A stretch of 64,000 bases of DNA. Origin: Butyribacter intestini. GTDB lineage: Bacteria; Bacillota; Clostridia; Lachnospirales; Lachnospiraceae. The position numbers and the translations under genes were made by a program. Positions 1 to 64,000 of the stretch are shown in pieces. Under the pieces are notes generated by a model. The model saw nothing but the letters and a program-made list of their open reading frames with translations, had not been told where the DNA came from and made no database searches. The DNA is taken from the NCBI GenBank assembly GCA_001414325.1, contig LLKB01000005.1:171060-235059 (forward strand), written 5' to 3'. Numbering within the stretch: the first letter of the stretch is position 1; each line of letters starts with the position of its first letter.

Positions 1-24
1 CTCCATTAGACTACTTGTGTCCAT
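1..24 (-). CDS. ltrA: Group II intron reverse transcriptase/maturase, N-terminus only
   Basis: Only eight codons are inside the window (MDTSSLME, ATG at 24-22). They follow an A/G-rich ribosome site (GGAAAGGAAAG). The start matches LtrA-type intron-encoded proteins, which combine reverse transcriptase and maturase activities to splice and mobilise the intron. The identification rests on this N-terminus and on the intron RNA sequence upstream, so completeness cannot be judged. Confidence 0.6.
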
Positions 25-512
25 GCGTTCTTTCCTTTCCGTCTCGCTTGATTTGACCATCTTTTACCCGATTGGTTACGGCAGATGTTGTCATTTCTGC
101 AATACGAGACATACTCAAACTTATTGATTGTTCGCCCCTTTGCTCCATCTCTATTACAGAGACTTCTTCACTACTATGGGCTCGGCTGACTTCTCACAGT
201 TCGTTGTTACTGGGCTAATGAAACCTCTGTGAGACCTCCACGCTTAAGGTGCACGCTCTTTCTCTCCATATATCCGCCACATTTACTCTGCTACTACAAA
301 TGTGATAGTTATTAGACTTTGTTGCTTTATGCCAACTTATCTCTCGTAGCCTAGCCTTATATGTGATTTCTGTCCGTCGGACCGGAGATTTGCTTACAGC
401 TTCCTTCAGATTCCACCTCACGATGGACACCCTTGCTGTTCGGCTATACACTTCCCACTATCTGGGCATGTTCGGGACTTTCACCCGTTAGAGTGCGCCC
501 ATGGCGCGCAAA
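1..512 (-). mobile_element. Group II intron, 5' part (runs off left edge)
   Basis: Read on the minus strand, the sequence from about 512 leftwards starts with a GC-rich 5' end and then carries ACGGGTGAAAGTCCCG, followed by GAGGTGGAATCTGAAGG. Both resemble domain I of clostridial group II introns. About 490 nt further on, an open frame starts at 24 with residues MDTSSLME, a start I recognise from intron-encoded reverse transcriptase/maturases of this lineage. The maturase body and the 3' end lie outside the window. A perfect hairpin (AGGCGTTT-GCG-AAACGCCT, 522-540) lies directly upstream of the intron 5' end and may have been part of the target. The exact 5' splice point is not certain. Confidence 0.75.
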
Positions 513-564
513 CATAAAAGTAGGCGTTTGCGAAACGCCTATCTTATACTATATATGGAAGGAG

Positions 565-828
565 TTGACTTATATTTACATTGAGATACAGAAGCCGAAC
601 CGCTTCAAAGACCTGTTACACAAGATTCATTCTAAACTGGAAGATTTGTTATTTTCCATTCTACAACACACACCAGATAGATTCATACCAAAATCTCTTA
701 TGCGTTGGTTTGAGAAATACACCAACAAACGACTTGCACAACTGAAAAGCGATGTGATCCGCAAACATTGGCAGACCATAGAATTAGAAAAGGCTGTTGA
801 TAATATCTATAATCGGCAACAGTCATAA
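565..828 (+). CDS. Small basic protein, unknown function
   Basis: This frame gives about 87 residues rich in Lys, Arg and aromatic residues, including DRFIPKSLMRWFEKYTNKR. I recognise no domain. No ATG is available near the 5' end: a GGAAGGAG motif lies directly before a TTG at 565 and nine bases before an ATT, so the start is uncertain. The first two thirds recur almost identically at 17546-17705, where they are fused to the tail of the holin-like peptide. A hairpin with a T run follows the stop. It sits between the intron and the toxin module and is probably accessory DNA. Confidence 0.5.
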   Translation: MTYIYIEIQKPNRFKDLLHKIHSKLEDLLFSILQHTPDRFIPKSLMRWFEKYTNKRLAQLKSDVIRKHWQTIELEKAVDNIYNRQQS

Positions 829-878
829 AAATAAGAGGTTTCTCTTCTATTATATATAGTAGATTTACCTCTTTTTTA
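829..878 (+). terminator. Intrinsic terminator after the small basic protein
   Basis: An AAGAGGT arm pairs with ACCTCTT across an AT-rich loop and is followed by TTTTTT. It directly follows the stop codon at 828. Confidence 0.6.
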
Positions 879-925
879 TTTGAGTATCTGTTCCCTTTAT
901 GCTATACTGTTATTGTGTAATTGAA
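879..925 (+). promoter_or_regulatory. Promoter of holin-like toxin copy A
   Basis: TTGAGT and TATACT are separated by 17 nt (about 880-910), a good sigma-A match, roughly 80 nt upstream of the peptide start codon at 992. The -10 region and everything downstream are conserved in the second copy near 14500, which has a weaker -35 (TTACCA). Confidence 0.55.
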
Positions 926-991
926 ACGAAAGCAGGATGTGATTTTCCGATTATTAGATGCCCTCTAGTTTACAAAGGAGGGGGATGCCCT

Positions 992-1078
992 ATGAACACG
1001 CTTGAAGTTTTAACTTTAGTGCTAGTAATTTTTGCGGCTCTGTCTTACATAGACGATCATAATAATAAGAAGAAATAG
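992..1078 (+). CDS. Holin-like small hydrophobic toxin peptide, copy A
   Basis: This is a 28-residue peptide, beginning MNTLEVLTLVLVIFAALSY and ending in charged residues (DDHNNKKK). It has one predicted membrane segment and a Lys tail, which is the layout of the putative holin-like toxin family and other type I toxins. A very strong ribosome site (AAAGGAGGGGG) precedes the ATG. A TAGCATC/GATGCTA hairpin follows the stop. An outward-facing promoter on the other strand at 1171-1199 would make an antisense RNA over the 3' end. Toxicity and family membership are inferred from layout and composition. Confidence 0.6.
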   Translation: MNTLEVLTLVLVIFAALSYIDDHNNKKK

Positions 1079-1165
1079 CATCCCACTCGTCCAAAAGTAG
1101 ATGCTATTCTTTATGTTTACATTATACTGAGGGCAAATCGGATAACGCATCCGATAACCTTTCTA
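1065..1165 (-). ncRNA. Predicted antisense antitoxin RNA for copy A
   Basis: A minus-strand promoter (next entry) would start an RNA near 1164. It would pass an ATCGGAT/ATCCGAT hairpin and end at the GATGCTA hairpin, which on this strand is followed by TTTCTTCTTATT. The RNA would be about 100 nt and complementary to the 3' end of the toxin mRNA, as in txpA/ratA-type systems. Both ends are inferred from promoter and hairpin positions only. Confidence 0.45.
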
Positions 1166-1170
1166 AGTAG

Positions 1171-1199
1171 ATTATACAATGGGGTGCTTGAGAAATCAA
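1171..1199 (-). promoter_or_regulatory. Antisense promoter opposite toxin copy A
   Basis: On the minus strand, TTGATT (1199-1194) and TATAAT (1176-1171) are separated by exactly 17 nt. The same pair and spacing recur at 14760-14788 and 17842-17870. On the plus strand the same bases form a GGGGTGCTTGA/TCAAGTACCC hairpin followed by a T run, so the site may double as the terminator of the toxin mRNA. Confidence 0.6.
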
Positions 1200-1398
1200 G
1201 TACCCTTTTTAATTGTCCTGTTTCTTTGCGTTTCTTTTCTTTGTTTCCTTTGACTTCTCGGGAGTTTGACAGTTGAATATTAGAAAAATGCCTTGCATGC
1301 CTTATAAAACCTGCTTTTTATGTGTCAATTTTTCTGTTTTTATATATGTTATTTTTTGTTATTGTGTGGTATAATAAGGGGTAAGGAGGTGTTCCATA

Positions 1399-2378
1399 TG
1401 AATCTTCATATATCAAAATCAAAAAATGCAGAGTCCTTTTATATCTGCAAATCTTATGTAAAAGCTAACGGCAGCACATCTTCCATGATTGTCCGCAAAC
1501 TTGGAACATTGGAACAGCTTTTGATTGAACATGGTCCAACAAGAGATGATGTCCTTGCATGGGCAAAAAATGAAGTGAAAATAGAAGAAAAAGAATGGGC
1601 TTTGAACATGAAGGGGTTCAAAAGAGTTTCTGATAATAAACCTGTGGATATCACTGGGCTTCCTCTGGATGATAAAGGACTTTATTATAAAGATGAACCT
1701 TACACCACCAAAAAGCTCCATCAACGTTTGATCATTACATACTCACCGAAATATGCACTTTATCAGAAATCCATTCGTGATAGACAGGTAGAACGGGCAC
1801 AAAAGATGCTGGATGCCGGAAACACAAAAAAAAATCGTAAAAACCCTAACGATCCAGCACATTTTATCGGAACTGTAGCAGCTACAAAAGAAGGCGAAGC
1901 AGCTGATATCCATCATTATCTGGATGAAAGTAAGATTGAAGAGGAAGCTAAATATGACGGATTTTATGCTGTCTGTACAGATCTTTTAGACGATGATGGC
2001 AGCGACATTTTAAAAGTTAGCGAGGGAAGATGGCAGATAGAAGAATGCTTTCGCATTATGAAAACAGATTTCTCAGCACGACCAGTTTATTTACAGGACG
2101 AAAACCGTATTAAAGCACATTTTCTAATCTGTTTTCTTGCATTGACAATCTATCGTTTTCTTGAAAAAAAACTGGATTCAAAATATACCTGAGAAGAACT
2201 GCTTGATGCTTTGAAATCAATAAATTTTGTTTATGTTCAAGAACAGGGATTTATACCGACATACAAACGAGAACCGATTACAGACGCTCTACATGATGCT
2301 TGTGGTTTTCGAACGGATTATCAATTTATAGCCAAAAGCAAAATGAAAACAATTCAAAAAGAAAGTAAAGGAAGGTAA
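1399..2378 (+). pseudogene. Decayed IS1634-family transposase
   Basis: The frame starts at ATG 1399 behind AAGGAGGT and reads as an IS1634/IS4-type DDE transposase. The C-terminal catalytic-region motif is clear (GRWQIEECFRIMKTDF and the following RIKAHFLICF). A TGA at 2190-2192 interrupts the frame, which then continues in phase for about 60 codons to a TAA at 2376. Total length is about 325 codons against roughly 500-600 for the family, and the N-terminal part jumps to the later region, so the middle with the first catalytic aspartates appears to be deleted. It should be inactive. Confidence 0.75.
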
Positions 2379-2425
2379 AAAAATAGGACATATCAGATAA
2401 GCTAATATCCAATATGCCCTAATCT

Positions 2426-3025
2426 TTAATCCCACAACGAATAAAACCATTTAGAAAACAATTCCAATGCTTCATTCTTACAATCTTCTCTGTACTGTCT
2501 CAATGCTTTTTCTTCCGCATAATATTTTTTCTCAATATCCTTATACTCTGGTATTTCACTAGGAAAATGTAAAACTCTACCAAATTTATTCATCTTTCCT
2601 TCTTCAAGTTTTTCTCCAAAGAGTCCGTATTTTTCTTCAAATTCTTGTAATATATTATCATGCTCTTTCTGATATGGATTTTTCTTCTGACACGTTTCCT
2701 CATTCATTTCTCTAAACAAAAATATCATATTATCAAGAATCCTATCCCATTCTGAATGACATTCATCGTTGCAGGAAATCCCATGTTCGTCCACATACTC
2801 TGTCCCCAAACAACTTGGACTTCCATGTTTTGTATCTTTGAATTGTTGCAACATATCTGGCATGAGATTCATAAACCAATAATCAATGTTCCATAAATCT
2901 TTATCACAATATCCTCTTGTAATCCTCTGAAAACTGTATTTTATATTTCGCAACACCAAGCCAACCATCTTCCATGATCTTTTTCTTTCATACCAAAAAT
3001 CTGTTTTATTCCATACATTATCCAT
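2426..3025 (-). CDS. Hypothetical protein, 199 aa
   Basis: A soluble, acidic protein rich in Trp, Tyr and charged residues, with a GYCDKDLWNIDYWF segment near residue 38 and a Lys/Glu-rich C-terminal helix region. I do not recognise the family, although the W/D-rich pattern resembles hypothetical proteins of phages and integrative elements. GAGGAAAGGCGG precedes the ATG. The start lies inside the 3' end of the upstream HTH gene, an overlap of 85 bp, so the two are probably cotranscribed and perhaps form a regulator-partner pair. Confidence 0.6.
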   Translation of the reverse strand: MDNVWNKTDFWYERKRSWKMVGLVLRNIKYSFQRITRGYCDKDLWNIDYWFMNLMPDMLQQFKDTKHGSPSCLGTEYVDEHGISCNDECHSEWDRILDNMIFLFREMNEETCQKKNPYQKEHDNILQEFEEKYGLFGEKLEEGKMNKFGRVLHFPSEIPEYKDIEKKYYAEEKALRQYREDCKNEALELFSKWFYSLWD

Positions 3026-3288
3026 TGTGTACCGCCTTTCCTCAAAATAGTTATATCCCCGTCAATGACGAGGATATCTTCTATACTGGTATGTAACACT
3101 TTACTTAGAATCAGCAGATTATCCAAGCTCGGTAATGATTTTCCAGAAAGCCATTTATAGACTGCCTGTGGATTTTCAAATCCCATCACTTCTTGAATAT
3201 CTTTTACAGAATACCCATACTTCAGTAAAAGTTCTCTGATTCTTTCTCCTGTTGCTTTTTGTTGGATTGATAAATATATAGGCTTCAC
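2941..3288 (-). CDS. XRE-family HTH regulator
   Basis: A Cro/C1-type helix-turn-helix spans about residues 10-65 (GYSVKDIQEVMGFENPQAVY, then KWLSGKSLPSLDNLLILSKV), followed by the usual SIEDILV end of the domain. I chose the GTG at 3288, because AAGGAGG lies seven bases upstream; the in-frame ATG at 3330 has no ribosome site. The last 25-30 residues after the domain overlap the next gene in another frame and may be non-native, which could reflect an old frameshift. It probably binds DNA near its own operon. Confidence 0.7.
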   Translation of the reverse strand: MKPIYLSIQQKATGERIRELLLKYGYSVKDIQEVMGFENPQAVYKWLSGKSLPSLDNLLILSKVLHTSIEDILVIDGDITILRKGGTQWIMYGIKQIFGMKEKDHGRWLAWCCEI

Positions 3289-3330
3289 AATGCTCCTCCT
3301 TATACATCTTCCATCCCGATACACAAGCAC

Positions 3331-3599
3331 ATTTTAACATTATTTGAATGTTTCTTCCAGTAATTTTTTATCTGATAGCACCTCTAAATTATATTTAATT
3401 TTATGCTCATAATCGTTATTTGTCATTGAACCATTGGTTTAAAGCAACTGCTTATTCCTCATGCGTATTATAAGGAAGCACCTCATACTTAACCAATGCG
3501 TCAAATAATCGCTCTGGTATGTCTTCTATGTAGAGGATTGAGCTGGGTAGATGACACCCAGCTCTTATAGAGTCTCCTGCACATACATATTTTTAGTCA
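3331..3599. other. Gene remnant and hairpin, no intact gene
   Basis: On the minus strand, 3444-3536 reads as the C-terminal end of a lost gene (IEDIPERLFDALVKYEVLPY, then NTHEE and stop) with no start. At 3539-3564, GAGCTGGGT pairs with ACCCAGCTC and could be a terminator. Nothing else is recognisable. Confidence 0.45.
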
Positions 3600-4427
3600 C
3601 TATAATGCCTTCTTAGGACATGCTTTGACGCATTCCATACACATAATACACTCTGTTCCATTTTCTCTTTTACGGGAATTATCTGTTACATCAACATTCA
3701 TCGGACATACTCGCTTACACTTTCCACAGGAAACACATCTTTCCTTATCACACTTCACACGAAATAGGCTAAAATAACTCATTGACTTTAAGAATACGGT
3801 AATTGGGCAGATATATTTACAGAATGCCCTATTATCCCGAAACGCAAATGCCAGAATGATTCCAATGGCATAATACAGGATATTGCCAACAAGAAATGCC
3901 CAGAACATAATTTGCTCGATATTCTCCACGTGGCATAAAAACAGTGCTCCCACAAAAACAAGTGATGCAGTAAAGGTGATATATCGGATAAAACCGATTT
4001 TCTTTCTCGGAGCCTTCGGTGTCTTATATGGCAGGAAATCCAAGACCATTGCAGTCCAGCAGGCATACCCACACCAGCCTCTTCCGAACAGCAGTGGCCC
4101 AAAGATCTTCGCAACAGCATAATGTATGGTTGCAGCTTCAAAAACACCAGTGAACAGATAATACCAAAAGCCTTCTATCTGCATGTTCTCCTGACATATT
4201 AAGCCAAGATAAACCAGCATATATAGTCCGACCAGTAGCTGCACGATTCTTCTGGCATATCTATAGTTTAACTGAAAAAGTAACAGCCCTAACGCTATTG
4301 CCGAGCCTATATAACTGAAATTCAGAAGATAAAACAGATTATCCTTGGTCAGCCATAATGTAACTGCAACAATTTCAAATACAAGCCACATTCCAAGTGG
4401 AATCAGCCATTTTTTCTTTGTATTCAA
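3600..4427 (-). CDS. NapH/MauN-type membrane polyferredoxin
   Basis: A 275-residue membrane protein with about six hydrophobic segments, a conserved GRGWCGYACW motif near residue 115, and two 4Fe-4S motifs at the C-terminus (CVSCGKCKRVCP and CIMCMECVKACP). Proteins of this class pass electrons across or along the membrane to periplasmic or membrane reductases. There is no dedicated reductase beside it, only a small membrane protein 37 nt upstream, so the partner is unknown. The Cys motifs are intact and the length is normal for the class. Confidence 0.85.
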   Translation of the reverse strand: MNTKKKWLIPLGMWLVFEIVAVTLWLTKDNLFYLLNFSYIGSAIALGLLLFQLNYRYARRIVQLLVGLYMLVYLGLICQENMQIEGFWYYLFTGVFEAATIHYAVAKIFGPLLFGRGWCGYACWTAMVLDFLPYKTPKAPRKKIGFIRYITFTASLVFVGALFLCHVENIEQIMFWAFLVGNILYYAIGIILAFAFRDNRAFCKYICPITVFLKSMSYFSLFRVKCDKERCVSCGKCKRVCPMNVDVTDNSRKRENGTECIMCMECVKACPKKAL

Positions 4428-4463
4428 TTTCTGTTTCCTCCAATCTACACATAAGCTGGTATA

Positions 4464-4667
4464 TTATTTACTCTTGCTTTTCTTTATATTTTCCAATCCT
4501 TGCTTACCAGCAATCATCTTATGCCCTGATAACATAGAAAAACACATACAAACCATTGCTCCTACTGCAAAAATTTTGTGTTCTTTCATTTTTCCTTTAA
4601 ATCCACTATAAAATGTTGCAACCATACATGCTGCAGCACCTATTGCCCAATATTTATGTTGTTTCAT
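4464..4667 (-). CDS. Small two-helix membrane protein
   Basis: This 67-residue protein has two hydrophobic stretches arranged as an internal repeat: HKYWAIGAAACMVATFYSG followed by HKIFAVGAMVCMCFSMLSG. It looks like the DUF6219-type small proteins of Clostridia, but that assignment is from memory and not firm. A GGAGGTAGAATC ribosome site precedes the ATG. It lies upstream of the membrane ferredoxin in the same direction and may be cotranscribed with it. The function is unknown. Confidence 0.65.
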   Translation of the reverse strand: MKQHKYWAIGAAACMVATFYSGFKGKMKEHKIFAVGAMVCMCFSMLSGHKMIAGKQGLENIKKSKSK

Positions 4668-4721
4668 GATTCTACCTCCAAATTCATTCTTATCTCTTAT
4701 ATCTGTGACGCATGCGTCCTA

Positions 4722-5243
4722 TTACTCATAAATCTTATCCACCTCAGCTTCATACACTGCCTCAGTATGTGCATCAAACAGCACCCATTCCACCAAATCA
4801 AAGCTATCCGGGTTATCCTGTAAAAATCTATTTACTGTACCAACCGCAACCTTTGCGGCTAATTCTACAGGAAATGCATACACACCGGTTGATATAGATG
4901 GAAATGCAATTGTTCTGATTCCATTCTCCATTGCCAGCTTCATGGAATTAAAATAGCAGTTTGCAAGAAGTTCTTCTTCCTTATCCCTGCCACCATTCCA
5001 TATCGATCCAACAGTATGTATTACATAGCTGCAAGGCAAATTATATGCCTTTGTAATCTTTGCCTCTCCTGTCTCGCAACCGTGAAGTGTTCTGCACTCT
5101 GCTAATAGCTTTGGTCCTGCAGCACGATGTATGGCTCCATCTACACCACCACCGCCAAGCAACGAATTATTTGCGGCATTAACAATTGCCTGCACATCTG
5201 TTACTTTTGTTATGTCACCCTTTATCGTCTTAATCAAATACAT
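4722..5243 (-). CDS. Macrodomain protein (ADP-ribose hydrolase family)
   Basis: A single macro domain fills all 173 residues. The signature is present: [20 protein letters not shown], then the [10 protein letters not shown] loop and the [10 protein letters not shown] motif near residue 118. Such proteins bind ADP-ribose and commonly remove O-acetyl-ADP-ribose or mono-ADP-ribose from proteins. The asparagines and the GVDGAIH segment important for catalysis in YmdB-like enzymes are kept. The gene is part of a minus-strand run with the next two genes (3 nt gap). Confidence 0.88.
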
Positions 5244-5246
5244 TGT

Positions 5247-5465
5247 TTAATATTCCTTCGCTATCTCTTCATCTATTCCATACATCACCTTAAAGTGTTC
5301 AAGGTCTGCCGGACTTTTAATCAGCATTACCTCTTCTATTTTACCGGTATGTATATCCTTAAAGCCTACAACCTGCTCGCCATTACAAATGCTTGCCTTA
5401 ATTACAGGTTTCTTATTTTCCCTATCATAAGACTGCGTAACAACTTTCTTCTTAAACAGTCCCAT
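5247..5465 (-). CDS. Conserved hypothetical protein, 72 aa
   Basis: I chose the ATG at 5465 (MGLFKKKVVTQSYD) because GAAGGTGAG lies just upstream and the N-terminus matches small proteins I have seen across Lachnospiraceae. The gene overlaps the end of the YaiI gene by 14 nt, suggesting coupling. The middle (VIKASICNGEQVVGFKD) and the LEHFKVMYGI end look like one small folded domain. I can name no function. Some annotations call relatives aspartate dehydrogenase, but the sequence does not support this. Confidence 0.65.
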   Translation of the reverse strand: MGLFKKKVVTQSYDRENKKPVIKASICNGEQVVGFKDIHTGKIEEVMLIKSPADLEHFKVMYGIDEEIAKEY

Positions 5466-5982
5466 TCTGCTCACCTTCCTTCGCATGTACCATCAGCACA
5501 AGCTTCTCGAATGACTGTGCAAAACGCTCATCATCTTCACTTGTCCGCTTCTTAGGTTCTCCGCTTCCGCTCCGGTCCGCACAAAGCCGATGTCCACCGG
5601 ACATCGTGCGCCCTTTTATATGACTCTTTGACGAACTTCGTCTCGCTTTCTTATTAAGGTGTCTTTCCATCAGCATCCGGTCAATATTATCATTTGTGTA
5701 CCACTTGCCGGATTGATGAATTGCATAGGCACCTTTGCCAAGTGCCATCGCTGCAACACCATAATCCTGAGAGACCACAATATCTCCATTTTGGCAGATA
5801 CTAATCAGCTTATAATCTACCGCATCGGCTCCTGCTCCTACCACAATCACTTCACTATAATCTGAATATAATACATGGTTCGTGTCACACAGCAATGTGG
5901 CTGGAATATCATATTTTTCAGCAACCGCCTCTACAATGTCCACTACCGGACACGCATCTGCATCAACAAATATCTGCATCAT
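5452..5982 (-). CDS. YaiI/YqxD-family (DUF188) protein
   Basis: This UPF0178-family protein of 176 residues starts with MMQIFVDADACPV, the hallmark of the family, and keeps the DYGVAAMALGKG and DRMLMERHLNKKARR segments. The fold is PIN/NYN-like, with acidic residues in VDADACP that could bind metal, so a nuclease role has been proposed for relatives but is not established. The C-terminal 50 residues are charged and probably flexible. It leads a three-gene operon with the 72-aa protein and the macrodomain protein. Confidence 0.85.
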   Translation of the reverse strand: MMQIFVDADACPVVDIVEAVAEKYDIPATLLCDTNHVLYSDYSEVIVVGAGADAVDYKLISICQNGDIVVSQDYGVAAMALGKGAYAIHQSGKWYTNDNIDRMLMERHLNKKARRSSSKSHIKGRTMSGGHRLCADRSGSGEPKKRTSEDDERFAQSFEKLVLMVHAKEGEQNGTV

Positions 5983-6030
5983 TACTTCTTAACAATAATA
6001 ATTTCTCACTTAATACACCTTTTATATACA

Positions 6031-6045
6031 GTAAATGATTATTTA
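6031..6045 (+). repeat. hsdS recombination site 1
   Basis: GTAAATGATTATTTA, encoding the VNDYL start of the HsdS central repeat, in plus orientation. The same or a 14/15 match occurs at 6753-6767 (minus), 8370-8384 (plus) and 8960-8974 (minus). Confidence 0.65.
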
Positions 6046-6747
6046 GAAGAGATGGCTAAGACCATCTACAACTACTGGTTCGTACAATTTGATTTTCCTG
6101 ATAAAAATGGTAATCCATACAAATCATCAGGTGGAAAAATGCAGAATATCAGTGATTTTGGAATAGCTCCGTCCGATTGGAAAACTGGAAACCTTTATGA
6201 CATAGCTAATTTCATAAATGGTTTAGCTTGTCAAAAGTATCGCCCTAATGAAAACGAATCCTCTCTTCCTGTGATTAAAATACGAGAAATGCATGAGGGT
6301 ATTTCTGTAGATTCAGAAAGAGTTAAAGCGGATCTTCCTCAAAATAATATTGTAAATACAGGAGATATACTGTTCTCTTGGTCCGCATCACTTGAAGTAC
6401 AGCGATGGGCTGGAACAACAGGCGGTCTCAATCAACATATTTTTAAGGTAATTCCTAATGATGGTTATACATCAAGCTACGTTTATCATCAGCTAAAAGC
6501 GTATGTTGTAAAATTTATTCAAATGGCCGAAGCAAGAAAAACTACCATGGGACATATAACCAGTGACCACTTGAAACAAAGCGTCATTGTCTTGCCACCT
6601 GAAAATGTAATCCAGAAATTTTCTAATAGTGTTGATATGATTCATGCTGAAATCAGTTGCATCAATATGGAAAATCAAAAATTATGTCAGATAAGGGACT
6701 GGCTCTTACCAATGCTCATGAATGGTCAAACCACCATCGAGGATTGA
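6031..6747 (+). pseudogene. hsdS: Silent hsdS half-gene (second TRD cassette)
   Basis: This is a type I specificity subunit cassette without an N-terminal domain. It opens at the central repeat (VNDYLEEMAKTIYNYWF, QFDFPD), continues through one target-recognition domain (DWKTGNLYDIANFINGLA onwards) and ends with the conserved tail (RDWLLPMLMNG). No start signal or promoter is evident; upstream in frame is only the antisense of the YaiI gene. A 15-bp site bounds each end in opposite orientation (6031-6045 and 6753-6767). It looks like a storage cassette that inversion could join to the expressed hsdS N-terminus. Confidence 0.8.
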
Positions 6748-6752
6748 TATGG

Positions 6753-6767
6753 TAAATAATCATTTAC
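6753..6767 (-). repeat. hsdS recombination site 2
   Basis: Inverted copy of the 15-bp site, 5 nt past the stop codon of the silent cassette. With the cassette's last 60 bp it forms a roughly 80-bp inverted repeat to 8370-8450. Confidence 0.65.
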
Positions 6768-6853
6768 ATTAGAAAATATAACTCTTGAAAGTGGCGGGAG
6801 CAAATATTAGAACTCCACTTCATAGTGGTTCTCATAAAATAAAGGAGAAACAC

Positions 6854-7837
6854 ATGAAAGAAAAGATTATTTCGGAAATCATGAGAGAAATGCTTCCGAC
6901 ACTTAATAATGAGCAATTAAGAAAACTAAAAAATACTTTAGAGGCATGTCTTCGTAAGGTTTCTATTGAAGAAACAGGTGATTATGAAAACGCAGAAGAA
7001 ATAGATTATTTAGATTTATTCTTGGCAGCGAAAAGGATTGAAGGATGTTCAGACAAGACTCTTACTTATTATCGAAATACCATTCAGCAAATGCTTGATA
7101 GGATTGGGAAAACAGTGTGTAGTATTGTAACAGAGGATTTACGAATATATCTTTCTGAGTATCAGGCAGAGAAAGAATCCAGTAAGGTTACTATTGATAA
7201 CATAAGAAGAATTTTTTCAAGCTTTTTTGCATGGTTAGAAGATGAAGATTATATAATCAAAAGCCCGGTAAGGAGAATTCATAGGATAAAATCGGCTAGC
7301 ACGATTAAGGAAACATATACGGATGAACAGTTAGAGGTTATGCGTGATAGTTGTGATAATCTGAGAGATTTAGCATTGATTGATATATTAGCATCTACAG
7401 GAATGCGTGTGGGAGAATTGGTACTGTTAAACAGGGAAGACATTTCTTTTGATGAAAGAGAATGTGTTGTCTTTGGTAAAGGTGATAAAGAAAGAATGGT
7501 ATATTTTGATGCACGAACGAAATTACATTTACAGAATTATTTAGATTCAAGAATAGATGAAAACGAGGCATTATTTGTTTCTCTTAAAGCACCATATAAG
7601 CGAATGCAAATAGGAGGAATAGAACTGAGATTGCGTGAGATGGGAAAGAAACTGAACATCGAAAAGGTTCATCCACATAAGTTTAGAAGAACCTTGGCTA
7701 CTGTAGCCATTGATAAAGGGATGCCAATAGAGCAACTGCAAAAATTGTTGGGACATCAGCGGATAGATACGACATTGCAATATGCAATGGTCAAGCAGAG
7801 TAATGTAAAAATTGCTCATAGAAAATATATTGGATAG
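6854..7837 (+). CDS. Tyrosine recombinase (hsdS invertase)
   Basis: A 327-residue XerC/D-type recombinase. The SAM-like N-terminal DNA-binding domain covers about residues 50-145, and the catalytic domain follows with R185 (TGMRVGEL), a Lys in GKGDKER near 212, H275 and R278 (HPHKFRRT), H301 (LLGHQR) and Y310. I use the ATG at 6854, which follows AAAGGAGAAAC. The gene lies between two hsdS half-genes and overlaps the next one by a few bases. That position is typical of recombinases that switch HsdS domains, so I infer this role. Confidence 0.88.
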   Translation: MKEKIISEIMREMLPTLNNEQLRKLKNTLEACLRKVSIEETGDYENAEEIDYLDLFLAAKRIEGCSDKTLTYYRNTIQQMLDRIGKTVCSIVTEDLRIYLSEYQAEKESSKVTIDNIRRIFSSFFAWLEDEDYIIKSPVRRIHRIKSASTIKETYTDEQLEVMRDSCDNLRDLALIDILASTGMRVGELVLLNREDISFDERECVVFGKGDKERMVYFDARTKLHLQNYLDSRIDENEALFVSLKAPYKRMQIGGIELRLREMGKKLNIEKVHPHKFRRTLATVAIDKGMPIEQLQKLLGHQRIDTTLQYAMVKQSNVKIAHRKYIG

Positions 7838-7848
7838 GAGACATTCAA

Positions 7849-8411
7849 TGAGAATAGTAAAACTCAGAGATATATCTGATTTAAAAACAGGACCGTTTGG
7901 AACACAGTTTAGTGCGAGTGAATATGTTTCAAATGGAATACCAGTGATTAATGTCAAAAATATTGGTTATGGAAGTATTAGTGCAGCAGGGCTTGATTAT
8001 GTAGGTGAAAATACATTAGAACGCCTATCGGAACATAAGTTGAAAGCTGGAGATATTGTATTTGGAAGAAAAGGTTCGGTTGATAGACATTGTTTAATTT
8101 GCAGGGAACAGGAAGGCTGGATGCAAGGGTCGGATTGTATTCGTGTGAGATTTATAGATGACTCTGTTTATCCTGAGTTTGTTTCATACTTTTTATTGAC
8201 CAATGCAGTAAAAATTAAGATAAATAATTCAGCGGTAGGTTCAACAATGGCATCCTTGAACACTGGTATTTTAGGTGATATTGACATTACTTTGCCAGAA
8301 TATACTGAACAGAAAAGAATAGCATTAATTCTAGGGGAAATAGATAAGAAAATAAGCAAAAATAATATGGTAAATGATTATTTATATTATCAATCTTCGA
8401 TGGTAGCTTGA
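7849..8411 (+). pseudogene. hsdS: hsdS N-terminal half-gene (first TRD), tail lost by inversion
   Basis: From ATG 7849 (MRIVKLRDISDLKTGPFG) the frame encodes one complete target-recognition domain and reaches the central repeat (MVNDYL at 8368-8385). It then runs into the antisense of an hsdS 3' end and stops after seven more codons. The break falls exactly on the 15-bp site at 8370-8384, so this looks like the product of an inversion at that site. Reversing 8370-8974 would restore a full-length hsdS on the plus strand. The N-terminal domain differs from that of the expressed hsdS. Confidence 0.8.
8370..8384 (+). repeat. hsdS recombination site 3
   Basis: Exact GTAAATGATTATTTA in plus orientation, inside the first half-gene. 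The sequence to its right is the reverse complement of an hsdS 3' end, as expected for an inversion junction. Confidence 0.7.
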
Positions 8412-9493
8412 CCATTCATGAGCATTGGTAATAACCAATCACGTAATGTGCAAAGCTGCTCATTTTCAATGGATACCTGATCTTGAAAATGCACTAGAGA
8501 ATTAATACTTTTTATAAGTTCAGTGTCATTAGGTATGAATACTGGAATGTTTTCCACATCTCCTTTTGTAATGAACTTGACTATTGAACCAGCAGAACCA
8601 GATTTGAAAGAGTTTATTCTGTATAAGCTTGAGAGATACAGTAATCCATATAGTTCAGGTTCTGGAGACAATACATAAGTTCTTTGATATGCGTTAAATT
8701 TTCCATCGTAGTGCTTAACATTGAATTCACCATTACCTGCAATAAGAATTGATTTTGACTCAAATACATATTCATCGCATAGAGAAGGTGTGCTAGCACA
8801 TGTAAAGAATTTATACTTACCATTTTCAGTGGCAAAATTAGCATCTTCTTTTCCTGTAACTACATTGCAAATGTCTTTTGCAAAAATGTGTTTACCACAA
8901 ATCATATTATTGAGCATATTAAACATCATATGTTCGTATATTAGATGCATTTGCTGCTCTAAATAATCATTTATCTTATTGTTTATGTCTATTTTTTCTT
9001 CCAGCTTTTGTAAAACAGCTGCAATTCTAACCTGCGATTTATAATCTGGATATTCTATTGGAACAGCTTCCAATATTCCAGTGTTTAAGTTAGGCATATT
9101 GCTACCAACAGCGTGAGAGGTAATCCATCTCTTTGTTTCTGGACGGTTTAAGTAAAAAGATAGATATGGAGGGTAAATGTCCTCTGACATTATTCTTACT
9201 CTAAGGCAACCTGTTCCACACAACATCTGGCTATTATCTTTTACAAATGCGTGCTTCTCTACATCTCCTCTTCTAGCATAAATAATGTCATTTATCATTG
9301 TTGCGTATCTATTTAGGCGCAAGAAATCATCTGATGTAATTCTTGCAATCCATGTTTCATCTACAGTTCTGTTTTTTATGTTTTGAGGCATAATCACAGG
9401 TATTCCATCTTCTACATAATCTTCCATATGTAATTGTGAGCCAAAAGGTCCAGTGATAATACTTGAAATATCTCCTAACAATGTTTTATTCAT
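8390..9493 (-). CDS. hsdS: Type I restriction specificity subunit, expressed copy
   Basis: A full-length HsdS of 367 residues with two target-recognition domains. The first begins DISSIITGPFGSQL, a central linker follows (INNKINDYLEQQMHLIYEHM, about residues 173-192), and the second TRD ends with RDWLLPMLMNGQATIED. The linker contains the 15-bp site (8960-8974). The gene overlaps hsdM by 8 nt, so it is translated with the methylase. HsdS selects the bipartite DNA target; exchange of its second half with the cassette at 6031-6747 would change specificity. Confidence 0.9.
   Translation of the reverse strand: MNKTLLGDISSIITGPFGSQLHMEDYVEDGIPVIMPQNIKNRTVDETWIARITSDDFLRLNRYATMINDIIYARRGDVEKHAFVKDNSQMLCGTGCLRVRIMSEDIYPPYLSFYLNRPETKRWITSHAVGSNMPNLNTGILEAVPIEYPDYKSQVRIAAVLQKLEEKIDINNKINDYLEQQMHLIYEHMMFNMLNNMICGKHIFAKDICNVVTGKEDANFATENGKYKFFTCASTPSLCDEYVFESKSILIAGNGEFNVKHYDGKFNAYQRTYVLSPEPELYGLLYLSSLYRINSFKSGSAGSIVKFITKGDVENIPVFIPNDTELIKSINSLVHFQDQVSIENEQLCTLRDWLLPMLMNGQATIED
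8960..8974 (-). repeat. hsdS recombination site 4
   Basis: TAAATAATCATTTAT on the plus strand, a 14/15 inverted match to the site, within the central linker of the expressed hsdS. Confidence 0.6.
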
Positions 9494-11123
9494 ACTTCAC
9501 CTTCTTCAACTGTTCCAAAATCTCCGCCTGCAAAGCATTACCCTCTGCAAATAATTCTGTCAGTTTCTCTGTATAGTCATTCATCTTTGTCTGAAACTCT
9601 TCCTGTGTCAGTTCTATATACTCAATCTTTACTTCAAAGTACTGTCCGGCACTGAAAGAACACTTCTTCTGTTCTATCTTGTCATAGTCCACAACAACAG
9701 AGAAATCATCCTTTGTTTCAAAATTATTGAAAGTACTGATGATATCCTCTATTTCTTCATCAGAAAGTACTGTTCTCTGATTTTTGCCATCTACCTTTAC
9801 CTTAGTTCCAAGTTTTGAGGCATCCATAAGTATTGCTTTGTCATATTTCTTTGTATTATCCAGAAATACAACGGATACATTTGTTCCTGTCGTAGCAAAA
9901 ATATTACTTGGCATAGATATTACACCACGTAACATCTTTTCTTTAACTATATGCTCTCGTATGATCTTTGGAATACCAGTTCCTGCTGTCAGGAATCCGG
10001 TTGGAACCACGATTGCTGCCCTGCCACTATTTTCCTTCATAGAGAAAATAATATGCTGCAAAAACATCTGGTAAATAGCCATGCTGTCCTTTTTCTTGTT
10101 AGGCACCTTCGGTACGCCAGCCCAGAATCTTTCCTTATAGTTTTCTCCTGCCAACGTATCTCTGTTGTCTGAAAAATCTACATTAAAAGGTGGATTGCTA
10201 ACGATATAGTCGAACTTCATCAATCCATTTTTCTGTCGGTTCAAATGCTGCGGTGATAATAATGTATCTCCATGCACTACATGACCAAGTGAATGTACCA
10301 GATTATTCAAGATAAGGTTCAAACGCAGAAATTCATTAGATTTCTGTGAGATATCCTGTGTATAAATTGTACAATTACTCTCACCTATTTCATGAGCTAT
10401 TGCCAGTACAAGAGTTCCTGAACCAGCTGCCGGATCATATACTGTCACATTTTGTGTTCCTTCCGGCACCATAATTCTAGCAATAATACTTGCTATAGAA
10501 TGAGGCGTATAGTACTCGGCATACTTACCAAAATCCTTATTATAATCCTTAATCAGATACTCAAAAATAGTTGCAAAAAAATCGTATTTTTGTGAAAATG
10601 CATCTGCAAAGCTGAATGTGACAAGTTTATCTATCATGGCTTTGCAAAAGTCTGATCTACGATTTGACTCTGTTACATTCTGGGACAAATGCTCATCAAA
10701 TAATCGAATCTTATCCCCTGAACCTGTACTTACTGAAAATACATCCAAGTTTGTATTTGAAATATCCCACAAAGTTGAGTCAAACAATTCATTGAATTTT
10801 TCATCATTTTTATGATTAAACAGATATGAAATAAAATGCTTCCGTTTCAACTTTGCAGTCGCAGGTGGTAAGAGCATCATGAGCATTTCATAATCATCAT
10901 CTGACATATCATTTAATGTCTTCTCCACGTTTGCTGAATCTTTGAGTGTTTTATCCGCCTGCTGTACCTCATATAAGAACTTATCATTTAAAAACTTATA
11001 CAAGAAAATCTCTGTGATGATTTTATACTCACTACTGGCATTTCCAAGTCCAAAGTTGGCACATACTGTCTTTAAGTTATCAATCATCTGTTTAGTATTT
11101 GCTATTATTGTTTCTGTTGTCAT
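9486..11123 (-). CDS. hsdM: Type I restriction-modification methyltransferase subunit
   Basis: This is a 545-residue N6-adenine methyltransferase. The SAM-binding motif DPAAGSG is near residue 230 and the catalytic NPPF near residue 310, preceded by an HsdM N-terminal helical domain. I chose the ATG at 11123, which overlaps the hsdR stop codon by one base (TGATG). The complex with HsdS methylates the target, and with HsdR cleaves unmodified DNA. Length and motifs are complete. Confidence 0.93.
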   Translation of the reverse strand: MTTETIIANTKQMIDNLKTVCANFGLGNASSEYKIITEIFLYKFLNDKFLYEVQQADKTLKDSANVEKTLNDMSDDDYEMLMMLLPPATAKLKRKHFISYLFNHKNDEKFNELFDSTLWDISNTNLDVFSVSTGSGDKIRLFDEHLSQNVTESNRRSDFCKAMIDKLVTFSFADAFSQKYDFFATIFEYLIKDYNKDFGKYAEYYTPHSIASIIARIMVPEGTQNVTVYDPAAGSGTLVLAIAHEIGESNCTIYTQDISQKSNEFLRLNLILNNLVHSLGHVVHGDTLLSPQHLNRQKNGLMKFDYIVSNPPFNVDFSDNRDTLAGENYKERFWAGVPKVPNKKKDSMAIYQMFLQHIIFSMKENSGRAAIVVPTGFLTAGTGIPKIIREHIVKEKMLRGVISMPSNIFATTGTNVSVVFLDNTKKYDKAILMDASKLGTKVKVDGKNQRTVLSDEEIEDIISTFNNFETKDDFSVVVDYDKIEQKKCSFSAGQYFEVKIEYIELTQEEFQTKMNDYTEKLTELFAEGNALQAEILEQLKKVKYE

Positions 11124-14100
11124 CAGGATACCCAATCCCTTTCTGAAATATATTCTTTAGACAGGCAATTATCTATAAATAGAATCTGCTGTCGTTCCAC
11201 CTTCACATTTTCTCCCAGACAAGCCTTTAAAATAATAGGCTGCAGGGATTTAATAAAGTAATCCTCATTGTCAAGGATATTTTCATTATGAGCTATCTGA
11301 TCGTCTGCCTTTGACTTAACATTCATAAGAATTCTATGCAGGATAATTGCATCTGCTATTGGAGGCGGACTTCCCATAATTCTTTTATGAGTTCTCATAT
11401 ACTTGACATCTCCAGAATACTTTGCTGCAAGCATTCTATCTGCAAGATTTCGCTTTTCTGCTTTCTTTTTCAAAACATTCAGCTCTCCCATCATCTGCTT
11501 CATTTCATCTGATGTGAGTTCCTCAATATTTTTCTTTTTAAAGACACGCTTTAATTCATCCAGAAGAGATATATACTCCGGATCTTTCGAATCAAGACAT
11601 CTGTCTACTATTTCTCTGCGTGTTTTTTCCAAAGTATCACGGAATGCATCCGCAATAATAAGTTCCTCTTCTTTTATTTTATGGAATTGGAAATCAATCT
11701 GATCAAGTGCCATATTAAGCACCTGTGTCATATCTTCTGATGAATCTATGCTGTTCTTTAAATTTACAATACTAATTCGGTTATTTACCTCGTTCAGGCA
11801 TTTGATAGCATTTTCCACATTAAAGTGCTCATATAAATCCTCATATCCATATAAGCGAATCAGATTATACATCGCTTTGTAATTCTCTAATGCCTGTCGC
11901 AGGTCAAGCAACTGCTTCTTATCATCAATCTCATTAATCTGATTGATAAAGCTGACCACATTACTTGTATCATATAAAAACAATTGGTTTTTGACTTCAT
12001 TTAAGTCTTTTTCAATATCTTCTTTACTCTTAAATATGTTGCTGTAATTTTGAACTTCATCACCTATTTCAGCCTGTAGTTCATCAAAATACGCTTTGTT
12101 TGTCTTATCAAACTCGTCCTTAATATTCGCAAAATCAACAACATATCCGTAATGATACCCCTTGTATGGTCGGTTTACCCTCGTAAGTGTCTGGAGCAGA
12201 TTATGTGCTTTAATCATTCTTGCCAGATACTGTTTCTTTAATCGTGGAGCATCAAATCCAGTCAGAAGCATATTATATACAACAAGAATATCAATATTTC
12301 CCTTTTTAAATTCTTCCTGCTCGTCTTTTCTGTCTTGCTTAGTTCCCTCATCGTGAAGAATCAAAGCATGTGTATATGCATTAAAATGATTCAGCTGTCG
12401 GTCAACTTCTCTCGCCTGCTCAGATGAATCACATACAATCATTGCTCCGATAGAAGAATCAAGTACATTTCTGCCTTCTCCAAAATCATGAATAATGTAA
12501 TCGACCATCTTTTCAACAAATTTAGGATGAGCATATAACTCCTTCTTTGCAATACTTCCCTGCCTTACAATCTGATCCAATGTTTCATTCATCTGATTCT
12601 TATATGTTGTCTCAATTTCCTCACGAATCAATTTCAGTGTATATCCATCCGCAATTGATTGGTTATAATAATATTTATGAATATAATTTCCAAAAACATC
12701 TTTTGTATTATATCCTTCTCCAATCAAAGGCGTACCCGTCAATGCTATCATAACTGCATTTCTGTCTGATGACATAAGATTAGCAAGAAACGAACCTGTT
12801 GGATTATAACTACGATGTGCTTCATCCAGAAAATAAATTCTTTGTACATTGACATTATAATCAGCAGGCTTGGTTACAGATTCTTTCGAGAACTTCTGTA
12901 TATTAAGCACAGTCATCGTAGTTTTACCACTTGTATTTGACTCGCCCGGATTAACTATATCATCTATAAACTGCTTTTTATCTTTTATCATCTTGACATT
13001 AAGACCTCTGGCTTCAAATTCGCCTTTTGCCTGCTCTGCCAGATCTAACCTGTCTACTATAAAATAAAACTTTGCAATTTTTCCTTCTTCTCTGCTGAAA
13101 TAATCCGTCAGATATCTTACGTTGGAATATGCCAATGCTGTTTTTCCGCTGCCCTGTGTATGCCAGATAACTCCTTTTCTGACTCCTTCACGCAGCTTAT
13201 CACGTATTGCCATAGTTGCAAACATCTGAGGATAACGCATAATATGCTTTTCTATCTGTGTTATGCCATCCTTATTCGTTGTTGTCTTATAGCAAATCCC
13301 ATATTTCAGTAAAAACAGTATTCTATCCTTTGTATATAAAGATGTAATAATACGATTAGTCGGTGAATTCTCATTTATAGAAGAAGCATATTCCGGTGTT
13401 CCTTTAATAGCTACAAGATTCGTATCTGCCAAAATAAAAGCTTCATCTTCTATGTCTATAGGTTTCATTTTCGACTTTAACTCTGCTTCCCTCTGTTCCC
13501 GGAATTTGCTAAAAAACATTCTTGCATAACTGCTTGATGCATAAAATGCCCCTTGTATTGGTTCAATGTCAGAATCATCATACTCATTATTATTAGAAAA
13601 AACTGTAAATTGTGTGATTCCCACAAATTTCCGATAGATTTTGTTACCGAATCGCCTCTCCATTCGAGTCCGCTCAGTAAGTATTCCTTCTCTGTTGTTC
13701 TGTCTCTTTACCTCTATAAATGATAACGGCATTCCATTAATTAATATTGTAATATCCGGTCTGAAATTATCATCACCATTCTCATACGGAAGTTCTGTTA
13801 CTACCGCATAATCATTCCGTGTACCACTCACATCATCAAAATCAATTAACTTTATATCATTTATTCCTGACTGTAAAATATTGAAAAATGATTTGCCTAG
13901 ATCGTCATTATCCAGCTTTATCTTTATTTCATCAATAATCTTCTTAGCATCATCAATCGTAAATTCCACCTGATTGATTCTATTTATGGCAGACAAAAAC
14001 TGACTATAGAAGATATTCGTATCTCCATCATAGTCTGCATTTCGTTCTTTATCCTTAATAGACATATAGGTATATCCAAGCCTTGTAAAATGTACAAGCG

Positions 14101-14143
14101 CCGGTATCTTTACTCTGGAATCTTCCGGTCTTCCCATAAGCAC
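11123..14143 (-). CDS. hsdR: Type I restriction endonuclease subunit
   Basis: At 1006 residues this has normal HsdR length. A PD-(D/E)XK nuclease lies at about residues 129-147 (RPDITILINGMPLSFIEVKR), the Walker A motif TQGSGKT is near 330, and DEAH is near 440 within an SF2 translocase. A GTG start at 14143 is six bases past GGAGGTG. The protein pulls DNA through the complex and cuts at a distance from the target. No frameshift or missing motif was seen. Confidence 0.93.
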   Translation of the reverse strand: MLMGRPEDSRVKIPALVHFTRLGYTYMSIKDKERNADYDGDTNIFYSQFLSAINRINQVEFTIDDAKKIIDEIKIKLDNDDLGKSFFNILQSGINDIKLIDFDDVSGTRNDYAVVTELPYENGDDNFRPDITILINGMPLSFIEVKRQNNREGILTERTRMERRFGNKIYRKFVGITQFTVFSNNNEYDDSDIEPIQGAFYASSSYARMFFSKFREQREAELKSKMKPIDIEDEAFILADTNLVAIKGTPEYASSINENSPTNRIITSLYTKDRILFLLKYGICYKTTTNKDGITQIEKHIMRYPQMFATMAIRDKLREGVRKGVIWHTQGSGKTALAYSNVRYLTDYFSREEGKIAKFYFIVDRLDLAEQAKGEFEARGLNVKMIKDKKQFIDDIVNPGESNTSGKTTMTVLNIQKFSKESVTKPADYNVNVQRIYFLDEAHRSYNPTGSFLANLMSSDRNAVMIALTGTPLIGEGYNTKDVFGNYIHKYYYNQSIADGYTLKLIREEIETTYKNQMNETLDQIVRQGSIAKKELYAHPKFVEKMVDYIIHDFGEGRNVLDSSIGAMIVCDSSEQAREVDRQLNHFNAYTHALILHDEGTKQDRKDEQEEFKKGNIDILVVYNMLLTGFDAPRLKKQYLARMIKAHNLLQTLTRVNRPYKGYHYGYVVDFANIKDEFDKTNKAYFDELQAEIGDEVQNYSNIFKSKEDIEKDLNEVKNQLFLYDTSNVVSFINQINEIDDKKQLLDLRQALENYKAMYNLIRLYGYEDLYEHFNVENAIKCLNEVNNRISIVNLKNSIDSSEDMTQVLNMALDQIDFQFHKIKEEELIIADAFRDTLEKTRREIVDRCLDSKDPEYISLLDELKRVFKKKNIEELTSDEMKQMMGELNVLKKKAEKRNLADRMLAAKYSGDVKYMRTHKRIMGSPPPIADAIILHRILMNVKSKADDQIAHNENILDNEDYFIKSLQPIILKACLGENVKVERQQILFIDNCLSKEYISERDWVS

Positions 14144-14163
14144 AAATCACCTCCAATACATCA

Positions 14164-14328
14164 TTATTTCTTGCGTGGATCAGTTGGCTTTACCGCATCC
14201 TTTGGTAAAAGCCATGTCTTTCCTTTTTTCCCTGCTCCAGGTACTCTTCCCTGGCTACATAAAAGGGATATTCTTCTCGATGAAATTCCCCATATCTTTG
14301 ACATTTCTACCGTCGTTATGTAATCCAT
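14164..14328 (-). CDS. Small HTH DNA-binding protein leading the hsd operon
   Basis: A 54-residue protein, MDYITTVEMSKIWGISSRRI followed by SLLCSQGRVPGAGKKGKTW and a Lys-rich end. This is the layout of excisionase/MerR-like winged helix proteins (EMSKIWGISSRRI recognition helix, then a GKTW wing). The ATG at 14328 follows AGAGGAGAAGT. It ends 20 nt before hsdR and shares its promoter, so it is probably an autoregulator or controller of the restriction operon. The role is inferred from position and size only. Confidence 0.75.
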   Translation of the reverse strand: MDYITTVEMSKIWGISSRRISLLCSQGRVPGAGKKGKTWLLPKDAVKPTDPRKK

Positions 14329-14363
14329 ACTTCTCCTCTAAACGATATAATAAGTCCAATTTA

Positions 14364-14392
14364 AGTATATTCTTTTATCGGAATACTTTCAA
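14364..14392 (-). promoter_or_regulatory. Promoter of the HTH-hsdRMS operon
   Basis: On the minus strand TTGAAA (14392-14387) and TATACT (14369-14364) are 17 nt apart, about 36 nt upstream of the HTH start codon. Confidence 0.6.
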
Positions 14393-14408
14393 TAAGTTTT
14401 TTAATATT

Positions 14409-14446
14409 CTGCATACAAAAAAGGACGCAGGATTTTCTCCCACGTC
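14409..14446 (-). terminator. Possible terminator hairpin
   Basis: On the minus strand, GGACG and CGTCC arms enclose a partly paired loop and are followed by TTTTTTG. It lies between the hsd promoter and toxin copy B and may separate the two units. Confidence 0.4.
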
Positions 14447-14584
14447 CTCTCATCTATCTGGCTTTATCTGTCCTTACCATCTGTTCCCTTTATGCTATAC
14501 TGTTATTGTGTAATTGAAAAGAAAGCAGGATGTGATTTTCCGATTATTAGATGCCCTCTAGTTTACAAAGGAGGGGGATGCCCT

Positions 14585-14719
14585 ATGAACACGCTTGAAG
14601 TTTTAACTTTAGTGCTAGTAATTTTTGCAGCTCTGTCTTACATAGATAATCATAATAACAAAAAGAAATGGCATCCTCCGACCAAAGTGAATGCTATTTC
14701 AAAAATCTGTATTTACTGA
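14585..14719 (+). CDS. Holin-like toxin copy B, extended by stop-codon loss
   Basis: The first 28 codons match copy A with one residue changed (DNHNNKKK). The TAG stop has become TGG at 14669-14671, so the frame runs on for 16 more residues (WHPPTKVNAISKICIY) to a TGA. The ribosome site, upstream region and -10 (TATACT) are conserved, and so is the antisense promoter (TTGATT-17-TATAAT, 14788-14760). The longer tail replaces the Lys end and may weaken or abolish toxicity. The paired TAGCATC hairpin of copy A is also damaged here. Confidence 0.55.
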   Translation: MNTLEVLTLVLVIFAALSYIDNHNNKKKWHPPTKVNAISKICIY

Positions 14720-14759
14720 GGGCAAATCGGATATTACATCCGATTCACTTTCTAAGTAG

Positions 14760-14788
14760 ATTATACAATGGGGTGCTTGAGAAATCAA
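14760..14788 (-). promoter_or_regulatory. Antisense promoter opposite toxin copy B
   Basis: Minus-strand TTGATT (14788-14783) and TATAAT (14765-14760), 17 nt apart, identical to copy A. Confidence 0.55.
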
Positions 14789-14797
14789 GTACCCCTT

Positions 14798-15060
14798 TTA
14801 ATTGTTCTCTGTTTCTGTTTTATCTTGATTGTAACGATTTTCATAAGATAATTTTGGATTCAATTTCACTCCCCATTCTATAAGGTCTTGTGGCTGACAT
14901 TGTAAAAACTGGCATATATCCAGTATACTTTAATGTATCCACCCGCTTGATCTGGATTGGCAATCGCCATTTCATAAATTTGAAGTTCTCTTTCTCCATC
15001 TAGGTTCCATTGTGCTTCATGGAAAAAACAATTAAGCTGCTTTATATTCGCAGCCACGAG
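14798..15060 (-). pseudogene. Gene remnants converging on toxin copy B
   Basis: Two overlapping frames are visible on the minus strand. One (14798 to about 14935) ends SILDICQFLQCQPQDLIEW, GVKLNPKLSYENRYNQDK, TETENN; its first part looks like the C-terminal end of an XRE-type regulator. The other, from a GTG near 15052 behind GGAAGAGAGG to a TAG at 14878, gives about 57 residues (EAQWNLDGERELQIYEMAI and so on) that I do not recognise. The tail of the first recurs at 17880-18002. Both are probably broken pieces. Confidence 0.4.
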
Positions 15061-15113
15061 TACCTCTCTTCCTTATTCTTCTTTTCTGATATCAAACCGT
15101 TTACAATATGCTA

Positions 15114-16160
15114 TTAATCTGCGGCGTTTATCTCGGCTTTTTCTATGGCTTTATTCTCATACATATGCTTATCTGCTTTGTTAAATAAAGTCTTCATTGT
15201 ACATTCTGAATAATCTTCTGAAAAAGCATATCCATATGCATAGCTAACTTCTACCTTATGTATATTCTCATTAAAATGCTTTACCGTACTATGCACTTCT
15301 TCCATAATTAACAAAATCTCTTGCTTTGTTGTTTGTGTGATAATAGCTATAAATTCATCGCCACCATATCTCCCTTCAAAATCCTTTGATGGAATGGCAT
15401 TTCTCAGCAGTCTTGCAAAATTTGTTATAAGCTGGTCTCCAACAGCGTGTCCATAAGTATCATTAGTCCGCTTCAGGTTATTCAGATCGAACATAACAAA
15501 GCCCACAGGTTCTGATATATACTCATAATCGTGAAGCATTTCCTCACATTTACTCTTATTGGGAAGTCCTGTCTGAAGATCAATATAGGCTTTTTTCTCC
15601 AGTATTTTGTTGCTGTTCTTTATTCTAATACCTGCTATTGTCTGCTGGATGATCAGCATCACTATCATGATAATATCCGCTACTGAGAGTATTTCAACAA
15701 TCCTGATAATGCCTGCAACTCTTTCGGAATAGTTTTCAGCTGCGGATACGGTTTTATCTGCCATCTTAAAGTATGTCTCACTCATATCAAGAACATCCGT
15801 ATTTTTATATCCTTTTTCTCTTGCTGATATAATCTCAGATTTTAATTTCGTCCAATATTCGATCTGCCGATCCAGACCATTCTGATATGTGCTGTCCGGC
15901 AGTCTCGCCAGATCATACACACCATCCCCATATTTAAGACCATCTAAGATATCATCGAGATATGCCATCAGATCATCATTTGCATTTCCTGCAATTTCAA
16001 GCTTTACTTCCCGCTGGGTAGCTCCCCTTACCAATCCTGCATAATTTACAACTTTTGCAGTTCCCTGTATTTTTCGTATCTCTACCATCATGATAATAAC
16101 CAATCCGGCTAGAAAGAGTATAAGCATGGTCTTTAATATTGTTCCTATTTTTTTCTTCAT
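15114..16160 (-). CDS. Membrane GGDEF diguanylate cyclase
   Basis: About 348 residues. A transmembrane segment (about 8-26), an extracytoplasmic region of about 140 residues, a second membrane segment (about 155-178) and a C-terminal GGDEF domain follow one another. The catalytic motif RYGGDEF is intact, and no RxxD inhibitory site sits five residues before it, so product inhibition through the I-site is unlikely. It would make cyclic di-GMP from GTP in response to a signal sensed outside. I take the ATG at 16160 (MKKKIGTILK) over an in-frame ATG nine bases upstream. Confidence 0.85.
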   Translation of the reverse strand: MKKKIGTILKTMLILFLAGLVIIMMVEIRKIQGTAKVVNYAGLVRGATQREVKLEIAGNANDDLMAYLDDILDGLKYGDGVYDLARLPDSTYQNGLDRQIEYWTKLKSEIISAREKGYKNTDVLDMSETYFKMADKTVSAAENYSERVAGIIRIVEILSVADIIMIVMLIIQQTIAGIRIKNSNKILEKKAYIDLQTGLPNKSKCEEMLHDYEYISEPVGFVMFDLNNLKRTNDTYGHAVGDQLITNFARLLRNAIPSKDFEGRYGGDEFIAIITQTTKQEILLIMEEVHSTVKHFNENIHKVEVSYAYGYAFSEDYSECTMKTLFNKADKHMYENKAIEKAEINAAD

Positions 16161-16185
16161 AGTTCTCACCTCAGCTCAATCAAAA

Positions 16186-16590
16186 TCAGAGTATATATCG
16201 TACCATTTCACCACGAGCCATCTTTGCATATGTGCCTTTTGTAACAAGCCTGTCCCCGGACTGTTCGCAAAATGTAATCGTTATGTATCTGTCATCCGGT
16301 ACGAGATATTTTTCAATGCACCGGGAGTATTCTTTTGAAGCAAGATTAATAATAATCCTGCTGTCATCTACAACTTCTCTGTACAATCTATCGTCCCAGA
16401 AATCATATAAATTTGCAGAAGTTCCTATCGCCGCCTTTGCCTGCATTTCAAGACGATATGGTTCGACACCGTCCATTGGTTTTCATCCGAGAATCTCCTC
16501 AGATTTTTCTAAAAATACCGGTCTGCTCCATGTACCTGTGCTGTCAGTATCCACTTTCATCTTCTTAGCAGGTGATAATATAATCTTCAT
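16186..16590 (-). pseudogene. yaaA: yaaA (UPF0246) with internal deletion
   Basis: The frame opens with MKIILSPAKKMKVDTD at 16590 and keeps about 35 codons up to a TGA (EKSEEILG, stop). It then continues in the same frame as KPMDGVEPYRLEMQAKAAIG through the normal C-terminus of the family. YaaA proteins are about 250 residues, while this has about 134 codons, so roughly 115 from the middle are missing. Relatives limit iron-driven damage under peroxide stress, which fits its place after perR and bcp. The ATG overlaps the bcp stop (TGATG), so it was once translationally coupled. Confidence 0.75.
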
Positions 16591-17045
16591 CAGCTTAATT
16601 CCTGCAGCATATTTTCCGGATCGTCCGCTGCTTTTACCTTGTCATTTGCTTTGATTATGATCCCCTGCTCATCAATAAGATATGTCGTTCTGACAACCCC
16701 CATGGAAACTTTTCCGTAATTTTTCTTTTCCTTCCATACATCATACGCCTCAATTACTTTGCGCTCCGTATCCGATAAAATTGTAAATGCCAGTCCGTAT
16801 TTCTCTTCAAACCTCTTGTGGGAAGCAACAGAATCCTTGCTTACCCCAAGCACAACAGCTCCTTTTTCACTGATCTGCGGATATCTTTCCGAGAAACCGC
16901 AAGCCTGCTTTGTGCATCCGGGTGTATTATCCCGTGGATAAAAATACAGGATCACCTTCTTTCCAAGATATTCACTTAGTTTATGTAATTCTCCGTTCTG
17001 ATCCGGTAATTCAAAATCCGGTGCCTTTGTTCCTGCCTCTAACAT
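16590..17045 (-). CDS. bcp: Thioredoxin-dependent thiol peroxidase (Bcp/PrxQ)
   Basis: A 151-residue peroxiredoxin of the AhpC-TSA fold. The peroxidatic Cys lies in YPRDNTPGCTKQACGF (about residues 36-51), and the second Cys five residues later (GCTKQAC) fits the PrxQ class that forms an intramolecular disulfide. It reduces hydrogen and organic peroxides in the cytoplasm with thioredoxin. It is the middle gene of the perR-bcp-yaaA run, with 15 nt to perR, so peroxide-responsive expression through PerR is likely. Confidence 0.93.
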   Translation of the reverse strand: MLEAGTKAPDFELPDQNGELHKLSEYLGKKVILYFYPRDNTPGCTKQACGFSERYPQISEKGAVVLGVSKDSVASHKRFEEKYGLAFTILSDTERKVIEAYDVWKEKKNYGKVSMGVVRTTYLIDEQGIIIKANDKVKAADDPENMLQELS

Positions 17046-17060
17046 ACTGTTTTCTCCAAT

Positions 17061-17429
17061 CTATACATCTTTTATTTCCTTCTTCTGACATTCTGGACAA
17101 ATTCCCTTAAAGAAAATGTCATAACTGAGATACTGGATTCCATGTGTATCCTTTATCTTCTTTTCCAATTCAGATATAACATCCATATCGACATCAAATA
17201 CTCCACCGCATTTCACACATTCCACATGATAGTGGTTCTCCAGCGTAAAATCAAAACGGTCAGAACCATCCGGAACCTCCACCTTTCGGACTTTTCCTTC
17301 CTCTACAAGGATTCCAAGATTTCTGTAAACCGTTCCTCTTCCGATTGATGGGTACTTTGCTTTGATATAATGGTATATCTGATCTGCTGTAACATGGCTG
17401 TGCAGTTCATTTACCGCACTAAGTACCAT
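17061..17429 (-). CDS. perR: Fur-family peroxide regulator (PerR-like)
   Basis: A Fur-type winged helix (HVTADQIYHYIKAKYPSIGR, then GTVYRNL) is followed by the metal-binding domain with HYHVECVKCG and CPEC, the structural zinc cysteines. The neighbouring bcp supports PerR rather than Fur. The start is uncertain: the ATG at 17429 has no well spaced ribosome site, whereas homologous sequence continues about nine codons upstream (RNTIQKD) to a region just behind AAGGGGGCG with no ATG, GTG or TTG in frame. Use of ATA or ATT is possible. The protein probably senses peroxide through Fe(II)-catalysed oxidation. Confidence 0.85.
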   Translation of the reverse strand: MVLSAVNELHSHVTADQIYHYIKAKYPSIGRGTVYRNLGILVEEGKVRKVEVPDGSDRFDFTLENHYHVECVKCGGVFDVDMDVISELEKKIKDTHGIQYLSYDIFFKGICPECQKKEIKDV

Positions 17430-17491
17430 ATCCTTTTGAATTGTATTTCTGATTATTTTCGCCCCCTTATCGGGATTTATTCCTATTTAGG

Positions 17492-17520
17492 ATAATATAT
17501 TGTTTTATGCGTTTTGTCAA
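17492..17520 (-). promoter_or_regulatory. Promoter of perR-bcp-yaaA
   Basis: On the minus strand TTGACA (17520-17515) and TATTAT (17497-17492) are 17 nt apart, a near-consensus promoter. The AT-rich partly symmetric stretch around the -10 could be a Per box, but I see no clear match. Confidence 0.7.
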
Positions 17521-17545
17521 TATAAAATGTGAAAAAGTGCTACAT

Positions 17546-17749
17546 ATGATTTATATTTACATTGAGATACAGAAGCTGAACCGCTTCAAAGACCTGTTAC
17601 ACAAGATTCATTCTAAACTAAAAGATTTGTTATTTTCCATTCTACAACACACACCAGATAGATTCATACCAAAATCCCTTATGCGTTGGTTTGAGAAATA
17701 CACCAACGCTCTGTCTTACATAGATAATCATAATAACAAAAAGAAATAG
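17546..17749 (+). pseudogene. Chimera of the small basic protein and the toxin tail (copy C)
   Basis: The first 160 nt match 570-725 (QKLNRFKDLLHKIHSKLKDL and onwards to WFEKYTN). At 17705/17706 the sequence jumps to the last 13 codons of the holin-like peptide (ALSYIDNHNNKKK, stop at 17749). A deletion has removed the end of the first gene plus the toxin promoter, ribosome site and N-terminus. The antisense promoter and hairpins downstream are retained, so an orphan antisense RNA could still be made. Confidence 0.7.
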
Positions 17750-17841
17750 CATCCCTACCCTGAGAAAGTAAGATGCTATTTCTATACATTTTATACTACT
17801 GAGGGCAATCGGATAACGCATCCGATAACCTTTCTAAGTAG

Positions 17842-17870
17842 ATTATACAAAGGGGTGCTTGAGAAATCAA
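17842..17870 (-). promoter_or_regulatory. Antisense promoter of toxin module copy C
   Basis: TTGATT (17870-17865) and TATAAT (17847-17842), 17 nt apart on the minus strand, the same as in copies A and B although no intact toxin gene remains here. Confidence 0.55.
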
Positions 17871-17879
17871 GTACCCTTT

Positions 17880-18002
17880 TTAATTATCCTCTGTTTCTGT
17901 TTTATCTTGATTGTAACGATTTTCATAAGATAATTCTGGATTCAGCTTCACTTCCCATTCAATATCTTCCCAAAAATCTCCACTACCTGACAGATTTTTC
18001 AT
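17880..18002 (-). CDS. Short ORF coupled to sulP stop codon, 40 aa
   Basis: The ATG at 18002 overlaps the stop codon of the SulP gene (TAATG). It reads MKNLSGSGDFWEDIEWEVKL and ends SYENRYNQDKTETEDN. The last 27 residues are nearly the same as the remnant tail at 14798, so it may be the leftover 3' end of another gene captured by the repeated module rather than a working peptide. Expression by coupling is possible. Confidence 0.35.
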   Translation of the reverse strand: MKNLSGSGDFWEDIEWEVKLNPELSYENRYNQDKTETEDN

Positions 18003-20125
18003 TATTGTACTTTATCACGCATCCTGACAACAAGTTCATAAACCTCAGGTCTGCGTTCTTTTAAATGTTCATCAAGTATATGTCTTCTCTCTTTAAAACG
18101 CTTTGCAAGCTCCGGATGATGCTCGGAGATATGTTCGTAAACCTCTTTTCTGTGTTCTTCAAGCTTTATTGCGAGCGTCTTTTCATCTTTCCCTGAAATA
18201 TTAACGATTTCTTTTAAATGTTCCTCAAGATGTTCAAGCCACTCATCCTGGTCAAGCTCCTCCATATGCGTCCATGCTCCGTGCATAAGCTTCTCAACAT
18301 CAATTTCTCCGACATCTTTTTTAAGCTGCTTTATCTGATTTACTATCTGTTTTTCTATTTCTTCTTCCGTATGCTTTCCAAAAGCCCAGACAAACTCCTG
18401 CACACGATTATCCGCTCTTTTTCTTGAGCCGCTTATCTCCTCGTTGTCAACTCCTCCCTCCAACGGATACGGACGGTTTATCCCCATATCCTTAAGAGCG
18501 ATATGTATTGTTCTTCTTGCACAGCCTGCCTCTACAAGATAGCCTATCCCAAGTTTTCTCATCTGTTCGTTAAGGTCTGCGATATGCTCAGTTATATAAA
18601 ATCTTATGCCTTTTTCCTCAAGGCTCTTTTGCAAAATCACAAGTCGGTCCGCCGCCGTTATATCAATGCTTCCTACACCGCTCGCATCTATTATGACAGC
18701 TTTTGTGTCGGCTTTTAGACTATTTTCTATATCTTTTTGCAAAACCGAAACATTTGCAAAGAAAAGATTACTGCTAAATCTATAGATAACAACTCCCTTT
18801 ACCTCGTGTATCTGTCTGCCCTCCTCAATATCACGGAAATGCCTGTGTCCCGGCTGTATTCCAAGAAAACATCTTGCCGGCTTTGAAGTCCTGATTATCA
18901 TTTCTGAAAAAGATAAGATTATTCCTATAAGAACACCGTTTATCGTTCCAAGAAAAAGAACTCCCATAAACGCACCGGCAAATATCAGACACTCAGTCCT
19001 GCTGACTTTCCAAAGCCTTACCGCAAGTTCAAACTCTGTTGCACCTGCCAGTGCCGAGATAACTATAGCCGTAAGCACCGGCACAGGAAGATAACCTATA
19101 AAACCTGTTCCACACAACAGTAATGCCATCATTGAAATTCCTGCAACGATACCCATAAGCTGCGTTTTTCCCTGATACTGCTCACCCATTGCCGTTCGTG
19201 AGACAGAGCCATTTATAGGACAACATCCCGTAAGTGATGCTAGAAGATTTCCCACCGAAAAAGCGAGTATCTCCTGATTGTCATCTATCTTGTAGCCATT
19301 CTTTTGTGCAAAATTATTTTCGGCAAGAAGTGTCTCGGCAAGTATCACGACCGCCACGGAAAGACTGACCGTTATAACATCCTTTAAAGGCACGACTGAA
19401 AAATCAGGCAACGCCCACTTTGGAAGCCCCTTTTCCACTTTATCAAGCGTCTTTATGCCCCATGAACCGACCGGCAGAAAATATGTCATAACCGCTCCTG
19501 CAGCCATCAGCAATACCGCCATCGGAAACTTAGGCATAATTTTTTTAGAAACAGTAAGTATTATAAGTGCCGAAACACCGAGTATAAGCGATGGTATATT
19601 TATACTCCCTATCGTTTCCGCAAGATGACTTAAAAGTTCGGGCAATTCCCCTGTTCCTGAAGTTCCTCCGAGTAGTTTTGGCACCTGCATCAATATTATA
19701 GTAGTGCATATCCCCGTTATAAACCCTCCCATAACGGGAGCTGATATATAATTTACAAGTTTTCCTGCTTTCATAAGATAAAACACAAAAAGCCAGAGTG
19801 CCACAAAAAATGTTATCAGAGGAACTGCTGTAAGTGCTTCCTTTGAACCGCTCTCTATCCCAAAACTGATAAGTGCCGAACCTACAAGTGCCGCCGGAGC
19901 CGCATCCACGCCAAACACAAACTGTGGTGATGTAGACAGCAGTGCAAATGCGATTATTGGAAACACCGAACCGTACAATCCGCAAATGGCTGGCAGCCCT
20001 GCTATCTGTGCATACCCCATCGAAATAGGAATTGAGACAGCCATAATGATTATTCCCGCAATCACATCTTTTATGATATTCTTTTTTTCATATCCACGCA
20101 TAGTCCCGGCAAATGTAACGCTCAT
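18002..20125 (-). CDS. SulP-family anion transporter with long C-terminal extension
   Basis: I use the ATG at 20125 (MSVTFAGTMRGYEKKN) behind ATGAGGATAAAT, giving 707 residues. About ten to twelve membrane segments of the SLC26/SulP fold start near residue 20, with the family motif SIPISMGYAQIAGLP. A STAS domain follows (about 435-550; VIIDASGVGSIDITAADRLV). The last ~125 residues are charged and helical, with repeated HLKE/EHRKE units, and are not part of the usual family. The substrate (sulfate, bicarbonate or dicarboxylate) cannot be told from sequence. The gene is third in an operon with a nitroreductase and a small protein. Confidence 0.85.
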   Translation of the reverse strand: MSVTFAGTMRGYEKKNIIKDVIAGIIIMAVSIPISMGYAQIAGLPAICGLYGSVFPIIAFALLSTSPQFVFGVDAAPAALVGSALISFGIESGSKEALTAVPLITFFVALWLFVFYLMKAGKLVNYISAPVMGGFITGICTTIILMQVPKLLGGTSGTGELPELLSHLAETIGSINIPSLILGVSALIILTVSKKIMPKFPMAVLLMAAGAVMTYFLPVGSWGIKTLDKVEKGLPKWALPDFSVVPLKDVITVSLSVAVVILAETLLAENNFAQKNGYKIDDNQEILAFSVGNLLASLTGCCPINGSVSRTAMGEQYQGKTQLMGIVAGISMMALLLCGTGFIGYLPVPVLTAIVISALAGATEFELAVRLWKVSRTECLIFAGAFMGVLFLGTINGVLIGIILSFSEMIIRTSKPARCFLGIQPGHRHFRDIEEGRQIHEVKGVVIYRFSSNLFFANVSVLQKDIENSLKADTKAVIIDASGVGSIDITAADRLVILQKSLEEKGIRFYITEHIADLNEQMRKLGIGYLVEAGCARRTIHIALKDMGINRPYPLEGGVDNEEISGSRKRADNRVQEFVWAFGKHTEEEIEKQIVNQIKQLKKDVGEIDVEKLMHGAWTHMEELDQDEWLEHLEEHLKEIVNISGKDEKTLAIKLEEHRKEVYEHISEHHPELAKRFKERRHILDEHLKERRPEVYELVVRMRDKVQ

Positions 20126-20144
20126 ATTTATCCTCATTTCTTTT

Positions 20145-20420
20145 TTAGTCAAGTCTGTTATTATAAACTTTATTAATGGCTGCCTGTGCCGACTCCATCT
20201 CGTGTTTTTTACGAAATCTCTCGCAGTCATCAAGTATAGCCAGCATCTCATCGATAAGCATTTCCTCACTCAGACTGCTGACCCGGTAAAGATACCCAAG
20301 CATCCTCGTCGCCGTATAGTCAGTATTCATATAGCGATATGCTATCTCTTTGCAAAGTTCTTTATTAAAACCTTTTTTAAGCAGTTCATTATATAACACA
20401 CCGCTTTTTTCTGATGGCAT
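20145..20420 (-). CDS. Conserved hypothetical protein, 91 aa
   Basis: A mostly helical 91-residue protein (MPSEKSGVLYNELLKKGFNK to the AAINKVYNNRLD end) without Cys pairs or membrane segments. It is like small helical proteins found in many Lachnospiraceae, but I know no function. It lies 15 nt after the nitroreductase and 19 nt before the SulP gene, so the three are almost certainly cotranscribed. Confidence 0.65.
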   Translation of the reverse strand: MPSEKSGVLYNELLKKGFNKELCKEIAYRYMNTDYTATRMLGYLYRVSSLSEEMLIDEMLAILDDCERFRKKHEMESAQAAINKVYNNRLD

Positions 20421-20435
20421 ATTTTTAACCTCACT

Positions 20436-20963
20436 TTATTTTACATAATAAACATAGTCATTTTTTCTTTCTGCTGCCTGTGGCAACGGCTCAGCCGCAT
20501 AGCCTATGGCACAGTGACCTATACCCTCATAGTCACCCTCTATTCCTAAATCTTTTAAAATCTTCTTTCCAAAATCTGACTCAAACTCTTCCTTTGCCCT
20601 GTGAATCCAAATACTGTTCACACCAAGACTCTCAGCAGCATTCATAAGATTACCCATGACAAGTGTACCATCATATTTATATGTAGGCATAGATTTGTCT
20701 GCCAAAACTATAAGAATTGCAGGTGCACCGTAAAACGGATCAAAGCCCTCATTCCACCCCCCTATCTTACGGTTTTCCTCTGCAATTTTGTCACGAAGCT
20801 CCTTGTTTGTCACAGCTATTATTATCGGTGACTGCTTGCCCATTCCTGTCGGTGCGTAAGTTCCGGCTTTGATAATTGTCTCTAACTTCTCGTTTTCAAC
20901 AGGCTCACTTTTAAAATTTCTGCAGCTTCTTCTTGATTCTAATACTTTTAATGTCTCGTTCAT
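20436..20963 (-). CDS. Nitroreductase-family flavoprotein
   Basis: A 175-residue FMN-binding nitroreductase fold. The N-terminal RRSCRNFKSEPVE and APTGMGKQSP segments form the flavin site; the GIGHCAIGY segment near the C-terminus is also typical. Such enzymes reduce nitro groups, quinones or other acceptors using NAD(P)H; the true substrate is unknown. AAGGAGGTC precedes the ATG. It is first in the operon ending with the SulP gene. Confidence 0.88.
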   Translation of the reverse strand: MNETLKVLESRRSCRNFKSEPVENEKLETIIKAGTYAPTGMGKQSPIIIAVTNKELRDKIAEENRKIGGWNEGFDPFYGAPAILIVLADKSMPTYKYDGTLVMGNLMNAAESLGVNSIWIHRAKEEFESDFGKKILKDLGIEGDYEGIGHCAIGYAAEPLPQAAERKNDYVYYVK

Positions 20964-21285
20964 GATAAGACCTCCTTAAATTTTCTTTAATTTTATATTG
21001 CTTTTGCATTTGCTAAGCTTAAATATATATGTGTTTGAATTTTGCTATTATATGTTAATTTTGCTATACCGGTTGCCCCTTGCATTAATTATAGTAAATT
21101 TTTAAAAATTGTAAAGTGTGGTAACTGTTCCGCCCCTCAAATATAGTCTGTACTACACGAGTTTGCTCTTTATATTGTAGATTTAAAACTGTTAAGAAGT
21201 CCAAGCACTGTGTTATTGTTGCAGCCTGCTCATTATATTGCAGCTTCAGAACCATTACAAAATATCGTCACTCTCCATATGATAT
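20964..21285. other. Intergenic stretch without a gene
   Basis: No open frame or repeat with clear function is visible here. It separates divergent genes and should hold the nitroreductase promoter. Two similar segments (ACTGTTAAGAAG... and CTTCAGAACC..., each after a TTTATATTGTAG or CATTATATTGCAG motif) suggest a weak internal duplication near 21170-21250. Confidence 0.35.
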
Positions 21286-21314
21286 TTGCATAACTGAAAT
21301 TTCTAATATATAAT
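21286..21314 (+). promoter_or_regulatory. Promoter of the HAD phosphatase gene
   Basis: TTGCAT (21286-21291) and TATAAT (21309-21314) are 17 nt apart, about 50 nt before the start codon. Confidence 0.65.
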
Positions 21315-21363
21315 AATGGAACAAGATTTCAACTGAATTTAAAGAAATGAGGTTTTATTGTAT

Positions 21364-22158
21364 ATGATTAAATTGATTGCTACAGATATTGACGGTACTC
21401 TTGTCAAAGACGGTACTCTCATAATAGATCCTGAATATATGACTGTTATAAGCAAACTTATTGATAAGGGAATTATCTTCACCGTCTGCTCAGGCAGACA
21501 GTTTTCAAGTGAGCAGAAACTCTTTGCTCCCATCAAAGATAAACTGATGTATATAACTGACGGCGGTACTGTCGTGCGTACTCCTGACAGGATTTTAAAA
21601 ACATATCCCATGTCAAATGAACTCTGGAAAGATATGTGCCGCATGGTAAGGGATGAACTTCCTGCTTGTGATTATTTTGCGGCAAATCCTGACCTTTGCT
21701 ATGCTGAAGACGGTGCAAGTCCAATTTTCCACAGACTCAGGGACTCTTATGGTTTTGAGATGCGTGAAATCGATGACCTAACAAAACTTGAAAATGATGA
21801 TATTATAAAATTCACTGTTTACCATCCCGATTCCTGCGAAGAACTCTGCTCACCGCACTTCATACCTGCATGGAAAGACAAAGCTCATGTCACATCCGCC
21901 GGAAAAGAATGGGTTGACTGTAATCGCAGCAGCATAAGCAAATGGACTGCCGTTTCATTTTTAATGGACAAATACAATATCGCACCTGATGAAGTCTGCT
22001 GTTTCGGTGATAATCTCAACGATACCGAAATGTTAAAAGGTGCAGGCGAAAGTTATGCCGTATCAAATGCAAGACCGGAGGTTATTGCGGCAGCAAAGCA
22101 TACCTGTGCCCCTTATTGGGAAAATGGAGTGCTGGAGGTACTTAAGCGGTTTTTGTAG
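21364..22158 (+). CDS. HAD-superfamily (Cof-type) phosphatase
   Basis: A 264-residue Cof/YbiV-type hydrolase. Motif I is DIDGTL with the nucleophile and acid/base aspartates near residues 8 and 10, motif II lies near TVCSGRQ, and motif IV is GDNLNDTEML near residue 220. A large cap domain sits in the middle. Such enzymes hydrolyse sugar phosphates or flavin-type phosphates; the substrate cannot be read from the sequence. ATG 21364 or TTG 21358 are possible starts behind ATGAGG. It is a single gene with its own promoter and terminator. Confidence 0.9.
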   Translation: MIKLIATDIDGTLVKDGTLIIDPEYMTVISKLIDKGIIFTVCSGRQFSSEQKLFAPIKDKLMYITDGGTVVRTPDRILKTYPMSNELWKDMCRMVRDELPACDYFAANPDLCYAEDGASPIFHRLRDSYGFEMREIDDLTKLENDDIIKFTVYHPDSCEELCSPHFIPAWKDKAHVTSAGKEWVDCNRSSISKWTAVSFLMDKYNIAPDEVCCFGDNLNDTEMLKGAGESYAVSNARPEVIAAAKHTCAPYWENGVLEVLKRFL

Positions 22159-22335
22159 GCTAAATTTTTGGCAAATCCATAACGGCAGATATGCTTACCG
22201 CATATTATAGTATCGGTTGTAATTTATCAGAAATATATTGCTTATCGAAATTAATTATGATAAGAAAACAAAAATACACAAATGTAAGATTGAGAGTTTT
22301 AATTCATGAGCAATCGCAAAATATGATTTATAAAT

Positions 22336-22374
22336 AAGGTCTGTATTGTCTGATTTGATAATACAGACCTTTTA
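22336..22374. terminator. Bidirectional terminator between HAD gene and csm6
   Basis: AAGGTCTGTATT pairs perfectly with AATACAGACCTT, flanked by T runs on both strands. It lies between convergent genes. Confidence 0.75.
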
Positions 22375-22421
22375 ATAGTGTAGAAAAGGTGAATTACAAG
22401 CAAGGAAACATTTTATGGCTT

Positions 22422-23762
22422 CTATCTATGCAAAGTTTCATAACCTCTCACTTTACTGACAATAATCTCATTCATTTTATCATAAGACTCCCAGTCTTCT
22501 TTTGAAACTTTCACACCCGCCTTAACTATCAGAAATTTAATCAATTCAAAAATCTGTTTTGATGAAAATCCCGTCTTTTCCTTTATCCATTCCTCAGTGA
22601 CTGATACTATCTCATGTGCAGCAAGATTTCTTATAGCCTGTTCAATATCCATTATTTCCTTTATTTTCTGCTTTAAAACATTGTCCTCAGAGTATTTATT
22701 TATCAATGGAACCATCTGTCTTGTTCCAACATCATTAGGCTTAAAATTACCATCAAACTCATTTTGCAAAGTTTCATAAATATCCGTTCCATTTAACTTT
22801 CTTGTATCAAATTTTCGGAGTCCGTAACGATTAATCTTACAATAATCATTTATATCAATGTTACACTGACTTTTTAATATAAGTTCTGATAAATCTGCCG
22901 TAAGTGGTGTAAGCCCTCTTATAAAATCAGCATACTCTCCCTTTTTAATCTTGATTTCTAAAGCTAATGCGTATTCAAAAAGCGAACGCTGATTTCCTGA
23001 TTTAACAGGAATTAAATCTATCTTTTGTTGTGCCAGCAGCTTATCTACAACTTTTGAATTAAGTTTTAATCTTTCAACCGCAATATTTATAAGCATCTTG
23101 TCATCATTTGAAATAAAATCATCAATTTCCCCAGCAATCGCAAGTGCTGCCATATAATCATAAGAATTTACAAACTTACATATTGACTCAATCTTAAGTA
23201 ATGCTATAAGATTTCCGCTCTTTGCCTCTATACATCTGTCATCATAGTTTTCCTGATTATCTTCGTCCATTTCCCAATATGTTTCAACATCATATTCAAC
23301 ACTATTTTCTCCATGTAGATTGCTTTTTCCAAGCGGTGTTGAAACCTGAACCGGCTTAAATCTGTATTCACTTAATATAGCCATTACAAGCAATGCACTT
23401 TTCATTGCCGGAGTACCTGATGCAATATTAACTATAAGTTCATCTCCATCTGACATTTCTTTTTCTATATCTCTGATAATTCCTCTGAAATCTTCATAAA
23501 ATACATCATACACCTGCACATTTTTAAGTTCCGGTCTGAAAATACATTCTACTTCGATTTCTTTTCCTATCATTTCAGACAATTTTTCAATGCAATAAAC
23601 ATACCTATTGTCTTCTTTGTGATGTTCCATCATCTCTGCCGACAGATAAAGATATACCTTATCGGGTTTATATTTTCTGCAAATATGTAACATGGAACCG
23701 TCTTTGTAATTTTTAATTGGATCTGTCGTTCCGATAGGTGAAAATAAAATTCGTTTTGACAT
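22422..23762 (-). CDS. csm6: Csm6, CARF-HEPN ribonuclease
   Basis: A 446-residue type III accessory nuclease. The N-terminal CARF domain (about 1-160) contains the ligand-site motif NIASGTPAMKSAL (112-124). The C-terminal HEPN domain carries one R-x4-H motif, RNLAAH at 378-383, the RNase active site. In known systems Cas10 makes cyclic oligoadenylates that bind CARF and switch on the non-specific RNase, causing dormancy or death. GGAGGAAAG precedes the ATG. It ends the CRISPR locus, 17 nt after cas2. Confidence 0.92.
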   Translation of the reverse strand: MSKRILFSPIGTTDPIKNYKDGSMLHICRKYKPDKVYLYLSAEMMEHHKEDNRYVYCIEKLSEMIGKEIEVECIFRPELKNVQVYDVFYEDFRGIIRDIEKEMSDGDELIVNIASGTPAMKSALLVMAILSEYRFKPVQVSTPLGKSNLHGENSVEYDVETYWEMDEDNQENYDDRCIEAKSGNLIALLKIESICKFVNSYDYMAALAIAGEIDDFISNDDKMLINIAVERLKLNSKVVDKLLAQQKIDLIPVKSGNQRSLFEYALALEIKIKKGEYADFIRGLTPLTADLSELILKSQCNIDINDYCKINRYGLRKFDTRKLNGTDIYETLQNEFDGNFKPNDVGTRQMVPLINKYSEDNVLKQKIKEIMDIEQAIRNLAAHEIVSVTEEWIKEKTGFSSKQIFELIKFLIVKAGVKVSKEDWESYDKMNEIIVSKVRGYETLHR

Positions 23763-23779
23763 TTATCTTTCCTCCATAA

Positions 23780-24109
23780 TCAAAAAATCAATACTTCCTC
23801 ACTAATCTCAGGCTTTGCATTTCCCCAGCACATAACTTCTCCATTTCCATGTATTTTGTAAAGTTTTACACTGTCTTCATTGCTCACATACTGCGGTATT
23901 CCTGAAACCATCTGTTTAAACAATCTTTTATTAACTCTTATTTCAAATGCAGACTTCTGGACACGGGTTCCATAGCTCTCCATATATTTAGCAAATTTAG
24001 TCCGCTTCTTATTGTCTACTATATCATAAATCAATAATGAAAAACTATCTACTTTTCCCTTTGGTTCTTCAAAAGTATAATTTTCAAATAAAAGTTCTTC
24101 ATCTTCCAT
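23780..24109 (-). CDS. cas2: CRISPR adaptation endonuclease subunit Cas2
   Basis: A 109-residue Cas2 with the beta-strand motif LLIYDIVDNKKRTKFAKYME (the conserved Asp is in YDIVD) and the second strand SAFEIRV. I chose the ATG at 24109 because GAGG sits about six bases before it; the GTG at 24121 is also in frame. An N-terminal extension of about 24 residues precedes the ferredoxin-like fold. With Cas1 it captures and inserts new spacers. The gene follows cas1. Confidence 0.9.
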   Translation of the reverse strand: MEDEELLFENYTFEEPKGKVDSFSLLIYDIVDNKKRTKFAKYMESYGTRVQKSAFEIRVNKRLFKQMVSGIPQYVSNEDSVKLYKIHGNGEVMCWGNAKPEISEEVLIF

Positions 24110-24176
24110 ACCATACCTCACATTTAATCACTTATTGCCTGATACATTTATCATACCTATAACAAACAACAACTAT

Positions 24177-25181
24177 TTATCTTATAGTTATAGGTTTATA
24201 TTGTTCAACATCACCTAAATCAACAGTTCTTGACAACATTCTCACCTGATGCCATATCGCCTTTCTAAAACTCATACGCTCATTTATATAACTGAGATAT
24301 TTTGCTTCACTATGTAATTTTTTCTCCATCTTAGATAAAAATATCTTCATCCCATCCTTTTTTAAAAGACAGGCACCCGTTTCCTCATCATAATAAAATT
24401 CATCAATAGAAATCTCATGCCCCTGAATCAGACTCATAACAACAGAATCCACCAACACGGCACGCCATTCCTCCATCATATCGCTTGCTAATGTCGGATG
24501 ATTTTCCCTGTCCTGATGCAAAAATCCCGCAAATGGATTCAGTCCGTGACTTTCAAGTTCTCCGTACAATTCGTACATAACAAGTGTATATCCTAAACTT
24601 AACAGCGAATTAAACGGGTCTTTAGGAGGTCTTCTATTTCGTCCTGAAAACTTAAAATCAGTTTCCACTAAATCAGATAATATCTTAAAATAATATCTCG
24701 ATGCCGTCCCCTCATATCCCATTATCTGCTCAACCGACTCCGCTTCAATCACTTTCTTTCTGGCATTGGATATTTGAAACAGATTATCACTCTCATCAAT
24801 ATTGCTATTTCGTAAATATCTTTTAACAACAACAAGCTGATTATTTATTTTCGCCTGAATAATCTTCTTAGATAACTTCACACAAAAATCTTTATCCTCA
24901 GACAAAAAAATCTGCTTCTTCAACCGCTTGATATTAACATGACCAGTCGAAAGCAGACATCCAAAATAAGAACCATTCTTTGAAAAATAGCTGACTCTTA
25001 TTCCTTTTTCAAGACAAAATTTTGTGCACTGTGTACTCATCTGAGAATTGCCAAAAATAGAAATTGCTTCAACAGTTTCCTTAGGCATCTTAGAAACCTC
25101 ACCGCTTTTGTAAGTTATCTTTAAACATCCTCCATCAATGCTCATCTTAGAGCCATCTTCAACTACATAGACAAAGCTCAT
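24177..25181 (-). CDS. cas1: CRISPR integrase Cas1
   Basis: This 334-residue Cas1 has an N-terminal beta domain and a C-terminal helical catalytic domain. Likely metal ligands are Glu in GYEGTASRYYF, His in FLHQDRENHP and Asp in LASDMMEEWR. I chose the ATG at 25181, six bases past AAAGGAGG; another ATG lies two codons earlier. No reverse transcriptase or other fusion is present. It is the first adaptation gene after the old end of the array and is transcribed in the same direction as the crRNA. Confidence 0.95.
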   Translation of the reverse strand: MSFVYVVEDGSKMSIDGGCLKITYKSGEVSKMPKETVEAISIFGNSQMSTQCTKFCLEKGIRVSYFSKNGSYFGCLLSTGHVNIKRLKKQIFLSEDKDFCVKLSKKIIQAKINNQLVVVKRYLRNSNIDESDNLFQISNARKKVIEAESVEQIMGYEGTASRYYFKILSDLVETDFKFSGRNRRPPKDPFNSLLSLGYTLVMYELYGELESHGLNPFAGFLHQDRENHPTLASDMMEEWRAVLVDSVVMSLIQGHEISIDEFYYDEETGACLLKKDGMKIFLSKMEKKLHSEAKYLSYINERMSFRKAIWHQVRMLSRTVDLGDVEQYKPITIR

Positions 25182-25598
25182 AGGCATCCTCCTTTTGTGC
25201 TTTATTTTTTCATATCTCTTTATTTAACTTAATTGTTTAATAACTATTATTTTGAAGTATATTAGCATTTTATACAACAAAAATATTATGTCCCCATAAG
25301 GGGATTTTTTATTTTATAATTGCAAAATTTGATGGTATTACATACAAAAAGATATTCTCGTCCCCTCATTGGGGATTCTTTTATTTAATATTGATTTTGA
25401 CTTTGAGTTCTGGTGGAAACAGTAGTTCTTGCCCCCTCGTCGGGGATTTCTTTATTTAATGGTAACTGGTATGGCTATACAAACGGTGAGGTAAAGTTCT
25501 CGTCCCCTCTCTGGGGATTCTTTTATTTTTATGGAAATAAAAGAAAAGGCAAACATTTTGTAACTCTCGTCCCCATCACAGGGATTTTTATTTTAAAC

Positions 25599-25719
25599 CA
25601 TTACATCTAATTGCCATTTTAATATATTTAACGACTTTATACAACAAAAATATTTTATATCTACTTATGGAATATTTGCTTAATTCTTAGGAATTTGCAA
25701 TCACAACGGAAGTAAATAA
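25599..25719 (-). repeat. Internal trailer-like segment 1 in the CRISPR array
   Basis: A 121-nt non-repeat stretch between blocks 1 and 2. It is about 85 percent identical to 26183-26302. It holds TTTATACAACAAAAATATT, also found directly left of the first repeat (25268-25286), and a decayed repeat-like piece (CTTATGGAATATTTGCTTAA). Confidence 0.8.
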
Positions 25720-26182
25720 GTTCTTGTCCCCATTATGGGGATTCTTTTATTTAATAAAGAAAAAATTATTCCAAGAGCAAAGGGTAAAATGTTCTCGTCC
25801 CCTCTCTGGGAATTCTTTTATTTAATAAAATAAAGAACGACACAACAAAGTGCTAAGGCTGTTCTCGTCCCCTCGTTGGGGATTTCTTTATTTAATGAAA
25901 ATAAAAAAGCCATTACAGATTATGAGTGCGTTCTCGTCCCCTCGTTGGGGATTTCTTTATTTAATAATACACAATGGTAAGAAACCTCAAGCTCATAAAG
26001 TGTTCTCGTCCCCTCATTGGGGATTCTTTATTTAATAAGTCAAGCATTATTGTGTTCCCAGCACTCATGCTTGTTCTCGTCCCCTCTCTGGGGATTCTTT
26101 TATTTAATAGATTGAATATGAATAAATACAGTTTTACAAAATTAAGGTTCTCGTCCCCATCATAGGGATTTTTATTTTAACC

Positions 26183-26302
26183 CATTACATCTAATTGTCA
26201 TTTTAATATATTTAACGACTTTATACAACAAAAATATCTTATAACCCATTATGAACTATTTACTTAATTCCGAGGAATTTACAATCAACCAAAAGTAAAT
26301 AA
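26183..26302 (-). repeat. Internal trailer-like segment 2 in the CRISPR array
   Basis: A second copy of the 120-nt segment, between blocks 2 and 3. The repeats on both sides are the same decayed variants as around segment 1 (CCCCATTATG type on one side, AGGGATTTTTATTTTAA type on the other), so a unit including them was duplicated. Confidence 0.8.
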
Positions 26303-27913
26303 ATTCTTGTCCCCATTATGAGGATTCTTTTATTTAATTAAACACAAATTTACTGTATGTCAAGGGATGATTTGTTCTCGTCCCCTCGTTGGGGATTTCT
26401 TTATTTAATATCGTTTAAGTGATGAAAACAAGCGTTTGCGTGTTCTCGTCCCCTCGTTGGGGATTTCTTTATTTAATGGTGGTCGAGATGATGAATATAG
26501 AGATGGCATAAGTTCTCGTCCCCTCTCTGGGGATTCTTTTATTTAATACAAACAAACTTAGAGGTATCTTTGCTGAGAATGGAAGTTCTCGTCCCCTCTC
26601 TGGGGATTCTTTTATTTAATTTAAATTTTGCTACTATACAAATTAAATAAAACGTTCTCGTCCCCTCTCTGGGGATTCTTTTATTTAATCAAAAAGTTGT
26701 TGACAATCACAAAATGTTGTGATGTTCTCGTCCCCTCTCTGGGGATTCTTTTATTTAATAAGGTGCATGAAGTGAAAAGTGGCTGGATTTCTGGTTCTCG
26801 TCCCCTCTCTGGGGATTCTTTTATTTAATAAAGAAGCTGAAATCATAGCAAAAAATAAATTAAGTTCTCGTCCCCTCTCTGGGGATTCTTTTATTTAATT
26901 AAGTTTAATTTAGTTACAAAAAGGTGAGTAAAAAAGTTCTCGTCCCCTCTCTGGGGATTCTTTTATTTAATGTAAAATATATAATCAAAAAACGAAAGGT
27001 TAAAAAGTTCTCGTCCCCTCTCTGGGGATTCTTTTATTTAATCTAAATACAACTTTTGAGTGCTAATCTTTTGACCGTTCTCGTCCCCTCTCTGGGGATT
27101 CTTTTATTTAATCCGGAGATAGTTACGCATTATGCGACCTCAAAAGTTGTGTTCTCGTCCCCTCTCTGGGGATTCTTTTATTTAATACTTAGGCAAGTAT
27201 AACGAAGGCGAATTAATAGGCGTTCTCGTCCCCTCTCTGGGGATTCTTTTATTTAATAGTTGTTTTGAAGTTTGTGAAACAATCGCAAATAATAGTTCTC
27301 GTCCCCTCTCTGGGGATTCTTTTATTTAATCATATTTTCATATTTCTACTTCCTAAATTACATTTGTTCTCGTCCCCTCTCTGGGGATTCTTTTATTTAA
27401 TAGAGATTGTTATTTCAGAATTATCAAAAAACAATATCAGTTCTCGTCCCCTCTCTGGGGATTCTTTTATTTAATGTGTGCTTCGATTGAACTTTTTAAT
27501 GTATCAATCTCACGTTCTCGTCCCCTCTCTGGGGATTCTTTTATTTAATTCACTCTGTTCCATTATTTTATAATGTGTGACCTCCTCAGTTCTCGTCCCC
27601 TCTCTGGGGATTCTTTTATTTAATCTTGTGAAAAAATATCCTGCATGGACACAATGTTATGGTTCTCGTCCCCTCTCTGGGGATTCTTTTATTTAATTAA
27701 ATCCGATGGTTAAACGGAGATTGATAAAAGGTTCTCGTCCCCTCTCTGGGGATTCTTTTATTTAATAAAATTCAATATATTTTTTAAATACCACAATAAG
27801 ACCAGTTCTCGTCCCCTCTCTGGGGATTCTTTTATTTAATTCCCGGCTTGTGCTTCGCCTCTGTGTCCCCACATTTCGTTCTCGTCCCCTCTCTGGGGAT
27901 TCTTTTATTTAAT

Positions 27914-28048
27914 CCTGTCTTAGAGAACTCCGATAAACACTTGACTATTTTGTATGTTTGCGGCGGAAACATATAAGTACAATATTTCAGCCACAATATT
28001 TTCAGAAAAACTTTCTCAAAGCCCATGTTTATCGGTATCGGGGCAAAA
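27914..28048 (-). promoter_or_regulatory. CRISPR leader
   Basis: This 135-nt AT-rich stretch lies between the csm5 stop and the first, perfectly conserved repeat. Given the crRNA direction it must be the leader. It contains CCGATAAACA and TGTTTATCGG as widely spaced inverted copies and TTGTGG/TATATG promoter-like hexamers, but no convincing 17-nt spaced pair, so the array may also be transcribed through from the csm operon. Confidence 0.65.
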
Positions 28049-29158
28049 TTATGATTCTTCAGATATTTCTATCCGACATTTGCCCATCTCAACTATATTA
28101 CCACAATAATTCGTGCATTTCAACATATGTGGCGAAACTCCGTTTTTTACATCTTTATTATGACCATGTTTTCTAAATCTTACATTCATTATTTTGGCAA
28201 CAGTTTCCAACATACTCTTTCCTGTAAGCAGATTATACATAACCGTTTTTGTTCCATATCCGCATCCACCGCCAAGATAGATTGTATTTTTTTCTGCTGT
28301 TGTTTTTATAAACTTGTCTACATATACTTTTTTATACATATTATAAAAATTCTGTACTGCCTGTTCTATATCTGCTTTTGTTAATGAAACAATCTTGGTA
28401 TCAATACTTAAATCAAATTCAACAGTTACTCCTGCTCTTAAACTTTCTCTTAAAATATTAAGTGCATTTTTCCCACCATTCAATCCTATATCCACTTTCT
28501 GACATAAAGTTAAATCTTTATATTTAAGAGGTTTACTGTCACTAATGATAACACCTTTCATCTCATCATTTAAAGCATCTTCTCTCTTTCCTTCTTTACA
28601 ATTTAAGTTATTAAAACATAAACTTTCTGCCTGTTTTATTTCTCTGCCTAAAAATTTTCTTACCGGTCTTCCCTTATATATCGGATCGGCATTTATCACA
28701 TTTCGTCTTATCCGGTCATATTTTTCCGGATTTTTCATAATATCTTCTGCAAGCAGACAGGTTCTTAGAACTCCCTTTAAACTACTCCCCGGAATATATG
28801 GCAATCCATAAACATCTTTTACAAACTGCTGTATTGCAATCGGTCGGTTAAGATTTTCCAAGGCATCGGAACAGTCCATATGAATATTACACAATTTTTT
28901 TATTTCAGAATCACTATATCCAACAGATTTCAGCCAATTTAATAAAGGCATATTTTCACTCATAAGATACTGTTGATATTCATCATCCAAATTTCTATCC
29001 AATATATCATGAAACAATCTGTTCATATCAGGTATATATACTTCCTGACTATCCCTGTAATATACATACTCTTTTTTGTTTATCTCTTTTCCCGAACCTA
29101 TAAAAACCGGTGAAAGCGTTTTTAATTTAATCTTGTATCTTTTAATATAATTCTCCAT
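28049..29158 (-). CDS. csm5: Csm5, RAMP cap subunit of the type III-A complex
   Basis: A 369-residue RAMP protein. The N-terminal strand KTLSPVFIGSGKEINKKEYV and the GLPYIPGSSLKGVLRTCLLA motif (about 120-139) are the usual first RRM and Gly-rich loop; a second RAMP fold follows. In the complex Csm5 sits at the 3' end of the crRNA and helps maturation. The last 35 residues after GTKTVMYNLLTGK are unusually basic (RKHGHNKDVKNG). It is the last gene of the effector operon and lies next to the leader. Confidence 0.92.
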   Translation of the reverse strand: MENYIKRYKIKLKTLSPVFIGSGKEINKKEYVYYRDSQEVYIPDMNRLFHDILDRNLDDEYQQYLMSENMPLLNWLKSVGYSDSEIKKLCNIHMDCSDALENLNRPIAIQQFVKDVYGLPYIPGSSLKGVLRTCLLAEDIMKNPEKYDRIRRNVINADPIYKGRPVRKFLGREIKQAESLCFNNLNCKEGKREDALNDEMKGVIISDSKPLKYKDLTLCQKVDIGLNGGKNALNILRESLRAGVTVEFDLSIDTKIVSLTKADIEQAVQNFYNMYKKVYVDKFIKTTAEKNTIYLGGGCGYGTKTVMYNLLTGKSMLETVAKIMNVRFRKHGHNKDVKNGVSPHMLKCTNYCGNIVEMGKCRIEISEES

Positions 29159-29161
29159 ATC

Positions 29162-30085
29162 TTACACCCCCAGCATTATAGGTTTTGCATATCTCCATAC
29201 AGGATGCGTTCCCTGCCCGCCTACATTATATATATCACCGGTAAATCTTTTTTTCATATATGAACCGGCTTTTAAAAAGTAAATGTCCTGCTTTTTTACA
29301 AGTTCTTCTGCATAATTGTTTGAACTTATATAACCACTTCTTTTTTCAAGCAGATAGTTTGAGCCCTCTAAAACTTCCTCAATCTCACTGTCCTTTGGAA
29401 GCGATGTAGTCAGCAATATGTAGTCTGGTGCAGTATCTTCTAACTTTCCGACAACACTTTCAGATAAGTTCTGAGGTATCATAGAAAACTTTCCAAGTCC
29501 TGATGATGTTTTACCGCCTATCCCCTGAAACCCAAGAGAATCTATCAGGTTTTCAAGCATATACCGGTCATCTTCATCTTCATATCCGAGAAGAAAATAT
29601 AATCCACAATCCAATCTGTTATTAAAATGATATATTCCAACGGGAAATGGCTCAGATTTTTCCTCATTTCTCAGATTGACCGACTGTCTTACTTCAAATT
29701 CACCAAGTTTACTTAACCTGTCATTTTCTTTTTCTACATTAAGTTTTCCTGCAAAATAATCTTCTAATTTTTCTAATGAAAGATATTTAAGTTTCTTCCA
29801 TTTTTTCCTGTCTTTTGTATCACTTTCAGAACTTTCAACAGTATATAACGGTTTAGGAATATAAAGTTCATTGTCAATAAAAGGAAATCCGTCACTTATT
29901 TTCAATTTTCCACTATTAAATTTTTCATATACATTTTGCAAGTTCTTTTCTCCAAACTTTAAAGCTTCTATACAAAAAGCAGAAAAAAGCGTATCTGCAC
30001 AAAATGTACTTTTGGTATCATTTAACATTCCATCACCAAAATGAACCCCCGTCTGAAAGCATAATTTATATGCTATATATTTCAT
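29162..30085 (-). CDS. csm4: Csm4, RAMP subunit binding the crRNA 5' handle
   Basis: A 307-residue Cas5-like RAMP protein (YKLCFQTGVHFGDGM near the start; SGLGKFSM Gly-rich motif near residue 198). Csm4 contacts Cas10 and the crRNA 5' tag. It is 3 nt from csm5 and 14 nt from csm3, in one transcription unit. All visible elements of the family are present and the length is normal. Confidence 0.9.
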   Translation of the reverse strand: MKYIAYKLCFQTGVHFGDGMLNDTKSTFCADTLFSAFCIEALKFGEKNLQNVYEKFNSGKLKISDGFPFIDNELYIPKPLYTVESSESDTKDRKKWKKLKYLSLEKLEDYFAGKLNVEKENDRLSKLGEFEVRQSVNLRNEEKSEPFPVGIYHFNNRLDCGLYFLLGYEDEDDRYMLENLIDSLGFQGIGGKTSSGLGKFSMIPQNLSESVVGKLEDTAPDYILLTTSLPKDSEIEEVLEGSNYLLEKRSGYISSNNYAEELVKKQDIYFLKAGSYMKKRFTGDIYNVGGQGTHPVWRYAKPIMLGV

Positions 30086-30099
30086 ACAACCTCTTTTCT

Positions 30100-30756
30100 T
30101 TATTCTGCCAATATCTCGTTACATTTGTCTATTATCTCATCTGCGACATCACCCACAACAACATCTGCTGCAACACCTGAAAACTTTACCTTTCCATATC
30201 CTCTTGAGCCGCTTCCACCAAGATAATCGTACGACAAAAGTGTCATTCCTTCTTTTAATAAAGCTATATCCTCTATTATCTCATCCTCGTTCTCTACATT
30301 ATAGATTAACTGTAACGGAAATGTCGCCCCTCTTACTACACGCTCTATCTGACGCGGGTTTGCTTCTGATGTCATCCTGCTTATCGTATTTTCAAATTTT
30401 GCCTCAGTCTGACCTTGTAGTCCTAACTTTTTTAATTCTGTCCAGTTATCCATTACCATATCTGAAAAAATAAGTCTGCTGTTTTTCAATTTGTCTTTTT
30501 TAGCACAGCCAAACAATCTCAATATATTGTCTGAATCATCATCCGCTGTCTTTTCAAAGTCATTTGGATATGCTTTTGCCAAAAGACTTCTTATCTTTCC
30601 TTTAAGACTGCTTCCCGGTATCATCGGAAGATCACTATAAGCATCTCTTACAACCGGCGAGTCAATCGCTCCTATCGCTGCAAATGCATCAGATGCCCCT
30701 ATATGTAATCCCGAAACTACTTTTATTTCTCCCGTTATTTCTATTTTTGCAAACAT
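30100..30756 (-). CDS. csm3: Csm3, backbone RAMP and target-RNA nuclease
   Basis: A 218-residue RAMP protein. The segment FAAIGAIDSPVVRDAYSDLP holds D32, matching the catalytic Asp of characterised Csm3, followed by MIPGSSLKGKIRSLLAKAY. Another Gly-rich loop (YLGGSGSRGYGKVKF) is near residue 190. Several copies form the backbone and cut bound target RNA every 6 nt. The active-site Asp is kept, so RNA cleavage should be intact. Confidence 0.95.
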   Translation of the reverse strand: MFAKIEITGEIKVVSGLHIGASDAFAAIGAIDSPVVRDAYSDLPMIPGSSLKGKIRSLLAKAYPNDFEKTADDDSDNILRLFGCAKKDKLKNSRLIFSDMVMDNWTELKKLGLQGQTEAKFENTISRMTSEANPRQIERVVRGATFPLQLIYNVENEDEIIEDIALLKEGMTLLSYDYLGGSGSRGYGKVKFSGVAADVVVGDVADEIIDKCNEILAE

Positions 30757-30792
30757 AAACTACCTCCAATTCATTTTTTCTTATAGTCTTAC

Positions 30793-31170
30793 TTAATCTC
30801 TACCACCATTAAATTTGTGATATGCCACTATTGATTCAATATACTTACAAAATAAAATGCATCTCTGCTTATCATTGCCAACCCAGTCAATTATTTCAAA
30901 TATCTTTGCTACTTCAATCAAATTTTTAACTGCTTTTTCCCGTCCGGCTTCATATGCAAATCGCATTTTAAGATACTTAAGTCTTTCCACCATATCTTCA
31001 TTAAGTTTATCTGCCGGATGATGAATCACTTCATTATATATAGTTGATATCATACTAAGAATATTTCTTATTTTGGATGTAGTCAAAATCAAATTTCCAT
31101 TTTTATTACGCTCCAATCTTTTTACAGCGTTTTCTGCCATATCCACATAATTTGTTTTTTCTAATACCAC
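30793..31170 (-). CDS. csm2: Csm2, small helical subunit
   Basis: A 125-residue all-helical protein typical of Csm2 (KIRNILSMISTIYNEVI and RLKYLKMRFAYEAGREKAVK). It forms the inner filament of the type III-A complex and contacts crRNA-target duplex. It lies between cas10 and csm3 with short gaps. It is of normal length. Confidence 0.9.
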   Translation of the reverse strand: MVLEKTNYVDMAENAVKRLERNKNGNLILTTSKIRNILSMISTIYNEVIHHPADKLNEDMVERLKYLKMRFAYEAGREKAVKNLIEVAKIFEIIDWVGNDKQRCILFCKYIESIVAYHKFNGGRD

Positions 31171-31248
31171 TATTTAACCCTCCTTGTCCTATTGTGTATT
31201 CTCTAAAGTCCTTGTAAATAAGTCATTCAAAGAGTACATTATGTTAAT

Positions 31249-33639
31249 TTAATATTCATCTCTTATAAGATACACATATAAGTATATCGCTGCTATAAAT
31301 TCCTTTTTATCCTTTTCACACCCTATCCATTTATAAATAGTTGATGAAAAGAAATTAATTTCCTTAATCTGATCAGCCTTTTTATCCTTTTTCAATGCTT
31401 CTTCAAGTCTCGCAAGTGTATATGCAAGTCTCGCAAGATTTATCTTATCATCCTCCATTCCACGAATCAGTTCCAAAATCCTATATAAAAATGCTTTTCC
31501 TTTTTCTGGAGTTTTCATAAAAAACTTTTTAATGAAATTTAATTTAATCCTTACTACATTATTTTCAAAATCCTTCCACGAAAAAGTCATGTCCTGAGTA
31601 AGACTCAAACTATTATTTCCACTTTTCTCCTGTGGCGGTGTAAAAAGCGTTATCGCATTTTTCTCCTGCTTTGTAGCTTCATTTCTATATTTCTTTGAAC
31701 ATTCCTCAAGTTCACCCGTAAGCCTTGCCATATTGTTAATAGGATACTTTGCAGGATATATTCCGATTCCACCCGAAATCGTAAGAGTATCCTGTGAAAA
31801 TTCTTTTAAACTTTTTTGAAGGTCAACCGCAAATCCAACTACATCATCCCAGCTTCCAACTACAAATACATCATCCCCGCCTGAATAAACAATAGTTGCA
31901 TTTCTTTTTCCTCTTTCTTCTTCCTTTTTGTCAGCTATATAAAACTCACCATTTTCAAGAATATAATTTATATGATATTTAAAAAACATTGACATTTTTC
32001 GTGAGAATGTCGCTGTTCTCGAAATTGTCATATATTTTTCTCCATACTTTTCACTCGCAAAACCATTTACAAACGCATCCCCAAGATTATCTACATCTGC
32101 ACGAAATACTGCAATACGATTTATTCCCTCTGATTTTTTGGCAAGTTCTTCAAAACTATCTCCTAAAGTGTAATCTCCTACCCACAGATTTTTTACCACT
32201 TTAAAACCTGTATAAGACTTATTTTTAGTATATGCTCTGATATAAGAACTATCGTCCTGTTTCATTTTCTCCAGCAGTTCTTTTCTGTTGTCTGCAACAA
32301 GGTATCTGCCAAATGGAAGTGGAAGTGCCGCTTTATCCTTTGGATTTTCAGTAACTATATAAAATCCTTTATATAATATATTCTGCGACATATCTATCAT
32401 AGCATTACATACACTACATATATCATCATCTTCCAATAGTTTTGATGTTCTCCTGCATACCCTGCATTCACGGGTACCATCTTTTTTGCCCTCGGAATTT
32501 AATTTTATAATCTGTGCCGCACTGTATCTTTTCATCTTCTTTTGAGATATCATTTTTGACACATTTTTATAAATTTGTCTGTATGCCCCTTCCGGTTTGT
32601 TGTGAAGTTCATTTGCACTGCACTCTGCGTATCCACATCCCAAAAACAAAGCAGTTTTAAATTCGCCAAGCAACCATTCATTTATTTTTGACTCAAACTC
32701 CGCTATCTTCTGTTTTATATTTTCAGTATTTGCCGTTATTATATAAGCGTGTCCTCCGCCTGAATAGATAAGATTTGCTCTCGACATACCTATATAGTCT
32801 AACAGTTCATCAATAAGATTTTCCATAAATATTTCAAGATAAAAAGACCTTGAACGGAGCATCCTGAGTGCATTTTTACTTGCTATAGTATAAATAAAGT
32901 CCTGTATTCCTGACATATCCATACTAAATAACAAAAATACTTTTTTGTCATAAAATCCTGATGCACCCTTAAATAATGTTTCCTTATAATCAGAAATATT
33001 ATTTTCATCCAGCCATTCCTTTATACTTGCTGCTATCGCCGCCGTAAGTTTAACATGGTCGTATAACGAAATGTCCGCAACCTCAGACTTCATAGTTGAT
33101 GATGGAATATATGACAACTGTACTTCTAATACTTCAAGCAGTGAATTAAGATAATTATTATCCCATGTAATACCACGAAGATTATTCTCTATTTCATTTA
33201 CTATTTTTCCATAAAAAACCTCATCAAAACCTGTTGAAACAGATGTCGGATAATTTATGGTTTTGTTTAACTGCTCCGCACTATAACATAATTTTTCATC
33301 ATTACCATTTAACAGATTGAAAATACTCTGCAACGACATTTCCCTGTCAAATCCGGATTCTTCTTCCTGAGTTTTACGCCTGTCGCTTGCTGAAGCTATA
33401 TTGTCAGCAATGTATGTAATATACGCCAGCGAATTATTTTCTATCCGGGCATTTTTTAATAATGAAGCATGATGATAAAGCACCTGTTCTAATATCTTCC
33501 GGTCCTCGATATGCACAACATCTTTTAAATATTCATATCCGCTTCTGCTGTGATTTCTTCCATCATTATATCTATACAGTAACTTACCAATATCATGCAA
33601 TAGTGCACCTATTGCCAGTTTTACATTTTCTTGTGTCAA
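31249..33639 (-). CDS. cas10: Cas10 (Csm1), signal-generating large subunit
   Basis: A 796-residue Cas10. An HD nuclease domain carries HD at residues 15-16 (LLHDIGKL), a first palm domain contains YSGGGHAYI near 293-301, a zinc finger uses C392/C395 and C408/C411, and the second palm carries GGDD at 587-590. The GGDD cyclase makes cyclic oligoadenylate when target RNA is bound, which fits the csm6 gene at the end of the locus. HD and GGDD are both intact, so DNA cleavage and signalling are expected. Confidence 0.96.
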   Translation of the reverse strand: MTQENVKLAIGALLHDIGKLLYRYNDGRNHSRSGYEYLKDVVHIEDRKILEQVLYHHASLLKNARIENNSLAYITYIADNIASASDRRKTQEEESGFDREMSLQSIFNLLNGNDEKLCYSAEQLNKTINYPTSVSTGFDEVFYGKIVNEIENNLRGITWDNNYLNSLLEVLEVQLSYIPSSTMKSEVADISLYDHVKLTAAIAASIKEWLDENNISDYKETLFKGASGFYDKKVFLLFSMDMSGIQDFIYTIASKNALRMLRSRSFYLEIFMENLIDELLDYIGMSRANLIYSGGGHAYIITANTENIKQKIAEFESKINEWLLGEFKTALFLGCGYAECSANELHNKPEGAYRQIYKNVSKMISQKKMKRYSAAQIIKLNSEGKKDGTRECRVCRRTSKLLEDDDICSVCNAMIDMSQNILYKGFYIVTENPKDKAALPLPFGRYLVADNRKELLEKMKQDDSSYIRAYTKNKSYTGFKVVKNLWVGDYTLGDSFEELAKKSEGINRIAVFRADVDNLGDAFVNGFASEKYGEKYMTISRTATFSRKMSMFFKYHINYILENGEFYIADKKEEERGKRNATIVYSGGDDVFVVGSWDDVVGFAVDLQKSLKEFSQDTLTISGGIGIYPAKYPINNMARLTGELEECSKKYRNEATKQEKNAITLFTPPQEKSGNNSLSLTQDMTFSWKDFENNVVRIKLNFIKKFFMKTPEKGKAFLYRILELIRGMEDDKINLARLAYTLARLEEALKKDKKADQIKEINFFSSTIYKWIGCEKDKKEFIAAIYLYVYLIRDEY

Positions 33640-33640
33640 T

Positions 33641-34396
33641 TTATTCGCCCCTTTCCTTATGTTCTACACTTATCGCTCCCATACCTATTGAAGACTTAAT
33701 ACCTACCCCGGTATATTCCCCAAGCATAAGAAGATAATTTACAAGATTCACAAGACTTTGTGAACTCTTCACAAGTATCGTTATCTTTCCTAAAAATGCC
33801 GGTATTTTCACACCCTCAAGATAAAAAACTGTGCTTCTAAGATTATACTGTGTTATAAAAGTCTTTTCTTCCAGCAAAGCAAGTACCTCATCATCGTAAA
33901 CTTCATTGTCACTGCATATGGCATCATGCTTTTTCATCAAACTCCTGAATATCCAATGAATAGTGGGATAATTTTTATAATTCCCCTCACTTTTAAATGA
34001 AGTCGGTGATAAAAAATTAATCGTAAAAAAATGTCCATAATCAGTAAAATACTGTTGTTTCATAAAACTTTTCATAGAAATCTGTTCCATCTTTTTACCG
34101 ATAATTTCAAATTTCATATCACTGTATTTAACATTTATAACTAAAACATCATCTTCCATAAATGGCTTTATAACTTTTTCAAAAGCCTCTTTAGTAGCGG
34201 TTAAAATATTCCACCATATATTATTGTCTTTGTATTGTATATATTGGCTATAGGGATTTATCTGATTTTCGTGCAGCCATGCCGCCGTTTTAGAACCCAC
34301 AACTTCCATTAACACACCTTGAAAAACCGATGACATACTCATAGAAATTTTTTTATCTGAATCTGATTTTAAACTTAAAACTAATTTTGCTAACAT
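33641..34396 (-). CDS. cas6: Cas6 pre-crRNA endoribonuclease
   Basis: A 251-residue Cas6 with two ferredoxin-like folds and the C-terminal Gly-rich loop GEYTGVGIKSSIGMGAI. It cuts within repeats to leave the 8-nt ACGAGAAC handle. Its stop lies 1 nt before the cas10 start region. As first gene of the operon it follows a strong promoter and AGGAGG site. Confidence 0.9.
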   Translation of the reverse strand: MLAKLVLSLKSDSDKKISMSMSSVFQGVLMEVVGSKTAAWLHENQINPYSQYIQYKDNNIWWNILTATKEAFEKVIKPFMEDDVLVINVKYSDMKFEIIGKKMEQISMKSFMKQQYFTDYGHFFTINFLSPTSFKSEGNYKNYPTIHWIFRSLMKKHDAICSDNEVYDDEVLALLEEKTFITQYNLRSTVFYLEGVKIPAFLGKITILVKSSQSLVNLVNYLLMLGEYTGVGIKSSIGMGAISVEHKERGE

Positions 34397-34428
34397 TTAA
34401 ACCTCCTCTTTTGTCCCCTTATATTATT

Positions 34429-34457
34429 ATTATACAACTCTATGACATTTTGTGCAA
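34429..34457 (-). promoter_or_regulatory. Promoter of the cas6-csm operon
   Basis: On the minus strand TTGCAC (34457-34452) and a perfect TATAAT (34434-34429) are 17 nt apart, about 33 nt before the cas6 start codon. Confidence 0.75.
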
Positions 34458-34522
34458 CTTTTATTTTTTCAAGTTTATATTTTCTGCTTTTTTTATGCAA
34501 AAAGACGATTATAATACAACAA

Positions 34523-34557
34523 AATCTCCTCATAAATTTGCATCTTATGAGGAGATT
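34523..34557 (-). terminator. Terminator of the gamma carbonic anhydrase gene
   Basis: A perfect 13-bp stem, AATCTCCTCATAA with TTATGAGGAGATT, 9-nt loop, followed on the minus strand by TTTTGTTGT. It separates the carbonic anhydrase gene from the cas operon. Confidence 0.65.
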
Positions 34558-34587
34558 ACCATGTGTTCAAATATAATATTAACTGCT

Positions 34588-35079
34588 TTATTTTATTCCC
34601 CCAAACCTCTCCTTCGCCTCTTTTACATACTCCCCCGCATTTTTTATATTCGCTTCTAGTTCTTCGTCTCTTATCTTTCTTACAACCTTACCCGGATTTC
34701 CAAGCACTACCGAGCCGTCAGGCACATCAACACCACCTGTTACAAGTGCACCTGCTCCTATCAGGCAATTCTTCCCTATCTTACAGCCATTAAGCAATAT
34801 TGCACCCATACCGATAAGAGAGCAGTCCCCAATCTCACAGCCATGTATTATCGCACCGTGTCCGATGGTCACTTTGTCACCTATACGAACCGGATACCCC
34901 TCATCGACATGAATTACGCAGTTATCCTGAATATTACTTTTTCTTCCTATGTAAACCTTGTCCGCATCAGCCCTTATGGTTGCATGATACCATACATTGA
35001 CATCCTCAGCCAAAGTGACATCCCCGATTATATCAGCACTCGGAGCCATATAACAATTTCCTTTTTTTATAACAGGCAT
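34588..35079 (-). CDS. Gamma-carbonic anhydrase-like hexapeptide protein
   Basis: A 163-residue left-handed beta-helix protein of the gamma-CA/PaaY group. Hexapeptide repeats (IGDVTL, IGRKSN, IGDKVT, IGDCSL, IGKNCL) run through it. The metal-binding His residues are in NCVIHVD and TIGHGAIIHGC, the expected spacing. Function may be CO2 hydration or acyl-CoA related; relatives are not always active carbonic anhydrases. It is a single gene. Confidence 0.88.
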   Translation of the reverse strand: MPVIKKGNCYMAPSADIIGDVTLAEDVNVWYHATIRADADKVYIGRKSNIQDNCVIHVDEGYPVRIGDKVTIGHGAIIHGCEIGDCSLIGMGAILLNGCKIGKNCLIGAGALVTGGVDVPDGSVVLGNPGKVVRKIRDEELEANIKNAGEYVKEAKERFGGIK

Positions 35080-35256
35080 AATTCTACTTCCCTTTCCATT
35101 CTTTATTTAATCAAGCGGATATTCACAATCCACTTAAAGCCATATAGTTATTTAATACACTTAATAGCCGGCAAAGTGTTTATTTCATTTCTAAAATATA
35201 TCTATCATAGATAATTATAACAAAAAAACATAATCACCTCAAATACAAAGTATCTT

Positions 35257-37014
35257 TTATTTGTTAAAAATCTCCTTTACCACATTGTAAGCAAGTTTTT
35301 TTCTGCGAAATTCATCAACAATCCCCTTATTGTTCATCGTTCTTGGTCTTGTGCCAAACCACTCATCACTTATCCTTATATCACAAAACTGCCAGATATA
35401 AACACCAATACAGTCTTTATACCCTAATACCGCTGTAAGCTGTTTTCTAAGTGCTTCTGCCTGATACTCCTCCGTCCATTTTGAATCATAATTGTTTCTA
35501 TAGCCGTAAAGACCTCCTGCTCCTATCTCCGTTATCATAAATGGTTTTCCCACACCTTTAGTTTCATTTTGCACCCATTTATAAAGGTCATCGAGATATT
35601 CATCCGGCTCAGTGTCATGATACCACAGAGGATAAATATTATATGAAACCACATCCGGCAGCTCAAAGCATATGTCCGTCTTAAATTTACAGCTTGCAAA
35701 TGAACACGGTCTTGATGTATCAAGTTCTCTTATTATGTCAAACTGCTTTTTATAACACTCTTTTCCATACTCCGTGTCACTCGCACACTCATTTAATATC
35801 CCCCATATATAAATTGACGGATGATTATAATGTGCCGGTATCATCTCCTCTATCACCTTTTCTGCCTGCGGTTCAAAGTTAGGATTTCTCATGTTCTCCT
35901 CACTAAGACCTCTCGCATGATTTTCCTCCCACACAAGTATTCCCTGCTCGTCACATATATCAAGAAAAATCTCATCATTTGGATAATGTGATGTCCTTAT
36001 CGAATTTGCACCCATATCCTTTATAAGCTCAATATCTGCCGCAATAGCCGCAAATGGGAGTGCACACCCAAACTGAGGATGATCCTCATGACGGCAGACA
36101 CCTTTTATCCTTATTTTCTCCCCGTTTAAAAGTATTTCTTTTCCCGATGCTTTTATCTCCCTGAACCCAAATCTGTCAATAAGGTCATCAAACGCCTTTT
36201 CATTTCTTAAAAGTTTAACCTCAATATAATAAAGTTCAGGTGTTTCCTGTGTCCATTCATTTATGTTATCAAATTCCATTTCTGCCTTAACAATATTATT
36301 TTTTTCTGCATCAATATTTTTTATTATTAAATTTTCTCCTGCCACATTTACCAAAACATCCACGCTTCTGTTTTCAGAATTTTTTATATCATTCTCTCCA
36401 TTTGGCACATATCTGTTATTTTTACTTATATTTTCTGTCTCATTTATTTTAAAACAATCTTTATCTCCATATTTATTATCCTTTGTATTTTCAAGATAAA
36501 TTTCAATCTTTGCTTTCCATTTTCCGTCTGCTTTGTAAGGTGTAACATGAACATTTCTAATATAAACATCTGATATTTGCTCAAGTACTACGGGGCGGCT
36601 CACTCCACCATATGACATATAATCATTTGGTATATGTAATGCACTTTTTTCGCTGAATCTGTTATCGGCTCTTACTGTCAGCGTGTGCTCGCCATATGAA
36701 AGATTAGTGCACACAGCATCAAATATCGTATATGCATTATAATGTTTTGCAATCTTCCTTCCGTCAAGCCATACTTCTGCTGTGTGGCTTATCCCCTTAA
36801 ATTCAAGCCTTATATTTCCACCAGTTTTAAATGTCGTGGTATATTCTCCCTCTCCACGATACCCTGCAAACTTCGGATGACTCTCCCAGCAACAAGGCGT
36901 TGCAACCTTAAAATGTTCACCTGCATATTTGCCCACGCAAGGAGAAAAATCCCAATATTTTCCCGTTAATTCCTGCTGTTTTCTAATATTATGTGTATTA
37001 AATGTCCTTACCAT
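35257..37014 (-). CDS. GH2 beta-glucuronidase-like glycosidase
   Basis: A 585-residue GH2 enzyme without signal peptide. Sugar-binding and immunoglobulin-like domains lead into a TIM barrel from about residue 270 (IRIKGVCRHEDHPQFG). The acid/base Glu is in ILNECAS and the nucleophile Glu in MITEIGAGG. The C-terminal MNNKGIVD contains an N-x-K-G motif, which in beta-glucuronidases holds the glucuronate carboxylate, so I favour that over beta-galactosidase. It is divergent from an AraC-type regulator, the likely controller. No dedicated transporter is next to it. A low-complexity Asn/Lys stretch (about 178-215) may be a surface insertion. Confidence 0.82.
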   Translation of the reverse strand: MVRTFNTHNIRKQQELTGKYWDFSPCVGKYAGEHFKVATPCCWESHPKFAGYRGEGEYTTTFKTGGNIRLEFKGISHTAEVWLDGRKIAKHYNAYTIFDAVCTNLSYGEHTLTVRADNRFSEKSALHIPNDYMSYGGVSRPVVLEQISDVYIRNVHVTPYKADGKWKAKIEIYLENTKDNKYGDKDCFKINETENISKNNRYVPNGENDIKNSENRSVDVLVNVAGENLIIKNIDAEKNNIVKAEMEFDNINEWTQETPELYYIEVKLLRNEKAFDDLIDRFGFREIKASGKEILLNGEKIRIKGVCRHEDHPQFGCALPFAAIAADIELIKDMGANSIRTSHYPNDEIFLDICDEQGILVWEENHARGLSEENMRNPNFEPQAEKVIEEMIPAHYNHPSIYIWGILNECASDTEYGKECYKKQFDIIRELDTSRPCSFASCKFKTDICFELPDVVSYNIYPLWYHDTEPDEYLDDLYKWVQNETKGVGKPFMITEIGAGGLYGYRNNYDSKWTEEYQAEALRKQLTAVLGYKDCIGVYIWQFCDIRISDEWFGTRPRTMNNKGIVDEFRRKKLAYNVVKEIFNK

Positions 37015-37138
37015 ATCAATCTGCCGCCTTTCTTTTTTAATGCACTCTCTTTATCTTCTCAAAACGAAGATAAAGAGAATATATGTTTTAATAACCATTT
37101 GCAAACTTCTCATTATCCTCAATTAAATTGCATAGATA

Positions 37139-37322
37139 GTAACAGTTCAGCCATAAAAAGGTAATTGGCAATACAATGAGCTTGTTCATTGTATTGTTAA
37201 GTACCTTTTTATGGTAGAATAGCCTTTCATTTCTGAAATGAAATATACAAAAGCTGCAAAGCAGCGACTGACAGCTCGCTGGCAGGTTTATGAATGTAAG
37301 AAATGAAAGGCTGAACTGTTAC
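37139..37322. mobile_element. MITE-like element, 184 bp
   Basis: The ends are perfect 14-bp inverted repeats (GTAACAGTTCAGCC at 37139, GGCTGAACTGTTAC at 37309). The flanks CATAGATA (37131-37138) and CATAGACA (37323-37330) match in 7 of 8 bases, as a target duplication. Inside are a long palindrome (CCATAAAAAGGTA with TACCTTTTTATGG, 37151-37214) and CCTTTCATTTC/GAAATGAAAGG arms. No coding capacity. The last 68 bp recur in inverted orientation at 56493-56560. Confidence 0.75.
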
Positions 37323-37351
37323 CATAGACATCACAATATAATGTTATTTTA

Positions 37352-37380
37352 TTGACGCTATTGTTTCAATGGATTATACT
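37352..37380 (+). promoter_or_regulatory. Promoter upstream of the AraC-type gene
   Basis: TTGACG and TATACT with a 17-nt spacer. Only 10 nt further on, TGATATAT and ATATATCA form a hairpin followed by TTTTTT (37391-37416). Confidence 0.6.
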
Positions 37381-37390
37381 AATAAAAAGT

Positions 37391-37416
37391 TGATATATTC
37401 TCATATATCATTTTTT
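37391..37416 (+). terminator. Hairpin with T run directly after the promoter
   Basis: TGATATAT-TCTC-ATATATCA then six T. The weak AT stem could be an attenuator or an operator-like palindrome. Confidence 0.4.
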
Positions 37417-37542
37417 ATAATCAGATAAACACAATAATATTTTATACAGCCAGATTTGAAGTTTATATATTTTAGGTTATTGCAAAACTATCATAACCCG
37501 CAATTAACATAACATATAGCCGGTTTCTCCATTATCTATTTC

Positions 37543-38412
37543 ATGAAAGGACAACAGATAATATATATGATAAACATATTAAAAATAGGCGAAAACGCCA
37601 CCCATGACTCCACTTTTATCGTGGACAGACCACTCGGACATCCCGCCTACCTTTTACTTTTAATAAAAACACCTGCAGCTTTTTTTATTGATGCAGCAAA
37701 TTCTTCCGAGTTCAAAGTAAGAAATCATTCCACGGATAATTTATTAAACATTCCAAAAGATTGTGCCGTTATCTTTAAGCCATACCAGAAACATCTTTAC
37801 GGTGCAGCAAACGACTACCACTACACTGACAACTGGATGCATATAGACAAGGCTACGCTGTCAATGCCTGATAATTTTCCTTTCGGAAATCCGATACAAC
37901 TGCACAATCCAGATGATTTCTACAATCTGTTTCATCTGATAAACAGTGAATTTTACGGAAGTGCACCACACAAACAGACAATATTAAATTCACTTACCGA
38001 TGCCCTTATAAAGATGATAACCGATGAGAGCAAGACCACTGAATTTCCTGATTTGTATTACGAACTTGCAGCTTTGCGTGAAAAAATTTATTCGTCACCG
38101 CAAAATGACTGGAAAATAAATGATATGGCAAAGTCTTTAAATATAAGCTGCGGTTATCTGCATTACATTTACAAACATTTTTTCAATACAACCTGTATTG
38201 CTGATGTTATAGAAAGCCGAATCCAGTCAGCCTGTGAACTCTTGTCCTCCACAAACAAAACGATTGAGGAGATAAGTCTGCAGTGTGGTTATAAAAATAT
38301 TGAACATTTTATAAGACAGTTTAAAAAATCACAAAATATTACTCCTGCAAAATACAGAAAAGCTCATATCATCACCCAAAGAATATCTCCATATCGTTCT
38401 CAACGGTCGTAA
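37543..38412 (+). CDS. AraC-family transcriptional regulator
   Basis: A 289-residue regulator. The N-terminal half is a cupin-like sensor region; the last ~100 residues hold two HTH motifs ([20 protein letters not shown] and [20 protein letters not shown]). The start is uncertain: ATG 37543 or ATG 37567, neither with a good ribosome site. It is divergent from the glucuronidase-like gene and probably controls it in response to a sugar. The last 41 bp overlap the end of hcp on the other strand. Confidence 0.85.
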
Positions 38413-40054
38413 TTCCTGCAATGTCAAATTTATCGACGAGCACATCAACGACCTCCGGACTTAAAAATGCCGGAAGTGTCGGACCCAAGTGTATATTTTT
38501 TATTCCCAGCGACAAAAGAGCCAAAAGTACAAGTACGGCTTTCTGCTCATACCATGCGATATTATAGATTATCGGGAGGGCATTTATATCATCAAGTCCG
38601 AAAGCTTCTTTTAATTTCATTGCTATAACTACAAGCGAATAAGAGTCATTGCACTGACCTGCATCAAGCACTCTCGGTATGTCACCTATCATGCCGAGGT
38701 CAAGTTTATTATATCTGTATTTCGCACATCCTGCCGTCAGTATCACTGTATCTTTCGGAAGTGCTTTTGCAAATGCAGTATAATATTCTCTGCTTTTTGC
38801 CCTGCCGTCACAGCCTGCCATCACGACAAATTTCTTTATCGCTCCTGATTTGACTGCATCAACAATCTTGTCTGCAAGTTTTATCACCTGTTCATGTGCA
38901 AACCCACCATAAATCTCTCCTTTTTCTATCTCTGTCGGTGGCGGACACTTCTTTGCGTGTTCTATTATCTCACTGAAATCTTTCTTCTCACCATATCCGC
39001 CCGTAATGTGCTTACATCCCGGATAGCCTGTCGCACCCGTTGTATAGAGCCTGTCCTTATAGCTTTCCTTTGGCGGCACGATGCAGTTTGTTGTCATAAG
39101 TATCGGACCGTTAAATTTTTCAAATTCGTCCTTCTGCTGCCACCACGCATTTCCATAATTTCCGACAAAATTTTCATACTTTTTAAATGCAGGATAAGAG
39201 CATGCCGGAAGCATCTCCGAATGTGTATATACATCAACCCCCGTCCCCTTAGTCTGTTCAAGAAGCATCTCTAAATCCCTTAAGTCATGTCCCGACACAA
39301 GTATTGCCGGATTTTTTCTAACACCTATATTTACCTTTGTTATCTCAGGTTCACCGTATGCGTCGGTATTTGCCTTGTCTAGAAGCTGCATAACGGCTAC
39401 ACCGTTTTTTCCGACCTCAAGTGCGAGTGACACAAGATTATCTACGGTAATATCATCCCTAAGCGTTGCGGCAAGTGCTTTCTGGATAAAAGCGTCTATC
39501 TCAGGATTATCTTTTAAAAGTGCATTTGCGTGCTTTGAATATGCACCGATTCCCTTTATTCCATAAGTGATAAGACTTCTCAACGAGCGGACATTGTCGT
39601 CCTCAGTGTCCATAATACCAACTTCCTTAGCTTTCTTTTCAAACTCACTCTCATCACCGTTCCATAATGCCGCCTCAGGAAGTTTCTCTTTGTCCTCGTC
39701 ATTAAGTTTTTTTAATAATCTTTCCTTTTCAAGCAATGTATCTTTTATCCTGTTTTTTATCGACTCATTATCAAAATTTGCATTTGTAATCGTTGTAAAA
39801 AGATTAAATGTAACCCTGTGATTTACATTCTCATCAACTGCAAGCTTTTTTTCTCTCATTTTCGTTGTCACGGCTGAAAGACCTTTTGTCACATATATCA
39901 GTAAATCCTGCATATTTGCTACTTCAGGAACTTTCCCACACATTCCCGATACCGTGCACCCTTTGTTCCCTGCCGTCTCCTGACACTGATAACAGAACAT
40001 TCTTGTCTGTTTGCTGTCTTTTACGGCTTCATTTCTTTTTGTAATCTGCTCCAT
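38372..40054 (-). CDS. hcp: Hybrid-cluster protein (hydroxylamine reductase)
   Basis: About 560 residues from the ATG at 40054, behind AAGGAGG. The N-terminal [20 protein letters not shown] motif binds the Fe-S cluster of the anaerobe type; hybrid-cluster ligands are visible ([57 protein letters not shown]). It reduces hydroxylamine or NO in the cytoplasm, protecting against nitrosative stress. Length and Cys motifs are complete. The 3' end overlaps the convergent AraC gene. Confidence 0.95.
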
Positions 40055-40374
40055 GTTAATCCTCCTTATTTTTCGCATTTAATTTTTCATTTCTACATAT
40101 AGCATAACCACTCTATAAAATAAATTACACTATATTTTATCTGTCACCATTCACTCATTGACAAATATCTTTGCAAGCAGTGTAATGCTTTCAAGTAAAC
40201 AGTAACTATAATGCTCTCTTACATTATCTGCCATTTCAAAAAAAATATACTACAAAAGGGCAAAACACTACTTTACAGGCATTTTCCTATACAATAAAAA
40301 ATGCCATACATTTCTGTATGACACCTTTTATTAAAACTACACCATAATCACAAACTGCAGCTTTTTTCAATAGT
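40055..40374. repeat. Intergenic stretch with dispersed repeat copy 1
   Basis: No gene is visible. 40266-40305 (CACTACTTTACAGGCATTTT then CCTATACAATAAAAAATGCC) belongs to a short dispersed repeat family also at 51191-51240 (minus) and 56558-56611. The GGCATTTT/AAAATGCC arms can form a hairpin. Confidence 0.55.
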
Positions 40375-40608
40375 TTATTTGCTCATTATATCTTTCATGC
40401 TTTTAAGTAATTCCAAATCACTTTCTGTCACTCTCATATTGGAAGTAACAGGTTCTTCATCCGGTCTTTTAACAGTAATCTCAATAATAGTTCCTGCCTC
40501 TATCTTCTTTGAAAAAAAGTTTTTAATAAAAGCGGCAAATTTAGGATGATTTGATACAAATTTATTTTTTGTCTGATTTAATTTCATCATTGTAAGTGGA
40601 TTTATCAT
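40375..40608 (-). CDS. Hypothetical protein, 77 aa
   Basis: A small basic-to-neutral protein (NPLTMMKLNQTKNKFVSNHP at the start) with a KKIEAGTIIEITVKRPDEEP beta segment and a helical end (DLELLKSMKDIM). I recognise similar short proteins in Lachnospiraceae but no function. Alone between hcp and the ABC exporter genes. Confidence 0.6.
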   Translation of the reverse strand: MINPLTMMKLNQTKNKFVSNHPKFAAFIKNFFSKKIEAGTIIEITVKRPDEEPVTSNMRVTESDLELLKSMKDIMSK

Positions 40609-40722
40609 TATGTTTTGCCCTCCATTTTCTCAACTGCATCCATATAACTGTTAAGCCACTCTGACTGCTCAACAATAATTTTTATACTTCATTTCTCTGA
40701 TGTAAACTGCCACTAAATTTCT

Positions 40723-42333
40723 TTACAAATTTTCAAATTTTGCAACACCTATTTTTTTCATCCATATATATAACATTACTGATAAAGCAGCAAATACCAT
40801 ATCAACAATTATAACATACATAAACAAACCAATTTTGTACGCTTTAACAATAAACACTAATGCTACCGCAATTGCAAATATCCATCCTCCAAACATTGCT
40901 ATAAATATATTTAAACTTTGTTTTATTGGAGCCGTCTCATTCGTCCATGTAAGATTTACAAAACTAATCCCAAGCAACATTCCAAATAGTAACATAAACA
41001 CCATATATAAAATCGGAAGTATAAATAACATTATAAGAGTAACCGGTTTTATATCTGCTCTGAATACTATAAGCATACATATATCACAAAACAATACCGG
41101 AATCCCTGTAAAAATAAACTGTACCGCAAGTTTTGCCCTAAATATATCCCATGTTTTTACCGGAAGTGAACGTAGCACCCACAGATTTTTTCCCTCCAGT
41201 GATACCGATGGAACAACTATATCATTCATAGCTGCCGTTGCACATATTGCTACTGCAAAAAACAGTGGTACCATGCGTACTGCTTCTTTATATTGAAATA
41301 TCGTATCCGCAAAAACTACAAGCGAATGACCTTTCACGATAAACACCACACCTAATACAAACAGAAACAGAGAGCCAAGCCCACAATTTAACATATAACT
41401 CGGACTTGCAAAAAATCGTGCAAATTCTTTTGAGAGAACCGCCGCAAATTGATTTTTCATTTTACTCTTTTTCTCTTTGTATCTGACTTTTGAAACAGTA
41501 TTATTTGATGTAACAATATTTATAAAGCTGCCTGAAAGCACACGGTATATTAAAGCACATAAAATCACTATCACAACTGTATAGATAAGCATTGCACTTA
41601 TATCACCCTCACCTATTCTTCCAAACATATATACAGGGTATGCTTTATTTTTAACATTTTCCCCATAAACAACCGCATTAACCATAATTTTATTTATTAC
41701 TTCCTGTGCTTTAAAAAATACAAAATAATATGCGGCAAAAAATAAAAGTGATGCCAATACAGTAATAAAGCTTTTATTTTTCAATTTTCTGCTTATCTTT
41801 GCCACACACCAGCCGAGAATACATGACAATATAAGCACAATGAGTGAAATAATTACTATAAGTAAAATTGAACCTATTACATTTAATACGGTACATTTTG
41901 CAACAACCCAGTAAACAATTACGGCAGGCACTATCACTACTGCTGAATACATAAGACCGAGAAGATAAACGCCTGCAAGCCTTGCTATAAGTATCGTTCT
42001 TACAGGAACAGGCATTGACAAGAGCAGATCATCGTCCTTTGACATATAAAGACCTGAATATGTATTAAAAACACTGCCAAATGAACCGAGTGATACAGCA
42101 ACCATACTCATTATAAGAAAATAAAGCCAACTCATATTTACCGCTGCAAATGGTCCGCAGATACCTTTTGAAAAATATGCAAACATTCCGCCCAGCACAC
42201 CAACCATCATCACTGCATATATGAGCATAAATAATATTGTTGAAACAGTTGAACGCTTTTTATTCTTCTTTGAATCATAAAAATAGCTCCTGAATATCTC
42301 CATCATCTGTTTCTTTATAAGAATCCATGTCAT
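40723..42333 (-). CDS. ABC exporter permease
   Basis: A 536-residue membrane protein with about twelve predicted hydrophobic segments in two halves and a cytoplasmic Lys-rich loop (VRYKEKKSKMKNQ) between. It resembles the putative ABC exporter family of Firmicutes that pairs with a single ATPase. Its ATG overlaps the ATPase stop by one base (TAATG). The exported substrate is unknown. Confidence 0.82.
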   Translation of the reverse strand: MTWILIKKQMMEIFRSYFYDSKKNKKRSTVSTILFMLIYAVMMVGVLGGMFAYFSKGICGPFAAVNMSWLYFLIMSMVAVSLGSFGSVFNTYSGLYMSKDDDLLLSMPVPVRTILIARLAGVYLLGLMYSAVVIVPAVIVYWVVAKCTVLNVIGSILLIVIISLIVLILSCILGWCVAKISRKLKNKSFITVLASLLFFAAYYFVFFKAQEVINKIMVNAVVYGENVKNKAYPVYMFGRIGEGDISAMLIYTVVIVILCALIYRVLSGSFINIVTSNNTVSKVRYKEKKSKMKNQFAAVLSKEFARFFASPSYMLNCGLGSLFLFVLGVVFIVKGHSLVVFADTIFQYKEAVRMVPLFFAVAICATAAMNDIVVPSVSLEGKNLWVLRSLPVKTWDIFRAKLAVQFIFTGIPVLFCDICMLIVFRADIKPVTLIMLFILPILYMVFMLLFGMLLGISFVNLTWTNETAPIKQSLNIFIAMFGGWIFAIAVALVFIVKAYKIGLFMYVIIVDMVFAALSVMLYIWMKKIGVAKFENL

Positions 42334-43040
42334 TATTCATCCTCCAATTCCAAAAAGACATCTTCAAGACTGTCATCACCTTTTACTTCTTCCATAGTAC
42401 CAGATTTGATAAGTCTGCCGCCTTTTATTATAGCCACCTTGTCGCAAAGTTTCTCTGCAACTTCAAGTACATGTGTTGAAAAAAAGATTGCTCCGCCATT
42501 ATCACAAAACTCCCTCATCATTTCCTTTAATAAATGAGATGCCTTTGGATCAAGTCCGACAAAAGGCTCATCCATGATAATAAGTTTAGGATTGTGAAGC
42601 CATGCACAAATAATCGCAAGTTTCTGTTTCATGCCATGTGAATATGCTGCTATCGGCTGGCCAAGATCATCCGTAATCTCAAATATATCCGCATATTTCC
42701 TAATGCGTTCCTGCCTTGTGTCAGCATCGACTTTAAAAATATCAGCGATAAAATTCAGATATTTTATTCCTGTCATAAACTCATAAATATCCGGATTATC
42801 AGGTATATAAGCAATTTTTTTCTTACATTCAATAGGATTTTTTAAAACAGACTCCCCGTCAACAAAAATCTTACCCTCATCAAACTTCAAAATCCCGACA
42901 ACAGACTTAAGTGTCGTCGTCTTACCTGCTCCATTATGACCTATAAAACCATAAATCTCTCCCGCATTTATGTGTAGAGAAAGGTCATCAACAGCTTTCT
43001 TATCTCCATAAATCTTAGTCAGATTCTCAATCCTTAACAT
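42333..43040 (-). CDS. ABC transporter ATP-binding protein
   Basis: A 235-residue ATPase. Walker A is GHNGAGKTT (about 34-42), the signature-region sequence is YSHGMKQKLAI, Walker B is LIIMDEPFVGLDP, and the switch His is in FFSTHVLEVAE. The signature lacks a canonical LSGGQ, as is common in this exporter class. It powers the permease encoded just downstream. Confidence 0.92.
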   Translation of the reverse strand: MLRIENLTKIYGDKKAVDDLSLHINAGEIYGFIGHNGAGKTTTLKSVVGILKFDEGKIFVDGESVLKNPIECKKKIAYIPDNPDIYEFMTGIKYLNFIADIFKVDADTRQERIRKYADIFEITDDLGQPIAAYSHGMKQKLAIICAWLHNPKLIIMDEPFVGLDPKASHLLKEMMREFCDNGGAIFFSTHVLEVAEKLCDKVAIIKGGRLIKSGTMEEVKGDDSLEDVFLELEDE

Positions 43041-43290
43041 AAAACTCCCTCTCTTTCCTTCTTAGGTAATTGCAAAACAAATTATATACTATATTAAGTA
43101 TTTATTACTATGCTTTCACAAGTACCTATTATACTTTTCATTTTCATACATATAAAAATATACACTTAAATATACAACACTGTCAAATAAATAAACAAAA
43201 TCTCCACAAAAACACAAAAAAGTTCACCAATAAAAACTGTACTTACCATACAAAATGCAGGATAATATTTTTATCTCTAAATAAAAAACA
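43041..43290. other. AT-rich intergenic stretch
   Basis: Runs of A and T upstream of the ABC exporter genes and no credible gene. It should contain their promoter, which I could not fix to one hexamer pair. Confidence 0.3.
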
Positions 43291-43438
43291 GCTTTGAAGA
43301 AGGTTTACAATTCTGACCGAAGGGCGTTAGAACATCGCCGGTACATAAGCGAGCGTATTTTGGCTCACCTATGTACCTCTACGCTATTCTCCGAGTGAAA
43401 GCGTCCCTAAGTGCAGAATAATGCTCCTTCTTCAAAGC
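43291..43438. repeat. 148-bp inverted-repeat element
   Basis: The ends GCTTTGAAGAAGG (43291-43303) and CCTTCTTCAAAGC (43426-43438) are a perfect 13-bp inverted repeat. Inside, GGTACATA pairs with TATGTACC. The interior is more GC-rich than its surroundings. No open frame and no clear target duplication. Confidence 0.6.
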
Positions 43439-43467
43439 GTCCATTAGTCAAGGTAGTATATTTCTAC

Positions 43468-43713
43468 TTAAAATAATCCAAATTTTTTCTTGTAAGGCTC
43501 TGTCTCTACCGACATTACGGTATATCCGGTCTCATCTATAACTGCACGGATTTTATCTTCATCTAATGCTTCCTCTGAGATTATCTCCGTTCTTTTCTTG
43601 CTGTGCGATGAAGAAACTTTCTTTACATCAAATGACTTTCTTATTACATCATTTACATGACTCTCACACATTCCACACATCATTCCATCAATTCCTACTA
43701 TTGTCTTGACCAT
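43468..43713 (-). CDS. Heavy-metal-associated (copper chaperone-like) protein
   Basis: An 81-residue HMA-type domain with the metal motif GMMCGMCESH near residue 10 and a typical DEDKIRAVIDETGYTV end. It probably carries Cu(I) to the ATPase encoded upstream. The middle is unusually Ser/Lys-rich (KKVSSSHSKKRTE). It is last of the csoR-copA operon. Confidence 0.85.
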   Translation of the reverse strand: MVKTIVGIDGMMCGMCESHVNDVIRKSFDVKKVSSSHSKKRTEIISEEALDEDKIRAVIDETGYTVMSVETEPYKKKFGLF

Positions 43714-43800
43714 AACTTTTTCCTCCTGTTCCTGTTTTTTTGCATTATATCAGACTTTTTCATATTATGTCAGATACTTTCATAATCAAAAAAACATATA

Positions 43801-46056
43801 CTATTTACATTTTTTTATATTAACAAAGTTTAACCGCAATGCGTTTGTTACAACACAAAAGCTTGATAAACTCATTGCCAAAGCACCAAACATCGGATTT
43901 AATGTCCAGCCGAATATCGGTATCCATACACCCGCCGCAAGCGGTATTCCGATAATATTATAAATAAATGCCCAAAACAGATTTTCATGTATATTTCTGA
44001 GCGTAAATCTGCTGAGTCTTATAGCTGCCGGCACATCACTTAATCTGCTCTTCATAAGAACAACATCTGCCGCATCCATCGCTATGTCCGCACCTGCCCC
44101 GATGGCTATTCCTATATTTGCCTTTGTAAGTGCAGGAGCATCGTTTATTCCATCACCTACCATAGCAACTTTGCCCTGTCCCATCAGTTCTCTTATAACA
44201 CTTTCTTTTCCATCAGGAAGAACTCCTGCTATAACCTCATCAACTCCCGCCTGTGCTCCGATGGCTTTCGCCGTTCTCTCGTTATCTCCCGTGAGCATGA
44301 CAACCCTTATTCCCATATCTTTTAAATCTTTAACTGCCGCCGGGCTGTCCTCCTTTATCGTGTCAGCTACCGCAATCAGACCACACAATTTATTGTCCTG
44401 TGCAAAAAGAAGCGGTGTCTTTCCCTCTTTTGCAAGTTCTTCTGCTTTCTGTCTTATCTCGTCTGATACATTTATCTGTTTGCTTATAAATTTAAAACTT
44501 CCTCCGGTTATCGTACCGCCGTTATACTGTGCCGTAAGACCGTTTCCCGGAAGTATCTTAAATCCGTCAACTTCATCTGCCTTTATATTTCTGCTCTCTG
44601 CTTCATTTACAACAGCTTTTGCAAGCGGATGTTCACTTTTTGCCTCAAGCGAATAGGCAAGTTTTAACAGCGACTTATCATCATATCCTGTCGTTGGTAT
44701 CATATCTGTCACCTTGGGCTCGCCCATAGTTATCGTACCTGTTTTATCAAGTGCAACTATGTTTACACGACCTGTCTCCTCAAGCGAAACCGCCGTTTTA
44801 AACAAAATACCGTTTTTGGCACCAACACCGTTACCTACCATTATGGCAACAGGTGTCGCAAGACCTAATGCACAAGGACAGCTTATTACGAGCACAGAAA
44901 TTCCTCTTGCAAGTGCATAACCGGCTTCTTTTCCTGCAATCAGCCATACTATCGTTGTTATTATCGCAAGCACGATAACAACCGGCACAAACACTCCCGA
45001 CACTTTATCAGCTATCTTTGCGATAGGTGCTTTTGTCGCAGCTGCATCACTCACCATTTTTATAATTTGTGATAATGTAGTATCCTCGCCTACTCTTGTG
45101 GCTTCGCACTTGATATATCCTGACTGGTTAATCGTCGCAGCCGATACCATGTCTCCTACTTCCTTATCGACAGGTATGCTCTCTCCTGTAAGTGCCGACT
45201 CATTTACGGCACTGTTTCCCTCGATTATACAGCCGTCAACCGGAATATTTTCTCCAGGTCTTACAACAAAAATATCACCTTTTTTCACACGCCTTACCGC
45301 AACTGTCTTTTCCTCACCGTCAATCAGTACAACTGCCGTCTTAGGTGCAAGGTTCATAAGACCTTTAAGTGCATCCGTAGTCTTTCCTTTAGAGCGGGCT
45401 TCAAGCATCTTACCAACCGTGATAAGCGTAAGTATCATAGCCGCAGATTCAAAATAAAAATCCATCATATAATTCATAACAGCTTTCTCATCACCTGCAG
45501 CCTGTGCACCTGTCATTTCAAACAGCACATACACACTCCAAACGAATGATGCCATAGAACCGAGTGCCACAAGCGTATCCATATTAGGCGAACGGTTTAT
45601 AAGTCCTTTAAATCCGTTTATAAAAAAATGCTGATTTATTATCATAATTATCGCCGCAAGAATCATCTGCAATAGTCCCATTGCGACATGATTTCCCTCA
45701 AACCATTTAGGAAGCGGCCAGCCCCACATCATATGCCCCATTGAAAAATACATAAGTGCTGCCAAAAAAACTATTGATGCTATAAGTCTCTTTTTCAATA
45801 CAGGTGTGTCCGTATCCTCAAGTCCGGCATCTGCACCTGTTGCACCTTGCGACTCGTCACCATTAACAGACGCACCATAACCCGCCTGCTTAACAGCCGA
45901 AATAATAGTCTGTGCATCAGCATCACCCTCGACTCCCATCGAATTAGTCAGCAGACTGACCGCACATGAAGTAACACCGGGCACTTTCAAAACTGCTTTT
46001 TCAACTCTTGCACTGCACGCCGCACAATGCATACCCGTAACTTTAAACTGTTCCAT
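43801..46056 (-). CDS. copA: Copper-exporting P1B-type ATPase
   Basis: A 751-residue P-type ATPase. One N-terminal HMA domain ([13 protein letters not shown], 8-20), eight membrane segments, the actuator motif TGES, the membrane metal site [11 protein letters not shown], the phosphorylation motif DKTGT and the nucleotide motif SEHPLAKAV and [10 protein letters not shown] are all present. It pumps Cu(I) out of the cell. It follows the CsoR-type repressor and precedes a chaperone gene. Confidence 0.96.
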
Positions 46057-46071
46057 TTTGTCCTCTCTTTC

Positions 46072-46416
46072 TTACTTTATAAGCTTTTGCAATGTCACCA
46101 TCAACTCATCCACAACCTCATCTTTTCCCTCCCTTATGTCTCTGACAACACAGGAATGGATATGATTTGACAAAAGCTCTCTGTTGAAAGCATTTATCGC
46201 CGCACCAACCGCCGCTGACTGGATAAGAACATCATTGCAATAAGCATCGTTTTCTATCATCTTTTTTATTCCTCGTATCTGTCCCTCGATACGGCTCAGA
46301 CGATTTACAAGCTTCTTTTTGTCTTTCTCTGCACGCTCTGTCTTTTTTACATTACCACCACAACAGCAGCATTTTACCTCAGTATTATTATTACCATTTA
46401 TCTTATTTTGTTCCAT
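46072..46416 (-). CDS. csoR: CsoR-family copper-sensing repressor
   Basis: A 114-residue DUF156 protein from the ATG at 46416 behind GGAGATTAG. The helical core keeps the CsoR metal ligands in order: Cys in AYCNDVL, then His and Cys in NHIHSCVV. An extra N-terminal stretch with four consecutive Cys (VKCCCCGG) is unusual and may bind metal. When Cu(I) binds, the repressor leaves its operators upstream and copA is expressed. Confidence 0.92.
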   Translation of the reverse strand: MEQNKINGNNNTEVKCCCCGGNVKKTERAEKDKKKLVNRLSRIEGQIRGIKKMIENDAYCNDVLIQSAAVGAAINAFNRELLSNHIHSCVVRDIREGKDEVVDELMVTLQKLIK

Positions 46417-46575
46417 ATATACTAATCTCCATTTCTGCATATGCTTTCTCATATTAATCCTAATTCCTGCATTGCTTTTTGTGTATATCAATTTATACAA
46501 AGCCCAAATCTTAAGTATGAAAATTTTTAATTTTCAAACTGATTTCTCCGTCTGCACACAATTTTCAAACCACAA

Positions 46576-46596
46576 ATACCCCTACAGGGTATATAT
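46576..46596. promoter_or_regulatory. CsoR operator, proximal
   Basis: ATACCCCTACAGGGTATATAT, a pseudo-palindrome with G/C-rich arms like known CsoR sites. It is the mirror image of the second site 15 nt away. Confidence 0.7.
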
Positions 46597-46610
46597 CATG
46601 TTTTTCACAA

Positions 46611-46638
46611 TATATACCCTGTAGGGGTATCTTGTCAA
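46611..46638 (-). promoter_or_regulatory. csoR-copA promoter overlapping the distal CsoR operator
   Basis: On the minus strand TTGACA (46638-46633) is followed by ATACCCCTACAGGGTATATA, so the operator fills the spacer and the -10 (TATATA/TATATT, 16-18 nt). Repressor binding would block RNA polymerase directly. Confidence 0.7.
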
Positions 46639-46790
46639 GCGTTATTATTGATATTTTTTATCACTTGTCTTTCAATTATTATATTTTATCATACACAAAG
46701 TCTGATTATCAGGTCATTGTCCTGTCAAGCATTTTCTAAACATCTTATCTTTACTTTCTCTATCAAAAAACTCTGCCTGCTTACATTCCA

Positions 46791-46808
46791 GCCGGTTTTA
46801 CCCGGCAT
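46791..46808 (-). terminator. Possible terminator after pncB
   Basis: GCCGG and CCGGC arms directly after the stop codon; the following T-rich part is 20 nt further on, so it may be weak. Confidence 0.35.
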
Positions 46809-48014
46809 TTACTCGTTTTTCATCCTCCAGTCAATGCACCTTTGCAAATAATCAACATATTCAGGATTTTGGCACATTTCCTTTCCGTGTGTATCAGAAA
46901 TCTTTGCAACATCGGTCGCATTGCACTTTGTCACTTTCATAACAATATTAAGTGCTTCCTCGTCTGTGTCATTTGAGATAAATGTTCCAATACCAAATGC
47001 TACATTTATCTTTCCGTCAAAATATCTTTTTATCCTGTCGGCACGCTCAAAATCAAGACTATCACTAAAAAGCAGCGTTTTCATTTTCGGATTAATGCCA
47101 AGTTTCTTATAATGGGCTATCAGCTTATCCCCCCACACTATAGGGTCACCGCTGTCATGACGCACACCGCTGAAAAGTGTCGCATATGTCAACTGGAAAT
47201 CTCTTAAAAAGCAATCGGTCGTGATAGTATCAGTAAGTGCAATTCCATTGAGCACCCCGTACTCTTTTACCCACGCATCGAGTGCATACCAGTTTGAATA
47301 TGCGGGATTATGTTTTTTATTGCCCTGTCCGGAACACATTATCCACTCATGAGCCATAGTTCCGACCGGAGTAAGTTTGTGCTTTTTTGCAAGATATACA
47401 TTTGATGTTCCCACAAATGCTGAATTTTCCGACTTGACGCTGCTTAATTCCTCAATAGCATATTCCTGTGCCTGTGCAGATAATCTTCTGCGAAGCCCAA
47501 ATTCAGAATAATTTCCAAGTCGATATTCTCCACTTTCTATCTTCTGTTTCTTTTCTGCAAGCCTTTTTCTGAAGCTGTCAAAAAGACTTTCATAATCATA
47601 TGCCATTCTAAAATATACTTCGTTTACTATTGCAAGTGTAGGGATTTCATACATGGAAGTGTTGAGCCATGTTCCAGCCGTTTCTATTGAAAGACCACAC
47701 TCCCCGTCCGTAGTAATCTCAAAATCCTCATATCTGGGCTGCCATAATCTTAAAAAATCAACATACGAGCCCTTTATCCATTTGATATTGTCAAGGTAAG
47801 TAAGTTCCTCCTCCGTAAATCTAAGATTACAGAAACCTTTAATCTGCTCTCTGATTTCCTCAATCATCTCCGTACTAAAAAACACATCTTTATTTCTGCA
47901 CTTAAAAGTCCAGGTTGTCTTATAGTCTGAAAATTGGTGATAAATCGCCTGTCCCATTGAAAATTTATACATATCCTGCTCAAGCAGTGATGTTATTATT
48001 TGATGTAATCTCAT
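46809..48014 (-). CDS. pncB: Nicotinate phosphoribosyltransferase
   Basis: A 401-residue enzyme of the short NAPRTase type. LLEQDMYKFSMGQAIYHQF near the start and LTPVGTMAHEWIM (about residue 218, the catalytic His) are typical, as is SGVRHDSGDP near 285, the phosphoribosyl site. It makes nicotinate mononucleotide from nicotinate and PRPP for NAD salvage. Stand-alone gene with no visible riboswitch. Confidence 0.93.
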   Translation of the reverse strand: MRLHQIITSLLEQDMYKFSMGQAIYHQFSDYKTTWTFKCRNKDVFFSTEMIEEIREQIKGFCNLRFTEEELTYLDNIKWIKGSYVDFLRLWQPRYEDFEITTDGECGLSIETAGTWLNTSMYEIPTLAIVNEVYFRMAYDYESLFDSFRKRLAEKKQKIESGEYRLGNYSEFGLRRRLSAQAQEYAIEELSSVKSENSAFVGTSNVYLAKKHKLTPVGTMAHEWIMCSGQGNKKHNPAYSNWYALDAWVKEYGVLNGIALTDTITTDCFLRDFQLTYATLFSGVRHDSGDPIVWGDKLIAHYKKLGINPKMKTLLFSDSLDFERADRIKRYFDGKINVAFGIGTFISNDTDEEALNIVMKVTKCNATDVAKISDTHGKEMCQNPEYVDYLQRCIDWRMKNE

Positions 48015-48108
48015 TTCTTTCCTCGTTTCTTAGCAATTTGCAACAAAGCACAAATATTTAAAAACTTTTCATTTATCAAGTTCTTTTAAAACTTCATTTT
48101 CCAAATTT

Positions 48109-49095
48109 CTATTTACTAAACATCTTAAAATATTCCTGCGCTTTCTGTAATGATACATCCAGCTTCTTTTGAAGTCTTATCAGAATTTCCTCTTCTGAAA
48201 GCCCAAATTCATGACCTGTTTCAATGATTTCCTCTGCCCTTCCCTCCAATTTTCCTTCCAATCTTCCTTCCAATCTTCCTTCAAACCTTGTTTCTTCAAA
48301 TACTGTACACATATCAACACTTCCTTTCCCTGCTATCATATCATAATCCATCTTACAGTTTGCCGCTCCTGCCACTGTCATTATTACTGACTTATCCACA
48401 TCATGCTCCGATGCATATTGTATTGCTTTTTCTTTTGTTTCTTTTAACTTTTCGTCTTTATTTAATAATATCTCAAGCAGATTGAATAAATCTATATTAT
48501 TTATATTATGTAATTTCAGATTATTTTTTCTTGCTTCTATCAGATGCATTTTATAATCATTGACAAATGGTTCCACTTCTTTCGGGATGTTTAACATCTC
48601 GTGTAATGACAATGCCCCATCCCACGGATTTTCTCCATAATAAACAACTATGGTGATAACCGGAATAAACTTGTCCATCTTTTTCATTTTAGACATATAT
48701 TCATCTCTTGACATTCCATTTGCATTTTTATATTTTTTTGCATTATCATCATATTGTTTCTTATATGTTCCATAATCATAGCCCATCACTCTCATAGGCA
48801 TTGCGTAATGTATTCTTTCCTGTCCTTCCATTCCCAGTATTACTAGTTCTACATTATATATTGTAGATTTTTTTCTTATTTTTACATTATCCCTGGCTGC
48901 CCCTATACTCTCTGCGTAGTCTTTATGTTCAAGTATTGAGGACTCCTCTGTATCAATATCCTCCAGCTCATCCGCTTTTATAATCTCCTTTCCATCAAAC
49001 AATACAGCATTAAAAAAATCTGCAAACTGTTCATTATTACGCCAATAGTTTTTTACAACAATATCAGGTTTTAACTTCTGTTTTCTTTTTCCCAT
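48109..49095 (-). CDS. Rpn/PD-(D/E)XK nuclease-family protein
   Basis: A 328-residue protein of the transposase-like Rpn nuclease family common in gut Clostridia. The N-terminal core ADFFNAVLFDGKEIIKADEL and the VELVILGMEGQERIHYAMPM segment hold the acidic nuclease residues. The C-terminus carries tandem EGRLEGRLEGKLEGR, followed by a helical end (GLSEEEILIRLQKKL). The repeats come from a 12-bp DNA repeat (48238-48288). Members promote recombination in E. coli; some are implicated in phage defence. The gene stands alone. Confidence 0.8.
   Translation of the reverse strand: MGKRKQKLKPDIVVKNYWRNNEQFADFFNAVLFDGKEIIKADELEDIDTEESSILEHKDYAESIGAARDNVKIRKKSTIYNVELVILGMEGQERIHYAMPMRVMGYDYGTYKKQYDDNAKKYKNANGMSRDEYMSKMKKMDKFIPVITIVVYYGENPWDGALSLHEMLNIPKEVEPFVNDYKMHLIEARKNNLKLHNINNIDLFNLLEILLNKDEKLKETKEKAIQYASEHDVDKSVIMTVAGAANCKMDYDMIAGKGSVDMCTVFEETRFEGRLEGRLEGKLEGRAEEIIETGHEFGLSEEEILIRLQKKLDVSLQKAQEYFKMFSK
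48238..48288 (-). repeat. 12-bp tandem repeat inside the Rpn-family gene
   Basis: About four units related to CCTTCCAATCTT encode the EGRL/EGKL repeats in frame. Unit number changes would add or remove four residues without a frameshift. Confidence 0.7.
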
Positions 49096-49250
49096 AATTA
49101 CCTCCCAAATTCTCTACCGTCCGTCTATCAGCACTTGTTACAGTTTAAAAAACATAACCTGTAATAGATTTTGGCAATGCTTCGCATCCTAAATTGCCAA
49201 AATCCTCACACGAAACTTTTCACTTACGATATTTTCGGTTCCGAAAATAC

Positions 49251-49601
49251 CTACCTACCGTCTATCAAAACTTCCTTGCCCTTAAACGCAAAACCATAGT
49301 GATGTATGTTTTCTTCTTTCACTCCCCGTTTGATAAGCTCTGCATCCTAGTTTTTTTCCTCTATCTGTTTTAATGCCGCTGCGACCGTTTCTTCCAGTGA
49401 GTTTTCTTTTCTCTGATTTATCACTTTAAATTCGATTACGATTCCCGGAAGTTTTTCATTTGTTTTGTCTATTGGTTCAAGCATTATGTCATAACGACCA
49501 AAGCCACTTTCTCTGTTTGAGGTTATGATATAATTTTCTGTCTGGTCTACCATAAGTCCTAATACAAAGCCCTGGAAAAACGCGATGACTTTTTTTGCCA
49601 T
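49251..49601 (-). pseudogene. AAA-ATPase/PD-(D/E)XK (DUF1703) C-terminal fragment
   Basis: From ATG 49601, behind AAGGAGGG, the frame gives FQGFVLGLMVDQTENYIITS, NRESGFGRYDIMLEP and IVIEFKV, the nuclease domain at the C-terminus of this large family. A TAG at 49347-49349 interrupts it at EEKN; reading on in frame gives DAELIKRGVKEENIHHYGFA to a stop at 49251. The ATPase part (300 or more residues) is absent. A truncated product could still be made. The GATAGACGG end occurs again near 49120-49135. Confidence 0.7.
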
Positions 49602-49994
49602 ATGCACCCTCCTTACTAAACGAACTTTATATGCTGTCCCTACAATTTTTAATAAATACATTTTAACATTAAAACAATGGTCTGTAAACGATGTTTGCCC
49701 CCCAAACCCTGTCAAATAATTTTTCTAAAAATTTTATTATATCATTTTACACACGCCAATTATTGCCGCTATTTTCCATAGCACTTGACTAATAACGATT
49801 TATTGCCTAAAATAAAGACTTGTTGTATATTGTTTTTGTAAATAGCATTTATAATTATTAATTATAAGTTTATAAATATTCTTTTACAATTAAAAAATAT
49901 GCTTTCACAAAGAGAAAATTTATGTTTCTACTAACAAACTCATAACACTATGAGAAAAAACTACGCCATTATAATGGCAGAATGGAGGAAAACA

Positions 49995-51023
49995 ATGGGC
50001 GTTACCTATGTTAAAGAAGTTATTTCACCAGAGGAGCTTTTTGAAAGATATCCTCTCCCTGAAGCTCACAAGAAATTAAAAGCAGAAAAAGATAAGGAGA
50101 TTGCCAAAGTCTTTACAGGAGAGTCTGATAAGTTTCTGGTTATCGTTGGTCCTTGTTCTGCCGACAATGAAGATGCTGTATGTGATTACACATCAAGACT
50201 TGCCAAAGTTCAGGAAAAAGTTAATGATAAGATTATAATCATACCTCGCATATATACAAATAAACCAAGAACTACCGGTGAGGGCTATAAGGGAATAGTT
50301 CATCAGCCTGACCCGGAGAAAGCACCTGACCTTCACGAGGGACTTATCGCCATGAGAAAGATGCACCTTCGCTCTATCGCTGAGACTCATCTTTTTTCAG
50401 CAGACGAGATGCTCTATCCTGAAAACTGGCCATATCTTTCTGATATATTATCATATGTTGCAGTCGGTGCACGTTCTGTTGAGGATCAGCAGCACAGACT
50501 TACAATAAGTGGAATCGATATTCCTTGTGGTATGAAAAATCCTACAAGCGGAACTTTAAGTATCATGCTTAACTCCTGCATAGCCGCACAGGGAAGTCAT
50601 ACATTTATGTACCGTGGATGGGAAGTTAAATCTGACGGAAATCCTCTCGCACATACTATTTTAAGAGGTGCAGTAAACAAGCATGACCAGTCGCTTCCTA
50701 ACTACCACTATGAGGATCTTGTTTTATTAAACGAGATGTACCATAAGTTAGACCTTAAAAACCCTGCCTGCATAATTGATGCTAACCATGCAAATTCAAA
50801 CAAATGCTACTATGAGCAGCCTCGTATCGTATCAGAGGTACTCCACAGCCGCAGTGTTTCTAAGGATATTGAAAAGCTTGTAAAGGGTGTTATGATTGAA
50901 AGTTATATTGAACCCGGCAATCAGAAGATTGGTGAAGGAGTTTACGGAAAATCCATTACAGATCCTTGTCTCGGATGGGATGAGACAGAACGACTCATCT
51001 ATGAGATTGCTGACAGAATTTAA
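49995..51023 (+). CDS. 3-deoxy-7-phosphoheptulonate (DAHP) synthase
   Basis: A 342-residue class I DAHP synthase from the ATG at 49995, behind GGAGGAAAACA. The motifs FLVIVGPCSADNEDAVCDY, PRIYTNKPRTTGEGYKG and CIIDANHANSNK are typical, including metal and PEP-binding residues. It condenses PEP with erythrose-4-phosphate, the first step of aromatic amino acid synthesis. Feedback specificity (Phe, Tyr or Trp) cannot be told. No T-box or leader peptide is evident upstream. Confidence 0.94.
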   Translation: MGVTYVKEVISPEELFERYPLPEAHKKLKAEKDKEIAKVFTGESDKFLVIVGPCSADNEDAVCDYTSRLAKVQEKVNDKIIIIPRIYTNKPRTTGEGYKGIVHQPDPEKAPDLHEGLIAMRKMHLRSIAETHLFSADEMLYPENWPYLSDILSYVAVGARSVEDQQHRLTISGIDIPCGMKNPTSGTLSIMLNSCIAAQGSHTFMYRGWEVKSDGNPLAHTILRGAVNKHDQSLPNYHYEDLVLLNEMYHKLDLKNPACIIDANHANSNKCYYEQPRIVSEVLHSRSVSKDIEKLVKGVMIESYIEPGNQKIGEGVYGKSITDPCLGWDETERLIYEIADRI

Positions 51024-51147
51024 TTCCTAACACTATCAAAGAAGAATATAAACTTCTTCTGATATGTTGCGATAGCAACTGATATTATGAGCAGGCAGCT
51101 AAGCAGATTACAAATATCCGCCTGGCTAAAATAATTTTTCCTTTAAA

Positions 51148-51190
51148 CAAAAAGAACGAACTATATTAAAAATACAGTTCGTTCTTTTTT
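51148..51190. terminator. Strong bidirectional terminator
   Basis: AAAGAACGAACT pairs perfectly with AGTTCGTTCTTT, with A and T runs on each side. It follows the DAHP synthase gene. Confidence 0.85.
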
Positions 51191-51240
51191 ATTGTATAGA
51201 AAAATGCCCGTAATGTAGTGTGGTGCCACCGAGAATTGCG
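51191..51240 (-). repeat. Dispersed repeat copy 2
   Basis: On the minus strand GCAATTCTCGGTGGCACCAC is followed by ACTACATTACGGGCATTTTT and CTATACAATAAAAAA. It matches 56558-56611 closely and 40266-40300 in its second half. Confidence 0.6.
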
Positions 51241-51253
51241 ATGCAATTCCTGG

Positions 51254-51282
51254 TGAGCAAAACGCTGGTTTTGCTCTTTTTT
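51254..51282 (+). terminator. Terminator hairpin near the rlmI 3' end
   Basis: GAGCAAAAC and GTTTTGCTC arms followed by TTTTTT on the plus strand. Confidence 0.6.
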
Positions 51283-52477
51283 ATTTTTCATCACATACCT
51301 GAAAAATATAAAACTTCAGATAATACGACTCATTTGCTGCCCAGAGTATTGGATGATCTGGAGCCTGTGTCCTGAACTCAACCTGACGAAGTCTCTTATG
51401 CACATTTGAAGCTGCCTGTGCTATGGTCTTTGTAAACAGGTCATAGTCCATAAAATGTGAACATGAACAAGTTGCCAGAAAACCACCGTCTTTTACAAGT
51501 TTCATTCCTCTCAGATTTATCTCCCGGTATCCTTTTACCGCATTTTTAATGGAATTTCTTGATTTTGTAAATGCCGGAGGGTCAAGTATTACTACATCAA
51601 ACTTCTCTCCCGCTTTTTCAAGTTCAGGAAGTTTATCAAATACATCTGCACACTCAAACTTAACCGTATCTGAAAGACCGTTAAGTTCTGCATTTTTCCT
51701 TGCCTGCTCCACGCCAAGCTCTGATGCATCAAGACCAAGTACGCTTTTAGCTCCAGCCTGTCCGGCATTGAGTGCAAATGAACCAGTGTGCGTAAAACAA
51801 TCAAGGACTTTTGCGTCCTTGCATAATTTTCTGATAGACTGTCTGTTATATTTCTGGTCGAGGAAAAATCCTGTTTTCTGACCTTCCTTTACATCGACAT
51901 AATATTTGACACCATTTTCAACTATCTGCACATTTGTATCAAATTCATCACCTATAAAACCTTTTATGCGTGGAAGTCCTTCATTTTTCCTGACTTTCGC
52001 ATCACTTCTCTCATACACACCTCTTATGTTTATTCCGTCTTTTTCCAGAATAGCCTTTAATATATCGACTATCCTTTCTTTAAACCGGTCAATTCCAAGT
52101 GCAAGTGACTGCACTACAAGCACATCTGAAAACTTATCAATAACAAGCCCCGGCAAAAAATCTGCCTCACCAAATACAACGCGGCAGCTCGATGTATCAA
52201 CGGTTTTCTTGCGGTACTCCCATGCATTTTCAAGTCTCTCTCTCAAAAATGCATCGTCTATCTCCTGCTCCGTATTCCTTGTCATAAGTCTGACTCTTAT
52301 CTTGGAATTTCTGTTTATAAATCCCTTTCCCATAGGGTAACCGTCGAAATCGTGTACGATAACTATGTCTCCGTCCTCAAACGAACCCATTATAGATGCT
52401 ATCTCATTATCAAATATCCACATTCCACCGCTTTTTATCGTGCGTCCTTCACCCTTTTTTAATGTTACTACTGCCAC
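51281..52477 (-). CDS. rlmI: Class I rRNA methyltransferase (RlmI-like)
   Basis: A 398-residue protein with an N-terminal PUA-like domain (KKGEGRTIKSGGMWIFDNEI), a small EEHEE-type region and a SAM-dependent domain with VLDCFTHTGSFALNAGQAGA, a GLDAS motif and the catalytic-loop sequence ILDPPAFTKS. It probably methylates a cytosine of 23S rRNA (C5), as RlmI does. The motif and length fit well. Single gene. Confidence 0.9.
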   Translation of the reverse strand: MAVVTLKKGEGRTIKSGGMWIFDNEIASIMGSFEDGDIVIVHDFDGYPMGKGFINRNSKIRVRLMTRNTEQEIDDAFLRERLENAWEYRKKTVDTSSCRVVFGEADFLPGLVIDKFSDVLVVQSLALGIDRFKERIVDILKAILEKDGINIRGVYERSDAKVRKNEGLPRIKGFIGDEFDTNVQIVENGVKYYVDVKEGQKTGFFLDQKYNRQSIRKLCKDAKVLDCFTHTGSFALNAGQAGAKSVLGLDASELGVEQARKNAELNGLSDTVKFECADVFDKLPELEKAGEKFDVVILDPPAFTKSRNSIKNAVKGYREINLRGMKLVKDGGFLATCSCSHFMDYDLFTKTIAQAASNVHKRLRQVEFRTQAPDHPILWAANESYYLKFYIFQVCDEK

Positions 52478-52503
52478 ATTCCTGTCCTCTCTTTACCCTG
52501 ACA

Positions 52504-54261
52504 TCAAGGCAACTTATATTTATTGCGATATTCTTTATACATATTTTTGAACTTAGGATCATCTGTTTCTTTTAAGTTGTCAAGATATTCATGTGTATCG
52601 AAACCATCTTCATTTGTCTGGATGATACAGACTGCTATATTTGAACAATGATCTGCAATTCTCTCAAAATTCGTCGTAATGTCAGAGAGAACAAAGCCAA
52701 GTTCGATAGTACATTTTCCTTTACGAAGTCGTTTTACATGTTTCTTCTTAACTTCATCGTTCAATGTGTCGATAACTTCCTCTAAAGGCTCTACTTTTGT
52801 AGCCATCGTAACATCCTGTTTCTCAAAAACATCAAATGTCATTGATACTATATCCCTAATGGCTTTTTCATATATCTTAAGTTCAGCTTTCGCCTTATCA
52901 GAAAAATGTTCGTCTTTTGTATATACCTCATTTGCCGTATTCATAAGGTTTACCGCATGATCTGAAATTCTCTCAAAATCTCCGATACAATGAAGTATAG
53001 TAGATACTATTTTTGAATCAGCATCCGACAGATCTGCGTTGTTGAGTTTCATAAGGTAAGTACCAAGCTCATCCTCATAATGATCTACCATATCCTCAAG
53101 ATTCGATACTTCCTCAGCAATGTTTTTATCATAATGATGGAAAAGATCTATCGCCTTAAATAATGCATCCTCCGATGCTTTCGCCATGAGTATGGCTGTT
53201 TTCTGTGCCTGATTTACAGCAAATGCAGGTTTCTCAAGGAAACGCTCATCAAGAAGAGACTTAACCGTATGCTCATCTGTCTCATTGTCCTTGATAGTGA
53301 GTTTTGCAAGTGTAACAAGGAAGTTTTTAAGAGGAAGCAGACATACTGTTGCGATTATATTAAATGCCGTATGGATAACAGCTATACCTGCAACTGATGC
53401 CGAATGGCTCAGGAAATTAAAATGCACAAACGCATTTATTCCATAAAATCCAATCATAAATACAACTGTTCCTATAAGGTTAAAATAAAAATGTACAAAT
53501 GCAGCCCTCTTTGCATTTTTTCTTGCACCTACCGCAGACAAAAGTGCAGTCACACAAGTACCGATATTTTGTCCCATGATAATAGGAAGTGCCGATGCAT
53601 AGCTTACTGTACCCGTAAGACAAAATGCCTGTAATATACCGACTGATGCAGATGAAGACTGAATAATCGCCGTAAGCACCGTTCCTACAATAACTCCGAT
53701 TATAGGGTTGTCACTGAACATCAAAAAAATCTTTGTAAATGCAGGCATCTTTGTGAGTGGTTCAACCGCATCACTCATCGTGCTCATACCTGTCATAAGA
53801 ATGGCAAAACCTGCCAGTATCGTACCTACATCCTTCTTTGTGTTGCTCTTTGCAAACAATATCATTCCAACACCTATTATAGCAAGAACAGGTGAAAATG
53901 ATGTCGGCTTCAACAGATTGATAATAAGACTGTCTCCCTGAATACCGGTGAGTGATAATATCCAAGATGTTATCGTTGTACCTATATTAGCTCCCATAAT
54001 AATTCCAACAGCCTGCTCAAGTTTCATAATACCTGAATTAACAAAACCTACGACCATGACTGTTGTCGCAGATGACGACTGGATTACAGCAGTCACTCCG
54101 GCGCCCAGCAATACGGCAAATAAAGTCTTAGATGTAAACTTTTCAAGTATTACCTCTAATTTACCACCGGATGTTTTGGCAAGACCATCTCCCATAACAT
54201 GCATTCCGTAAAGGAATAAGGCAAGTCCGCCAATCATTGTCAATACATTAAAAATATCCAT
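52504..54261 (-). CDS. Na/Pi cotransporter with PhoU-like domain
   Basis: A 585-residue protein. The membrane part has two inverted QSSSA repeats (VIQSSSATTVMVVGFVN and IIQSSSASVGILQAF), the Na+/phosphate sites of the NptA/PNaS family. The C-terminal ~230 residues are a PhoU-like four-helix pair (DFERISDHAVNLMNTAN and NFERIADHCSNIAVC). It would import phosphate with sodium, with the PhoU domain gating. Single gene. Confidence 0.93.
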   Translation of the reverse strand: MDIFNVLTMIGGLALFLYGMHVMGDGLAKTSGGKLEVILEKFTSKTLFAVLLGAGVTAVIQSSSATTVMVVGFVNSGIMKLEQAVGIIMGANIGTTITSWILSLTGIQGDSLIINLLKPTSFSPVLAIIGVGMILFAKSNTKKDVGTILAGFAILMTGMSTMSDAVEPLTKMPAFTKIFLMFSDNPIIGVIVGTVLTAIIQSSSASVGILQAFCLTGTVSYASALPIIMGQNIGTCVTALLSAVGARKNAKRAAFVHFYFNLIGTVVFMIGFYGINAFVHFNFLSHSASVAGIAVIHTAFNIIATVCLLPLKNFLVTLAKLTIKDNETDEHTVKSLLDERFLEKPAFAVNQAQKTAILMAKASEDALFKAIDLFHHYDKNIAEEVSNLEDMVDHYEDELGTYLMKLNNADLSDADSKIVSTILHCIGDFERISDHAVNLMNTANEVYTKDEHFSDKAKAELKIYEKAIRDIVSMTFDVFEKQDVTMATKVEPLEEVIDTLNDEVKKKHVKRLRKGKCTIELGFVLSDITTNFERIADHCSNIAVCIIQTNEDGFDTHEYLDNLKETDDPKFKNMYKEYRNKYKLP

Positions 54262-54446
54262 TGTATTCTTCCTTTCAAAATTGATAGTTTCTTCTTTTAC
54301 GGATACATGAATATAAATCCATGTACTTCTCCTTTTGTAAAAATGTCCACTATCTAATAATTATACCTAAAAAAAATTTACTTGCAATATACAATGTAAA
54401 ATTTATGTATATTTTATACAAAATTAGATGTTTCTAACTAGAAAAA

Positions 54447-54512
54447 AGACCAGACATAATTTATTCTGCATTATTGTATGTCAATAAAATGCTAAATTAT
54501 GTATCCGGTCTC
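54447..54512. terminator. Long hairpin between MCP and Na/Pi genes
   Basis: GACCAGACATAATTT and AAATTATGTATCCGGTC arms with A and T runs outside, directly downstream of the receptor gene on the minus strand. Confidence 0.6.
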
Positions 54513-54559
54513 TTTTATTTTAAATTATCCGTTTTTAATCTTCAAACCTTTTTAACCAC

Positions 54560-56377
54560 CTAAACCTCATCGTTTCCGGCTGCTTCCTCCTCTAAAACAT
54601 ATACATTATCATTTGATGCTGTTTCTGATTCCTCATTATTCCCATCAAATATTGTCTTAACATTAAATCTGTTGCAATTATCTTCAAGTACACCTACAAG
54701 CTCCATACTGACATCCATCTCACTCCTTATCTTTTGCACCTCTCCTGCAAGTGATGTAGTTCCCTGAGCCGCATTTCCAATACCTCTCGCACTATCTTCT
54801 ATAACAGTTGTAATATTTGATACTGACTCTACAAGCTTGTTGATAACCTTATGCAGCTTTCTTGTCCTTTCAGTAAAATCATTCATCTCATCATTTATAT
54901 AAACCGAATCGTCACTGTATTTTCTTCCCGAAGCAACAAAATTGTTATAATCCGGTAAAATATTACTGTCAATATATTCTACTATCCGGTTAGAATTTTT
55001 GCTAAGCTCATTAACTGCAGAAATAACAGTTTCATTTATATTCTGTATATTATTTGCTGTCTCCCTGCTGCTGTCGGCAAGCTTTCTTATCTCATCCGCA
55101 ACAACCGCAAAACCTTTTCCGGCTTCCCCTGCTCTTGCTGCTTCAATCGAAGCATTAAGTGCAAGAAGATTTGTCTGGCTTGATATTGATAATATCTCAT
55201 TAGTAAGACCTTCAACCTGCTCAACACTCTTGCTGTTATCTATAGCTTTCTTAAGATTTTCGATGATTTCTCCGATCATTTCGCCCGTTGTCTGTCGGCT
55301 CTCAACTGCATTCTTTTCAAGTTCTGATGCCCTGTGCTGCATATCATCCGAATAAGCTAAGATATTCTCACTTGACTTTGCAAACTCTGCAACGCTGTCA
55401 TCTACATCTTTAACATTTTTATCTATGGTAACAAGTGTTGCCGATACTTCCTGCATAGATGCCGATAACTCCTGCATAACCGCTGAAACATCACATGACC
55501 TGTCATTTACAAGACCTATGCTTTTCTCAACAACGGCAAAGTTTTCCCTAAGTCCGTTTGATGACTCTACGACATCACCTATAACCCTTTGCAAAACATC
55601 CATAAATTTATTCATTCCGTTTACAAGACGACCTATCTCATCCTTTGTCCTTACGGTTATCCTCTCGCTAAGATCTCCGCAATTATTTTCAAGCTTGTCT
55701 ACAACGCTGTCAAGATCTCTTGCAGTTTCCGTAGCCGGCTTTGTTATCGTTATAATACAGGCAAGAATCGCTATAACACTTATGATAACTGATACAACTA
55801 TCTGAATAACAGACATTCTTATAGTCATATCAAATGTCTGTGCCTGACTCTTATTTGATGCTGCTATCTCATTTTGTATAGCTTCCGTAAGTGCATTAAT
55901 GGATGATTCTGTCTTGTCCACAAGCGAAGCCAGTTCATCATTTGCCATCTGTATCGCACCACCTATATCGTCCTCACATAGTTTCAATGACTCCATATAT
56001 TTTTTATAAAGAGCATCATATCTTTCCTTAAATGTGTTAAAACTGTTTACCTCTTTTGCATTTTTTTTATCAATGCTTTTCTCATATTCTTCTATATTAT
56101 TTGTCACACCCTCTGCCACATCCGAAATTTCTTTTCTTACTTCTGTCTTGGCAGTTTCATTTCCGGTCACAAAATACACAAACAACAGCTTGTGCATTTT
56201 GTGAAACCCAATAGAAAGCGAGTCCAGTTTATATATCGCTTCTGAATTTGATTCAGAATTTTGGATACTTGACTTCTTCAGGCTCTTCATTGATGCAATG
56301 TTCCATCCCGAATATGCTATACATATAAATGCAAGTGCAAGTATAGGAATGAGTACTTTTAATCTTATTGTTTTCAT
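54560..56377 (-). CDS. Methyl-accepting chemotaxis protein
   Basis: A 605-residue receptor. A first membrane segment (about 8-27), a four-helix-type extracytoplasmic sensor (about 30-195), a second membrane segment (about 198-220), HAMP, and a cytoplasmic signalling domain whose hairpin tip reads [20 protein letters not shown]. The C-terminus lacks a CheR-tether pentapeptide and ends in acidic residues. It implies flagellar motility, though no chemotaxis genes lie nearby. Confidence 0.93.
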
Positions 56378-56492
56378 ATTATTTTCTCCTCTATATCCGC
56401 TTTTTTCACCATAAATCTTATTACTTATCTAAACATTATACACGCTTTATATTGTTTAGTCTATATAATTTTATGTTTTTATGCCAATTTTT

Positions 56493-56611
56493 GTAACAGT
56501 TCAGCCTTGCATTTCTTACATTCATAAACCTGCCAGCGAGCTGTCAGGCGCTGCTTTGCAATTCTCGTTGGTACTGCACTACTTTATGAGCATTTTCCTA
56601 TAACATAAAAA
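56493..56611 (+). repeat. Composite intergenic repeat
   Basis: 56493-56560 (GTAACAGTTCAGCC to GCTTTGCA) matches one end of the MITE-like element at 37255-37322 in inverted orientation. It passes directly into 56558-56611, copy 3 of the short dispersed repeat (GCAATTCTCGTTGGTACTGC then ACTACTTTATGAGCATTTTC). No opposite terminal repeat is found, so it is a truncated or mosaic copy. Confidence 0.6.
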
Positions 56612-56652
56612 ATAAAGACCAAGCTTACTTGAAAGCTCAGTCTTTATTATTA
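56612..56652. terminator. Terminator hairpin
   Basis: AATAAAGAC and GTCTTTATT arms with inner AGCTT/AAGCT pairing. It follows the FeoB-associated gene on the minus strand. Confidence 0.6.
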
Positions 56653-56668
56653 ATTTCGGTGTCTTACT

Positions 56669-56820
56669 CTATCTTTTTTCTTTTTTATGGCTTACACATC
56701 CTCCGCAAGTTGCACAGTTTCCGGTGCAGCCTCCATTTTTCTTCCCGTTTATGACACTTCTCAATGCAGCAGCCAGTGCCGCCAATATTATTATGCTTAT
56801 AACAATTGTTGCAACCATTT
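56669..56820 (-). pseudogene. FeoB-associated Cys-rich membrane protein, frameshifted
   Basis: ATG 56820, behind AAGAGGCG, opens a membrane helix (MVATIVISIIILAALAAALR) and then stops after EVS. Shifting frame by two bases at a GAGAGA run (about 56757-56766) restores SVINGKKNGGCTGNCATCGG and CVSHKKEKR, which with the helix matches the FeoB-associated Cys-rich protein family. Relatives help Fe(II) uptake by FeoB, but feoB is not in this window. A two-base slip in the GA run is the simplest reading. Confidence 0.65.
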
Positions 56821-56964
56821 TTACGCCTCTTTTCCGTTCATATCAGATTAGTATCAGATGATTTTACCTTTCGTTTTACATTTGTGTACAACAGCAGTAA
56901 CAAACAGATACAAAATCTTATTTTTATTATTATGTTGACTTTTTGTTTATTATTCCTTACAATC

Positions 56965-56980
56965 GTTAGTATAACCTAAC
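56965..56980. promoter_or_regulatory. Candidate DtxR-family operator
   Basis: GTTAGTATAACCTAAC has GTTAG/CTAAC arms like the TTAGGTTA-type sites of iron and manganese regulators of this family. It lies between the FeoB-associated gene and the divergent DtxR-family gene. Confidence 0.5.
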
Positions 56981-57031
56981 TAGAAATTATTGTCAATAAA
57001 GAGATTTCTTCCGTATGACAGAGCGGCAGCA

Positions 57032-57060
57032 TTGAAAAAACAAGTTCCTTGTGTTAATAT
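57032..57060 (+). promoter_or_regulatory. Promoter of the DtxR-family gene
   Basis: TTGAAA and TAATAT, 17 nt apart, about 34 nt before the start codon at 57094. Confidence 0.55.
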
Positions 57061-57093
57061 ATATTATGGAATAAATATATGGTGAGGTGAATT

Positions 57094-57459
57094 ATGATGA
57101 ATACTAACGAATCTTCTGAAAATTATCTTGAAACTATACTTATGCTCAGTAAGACCCTCCCTGTTGTAAGGGGTGTAGATATAGCAAATCATCTTGGCTT
57201 TAAGAAGTCAAGTGTAAGTGTTGCAATGAAAAATCTTCGTGAGAAAAAACATATTACGGTTACTGATGCCGGTTACATATATCTTACGGATTCAGGTCGT
57301 GAGATTGCTGAAATGATTTATGAAAGACATGAATTTATTTCAAAATGGCTTATATCACTTGGCGTCTCAAAAGAGGTTGCCCTTGAGGATGCCTGCCGCA
57401 TCGAGCATGTTATAAGTAAAGAAAGCTTTGAAGCCATGAAAAAAAATCTTCATAATTAA
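57094..57459 (+). CDS. DtxR/MntR-family metal-dependent regulator
   Basis: A 121-residue regulator with an N-terminal winged helix (GVDIANHLGFKKSSVSVAMK) and a dimerisation/metal domain with ERHEFISKWLISLGV and DACRIEHVIS, where the His and Glu ligands lie. It lacks the SH3-like third domain, as in MntR. It likely represses iron or manganese uptake when metal is plentiful. GGTGAGGTG precedes the ATG. It is followed after 26 nt by the ABC-F gene. Confidence 0.88.
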   Translation: MMNTNESSENYLETILMLSKTLPVVRGVDIANHLGFKKSSVSVAMKNLREKKHITVTDAGYIYLTDSGREIAEMIYERHEFISKWLISLGVSKEVALEDACRIEHVISKESFEAMKKNLHN

Positions 57460-57485
57460 TATGAACGTTACCACGGAGGAAACAT

Positions 57486-59438
57486 ATGATTTTACAATGC
57501 AGCCACATCTGTAAGTCTTTTGCTACAGATGTAGTTTTAGATGATGTATCATTTCATATAAATGACAATGAAAAAGCCGCTATCGTAGGAGTAAACGGTT
57601 CCGGAAAGTCCACTTTATTAAAGATAATCGTTGGAAAATCCGGATACGACTCCGGCGATATAATTATAAAAAAAGAGGCAACGGTAGGTTATCTTGCACA
57701 GAACCAGGAATTTGAATCAGGTGAGAGCATTATAGAAGAAATGCAGACTGCAAAACCTGAAGTCAAAATCCTTGAAAAAAAGATGCATGAACTTTCAGAC
57801 CGGATGAACAGTGCATCCGGCGATGAACTTGATTCTCTTATAAGACAATATGACAATGCAAGACACCGTTTTGAACAGCTTGACGGATATTCCTATGAAA
57901 GCGAGATAAACGGTGTTTTAAAAGGTTTAGGATTTGAGGATAATGATTTCACTAAACCTATTTCTAAACTTTCAGGCGGTCAAAAAACGAGAGTTGCTCT
58001 TGCAAAGATGCTCTTACAGGCTCCCGACCTTATAATACTCGACGAGCCGACAAACCACCTTGATATGAACTCTATCCACTGGCTTGAGGGTTATCTTGCC
58101 GGATATAAAGGAGCGGTTCTTATTGTAGCTCATGACAGATATTTTCTTGACAAGATAGTAACAAAGGTTGTTGAATTAAGGCAGACACATTCCACAGTCT
58201 TTTCAGGTAACTACAGTGACTACTCCATAAAGCGTCAGGCACTTCTTGACTCCCTCATGAAGCAGTATATGAACCAGCAGGCAGAGATAAAGCATCAGGA
58301 GGAGGTTATCACGAAACTTCGTTCTTTCAATAGAGAAAAATCCATAAAGCGTGCGGAGAGTCGTCAAAAAATGCTCGACAAAATGGATCGTATCGAAAAA
58401 CCGATAGAAGAAAACACACAGATGCATCTTCTTTTCACACCTAAGATACAAAGTGGAAATGATGTACTTACCGTCAAAAACCTTTCAAAAAGTTTTGGTA
58501 CTCTCTCACTCTTTTCGGATATTGCTTTTGAAGTAAAACGCGGAGAAAAAGTTGCCATTATCGGAGACAACGGTACCGGCAAGACTACTATCCTAAAAAT
58601 GATAAATAAAATGCTCGCTCCGGATACGGGCAGCATAACACTTGGAACTAATGTGCAGATAGCATATTATGACCAGGAGCACCAGGTACTCCACATGGAA
58701 AAAACTCTCTTTGAGGAAATCCAGGACACCTATCCTACAATGACAAACACGCAGATACGAAATATGCTCGCTGCATTTTTGTTTACGGAAGATGATGTTT
58801 TTAAGAAGATTAAAAACTTAAGCGGTGGAGAACGAGGTCGTGTTTCTCTTGCAAAACTTATGCTTTCAGATGCAAATTTCCTTATCCTTGACGAGCCGAC
58901 AAACCACCTCGACATAGATTCAAAGGAAATTCTTGAAAACGCCATAAACAATTTTGAGGGAACCGTACTCTATGTATCGCATGACCGTTTCTTCATAAAT
59001 AAAACAGCAACAAGAATACTTGACCTGACAAAACATCAGATAGTAAATTATGTTGGAAATTATGACTATTACCTTGAGAAAAAAGAGGATAATGAACGTG
59101 CACAGCTTAATGATACTATCATCGCTGCCGCTTCATCTGACAATACTGTTTCTGCGTCTGCCAACACGCCAGAAGGTCAAAATGCCACTTCTGACACAAA
59201 GCTCAGTTGGAAACAACAGAAAGAAGAACAGGCACGACTTAGGAAACTGGAAAACGAAGTCAAAAAGATAGAAGCTGAGATTGAAAAGCTTGAAAATGAA
59301 AATGAAGAACTAACCGAACTTTTACAAACAGATGAAGTTTCGACAAATTCCGTCAAATTGCAGGAGATTTCTTCCAAGATTGAAAAAAACACCAACAGAC
59401 TTGAAGAACTTATGGAACGCTGGGAAAGCATCCAATAA
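57486..59438 (+). CDS. ABC-F family ATPase
   Basis: A 650-residue protein with two ATPase domains and no membrane part. Domain 1 has GVNGSGKST and LSGGQKTRVALAKML, and the linker (about 250-320) is Lys/Arg-rich. Domain 2 has GDNGTGKTT and LSGGERGRVSLAKLM, with LILDEPTNHLD in both. A C-terminal coiled coil (about 575-645) resembles that of Uup/YfmR-type proteins. Members act on the ribosome, in translation rescue or antibiotic protection; an acquired resistance role is not indicated. Confidence 0.92.
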   Translation: MILQCSHICKSFATDVVLDDVSFHINDNEKAAIVGVNGSGKSTLLKIIVGKSGYDSGDIIIKKEATVGYLAQNQEFESGESIIEEMQTAKPEVKILEKKMHELSDRMNSASGDELDSLIRQYDNARHRFEQLDGYSYESEINGVLKGLGFEDNDFTKPISKLSGGQKTRVALAKMLLQAPDLIILDEPTNHLDMNSIHWLEGYLAGYKGAVLIVAHDRYFLDKIVTKVVELRQTHSTVFSGNYSDYSIKRQALLDSLMKQYMNQQAEIKHQEEVITKLRSFNREKSIKRAESRQKMLDKMDRIEKPIEENTQMHLLFTPKIQSGNDVLTVKNLSKSFGTLSLFSDIAFEVKRGEKVAIIGDNGTGKTTILKMINKMLAPDTGSITLGTNVQIAYYDQEHQVLHMEKTLFEEIQDTYPTMTNTQIRNMLAAFLFTEDDVFKKIKNLSGGERGRVSLAKLMLSDANFLILDEPTNHLDIDSKEILENAINNFEGTVLYVSHDRFFINKTATRILDLTKHQIVNYVGNYDYYLEKKEDNERAQLNDTIIAAASSDNTVSASANTPEGQNATSDTKLSWKQQKEEQARLRKLENEVKKIEAEIEKLENENEELTELLQTDEVSTNSVKLQEISSKIEKNTNRLEELMERWESIQ

Positions 59439-59484
59439 ATAAAAGTCCGACTGCATTGCAGCTTTGATATTTCATTTTTGTAAC

Positions 59485-59548
59485 AAAAAACCGACCGCAT
59501 TGTAATTTGAAAATTTAATTTATATTACAATGCAGTCGGTTTTTTGTT
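59485..59548. terminator. Strong bidirectional terminator
   Basis: AAAAAACCGAC and GTCGGTTTTTT arms with GCATTGTAAT/ATTACAATGC inside. It lies between convergent abc-F and moxR genes. Confidence 0.85.
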
Positions 59549-59602
59549 TTTTTCTAAGCAATATTATTAATTTCTTTTTGTTTTTAGCTTTTTCATTTTC
59601 GA

Positions 59603-61129
59603 CTAGAAATCTCTTATATGCTCACCACTGTATATCTCATCTTTCCTAAGCTTCGACATTATCTCCTCTTTTTTAGTTCCGACAAGAAGTTCACTGTTAT
59701 ATTTAAGATATTTTTCACTTGGATTGTCAGAAAGAAACATTGCAATCTCGCTGTTCATCGTAAGCTCCGTCACAAATACGACCATCTCCTGGCCTGCTCC
59801 GAGTATTTCCTCAATAAATGTAAATACATTTTCAAGCTGCTCTGATGCCATGTCCTCACTCTCTTCAAGTATCTTTCTCTGATTTTCAAAACCTGAAAGT
59901 GCTTCTTCAAATGCCGCATCAATGTCTTTCTCTGAACTGATTTCTGTTTCTGACAGCTTATTTATAAGATGTTCATTTGCCTTTATCTCATCTTTATTTA
60001 AAAATCCTGCCTTTTTATCTCTCTCAAATAAAGATTTTCTTTCCTCATACAAGGTGTTGTAAATTGTTCCCGTTCCCATACTTTTTTCTTCAAGTTTTGC
60101 TTTATAACCTTTTAAAAATTCATACCACATATCAGTGACAAGTTTATTTAACCAAACTTTATGGAATGACACTTCAAGTCCGCTTATCAAAAGATTTACG
60201 ACACTTACTCTCTCATCAAAAGACGCATCAAATATATTTTGGTATGACTGTTTCAACGGATTACCGTCAAGTATCTCCTGAATGCCATAATCATTTTTAT
60301 ATTTCTCATAAAGTGCAAAATAAGCCGCGACATCTTTTGCCGTATCATCATGCTGTATAAATTCGGCTATTATGTCCTCGTCAACTTTTATCCCTATATC
60401 CTGATATGCATCATACAGATTGCTTAAATCCTCCCAGCCTCTCGCCGTCACAAACTGCATTCCGTCTATATCAGCCTCTACTTTGTAGAAATTATTAGGT
60501 CGCAGCTCAAGATAATTTATTATTGCTCTGTTTATATGGTGGTTTACCGCATATTCTTTCCATATATTAAAGTCAGCGTCAACATCTATCTTTCTCACAC
60601 GGTCAAGTGTCACCATGTCAAACTCTCTTACCGACTTGTTGTATTCTGACGGATTTCCTGCTGCCACGATTATCCATCCCTTAGGCACTTGCTGATTTCC
60701 AAATGTCTTACATTGCAAAAACTGAAGCATTGTAGGTGCAAGTGTTTCCGATACACAGTTTATCTCATCAATAAATAAAATCCCCTCAGGAATCCCACTC
60801 TCCTTAATCTTTCTGTAGACACTCGCAATAATCTCACTCATCGTGTATTCGGTTACAGAATACTTTTTGCCGCCAAACTCCTCCTCAACAATAAACGGAA
60901 GTCCGACTGCACTCTGCCTTGTGTGATGCGTGATAGTATATGAAACAAGACCTATCCTGCACTCCTTAGCAATCTGCTCCATTATCTGCGTCTTGCCGAC
61001 ACCCGGAGGTCCGATAAGTAAAATGGGACGCTGTCTGATAGCCGGGATAATATACTCCCCATCCGCATCCTTCTTTAAATAAGCCCTCACTGTATTTTTA
61101 ATTTCGTCTTTAGCTTTCTTTATATTCAT
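59603..61129 (-). CDS. MoxR-type AAA+ ATPase
   Basis: A 508-residue AAA+ protein. Walker A is GPPGVGKTQ (about 39-47), Walker B is GILFIDEINCV, sensor 1 is in IIVAAGNPSEYN, and an Arg finger region DMVTLDRVRKIDV follows. The C-terminal ~200 residues are helical and unlike short MoxR proteins. It is the last of three coupled genes (LRR, VWA, MoxR), 13 nt after the VWA gene. MoxR proteins work with VWA partners as chaperone-like remodelling pairs; the target here is unknown. Confidence 0.85.
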   Translation of the reverse strand: MNIKKAKDEIKNTVRAYLKKDADGEYIIPAIRQRPILLIGPPGVGKTQIMEQIAKECRIGLVSYTITHHTRQSAVGLPFIVEEEFGGKKYSVTEYTMSEIIASVYRKIKESGIPEGILFIDEINCVSETLAPTMLQFLQCKTFGNQQVPKGWIIVAAGNPSEYNKSVREFDMVTLDRVRKIDVDADFNIWKEYAVNHHINRAIINYLELRPNNFYKVEADIDGMQFVTARGWEDLSNLYDAYQDIGIKVDEDIIAEFIQHDDTAKDVAAYFALYEKYKNDYGIQEILDGNPLKQSYQNIFDASFDERVSVVNLLISGLEVSFHKVWLNKLVTDMWYEFLKGYKAKLEEKSMGTGTIYNTLYEERKSLFERDKKAGFLNKDEIKANEHLINKLSETEISSEKDIDAAFEEALSGFENQRKILEESEDMASEQLENVFTFIEEILGAGQEMVVFVTELTMNSEIAMFLSDNPSEKYLKYNSELLVGTKKEEIMSKLRKDEIYSGEHIRDF

Positions 61130-61142
61130 TGTTTTTCCTCTC

Positions 61143-62444
61143 TTATTCCAGCGAAACTTTCATTGCCCATGCCGGCACTGCTGTCTCACTAAGCTTGTCA
61201 ATAAATACAAATGCCGTATTATAAGGCATCTTTTTTTTAGGATATTTTCCTTTTCCGTCCGTAAAATACAAAAGTCCCTGAAGTTTCTTTATCTCACCTG
61301 TATCAATCAGGTTATTTACATATTCAAATGCAGGTCTGAAATCAGTATTTCCACCGCCTGCAAGATCAAAATTATTTATAAGTATATCTATATCCGTGTC
61401 ACCTGTAACTGTTATATCCGAATGTACCAGCTCGTCACACTGTATTATATGTATCTTTCTCTTTCTGAAAAAGCTGTCTGTCTCTGACAATATCGTAAAT
61501 GTTTCCCTCAAAAACTTTTTGACAAGTTCACCGCTCGTTGAATAACTTGTGTCAACAACTATAACAAGCTCCTCTATCCTAAGATTTTCCTTTGTTTCTA
61601 CCGGCTCTATAAGCGGCATATTTTTATATATCCTAAGACCATATGTATAATAATTTAAATCATATTCATCCATATCTATCTTAAGCTCTTCCTTTAATAT
61701 ACAGAACTTTCTCAAAAAATTCCTGTAACTTTTCTTTCCTCTCTCAGTCTTTACCTGCTGCTGCCAGAAATTTTTTCCTTTATCGCTGTCTTTCCCCTGA
61801 CTTTCTTTTTTTATCTCGCTCTGTCTTGATATTTTATCCCACTTATCCTTTGTCTGATTTTGTGCCACTGACATTTTATCTTCTTTCGGCCAGTGCTTGT
61901 GTGTATCGGTATAAAATTCCATATGAAGCCTGTTTACCGTCTCGCTGTCAGTTTTCATAAGTTCTCTGTATATAACAGCAGCCGATATACCGTCAGGATT
62001 TTCATCTATCTTTTCATATACCTGCATCCTCAACCAGCTAAGCGGTCTTTTTAATATTTCCTTTTCCATATTGTCTATAGTGTACTCGACAATAATATCA
62101 CACGCAATGCCCCATATAAATAAATCTCTCTCACCTCTCACCCACAGGTGGCTGAAAATGCAATGCAAAACACTATGTAGAAAAAGCCTGTCAAGGTATT
62201 TAGAGTTTTTCTTAAAAACGCTTATCATATGTTCAGGCTTAAAAAATATACAATTTCCATCCGTTGACATGGTCTCTATCGTCTCGTCAACTTGCGGTAT
62301 AAGCTCACTAAAAGCAACATCAAAAAATCTAAGCTCCATATATAGTTCATTCTTAACAAATTTAAAAATATCATTAGAAACCTGCCACTCCCACCCGCTC
62401 TGTGTCTGCACTCTCAATTTTATATCCACCTCCCATGCAATCAC
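61143..62444 (-). CDS. VWA-like (DUF2201) protein with metallopeptidase-like part
   Basis: A 433-residue protein. The N-terminal half holds LHSVLHCIFSHLW (about 88-100), reminiscent of the putative metallopeptidase domain of DUF2201. The C-terminal half is a VWA-like domain with the MIDAS motif VVDTSYSTSGEL (about 292-303) and a later TD in LLYFTDGKGKYP. It is encoded between the LRR and MoxR genes with gaps of 7 and 13 nt. It is probably the metal-dependent adaptor for the ATPase. Confidence 0.82.
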   Translation of the reverse strand: MIAWEVDIKLRVQTQSGWEWQVSNDIFKFVKNELYMELRFFDVAFSELIPQVDETIETMSTDGNCIFFKPEHMISVFKKNSKYLDRLFLHSVLHCIFSHLWVRGERDLFIWGIACDIIVEYTIDNMEKEILKRPLSWLRMQVYEKIDENPDGISAAVIYRELMKTDSETVNRLHMEFYTDTHKHWPKEDKMSVAQNQTKDKWDKISRQSEIKKESQGKDSDKGKNFWQQQVKTERGKKSYRNFLRKFCILKEELKIDMDEYDLNYYTYGLRIYKNMPLIEPVETKENLRIEELVIVVDTSYSTSGELVKKFLRETFTILSETDSFFRKRKIHIIQCDELVHSDITVTGDTDIDILINNFDLAGGGNTDFRPAFEYVNNLIDTGEIKKLQGLLYFTDGKGKYPKKKMPYNTAFVFIDKLSETAVPAWAMKVSLE

Positions 62445-62451
62445 CTAAATT

Positions 62452-63474
62452 TCAAAAAGCATATCTCGACTTCCGTATATCCTCTTTTTTCCGGCGGTAT
62501 TTTAATATAAGTGCTGCCGCCTCACCAAAGCCGGTCTCATTTGCCACAACTATTGCTCTTTCTATCATATTCCTGTCACCACTAAACTTTTCAAGCATAA
62601 ATTTTATCTCATCAATATTTTTATCATAAATACAGCTACCAATGATTTCATTTTTGTTATTTTTCAGATAATCCATATACAAAACTTCTGATGAACTTCC
62701 AAGCATATATGGATACATCAAACGATAGAGTGCGATTTTTCCTGCAACCTTTACGCTTTCCTCTGCAGATGCCTTTGGAAATATCGTATCATACTGGTTC
62801 ATATCAGCTTTTCCACCATCAAAACACTGTCTTGCCCGAAATCCTTCACCCTCTATGTTTCTTCCAAATATATGTGCAGGAGCTATCTCGTCATAGACTT
62901 CACTATATTCAGGATAAAGCACTTTAGCAATAACTTTTTCTTCTTTTATATATGTGACTTCAATCTCTGAAGAAATCCTGCTGAGCACCTGTTTAAGTCC
63001 CGTAATGTCACTTATATCACTTCGTAAATATATCTTATTTAAGCTGCGACAGTTCATAAACACATCACTGCCAACCTCTTTTATATTCTTTCCTATTGTA
63101 ATACTTTCAAGCTTTTTACAGTTGTAAAAAGCATTATTTCCTATCTGCATCACACCATCAGGTAACTTTATGCTGTTTGCAAACTCACCTGCAAATTCAT
63201 GGTAAATTGTTTTGTCTATATCTATTTCATCATATTCATTCTGTAATTTTTCCGGCAGATGCAGCTTTTCTGAAAAACAATATGGTGCAATCTTATTTAT
63301 CTTATCACATTCTCTTTTTATATATAAATCTTCATTTTCAATATCTTTATTTGTATGGTCTTTTTTTCTATCTGCAATATCTACAGTGCCACTTTTTCCA
63401 AAAACACGATAAAGCGTAAAGCCTGTCTCATTTTTATCTAATAATAAAATAAGCTCATTTATTTCTCTTATCAT
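62452..63474 (-). CDS. LRR-containing partner protein of the MoxR-VWA pair
   Basis: A 340-residue protein. Residues about 90-165 contain BspA-type leucine-rich repeats (VMQIGNNAFYNCKKLESITI, VGSDVFMNCRSLNKIYL). The C-terminal half is helical (GKIALYRLMYPYMLG; MIERAIVVANETGFGEAAAL) and looks like ankyrin or helical repeats. There is no signal peptide, so it is cytoplasmic, unlike most BspA-type proteins. It may bring substrate to the MoxR-VWA machine. First gene of the operon. Confidence 0.75.
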   Translation of the reverse strand: MIREINELILLLDKNETGFTLYRVFGKSGTVDIADRKKDHTNKDIENEDLYIKRECDKINKIAPYCFSEKLHLPEKLQNEYDEIDIDKTIYHEFAGEFANSIKLPDGVMQIGNNAFYNCKKLESITIGKNIKEVGSDVFMNCRSLNKIYLRSDISDITGLKQVLSRISSEIEVTYIKEEKVIAKVLYPEYSEVYDEIAPAHIFGRNIEGEGFRARQCFDGGKADMNQYDTIFPKASAEESVKVAGKIALYRLMYPYMLGSSSEVLYMDYLKNNKNEIIGSCIYDKNIDEIKFMLEKFSGDRNMIERAIVVANETGFGEAAALILKYRRKKEDIRKSRYAF

Positions 63475-63507
63475 TTTTTTGCTGACTTCCTATACTCTAA
63501 AAATAAT

Positions 63508-63630
63508 ACTGCCATGTTCTGAATTAATTATCGTTACTGTTCACCCACAAACCTGACAACACGGTCAAGCTATACGCTAATAAGCGAATTTCATAAGTTT
63601 AAACAGTACCTTTTATCAAAACATGGCAGT
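63508..63630. repeat. Inverted-repeat element, 123 bp
   Basis: ACTGCCATGTT (63508-63518) and AACATGGCAGT (63620-63630) are perfect 11-bp inverted ends. The inside has TTACTGTTCA and AAACAGTA, loosely paired. No gene and no clear target duplication. Lies between fprA and the LRR gene. Confidence 0.5.
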
Positions 63631-63743
63631 CTGATATTTTCAATTTTTTATAATTATTATTTTATAATTTCACTATGAAAATCTTCACCGTTGCCCGTTG
63701 CATTGTAAACCCTTCTGCACCTTACTCTCAGTCCGGTTTATGA

Positions 63744-64000
63744 TTATTTCAAAAGTTCATCGATCATCTTATCCATCTGCTCGACATTTTCTTCTTTAAC
63801 TGTTGATTTAATTGAAACTATATTTTCACATATCTCAATGTTTTTCATACTCTCAAGACTCTCACGCATTTTCTTTGCCGCAAGAGGAGCCCATGAACCA
63901 TTTTCAACAAGTGCAGCTTTTCTCTTCTGGAAATTCTTTGATTTTAAATGATTTAAGAAATCTTCCATAACCGGGAAAAGTCCTCCATCATAAGTTGCAC
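63744..64000 (-). CDS. fprA: Flavodiiron protein FprA, C-terminal part (runs off right edge)
   Basis: The frame stays open to the window end and reads ATYDGGLFPVMEDFLNHLKS, then KNFQKRKAALVENGSWAPLA and a Lys/Glu-rich end. This is the C-terminal flavodoxin domain of A-type flavoproteins, with the YDGGLFP flavin loop. The N-terminal diiron lactamase-like domain is outside. These proteins reduce O2 or NO to harmless products in anaerobes. Confidence 0.85.
   Translation of the reverse strand, partial: ATYDGGLFPVMEDFLNHLKSKNFQKRKAALVENGSWAPLAAKKMRESLESMKNIEICENIVSIKSTVKEENVEQMDKMIDELLK

Follow-up and report, generated by a model that had tools for sequence, protein, structure and literature searches.

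Epigenetic phases are under the control of inverting hsdS genes, which may also affect phage defence. According to the available parts of the published descriptions, the pneumococcal ivr/cod loci (SpnIII, Spn556II) combine type I hsdRM, several hsdS copies and a tyrosine recombinase (PsrA/CreX) in one locus; a single hsdS is active there, and two further copies are silent donors with neither starts nor promoters. There are three repeat types (15, 85 and 298 or 333 bp in length), and the 15-bp inverted repeat is required for recombination (PMC7096588, PMC4948785, PMC4190663). In the hsd locus of Listeria monocytogenes ST8 an integrase is located between two hsdS genes and inversion leads to four variants, using two distinct repeat pairs (16 and 29 bp) at 5′ and central positions; the accessible text of this description mentions no post-stop sites (PMC4783014). 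The hsdS genes of the pneumococcal tvr locus (SpnIV) are also shuffled by a recombinase, by way of direct repeats and circular intermediates (PMC6265443). Type I systems with duplicated hsdS and inverted repeats were reported for many genera, Ruminococcus included, by a survey of REBASE (Atack 2020; PMC7394358).

The locus analyzed here lies in a window of 64,000 nucleotides (the whole stretch of DNA that was analyzed). It represents a variant of the known hsdS inversion systems. In contrast to ivr/cod, a single core is present four times, the cassettes encoding C-terminal halves possess a second site past the stop codon, and a second N-terminal half behind the recombinase has its own start. 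Unlike in tvr, the neighbouring sites are inverted and no direct repeats of the tvr type flank the recombinase, although sites A/C and B/D form direct pairs. A second locus of the same genome (L122) contains a 47-bp direct repeat and looks like the tvr kind. In the literature as far as it was available, no description was found of antiparallel cassettes, of a tail on the N-half or of cassettes shared across different N-halves. The avoidance of two simultaneous specificities or of stray half-subunits was not found addressed there either; antiparallel cassettes together with a tail on the unused half suggest a testable answer.

Genes and recombination sites of the locus

The following features were identified (coordinates of the window, strand, description):

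6031..6045, plus: site A, 15 bp with the 14-bp core at 6032-6045; in-frame 5′ end of the silent cassette 2b (V-N-D-Y-L)
6031..6747, plus: hsdS C-terminal half 2b (TRD2b), silent; Methylase_S, E=9e-9 (Pfam)
6753..6767, minus: site B, 5 bp 3′ of the 2b stop
6854..7837, plus: tyrosine recombinase, 327 aa, XerA-like family; NF040815 with 231.8 bits (cut-off 220), Phage_integrase E=2.6e-31
7848..8411, plus: second hsdS N-terminal half N2 (TRD1b); Methylase_S E=2e-13
8370..8384, plus: site C, where N2 ends and meets cassette 2a on its post-stop side
8390..8974, minus: hsdS C-terminal half 2a (TRD2a), currently fused in frame to N1
8960..8974, minus: site D, ATAAATGATTATTTA, within the conserved central part of the hsdS that is expressed
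8975..9493, minus: N1 (TRD1a), N-terminal half of the hsdS that is expressed
9493-8390, minus: full hsdS, 367 aa; Methylase_S E=7.5e-25 in 2 stretches
9486..11135, minus: hsdM; N6_Mtase E=4.1e-61, TIGR00497 E=2.6e-46 (under its cut-off)
11123..14143, minus: hsdR; HSDR_N E=1.3e-22, SWI2_SNF2 E=3.7e-41, TIGR00348 E=6.6e-67 (under its cut-off)

The locus thus contains type I hsdR, hsdM and hsdS (Pfam), the latter two overlapping by 8 bp at the hsdS start. The complete hsdS, two half-genes and tyrosine recombinase named in the first-pass annotation were borne out by Pfam, since Methylase_S was found in all three hsdS genes, including both extra halves with their different TRDs, and Phage_integrase in the recombinase. 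Half 2b is not preceded by an N-half in the present arrangement; its frame is open for 237 codons from site A to the stop at 6745-6747. N2, which had been placed one base too far downstream at 7849, starts at 7848, 10 bp 3′ of the recombinase stop. It is off at present, its product carries the tail NDYLYYQSSMVA, and it does continue at the site into antisense hsdS sequence, as had been noticed.

The core TAAATGATTATTTA (14 bp) is present in four copies with the orientation +,-,+,- around the recombinase. The positions and alternating orientations given earlier were correct; the length of 15 bp was not, as three sites match over 15 bp and the fourth reads ATAAATGATTATTTA, so that the exact common core is 14 bp. 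Outside these four sites the whole assembly (3.6 Mb, 12 contigs) contains no exact copy of the 14-mer. With up to 2 mismatches, 6 matches were found (0.83 expected), a number that was reached in 0 of 100 shuffles; one of the 6 is the near-palindromic site B on the opposite strand and one is located at 49873 with 2 mismatches. Chance occurrence of the four sites was ruled out by the shuffles and by the uniqueness of the core in the assembly. Each C-half forms a cassette: an in-frame site lies at one end, and at the other end a second site follows the stop codon at a distance of 5 bp. Sites B and C adjoin the 3′ ends of the cassettes and lie outside the C-halves. For 63 loci, the two non-coding flanks of the sites showed no marked conservation beyond the core.

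Arrangements and movement at the core

The inverted repeats in the hsdS genes of the window are short and keep the frame upon inversion. In silico, all 16 possible arrangements stay in frame and four full HsdS proteins result (367, 368, 411 and 412 aa; the halves are 186 or 187 aa). In the proposed switch, N1, which closes the hsdR-hsdM-hsdS operon, would be fixed, N2, directly behind the recombinase gene, would be movable, and the two would compete for the two C-half cassettes 2a and 2b. Each cassette is flanked by inverted core copies, one in frame in the middle of HsdS and the other just past the stop. By flipping the DNA between opposed cores, the recombinase would complete N1 or N2 with 2a or 2b and so produce four HsdS. 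An N-half that meets a reversed cassette at its rear would run into a stop within a few codons.

A second full hsdS, expected by the first-pass annotation from inversion of 8370-8974, is not gained: in the in-silico arrangements the plus-strand gene is completed and the minus-strand gene is truncated simultaneously. What this inversion changes is the choice of the N-half that is completed. Since N2 is fused to a C-half in many loci, the view of a strictly two-state switch, with N1 alone changing its C-half, was rejected as well.

Related genomes should differ at these sites if the locus is invertible, and they do, with breakpoints at the core. Flips and swaps at the core separate the loci of Lactococcus plasmids and also three genome pairs with identical flanks. 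In the plasmids, N1, the recombinase segment and N2 are 100% identical and the states differ (N1-c663 in pJM2A and pUC073A, N1-c678 in pUCCL627F, N2-c663 in pJM1A). For the pairs L055/L059, L084/L087, L075/L078 and L115/L117, all 16 site comparisons matched in 40 of 40 pre-core bases and in 14 of 14 core bases, and at all 14 ends with a differing cassette the first mismatch was found 1 to 6 bases past the core. The picture is less sharp for the L. salivarius pairs: in L113/L111 one core base differs at s1 and the identity persists for 12 bases past the core. The L. salivarius loci are mosaic, and their N-halves differ as well.

Contig ends point to the same sites. Of the 33 contig ends close to the recombinase, nine are no more than 4 bp away from a site, compared to about 0.56 expected (P=3e-9). 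Among named relatives, R. inulinivorans is the closest (recombinase 87%); one of its contigs equals the s1-s4 segment within one base, and its assembly breaks at s1 and s4. In the matching genome G420, the hsdM-N1 contig starts where the site should come next.

From the anatomy, the 16 open frames, the state differences among relatives and the contig breaks, the locus of the window is very likely an invertible hsdS switch, as first proposed, which combines N1 or N2 with 2a or 2b via the 14-bp core and the recombinase. Judged from the sequence, the encoded recombinase probably performs the inversion, the switch is presumably active in this strain, and switching would alter methylation.

It is unlikely that the locus is a frozen relic of a formerly active switch whose recombinase or sites no longer function here. 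Such a relic would agree with the single arrangement in the assembly of the window genome, more than one natural arrangement being seen in relatives only, with the rarity of the N1-right arrangement that the window shows (4 of 72 resolvable loci) and with a two-site remnant known from another genome (L123). Against it, every gene is open and 16 of 16 arrangements are in frame, the core is exact at four of four sites, and the R. inulinivorans assembly breaks at two of its sites.

Ordinary homologous recombination via conserved hsdS regions, with the recombinase being incidental, is a very improbable source of the exchanged halves. The 3′ ends of the cassettes are indeed related (101-nt inverted repeat, 77%) and cassettes move from locus to locus. 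In pneumococcus, inversions at longer repeats continued without PsrA in the accessible part of one report (PMC4948785), and the title of another (PMC6620402) states that spnIII recombination does not depend on any known site-specific recombinase. However, the breakpoints in the four locus pairs described above coincide with the 14-bp core, the identity of site A and site D is limited to just 16 bp, and core copies are mostly identical within one locus and different between loci (the grouping tolerated one mismatch). Moreover, pneumococcal inversions at the 15-bp IR1 were strictly PsrA-dependent in the available text of that study (PMC7096588).

Related loci and antiparallel cassettes

For the survey of related loci, five records that had been fetched twice were removed before counting (L120, L132, L135, L136, L162), and one extra core match each was deleted by hand in L113 and L128. 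The layout +,-,[recombinase],+,- was identified in 77 of 147 loci, each with a locus-specific version of the core. The remaining 70 consist of 31 partial loci, many of them ended by contig ends, and 39 without any layout; in 35 of the 39 the recombinase identity is below 66%. Sites of just 14-16 bp define a widespread class, largely in gut bacteria. This is a class that the survey of Atack 2020 could miss, since it used exact inverted 20-bp tiles and loci with such short sites may escape them (PMC7394358, available text).

Loci without the core were searched for 12-mers within 3.5 kb of the recombinase (47 loci), and no set arranged like the main group was found. Other multi-copy inverted repeats were observed in L149 and L157. 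Direct repeats were analyzed in 30 loci, namely 28 of the 39 lacking the core, among them L122, together with L174 and L179. A direct repeat of at least 20 bp with hsdS-like translation was found in 19 of the 30, as judged by eye, and many of these may therefore be translocating systems. The Methanosphaera plasmid matches L119 and L120 are at positions without an annotated hsd gene. In the genome with the remnant L123, no HsdM relative was found at E 1e-100.

The cassettes are oppositely directed in 68 of 72 resolvable loci, so that one HsdS is complete; an arrangement with both N-halves on was found in 0 of the 72. N1 is on the left side of the recombinase in 65 loci and on its right side in 4; the remaining 3 are cut by a contig end. 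It is an even question whether the antiparallel rule reflects nothing but selection for one complete HsdS, as opposed to a property of the recombination. The absence of both-on loci is in line with such selection, and two active specificities may harm the cell. With N1 on the right, however, one HsdS is complete whichever way the other cassette lies, and yet 4 of 4 resolved loci are antiparallel, a number too small to decide; the partial loci L056 and L102, read by hand, are also antiparallel with N1 on the right. Selection for a single HsdS also leaves the excess of N1 on the left (65 compared to 4) unexplained.

The same cassettes occur in loci with different N-halves, and recognition cassettes are common to distantly related bacteria. 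In pJM1A and L061 a single cassette is present twice. This cannot arise by inversion alone, so that exchange between molecules, gene conversion or an error of assembly occurs as well.

The tail of the unused N-half

Of 135 cassettes, 114 give the unused N-half a short tail that ends in [A/V]A, compared to 6 of 556 background ORFs. The most frequent endings are LAA (72) and LVA (27), together 99 of the 135. The two tails of the window end in MVA and MVV and match LAA/LVA less well. Five cassettes whose orientation could not be resolved (one each in L064, L073, L144, L165 and L166) were left out of the count, as were two tails exceeding the 80-base limit (L129, L144); the near-identical loci L059, L078, L087, L116, L117 and L118 were excluded from the tail and deduplicated counts. 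For the 113 six-residue tails, 99 AA or VA endings were counted, compared to a mean of 4.5 with composition-matched random bases. The shifted-frame control comprises two frames, one of which is uninformative because the core starts with TAA.

The endings of the family look like the ssrA/tmRNA tag of the ClpXP pathway and may correspond to C-terminal degrons of this type; LVA variants of the ssrA-type tag also work as degrons. The window genome contains both clpX and a tmRNA with the tag AEDNFALAA. In some type I systems a half-HsdS can homodimerise, resulting in an unwanted palindromic specificity. Differently from ssrA/tmRNA, the tail of the hsdS loci would be encoded via DNA inversion, as a putative degron: ClpXP would clear a disconnected half-HsdS carrying a tail of the LAA/LVA type. 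Tentatively, and at slightly less than even confidence, the analysis suggests that inversion writes a putative ClpXP degradation tag onto the unused N-half, that the antiparallel logic would restrict the cell to one specificity, and that cassettes may be exchanged between loci and species at these same sites.

Somewhat more doubtful, and still a serious possibility, is conservation of the tail at the DNA level, through site bases or shared cassette ancestry, with LAA/LVA as a by-product. The identical six bases GCGGCT are found in 64 of the 113 six-residue tails, both types of site share a G as the first base past the core, and the same six-residue ending occurs despite two different C-half overlaps. 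PsrA also requires sequence adjoining its 15-bp repeat, according to the available part of the report (PMC7096588). Since 12-residue tails overlap codons of the C-half, C-half coding may fix these. On the other hand, the third position of codon 1 varies within Ala (GCG, GCA, GCT) and Val (GTG, GTA, GTT, GTC), and 110 of 113 tails have C or T as the second base of this codon; the excess over random bases given above also speaks against this reading. Tails of other lengths reach [A/V]A in 15 of 22 cases (eight of 12, six of 7 and one of 9 residues), and the five bases past the core fall beyond the C-half stop in 100 of 137 cassettes.

Layout and recombination sites of the window locus

Methylase_S (Pfam) was identified in the full hsdS and in both half-genes described by the first-pass annotation, and the proposed tyrosine recombinase carries Phage_integrase (Pfam) at 6854-7837 and scores above the cut-off for NF040815 (NCBIfam). 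The two genes preceding the full hsdS on the same strand contain HsdM and HsdR domains (Pfam). In the following, N1 and N2 denote N-terminal and 2a and 2b C-terminal hsdS halves.

Elements of the switch locus, from left to right
Site A: +; leftmost element, followed by C-half 2b
C-half 2b: reads rightwards from site A, stop at 6747
Site B: −; 5 bp beyond the 2b stop
Recombinase gene: between site B and N2
N2 (N-half): begins 10 bp past the stop of the recombinase gene, followed by site C
Site C: +; after N2
C-half 2a: reads leftwards, stop at 8390
Site D: −; between 2a and N1
N1 (N-half): reads leftwards, directly after hsdM
hsdM and hsdR: right end of the locus, gene order hsdR, hsdM, N1

The four alternating sites proposed at 6031, 6753, 8370 and 8960 are all present. 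Their proposed length of 15 bp holds for three copies (GTAAATGATTATTTA) but not for the fourth (ATAAATGATTATTTA, 8960-8974, minus strand), so that the exact common core is 14 bp. Scanning the window with up to two mismatches gave 6 matches (0.83 expected), two of which are not extra sites, namely site B on the opposite strand and a match with two mismatches at 49873. The exact 14-mer occurs four times in the 3.6-Mb assembly, every time at the switch locus. In frame, the core translates to V-N-D-Y-L within the conserved middle of HsdS; since an inverted core lies just past the stop, each C-half is a cassette. The three blocks were arranged in silico in all 16 ways: joining N1 or N2 to 2a or 2b resulted in products of 367, 368, 411 or 412 aa, and a disconnected N-half was 186 or 187 aa long, its tail reading ...YYQSSMVA or ...PYQSSMVV. 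Upstream of the locus, a short ORF (1320-2192) matches a transposase DDE domain.

Systems that invert hsdS and encode a PsrA-type recombinase are well established (PMC7096588, PMC4948785, PMC4190663, PMC4783014, PMC7394358), and homologues in many species were already noted (Li et al., 2016). The window locus resembles these systems; compared with the portions of that literature consulted, antiparallel cassettes and the tail are added features of its family. Among the matches listed, a scope with preprints wholly and subscription papers mostly outside it, neither a paper on an inversion-encoded HsdS tail nor, in the portions of the inverting hsdS literature consulted, a description of antiparallel cassettes was found.

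Related loci and their cassette orientation

The recombinase scan of genome contigs yielded at least 565 confirmed places; the 80 best were retained. Added to these were 60 further stretches, hand-chosen from match lists of 99, 393, 398 and 393 genomes searched, and 11 loci (L111-L121) from a plasmid search with 21 records. With five duplicate records removed, a single script sorted 147 loci, the window among them: four cores ordered +,−,[recombinase],+,− are present in 77, a partial set in 31 and none in 39. Recombinase identity to that of the window is 62-100% in the four-site loci and below 66% in 35 of the 39 loci without a core. The first-site core matches TAAAYRANAATTTA exactly in 62 of the 77, the window core (TAAATGATTATTTA) being one base off, and other core spacers occur in lactococcal, enterococcal, salivarius and treponemal loci. 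Core copies are mostly identical inside each locus, although the grouping itself tolerated one mismatch only. Apart from the core, the two non-coding flanks (63 loci) are not markedly conserved, and 14 bp may therefore suffice as recombination site. In pneumococcus, however, the sequence immediately upstream of the 15-bp repeat is described as also required (PMC7096588).

Several loci depart from this layout. A second type I locus in the window's own genome (L122, G000:C7:174443-186405; recombinase 58% identical) has one full and one partial hsdS together with a direct repeat of 47 bp (at 3238 and 6613), and is probably a translocating system of the tvr-like kind, present alongside the switch. 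L123 (G313:C35:28469-40452; recombinase 86% identical) has the N2 side and one cassette only, and no HsdM relative was found in its genome at E 1e-100. A 136-bp inverted repeat, unlike the short-core loci, flanks a 60% identical recombinase in L180, and multi-copy inverted repeats that differ in kind from the 14-bp core lie around or beside 57-58% identical recombinases in L157 and L149. A Methanosphaera (archaeal) plasmid (L119, L120) encodes a 57% identical recombinase, with nearby hsd gene annotation absent.

Both cassette orientations were readable in 72 of the 77 four-site loci. They are antiparallel in 68, both reversed relative to the recombinase in four (L074, L109, L111, L139) and both forward in none (P=5e-16 against one half); with near-identical loci removed, 62 of 66 are antiparallel. 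N1 lies left of the recombinase in 65 of the 72 and right of it in four, as in the window, three being cut by a contig end. With N1 upstream, antiparallel cassettes leave one N-half joined to a C-half: in these 65 loci, called by orientation alone, the C-half is on N1 in 26, on N2 in 36, on neither in three and on both in none. The N2 frame is interrupted in L047. If single-cassette inversions were free, about half of the arrangements would be parallel. Their rarity, read from consensus assemblies whereas living populations may hold more intermediates, reflects either counter-selection or a short life, or a recombinase acting on both site pairs in concert.

Movement and exchange of cassettes

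Related genomes, whose comparison the first-pass annotation had proposed, do differ in arrangement at the sites. Four Lactococcus plasmids are 100% identical in N1, the recombinase segment and N2; a 663-bp cassette is on N1 in pJM2A and pUC073A and a 678-bp cassette in pUCCL627F, and pJM1A has the 663-bp cassette on N2 and in both slots. Between L084 and L087 one cassette is flipped and the other replaced, L075 and L078 differ by a slot-to-slot move and one replacement, and L055 and L059 by one replacement. In these three pairs and L115/L117, each of the 16 site comparisons shows full identity before the core (40/40 bases) and within it (14/14), and where the cassettes differ (14 ends) the first mismatch lies 1 to 6 bases past the core. 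Breakpoints are less clean in two L. salivarius pairs.

Among the 80 genome-contig loci, 33 contig ends lie within 2.6 kb of the recombinase, nine of them at most 4 bp from a site (P=3e-9; a simple uniform model predicts about 0.56). Usual assembly k-mers exceed a 14-bp repeat in length, which makes mixed arrangements the likely cause of these ends. The closest named relative among the best 80 of at least 565 places is Roseburia inulinivorans DSM 16841, in which a 3,051-bp contig (L031) extends from the first site to the fourth within one base and crosses the second and third without break. In G420, taken as the same assembly because one contig has the gene and site positions of L031, the hsdM-N1 contig begins where a site ought to follow. 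The unbroken inner sites suggest that inversion between the first and fourth sites is the frequent one in this genome.

With near-identical loci set aside, five pairs of C-cassettes show 85-96% identity across loci with recombinases of only 70-74% identity; for L094 (Hornefia) and L096 (Allisonella), the two values are 95.8% and 74%. On two plasmids of L. salivarius, a sixth pair of cassettes is 99.8% identical and adjoins different N-halves. Identity in the five pairs is 0.76-0.98 along the cassette versus 0.39-0.66 in the 60 bases outside each core. N-half pairs of at least 85% identity, in contrast, always have recombinases at least 82% identical, and C-cassettes thus seem to be the more mobile of the two halves. 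The same C-cassette fills both slots in L117 (100% identical) and L061 (99.8%), which is beyond the reach of inversion alone. Sharing may plausibly proceed by recombinase-mediated exchange of cassettes between molecules. This would also account for the double occupancy in pJM1A and L061, which may otherwise be an assembly error. Homologous recombination inside identical flanks may be another route, and in two of the five pairs (L034/L084, L042/L069) the cores are one base apart, which speaks against simple site-specific transfer there.

The tail of the disconnected N-half

Reading the N-half through the post-stop core into the reversed cassette adds a short tail, which was collected for 137 cassettes from 71 loci. 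Six residues were found in 113 (72 ending LAA, 27 LVA), seven in eight and twelve in ten (window, L031, L032, L055, L089), the latter ending MVA in eight and otherwise MVV or MMA. A stop was in range for 135 tails; 114 of these end in [A/V]A and 99 in LAA or LVA, 21 missing even the looser form. The respective numbers for mechanical ORFs of 250 aa or more from the same loci (n = 556) are 6 and 0. Both cassettes fit in 51 of the 71 loci. Neither of two shifted frames gave the ending, one trivially because the core starts with TAA. Sampled complete C-halves end differently (e.g., ...TIED, ...DIDL).

The ending may have a DNA-level role, as GCGGCT alone accounts for 64 of the 113 six-residue tails, or the likeness may reflect common ancestry of the cassettes. 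The five bases past the core fall beyond the C-half stop in 100 of the 137 cassettes, and tail codon 1 varies by synonymous changes and also Ala/Val exchange. The same ending is found in 15 of 22 tails of other lengths, eight of which overlap C-half codons, and its recurrence at different lengths argues for selection at the protein end.

ClpXP is described as depending on the C-terminal Ala-Ala more than on any other element of the ssrA degron (PMC7652416). The window genome has clpX and a tmRNA with the tag AEDNFALAA. The tail may be a ClpXP degron; the case is weakest in the window itself, since its tails end in MVA and MVV and run antisense to the C-half coding sequence. Truncated HsdS halves of EcoR124I and EcoDXXI are described to homodimerise and recognise palindromes, as reported for type IC only (PMC3874165), which would be a reason to destroy unused halves. 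HsdR is already described as a ClpXP target in restriction alleviation (PMC4231737).
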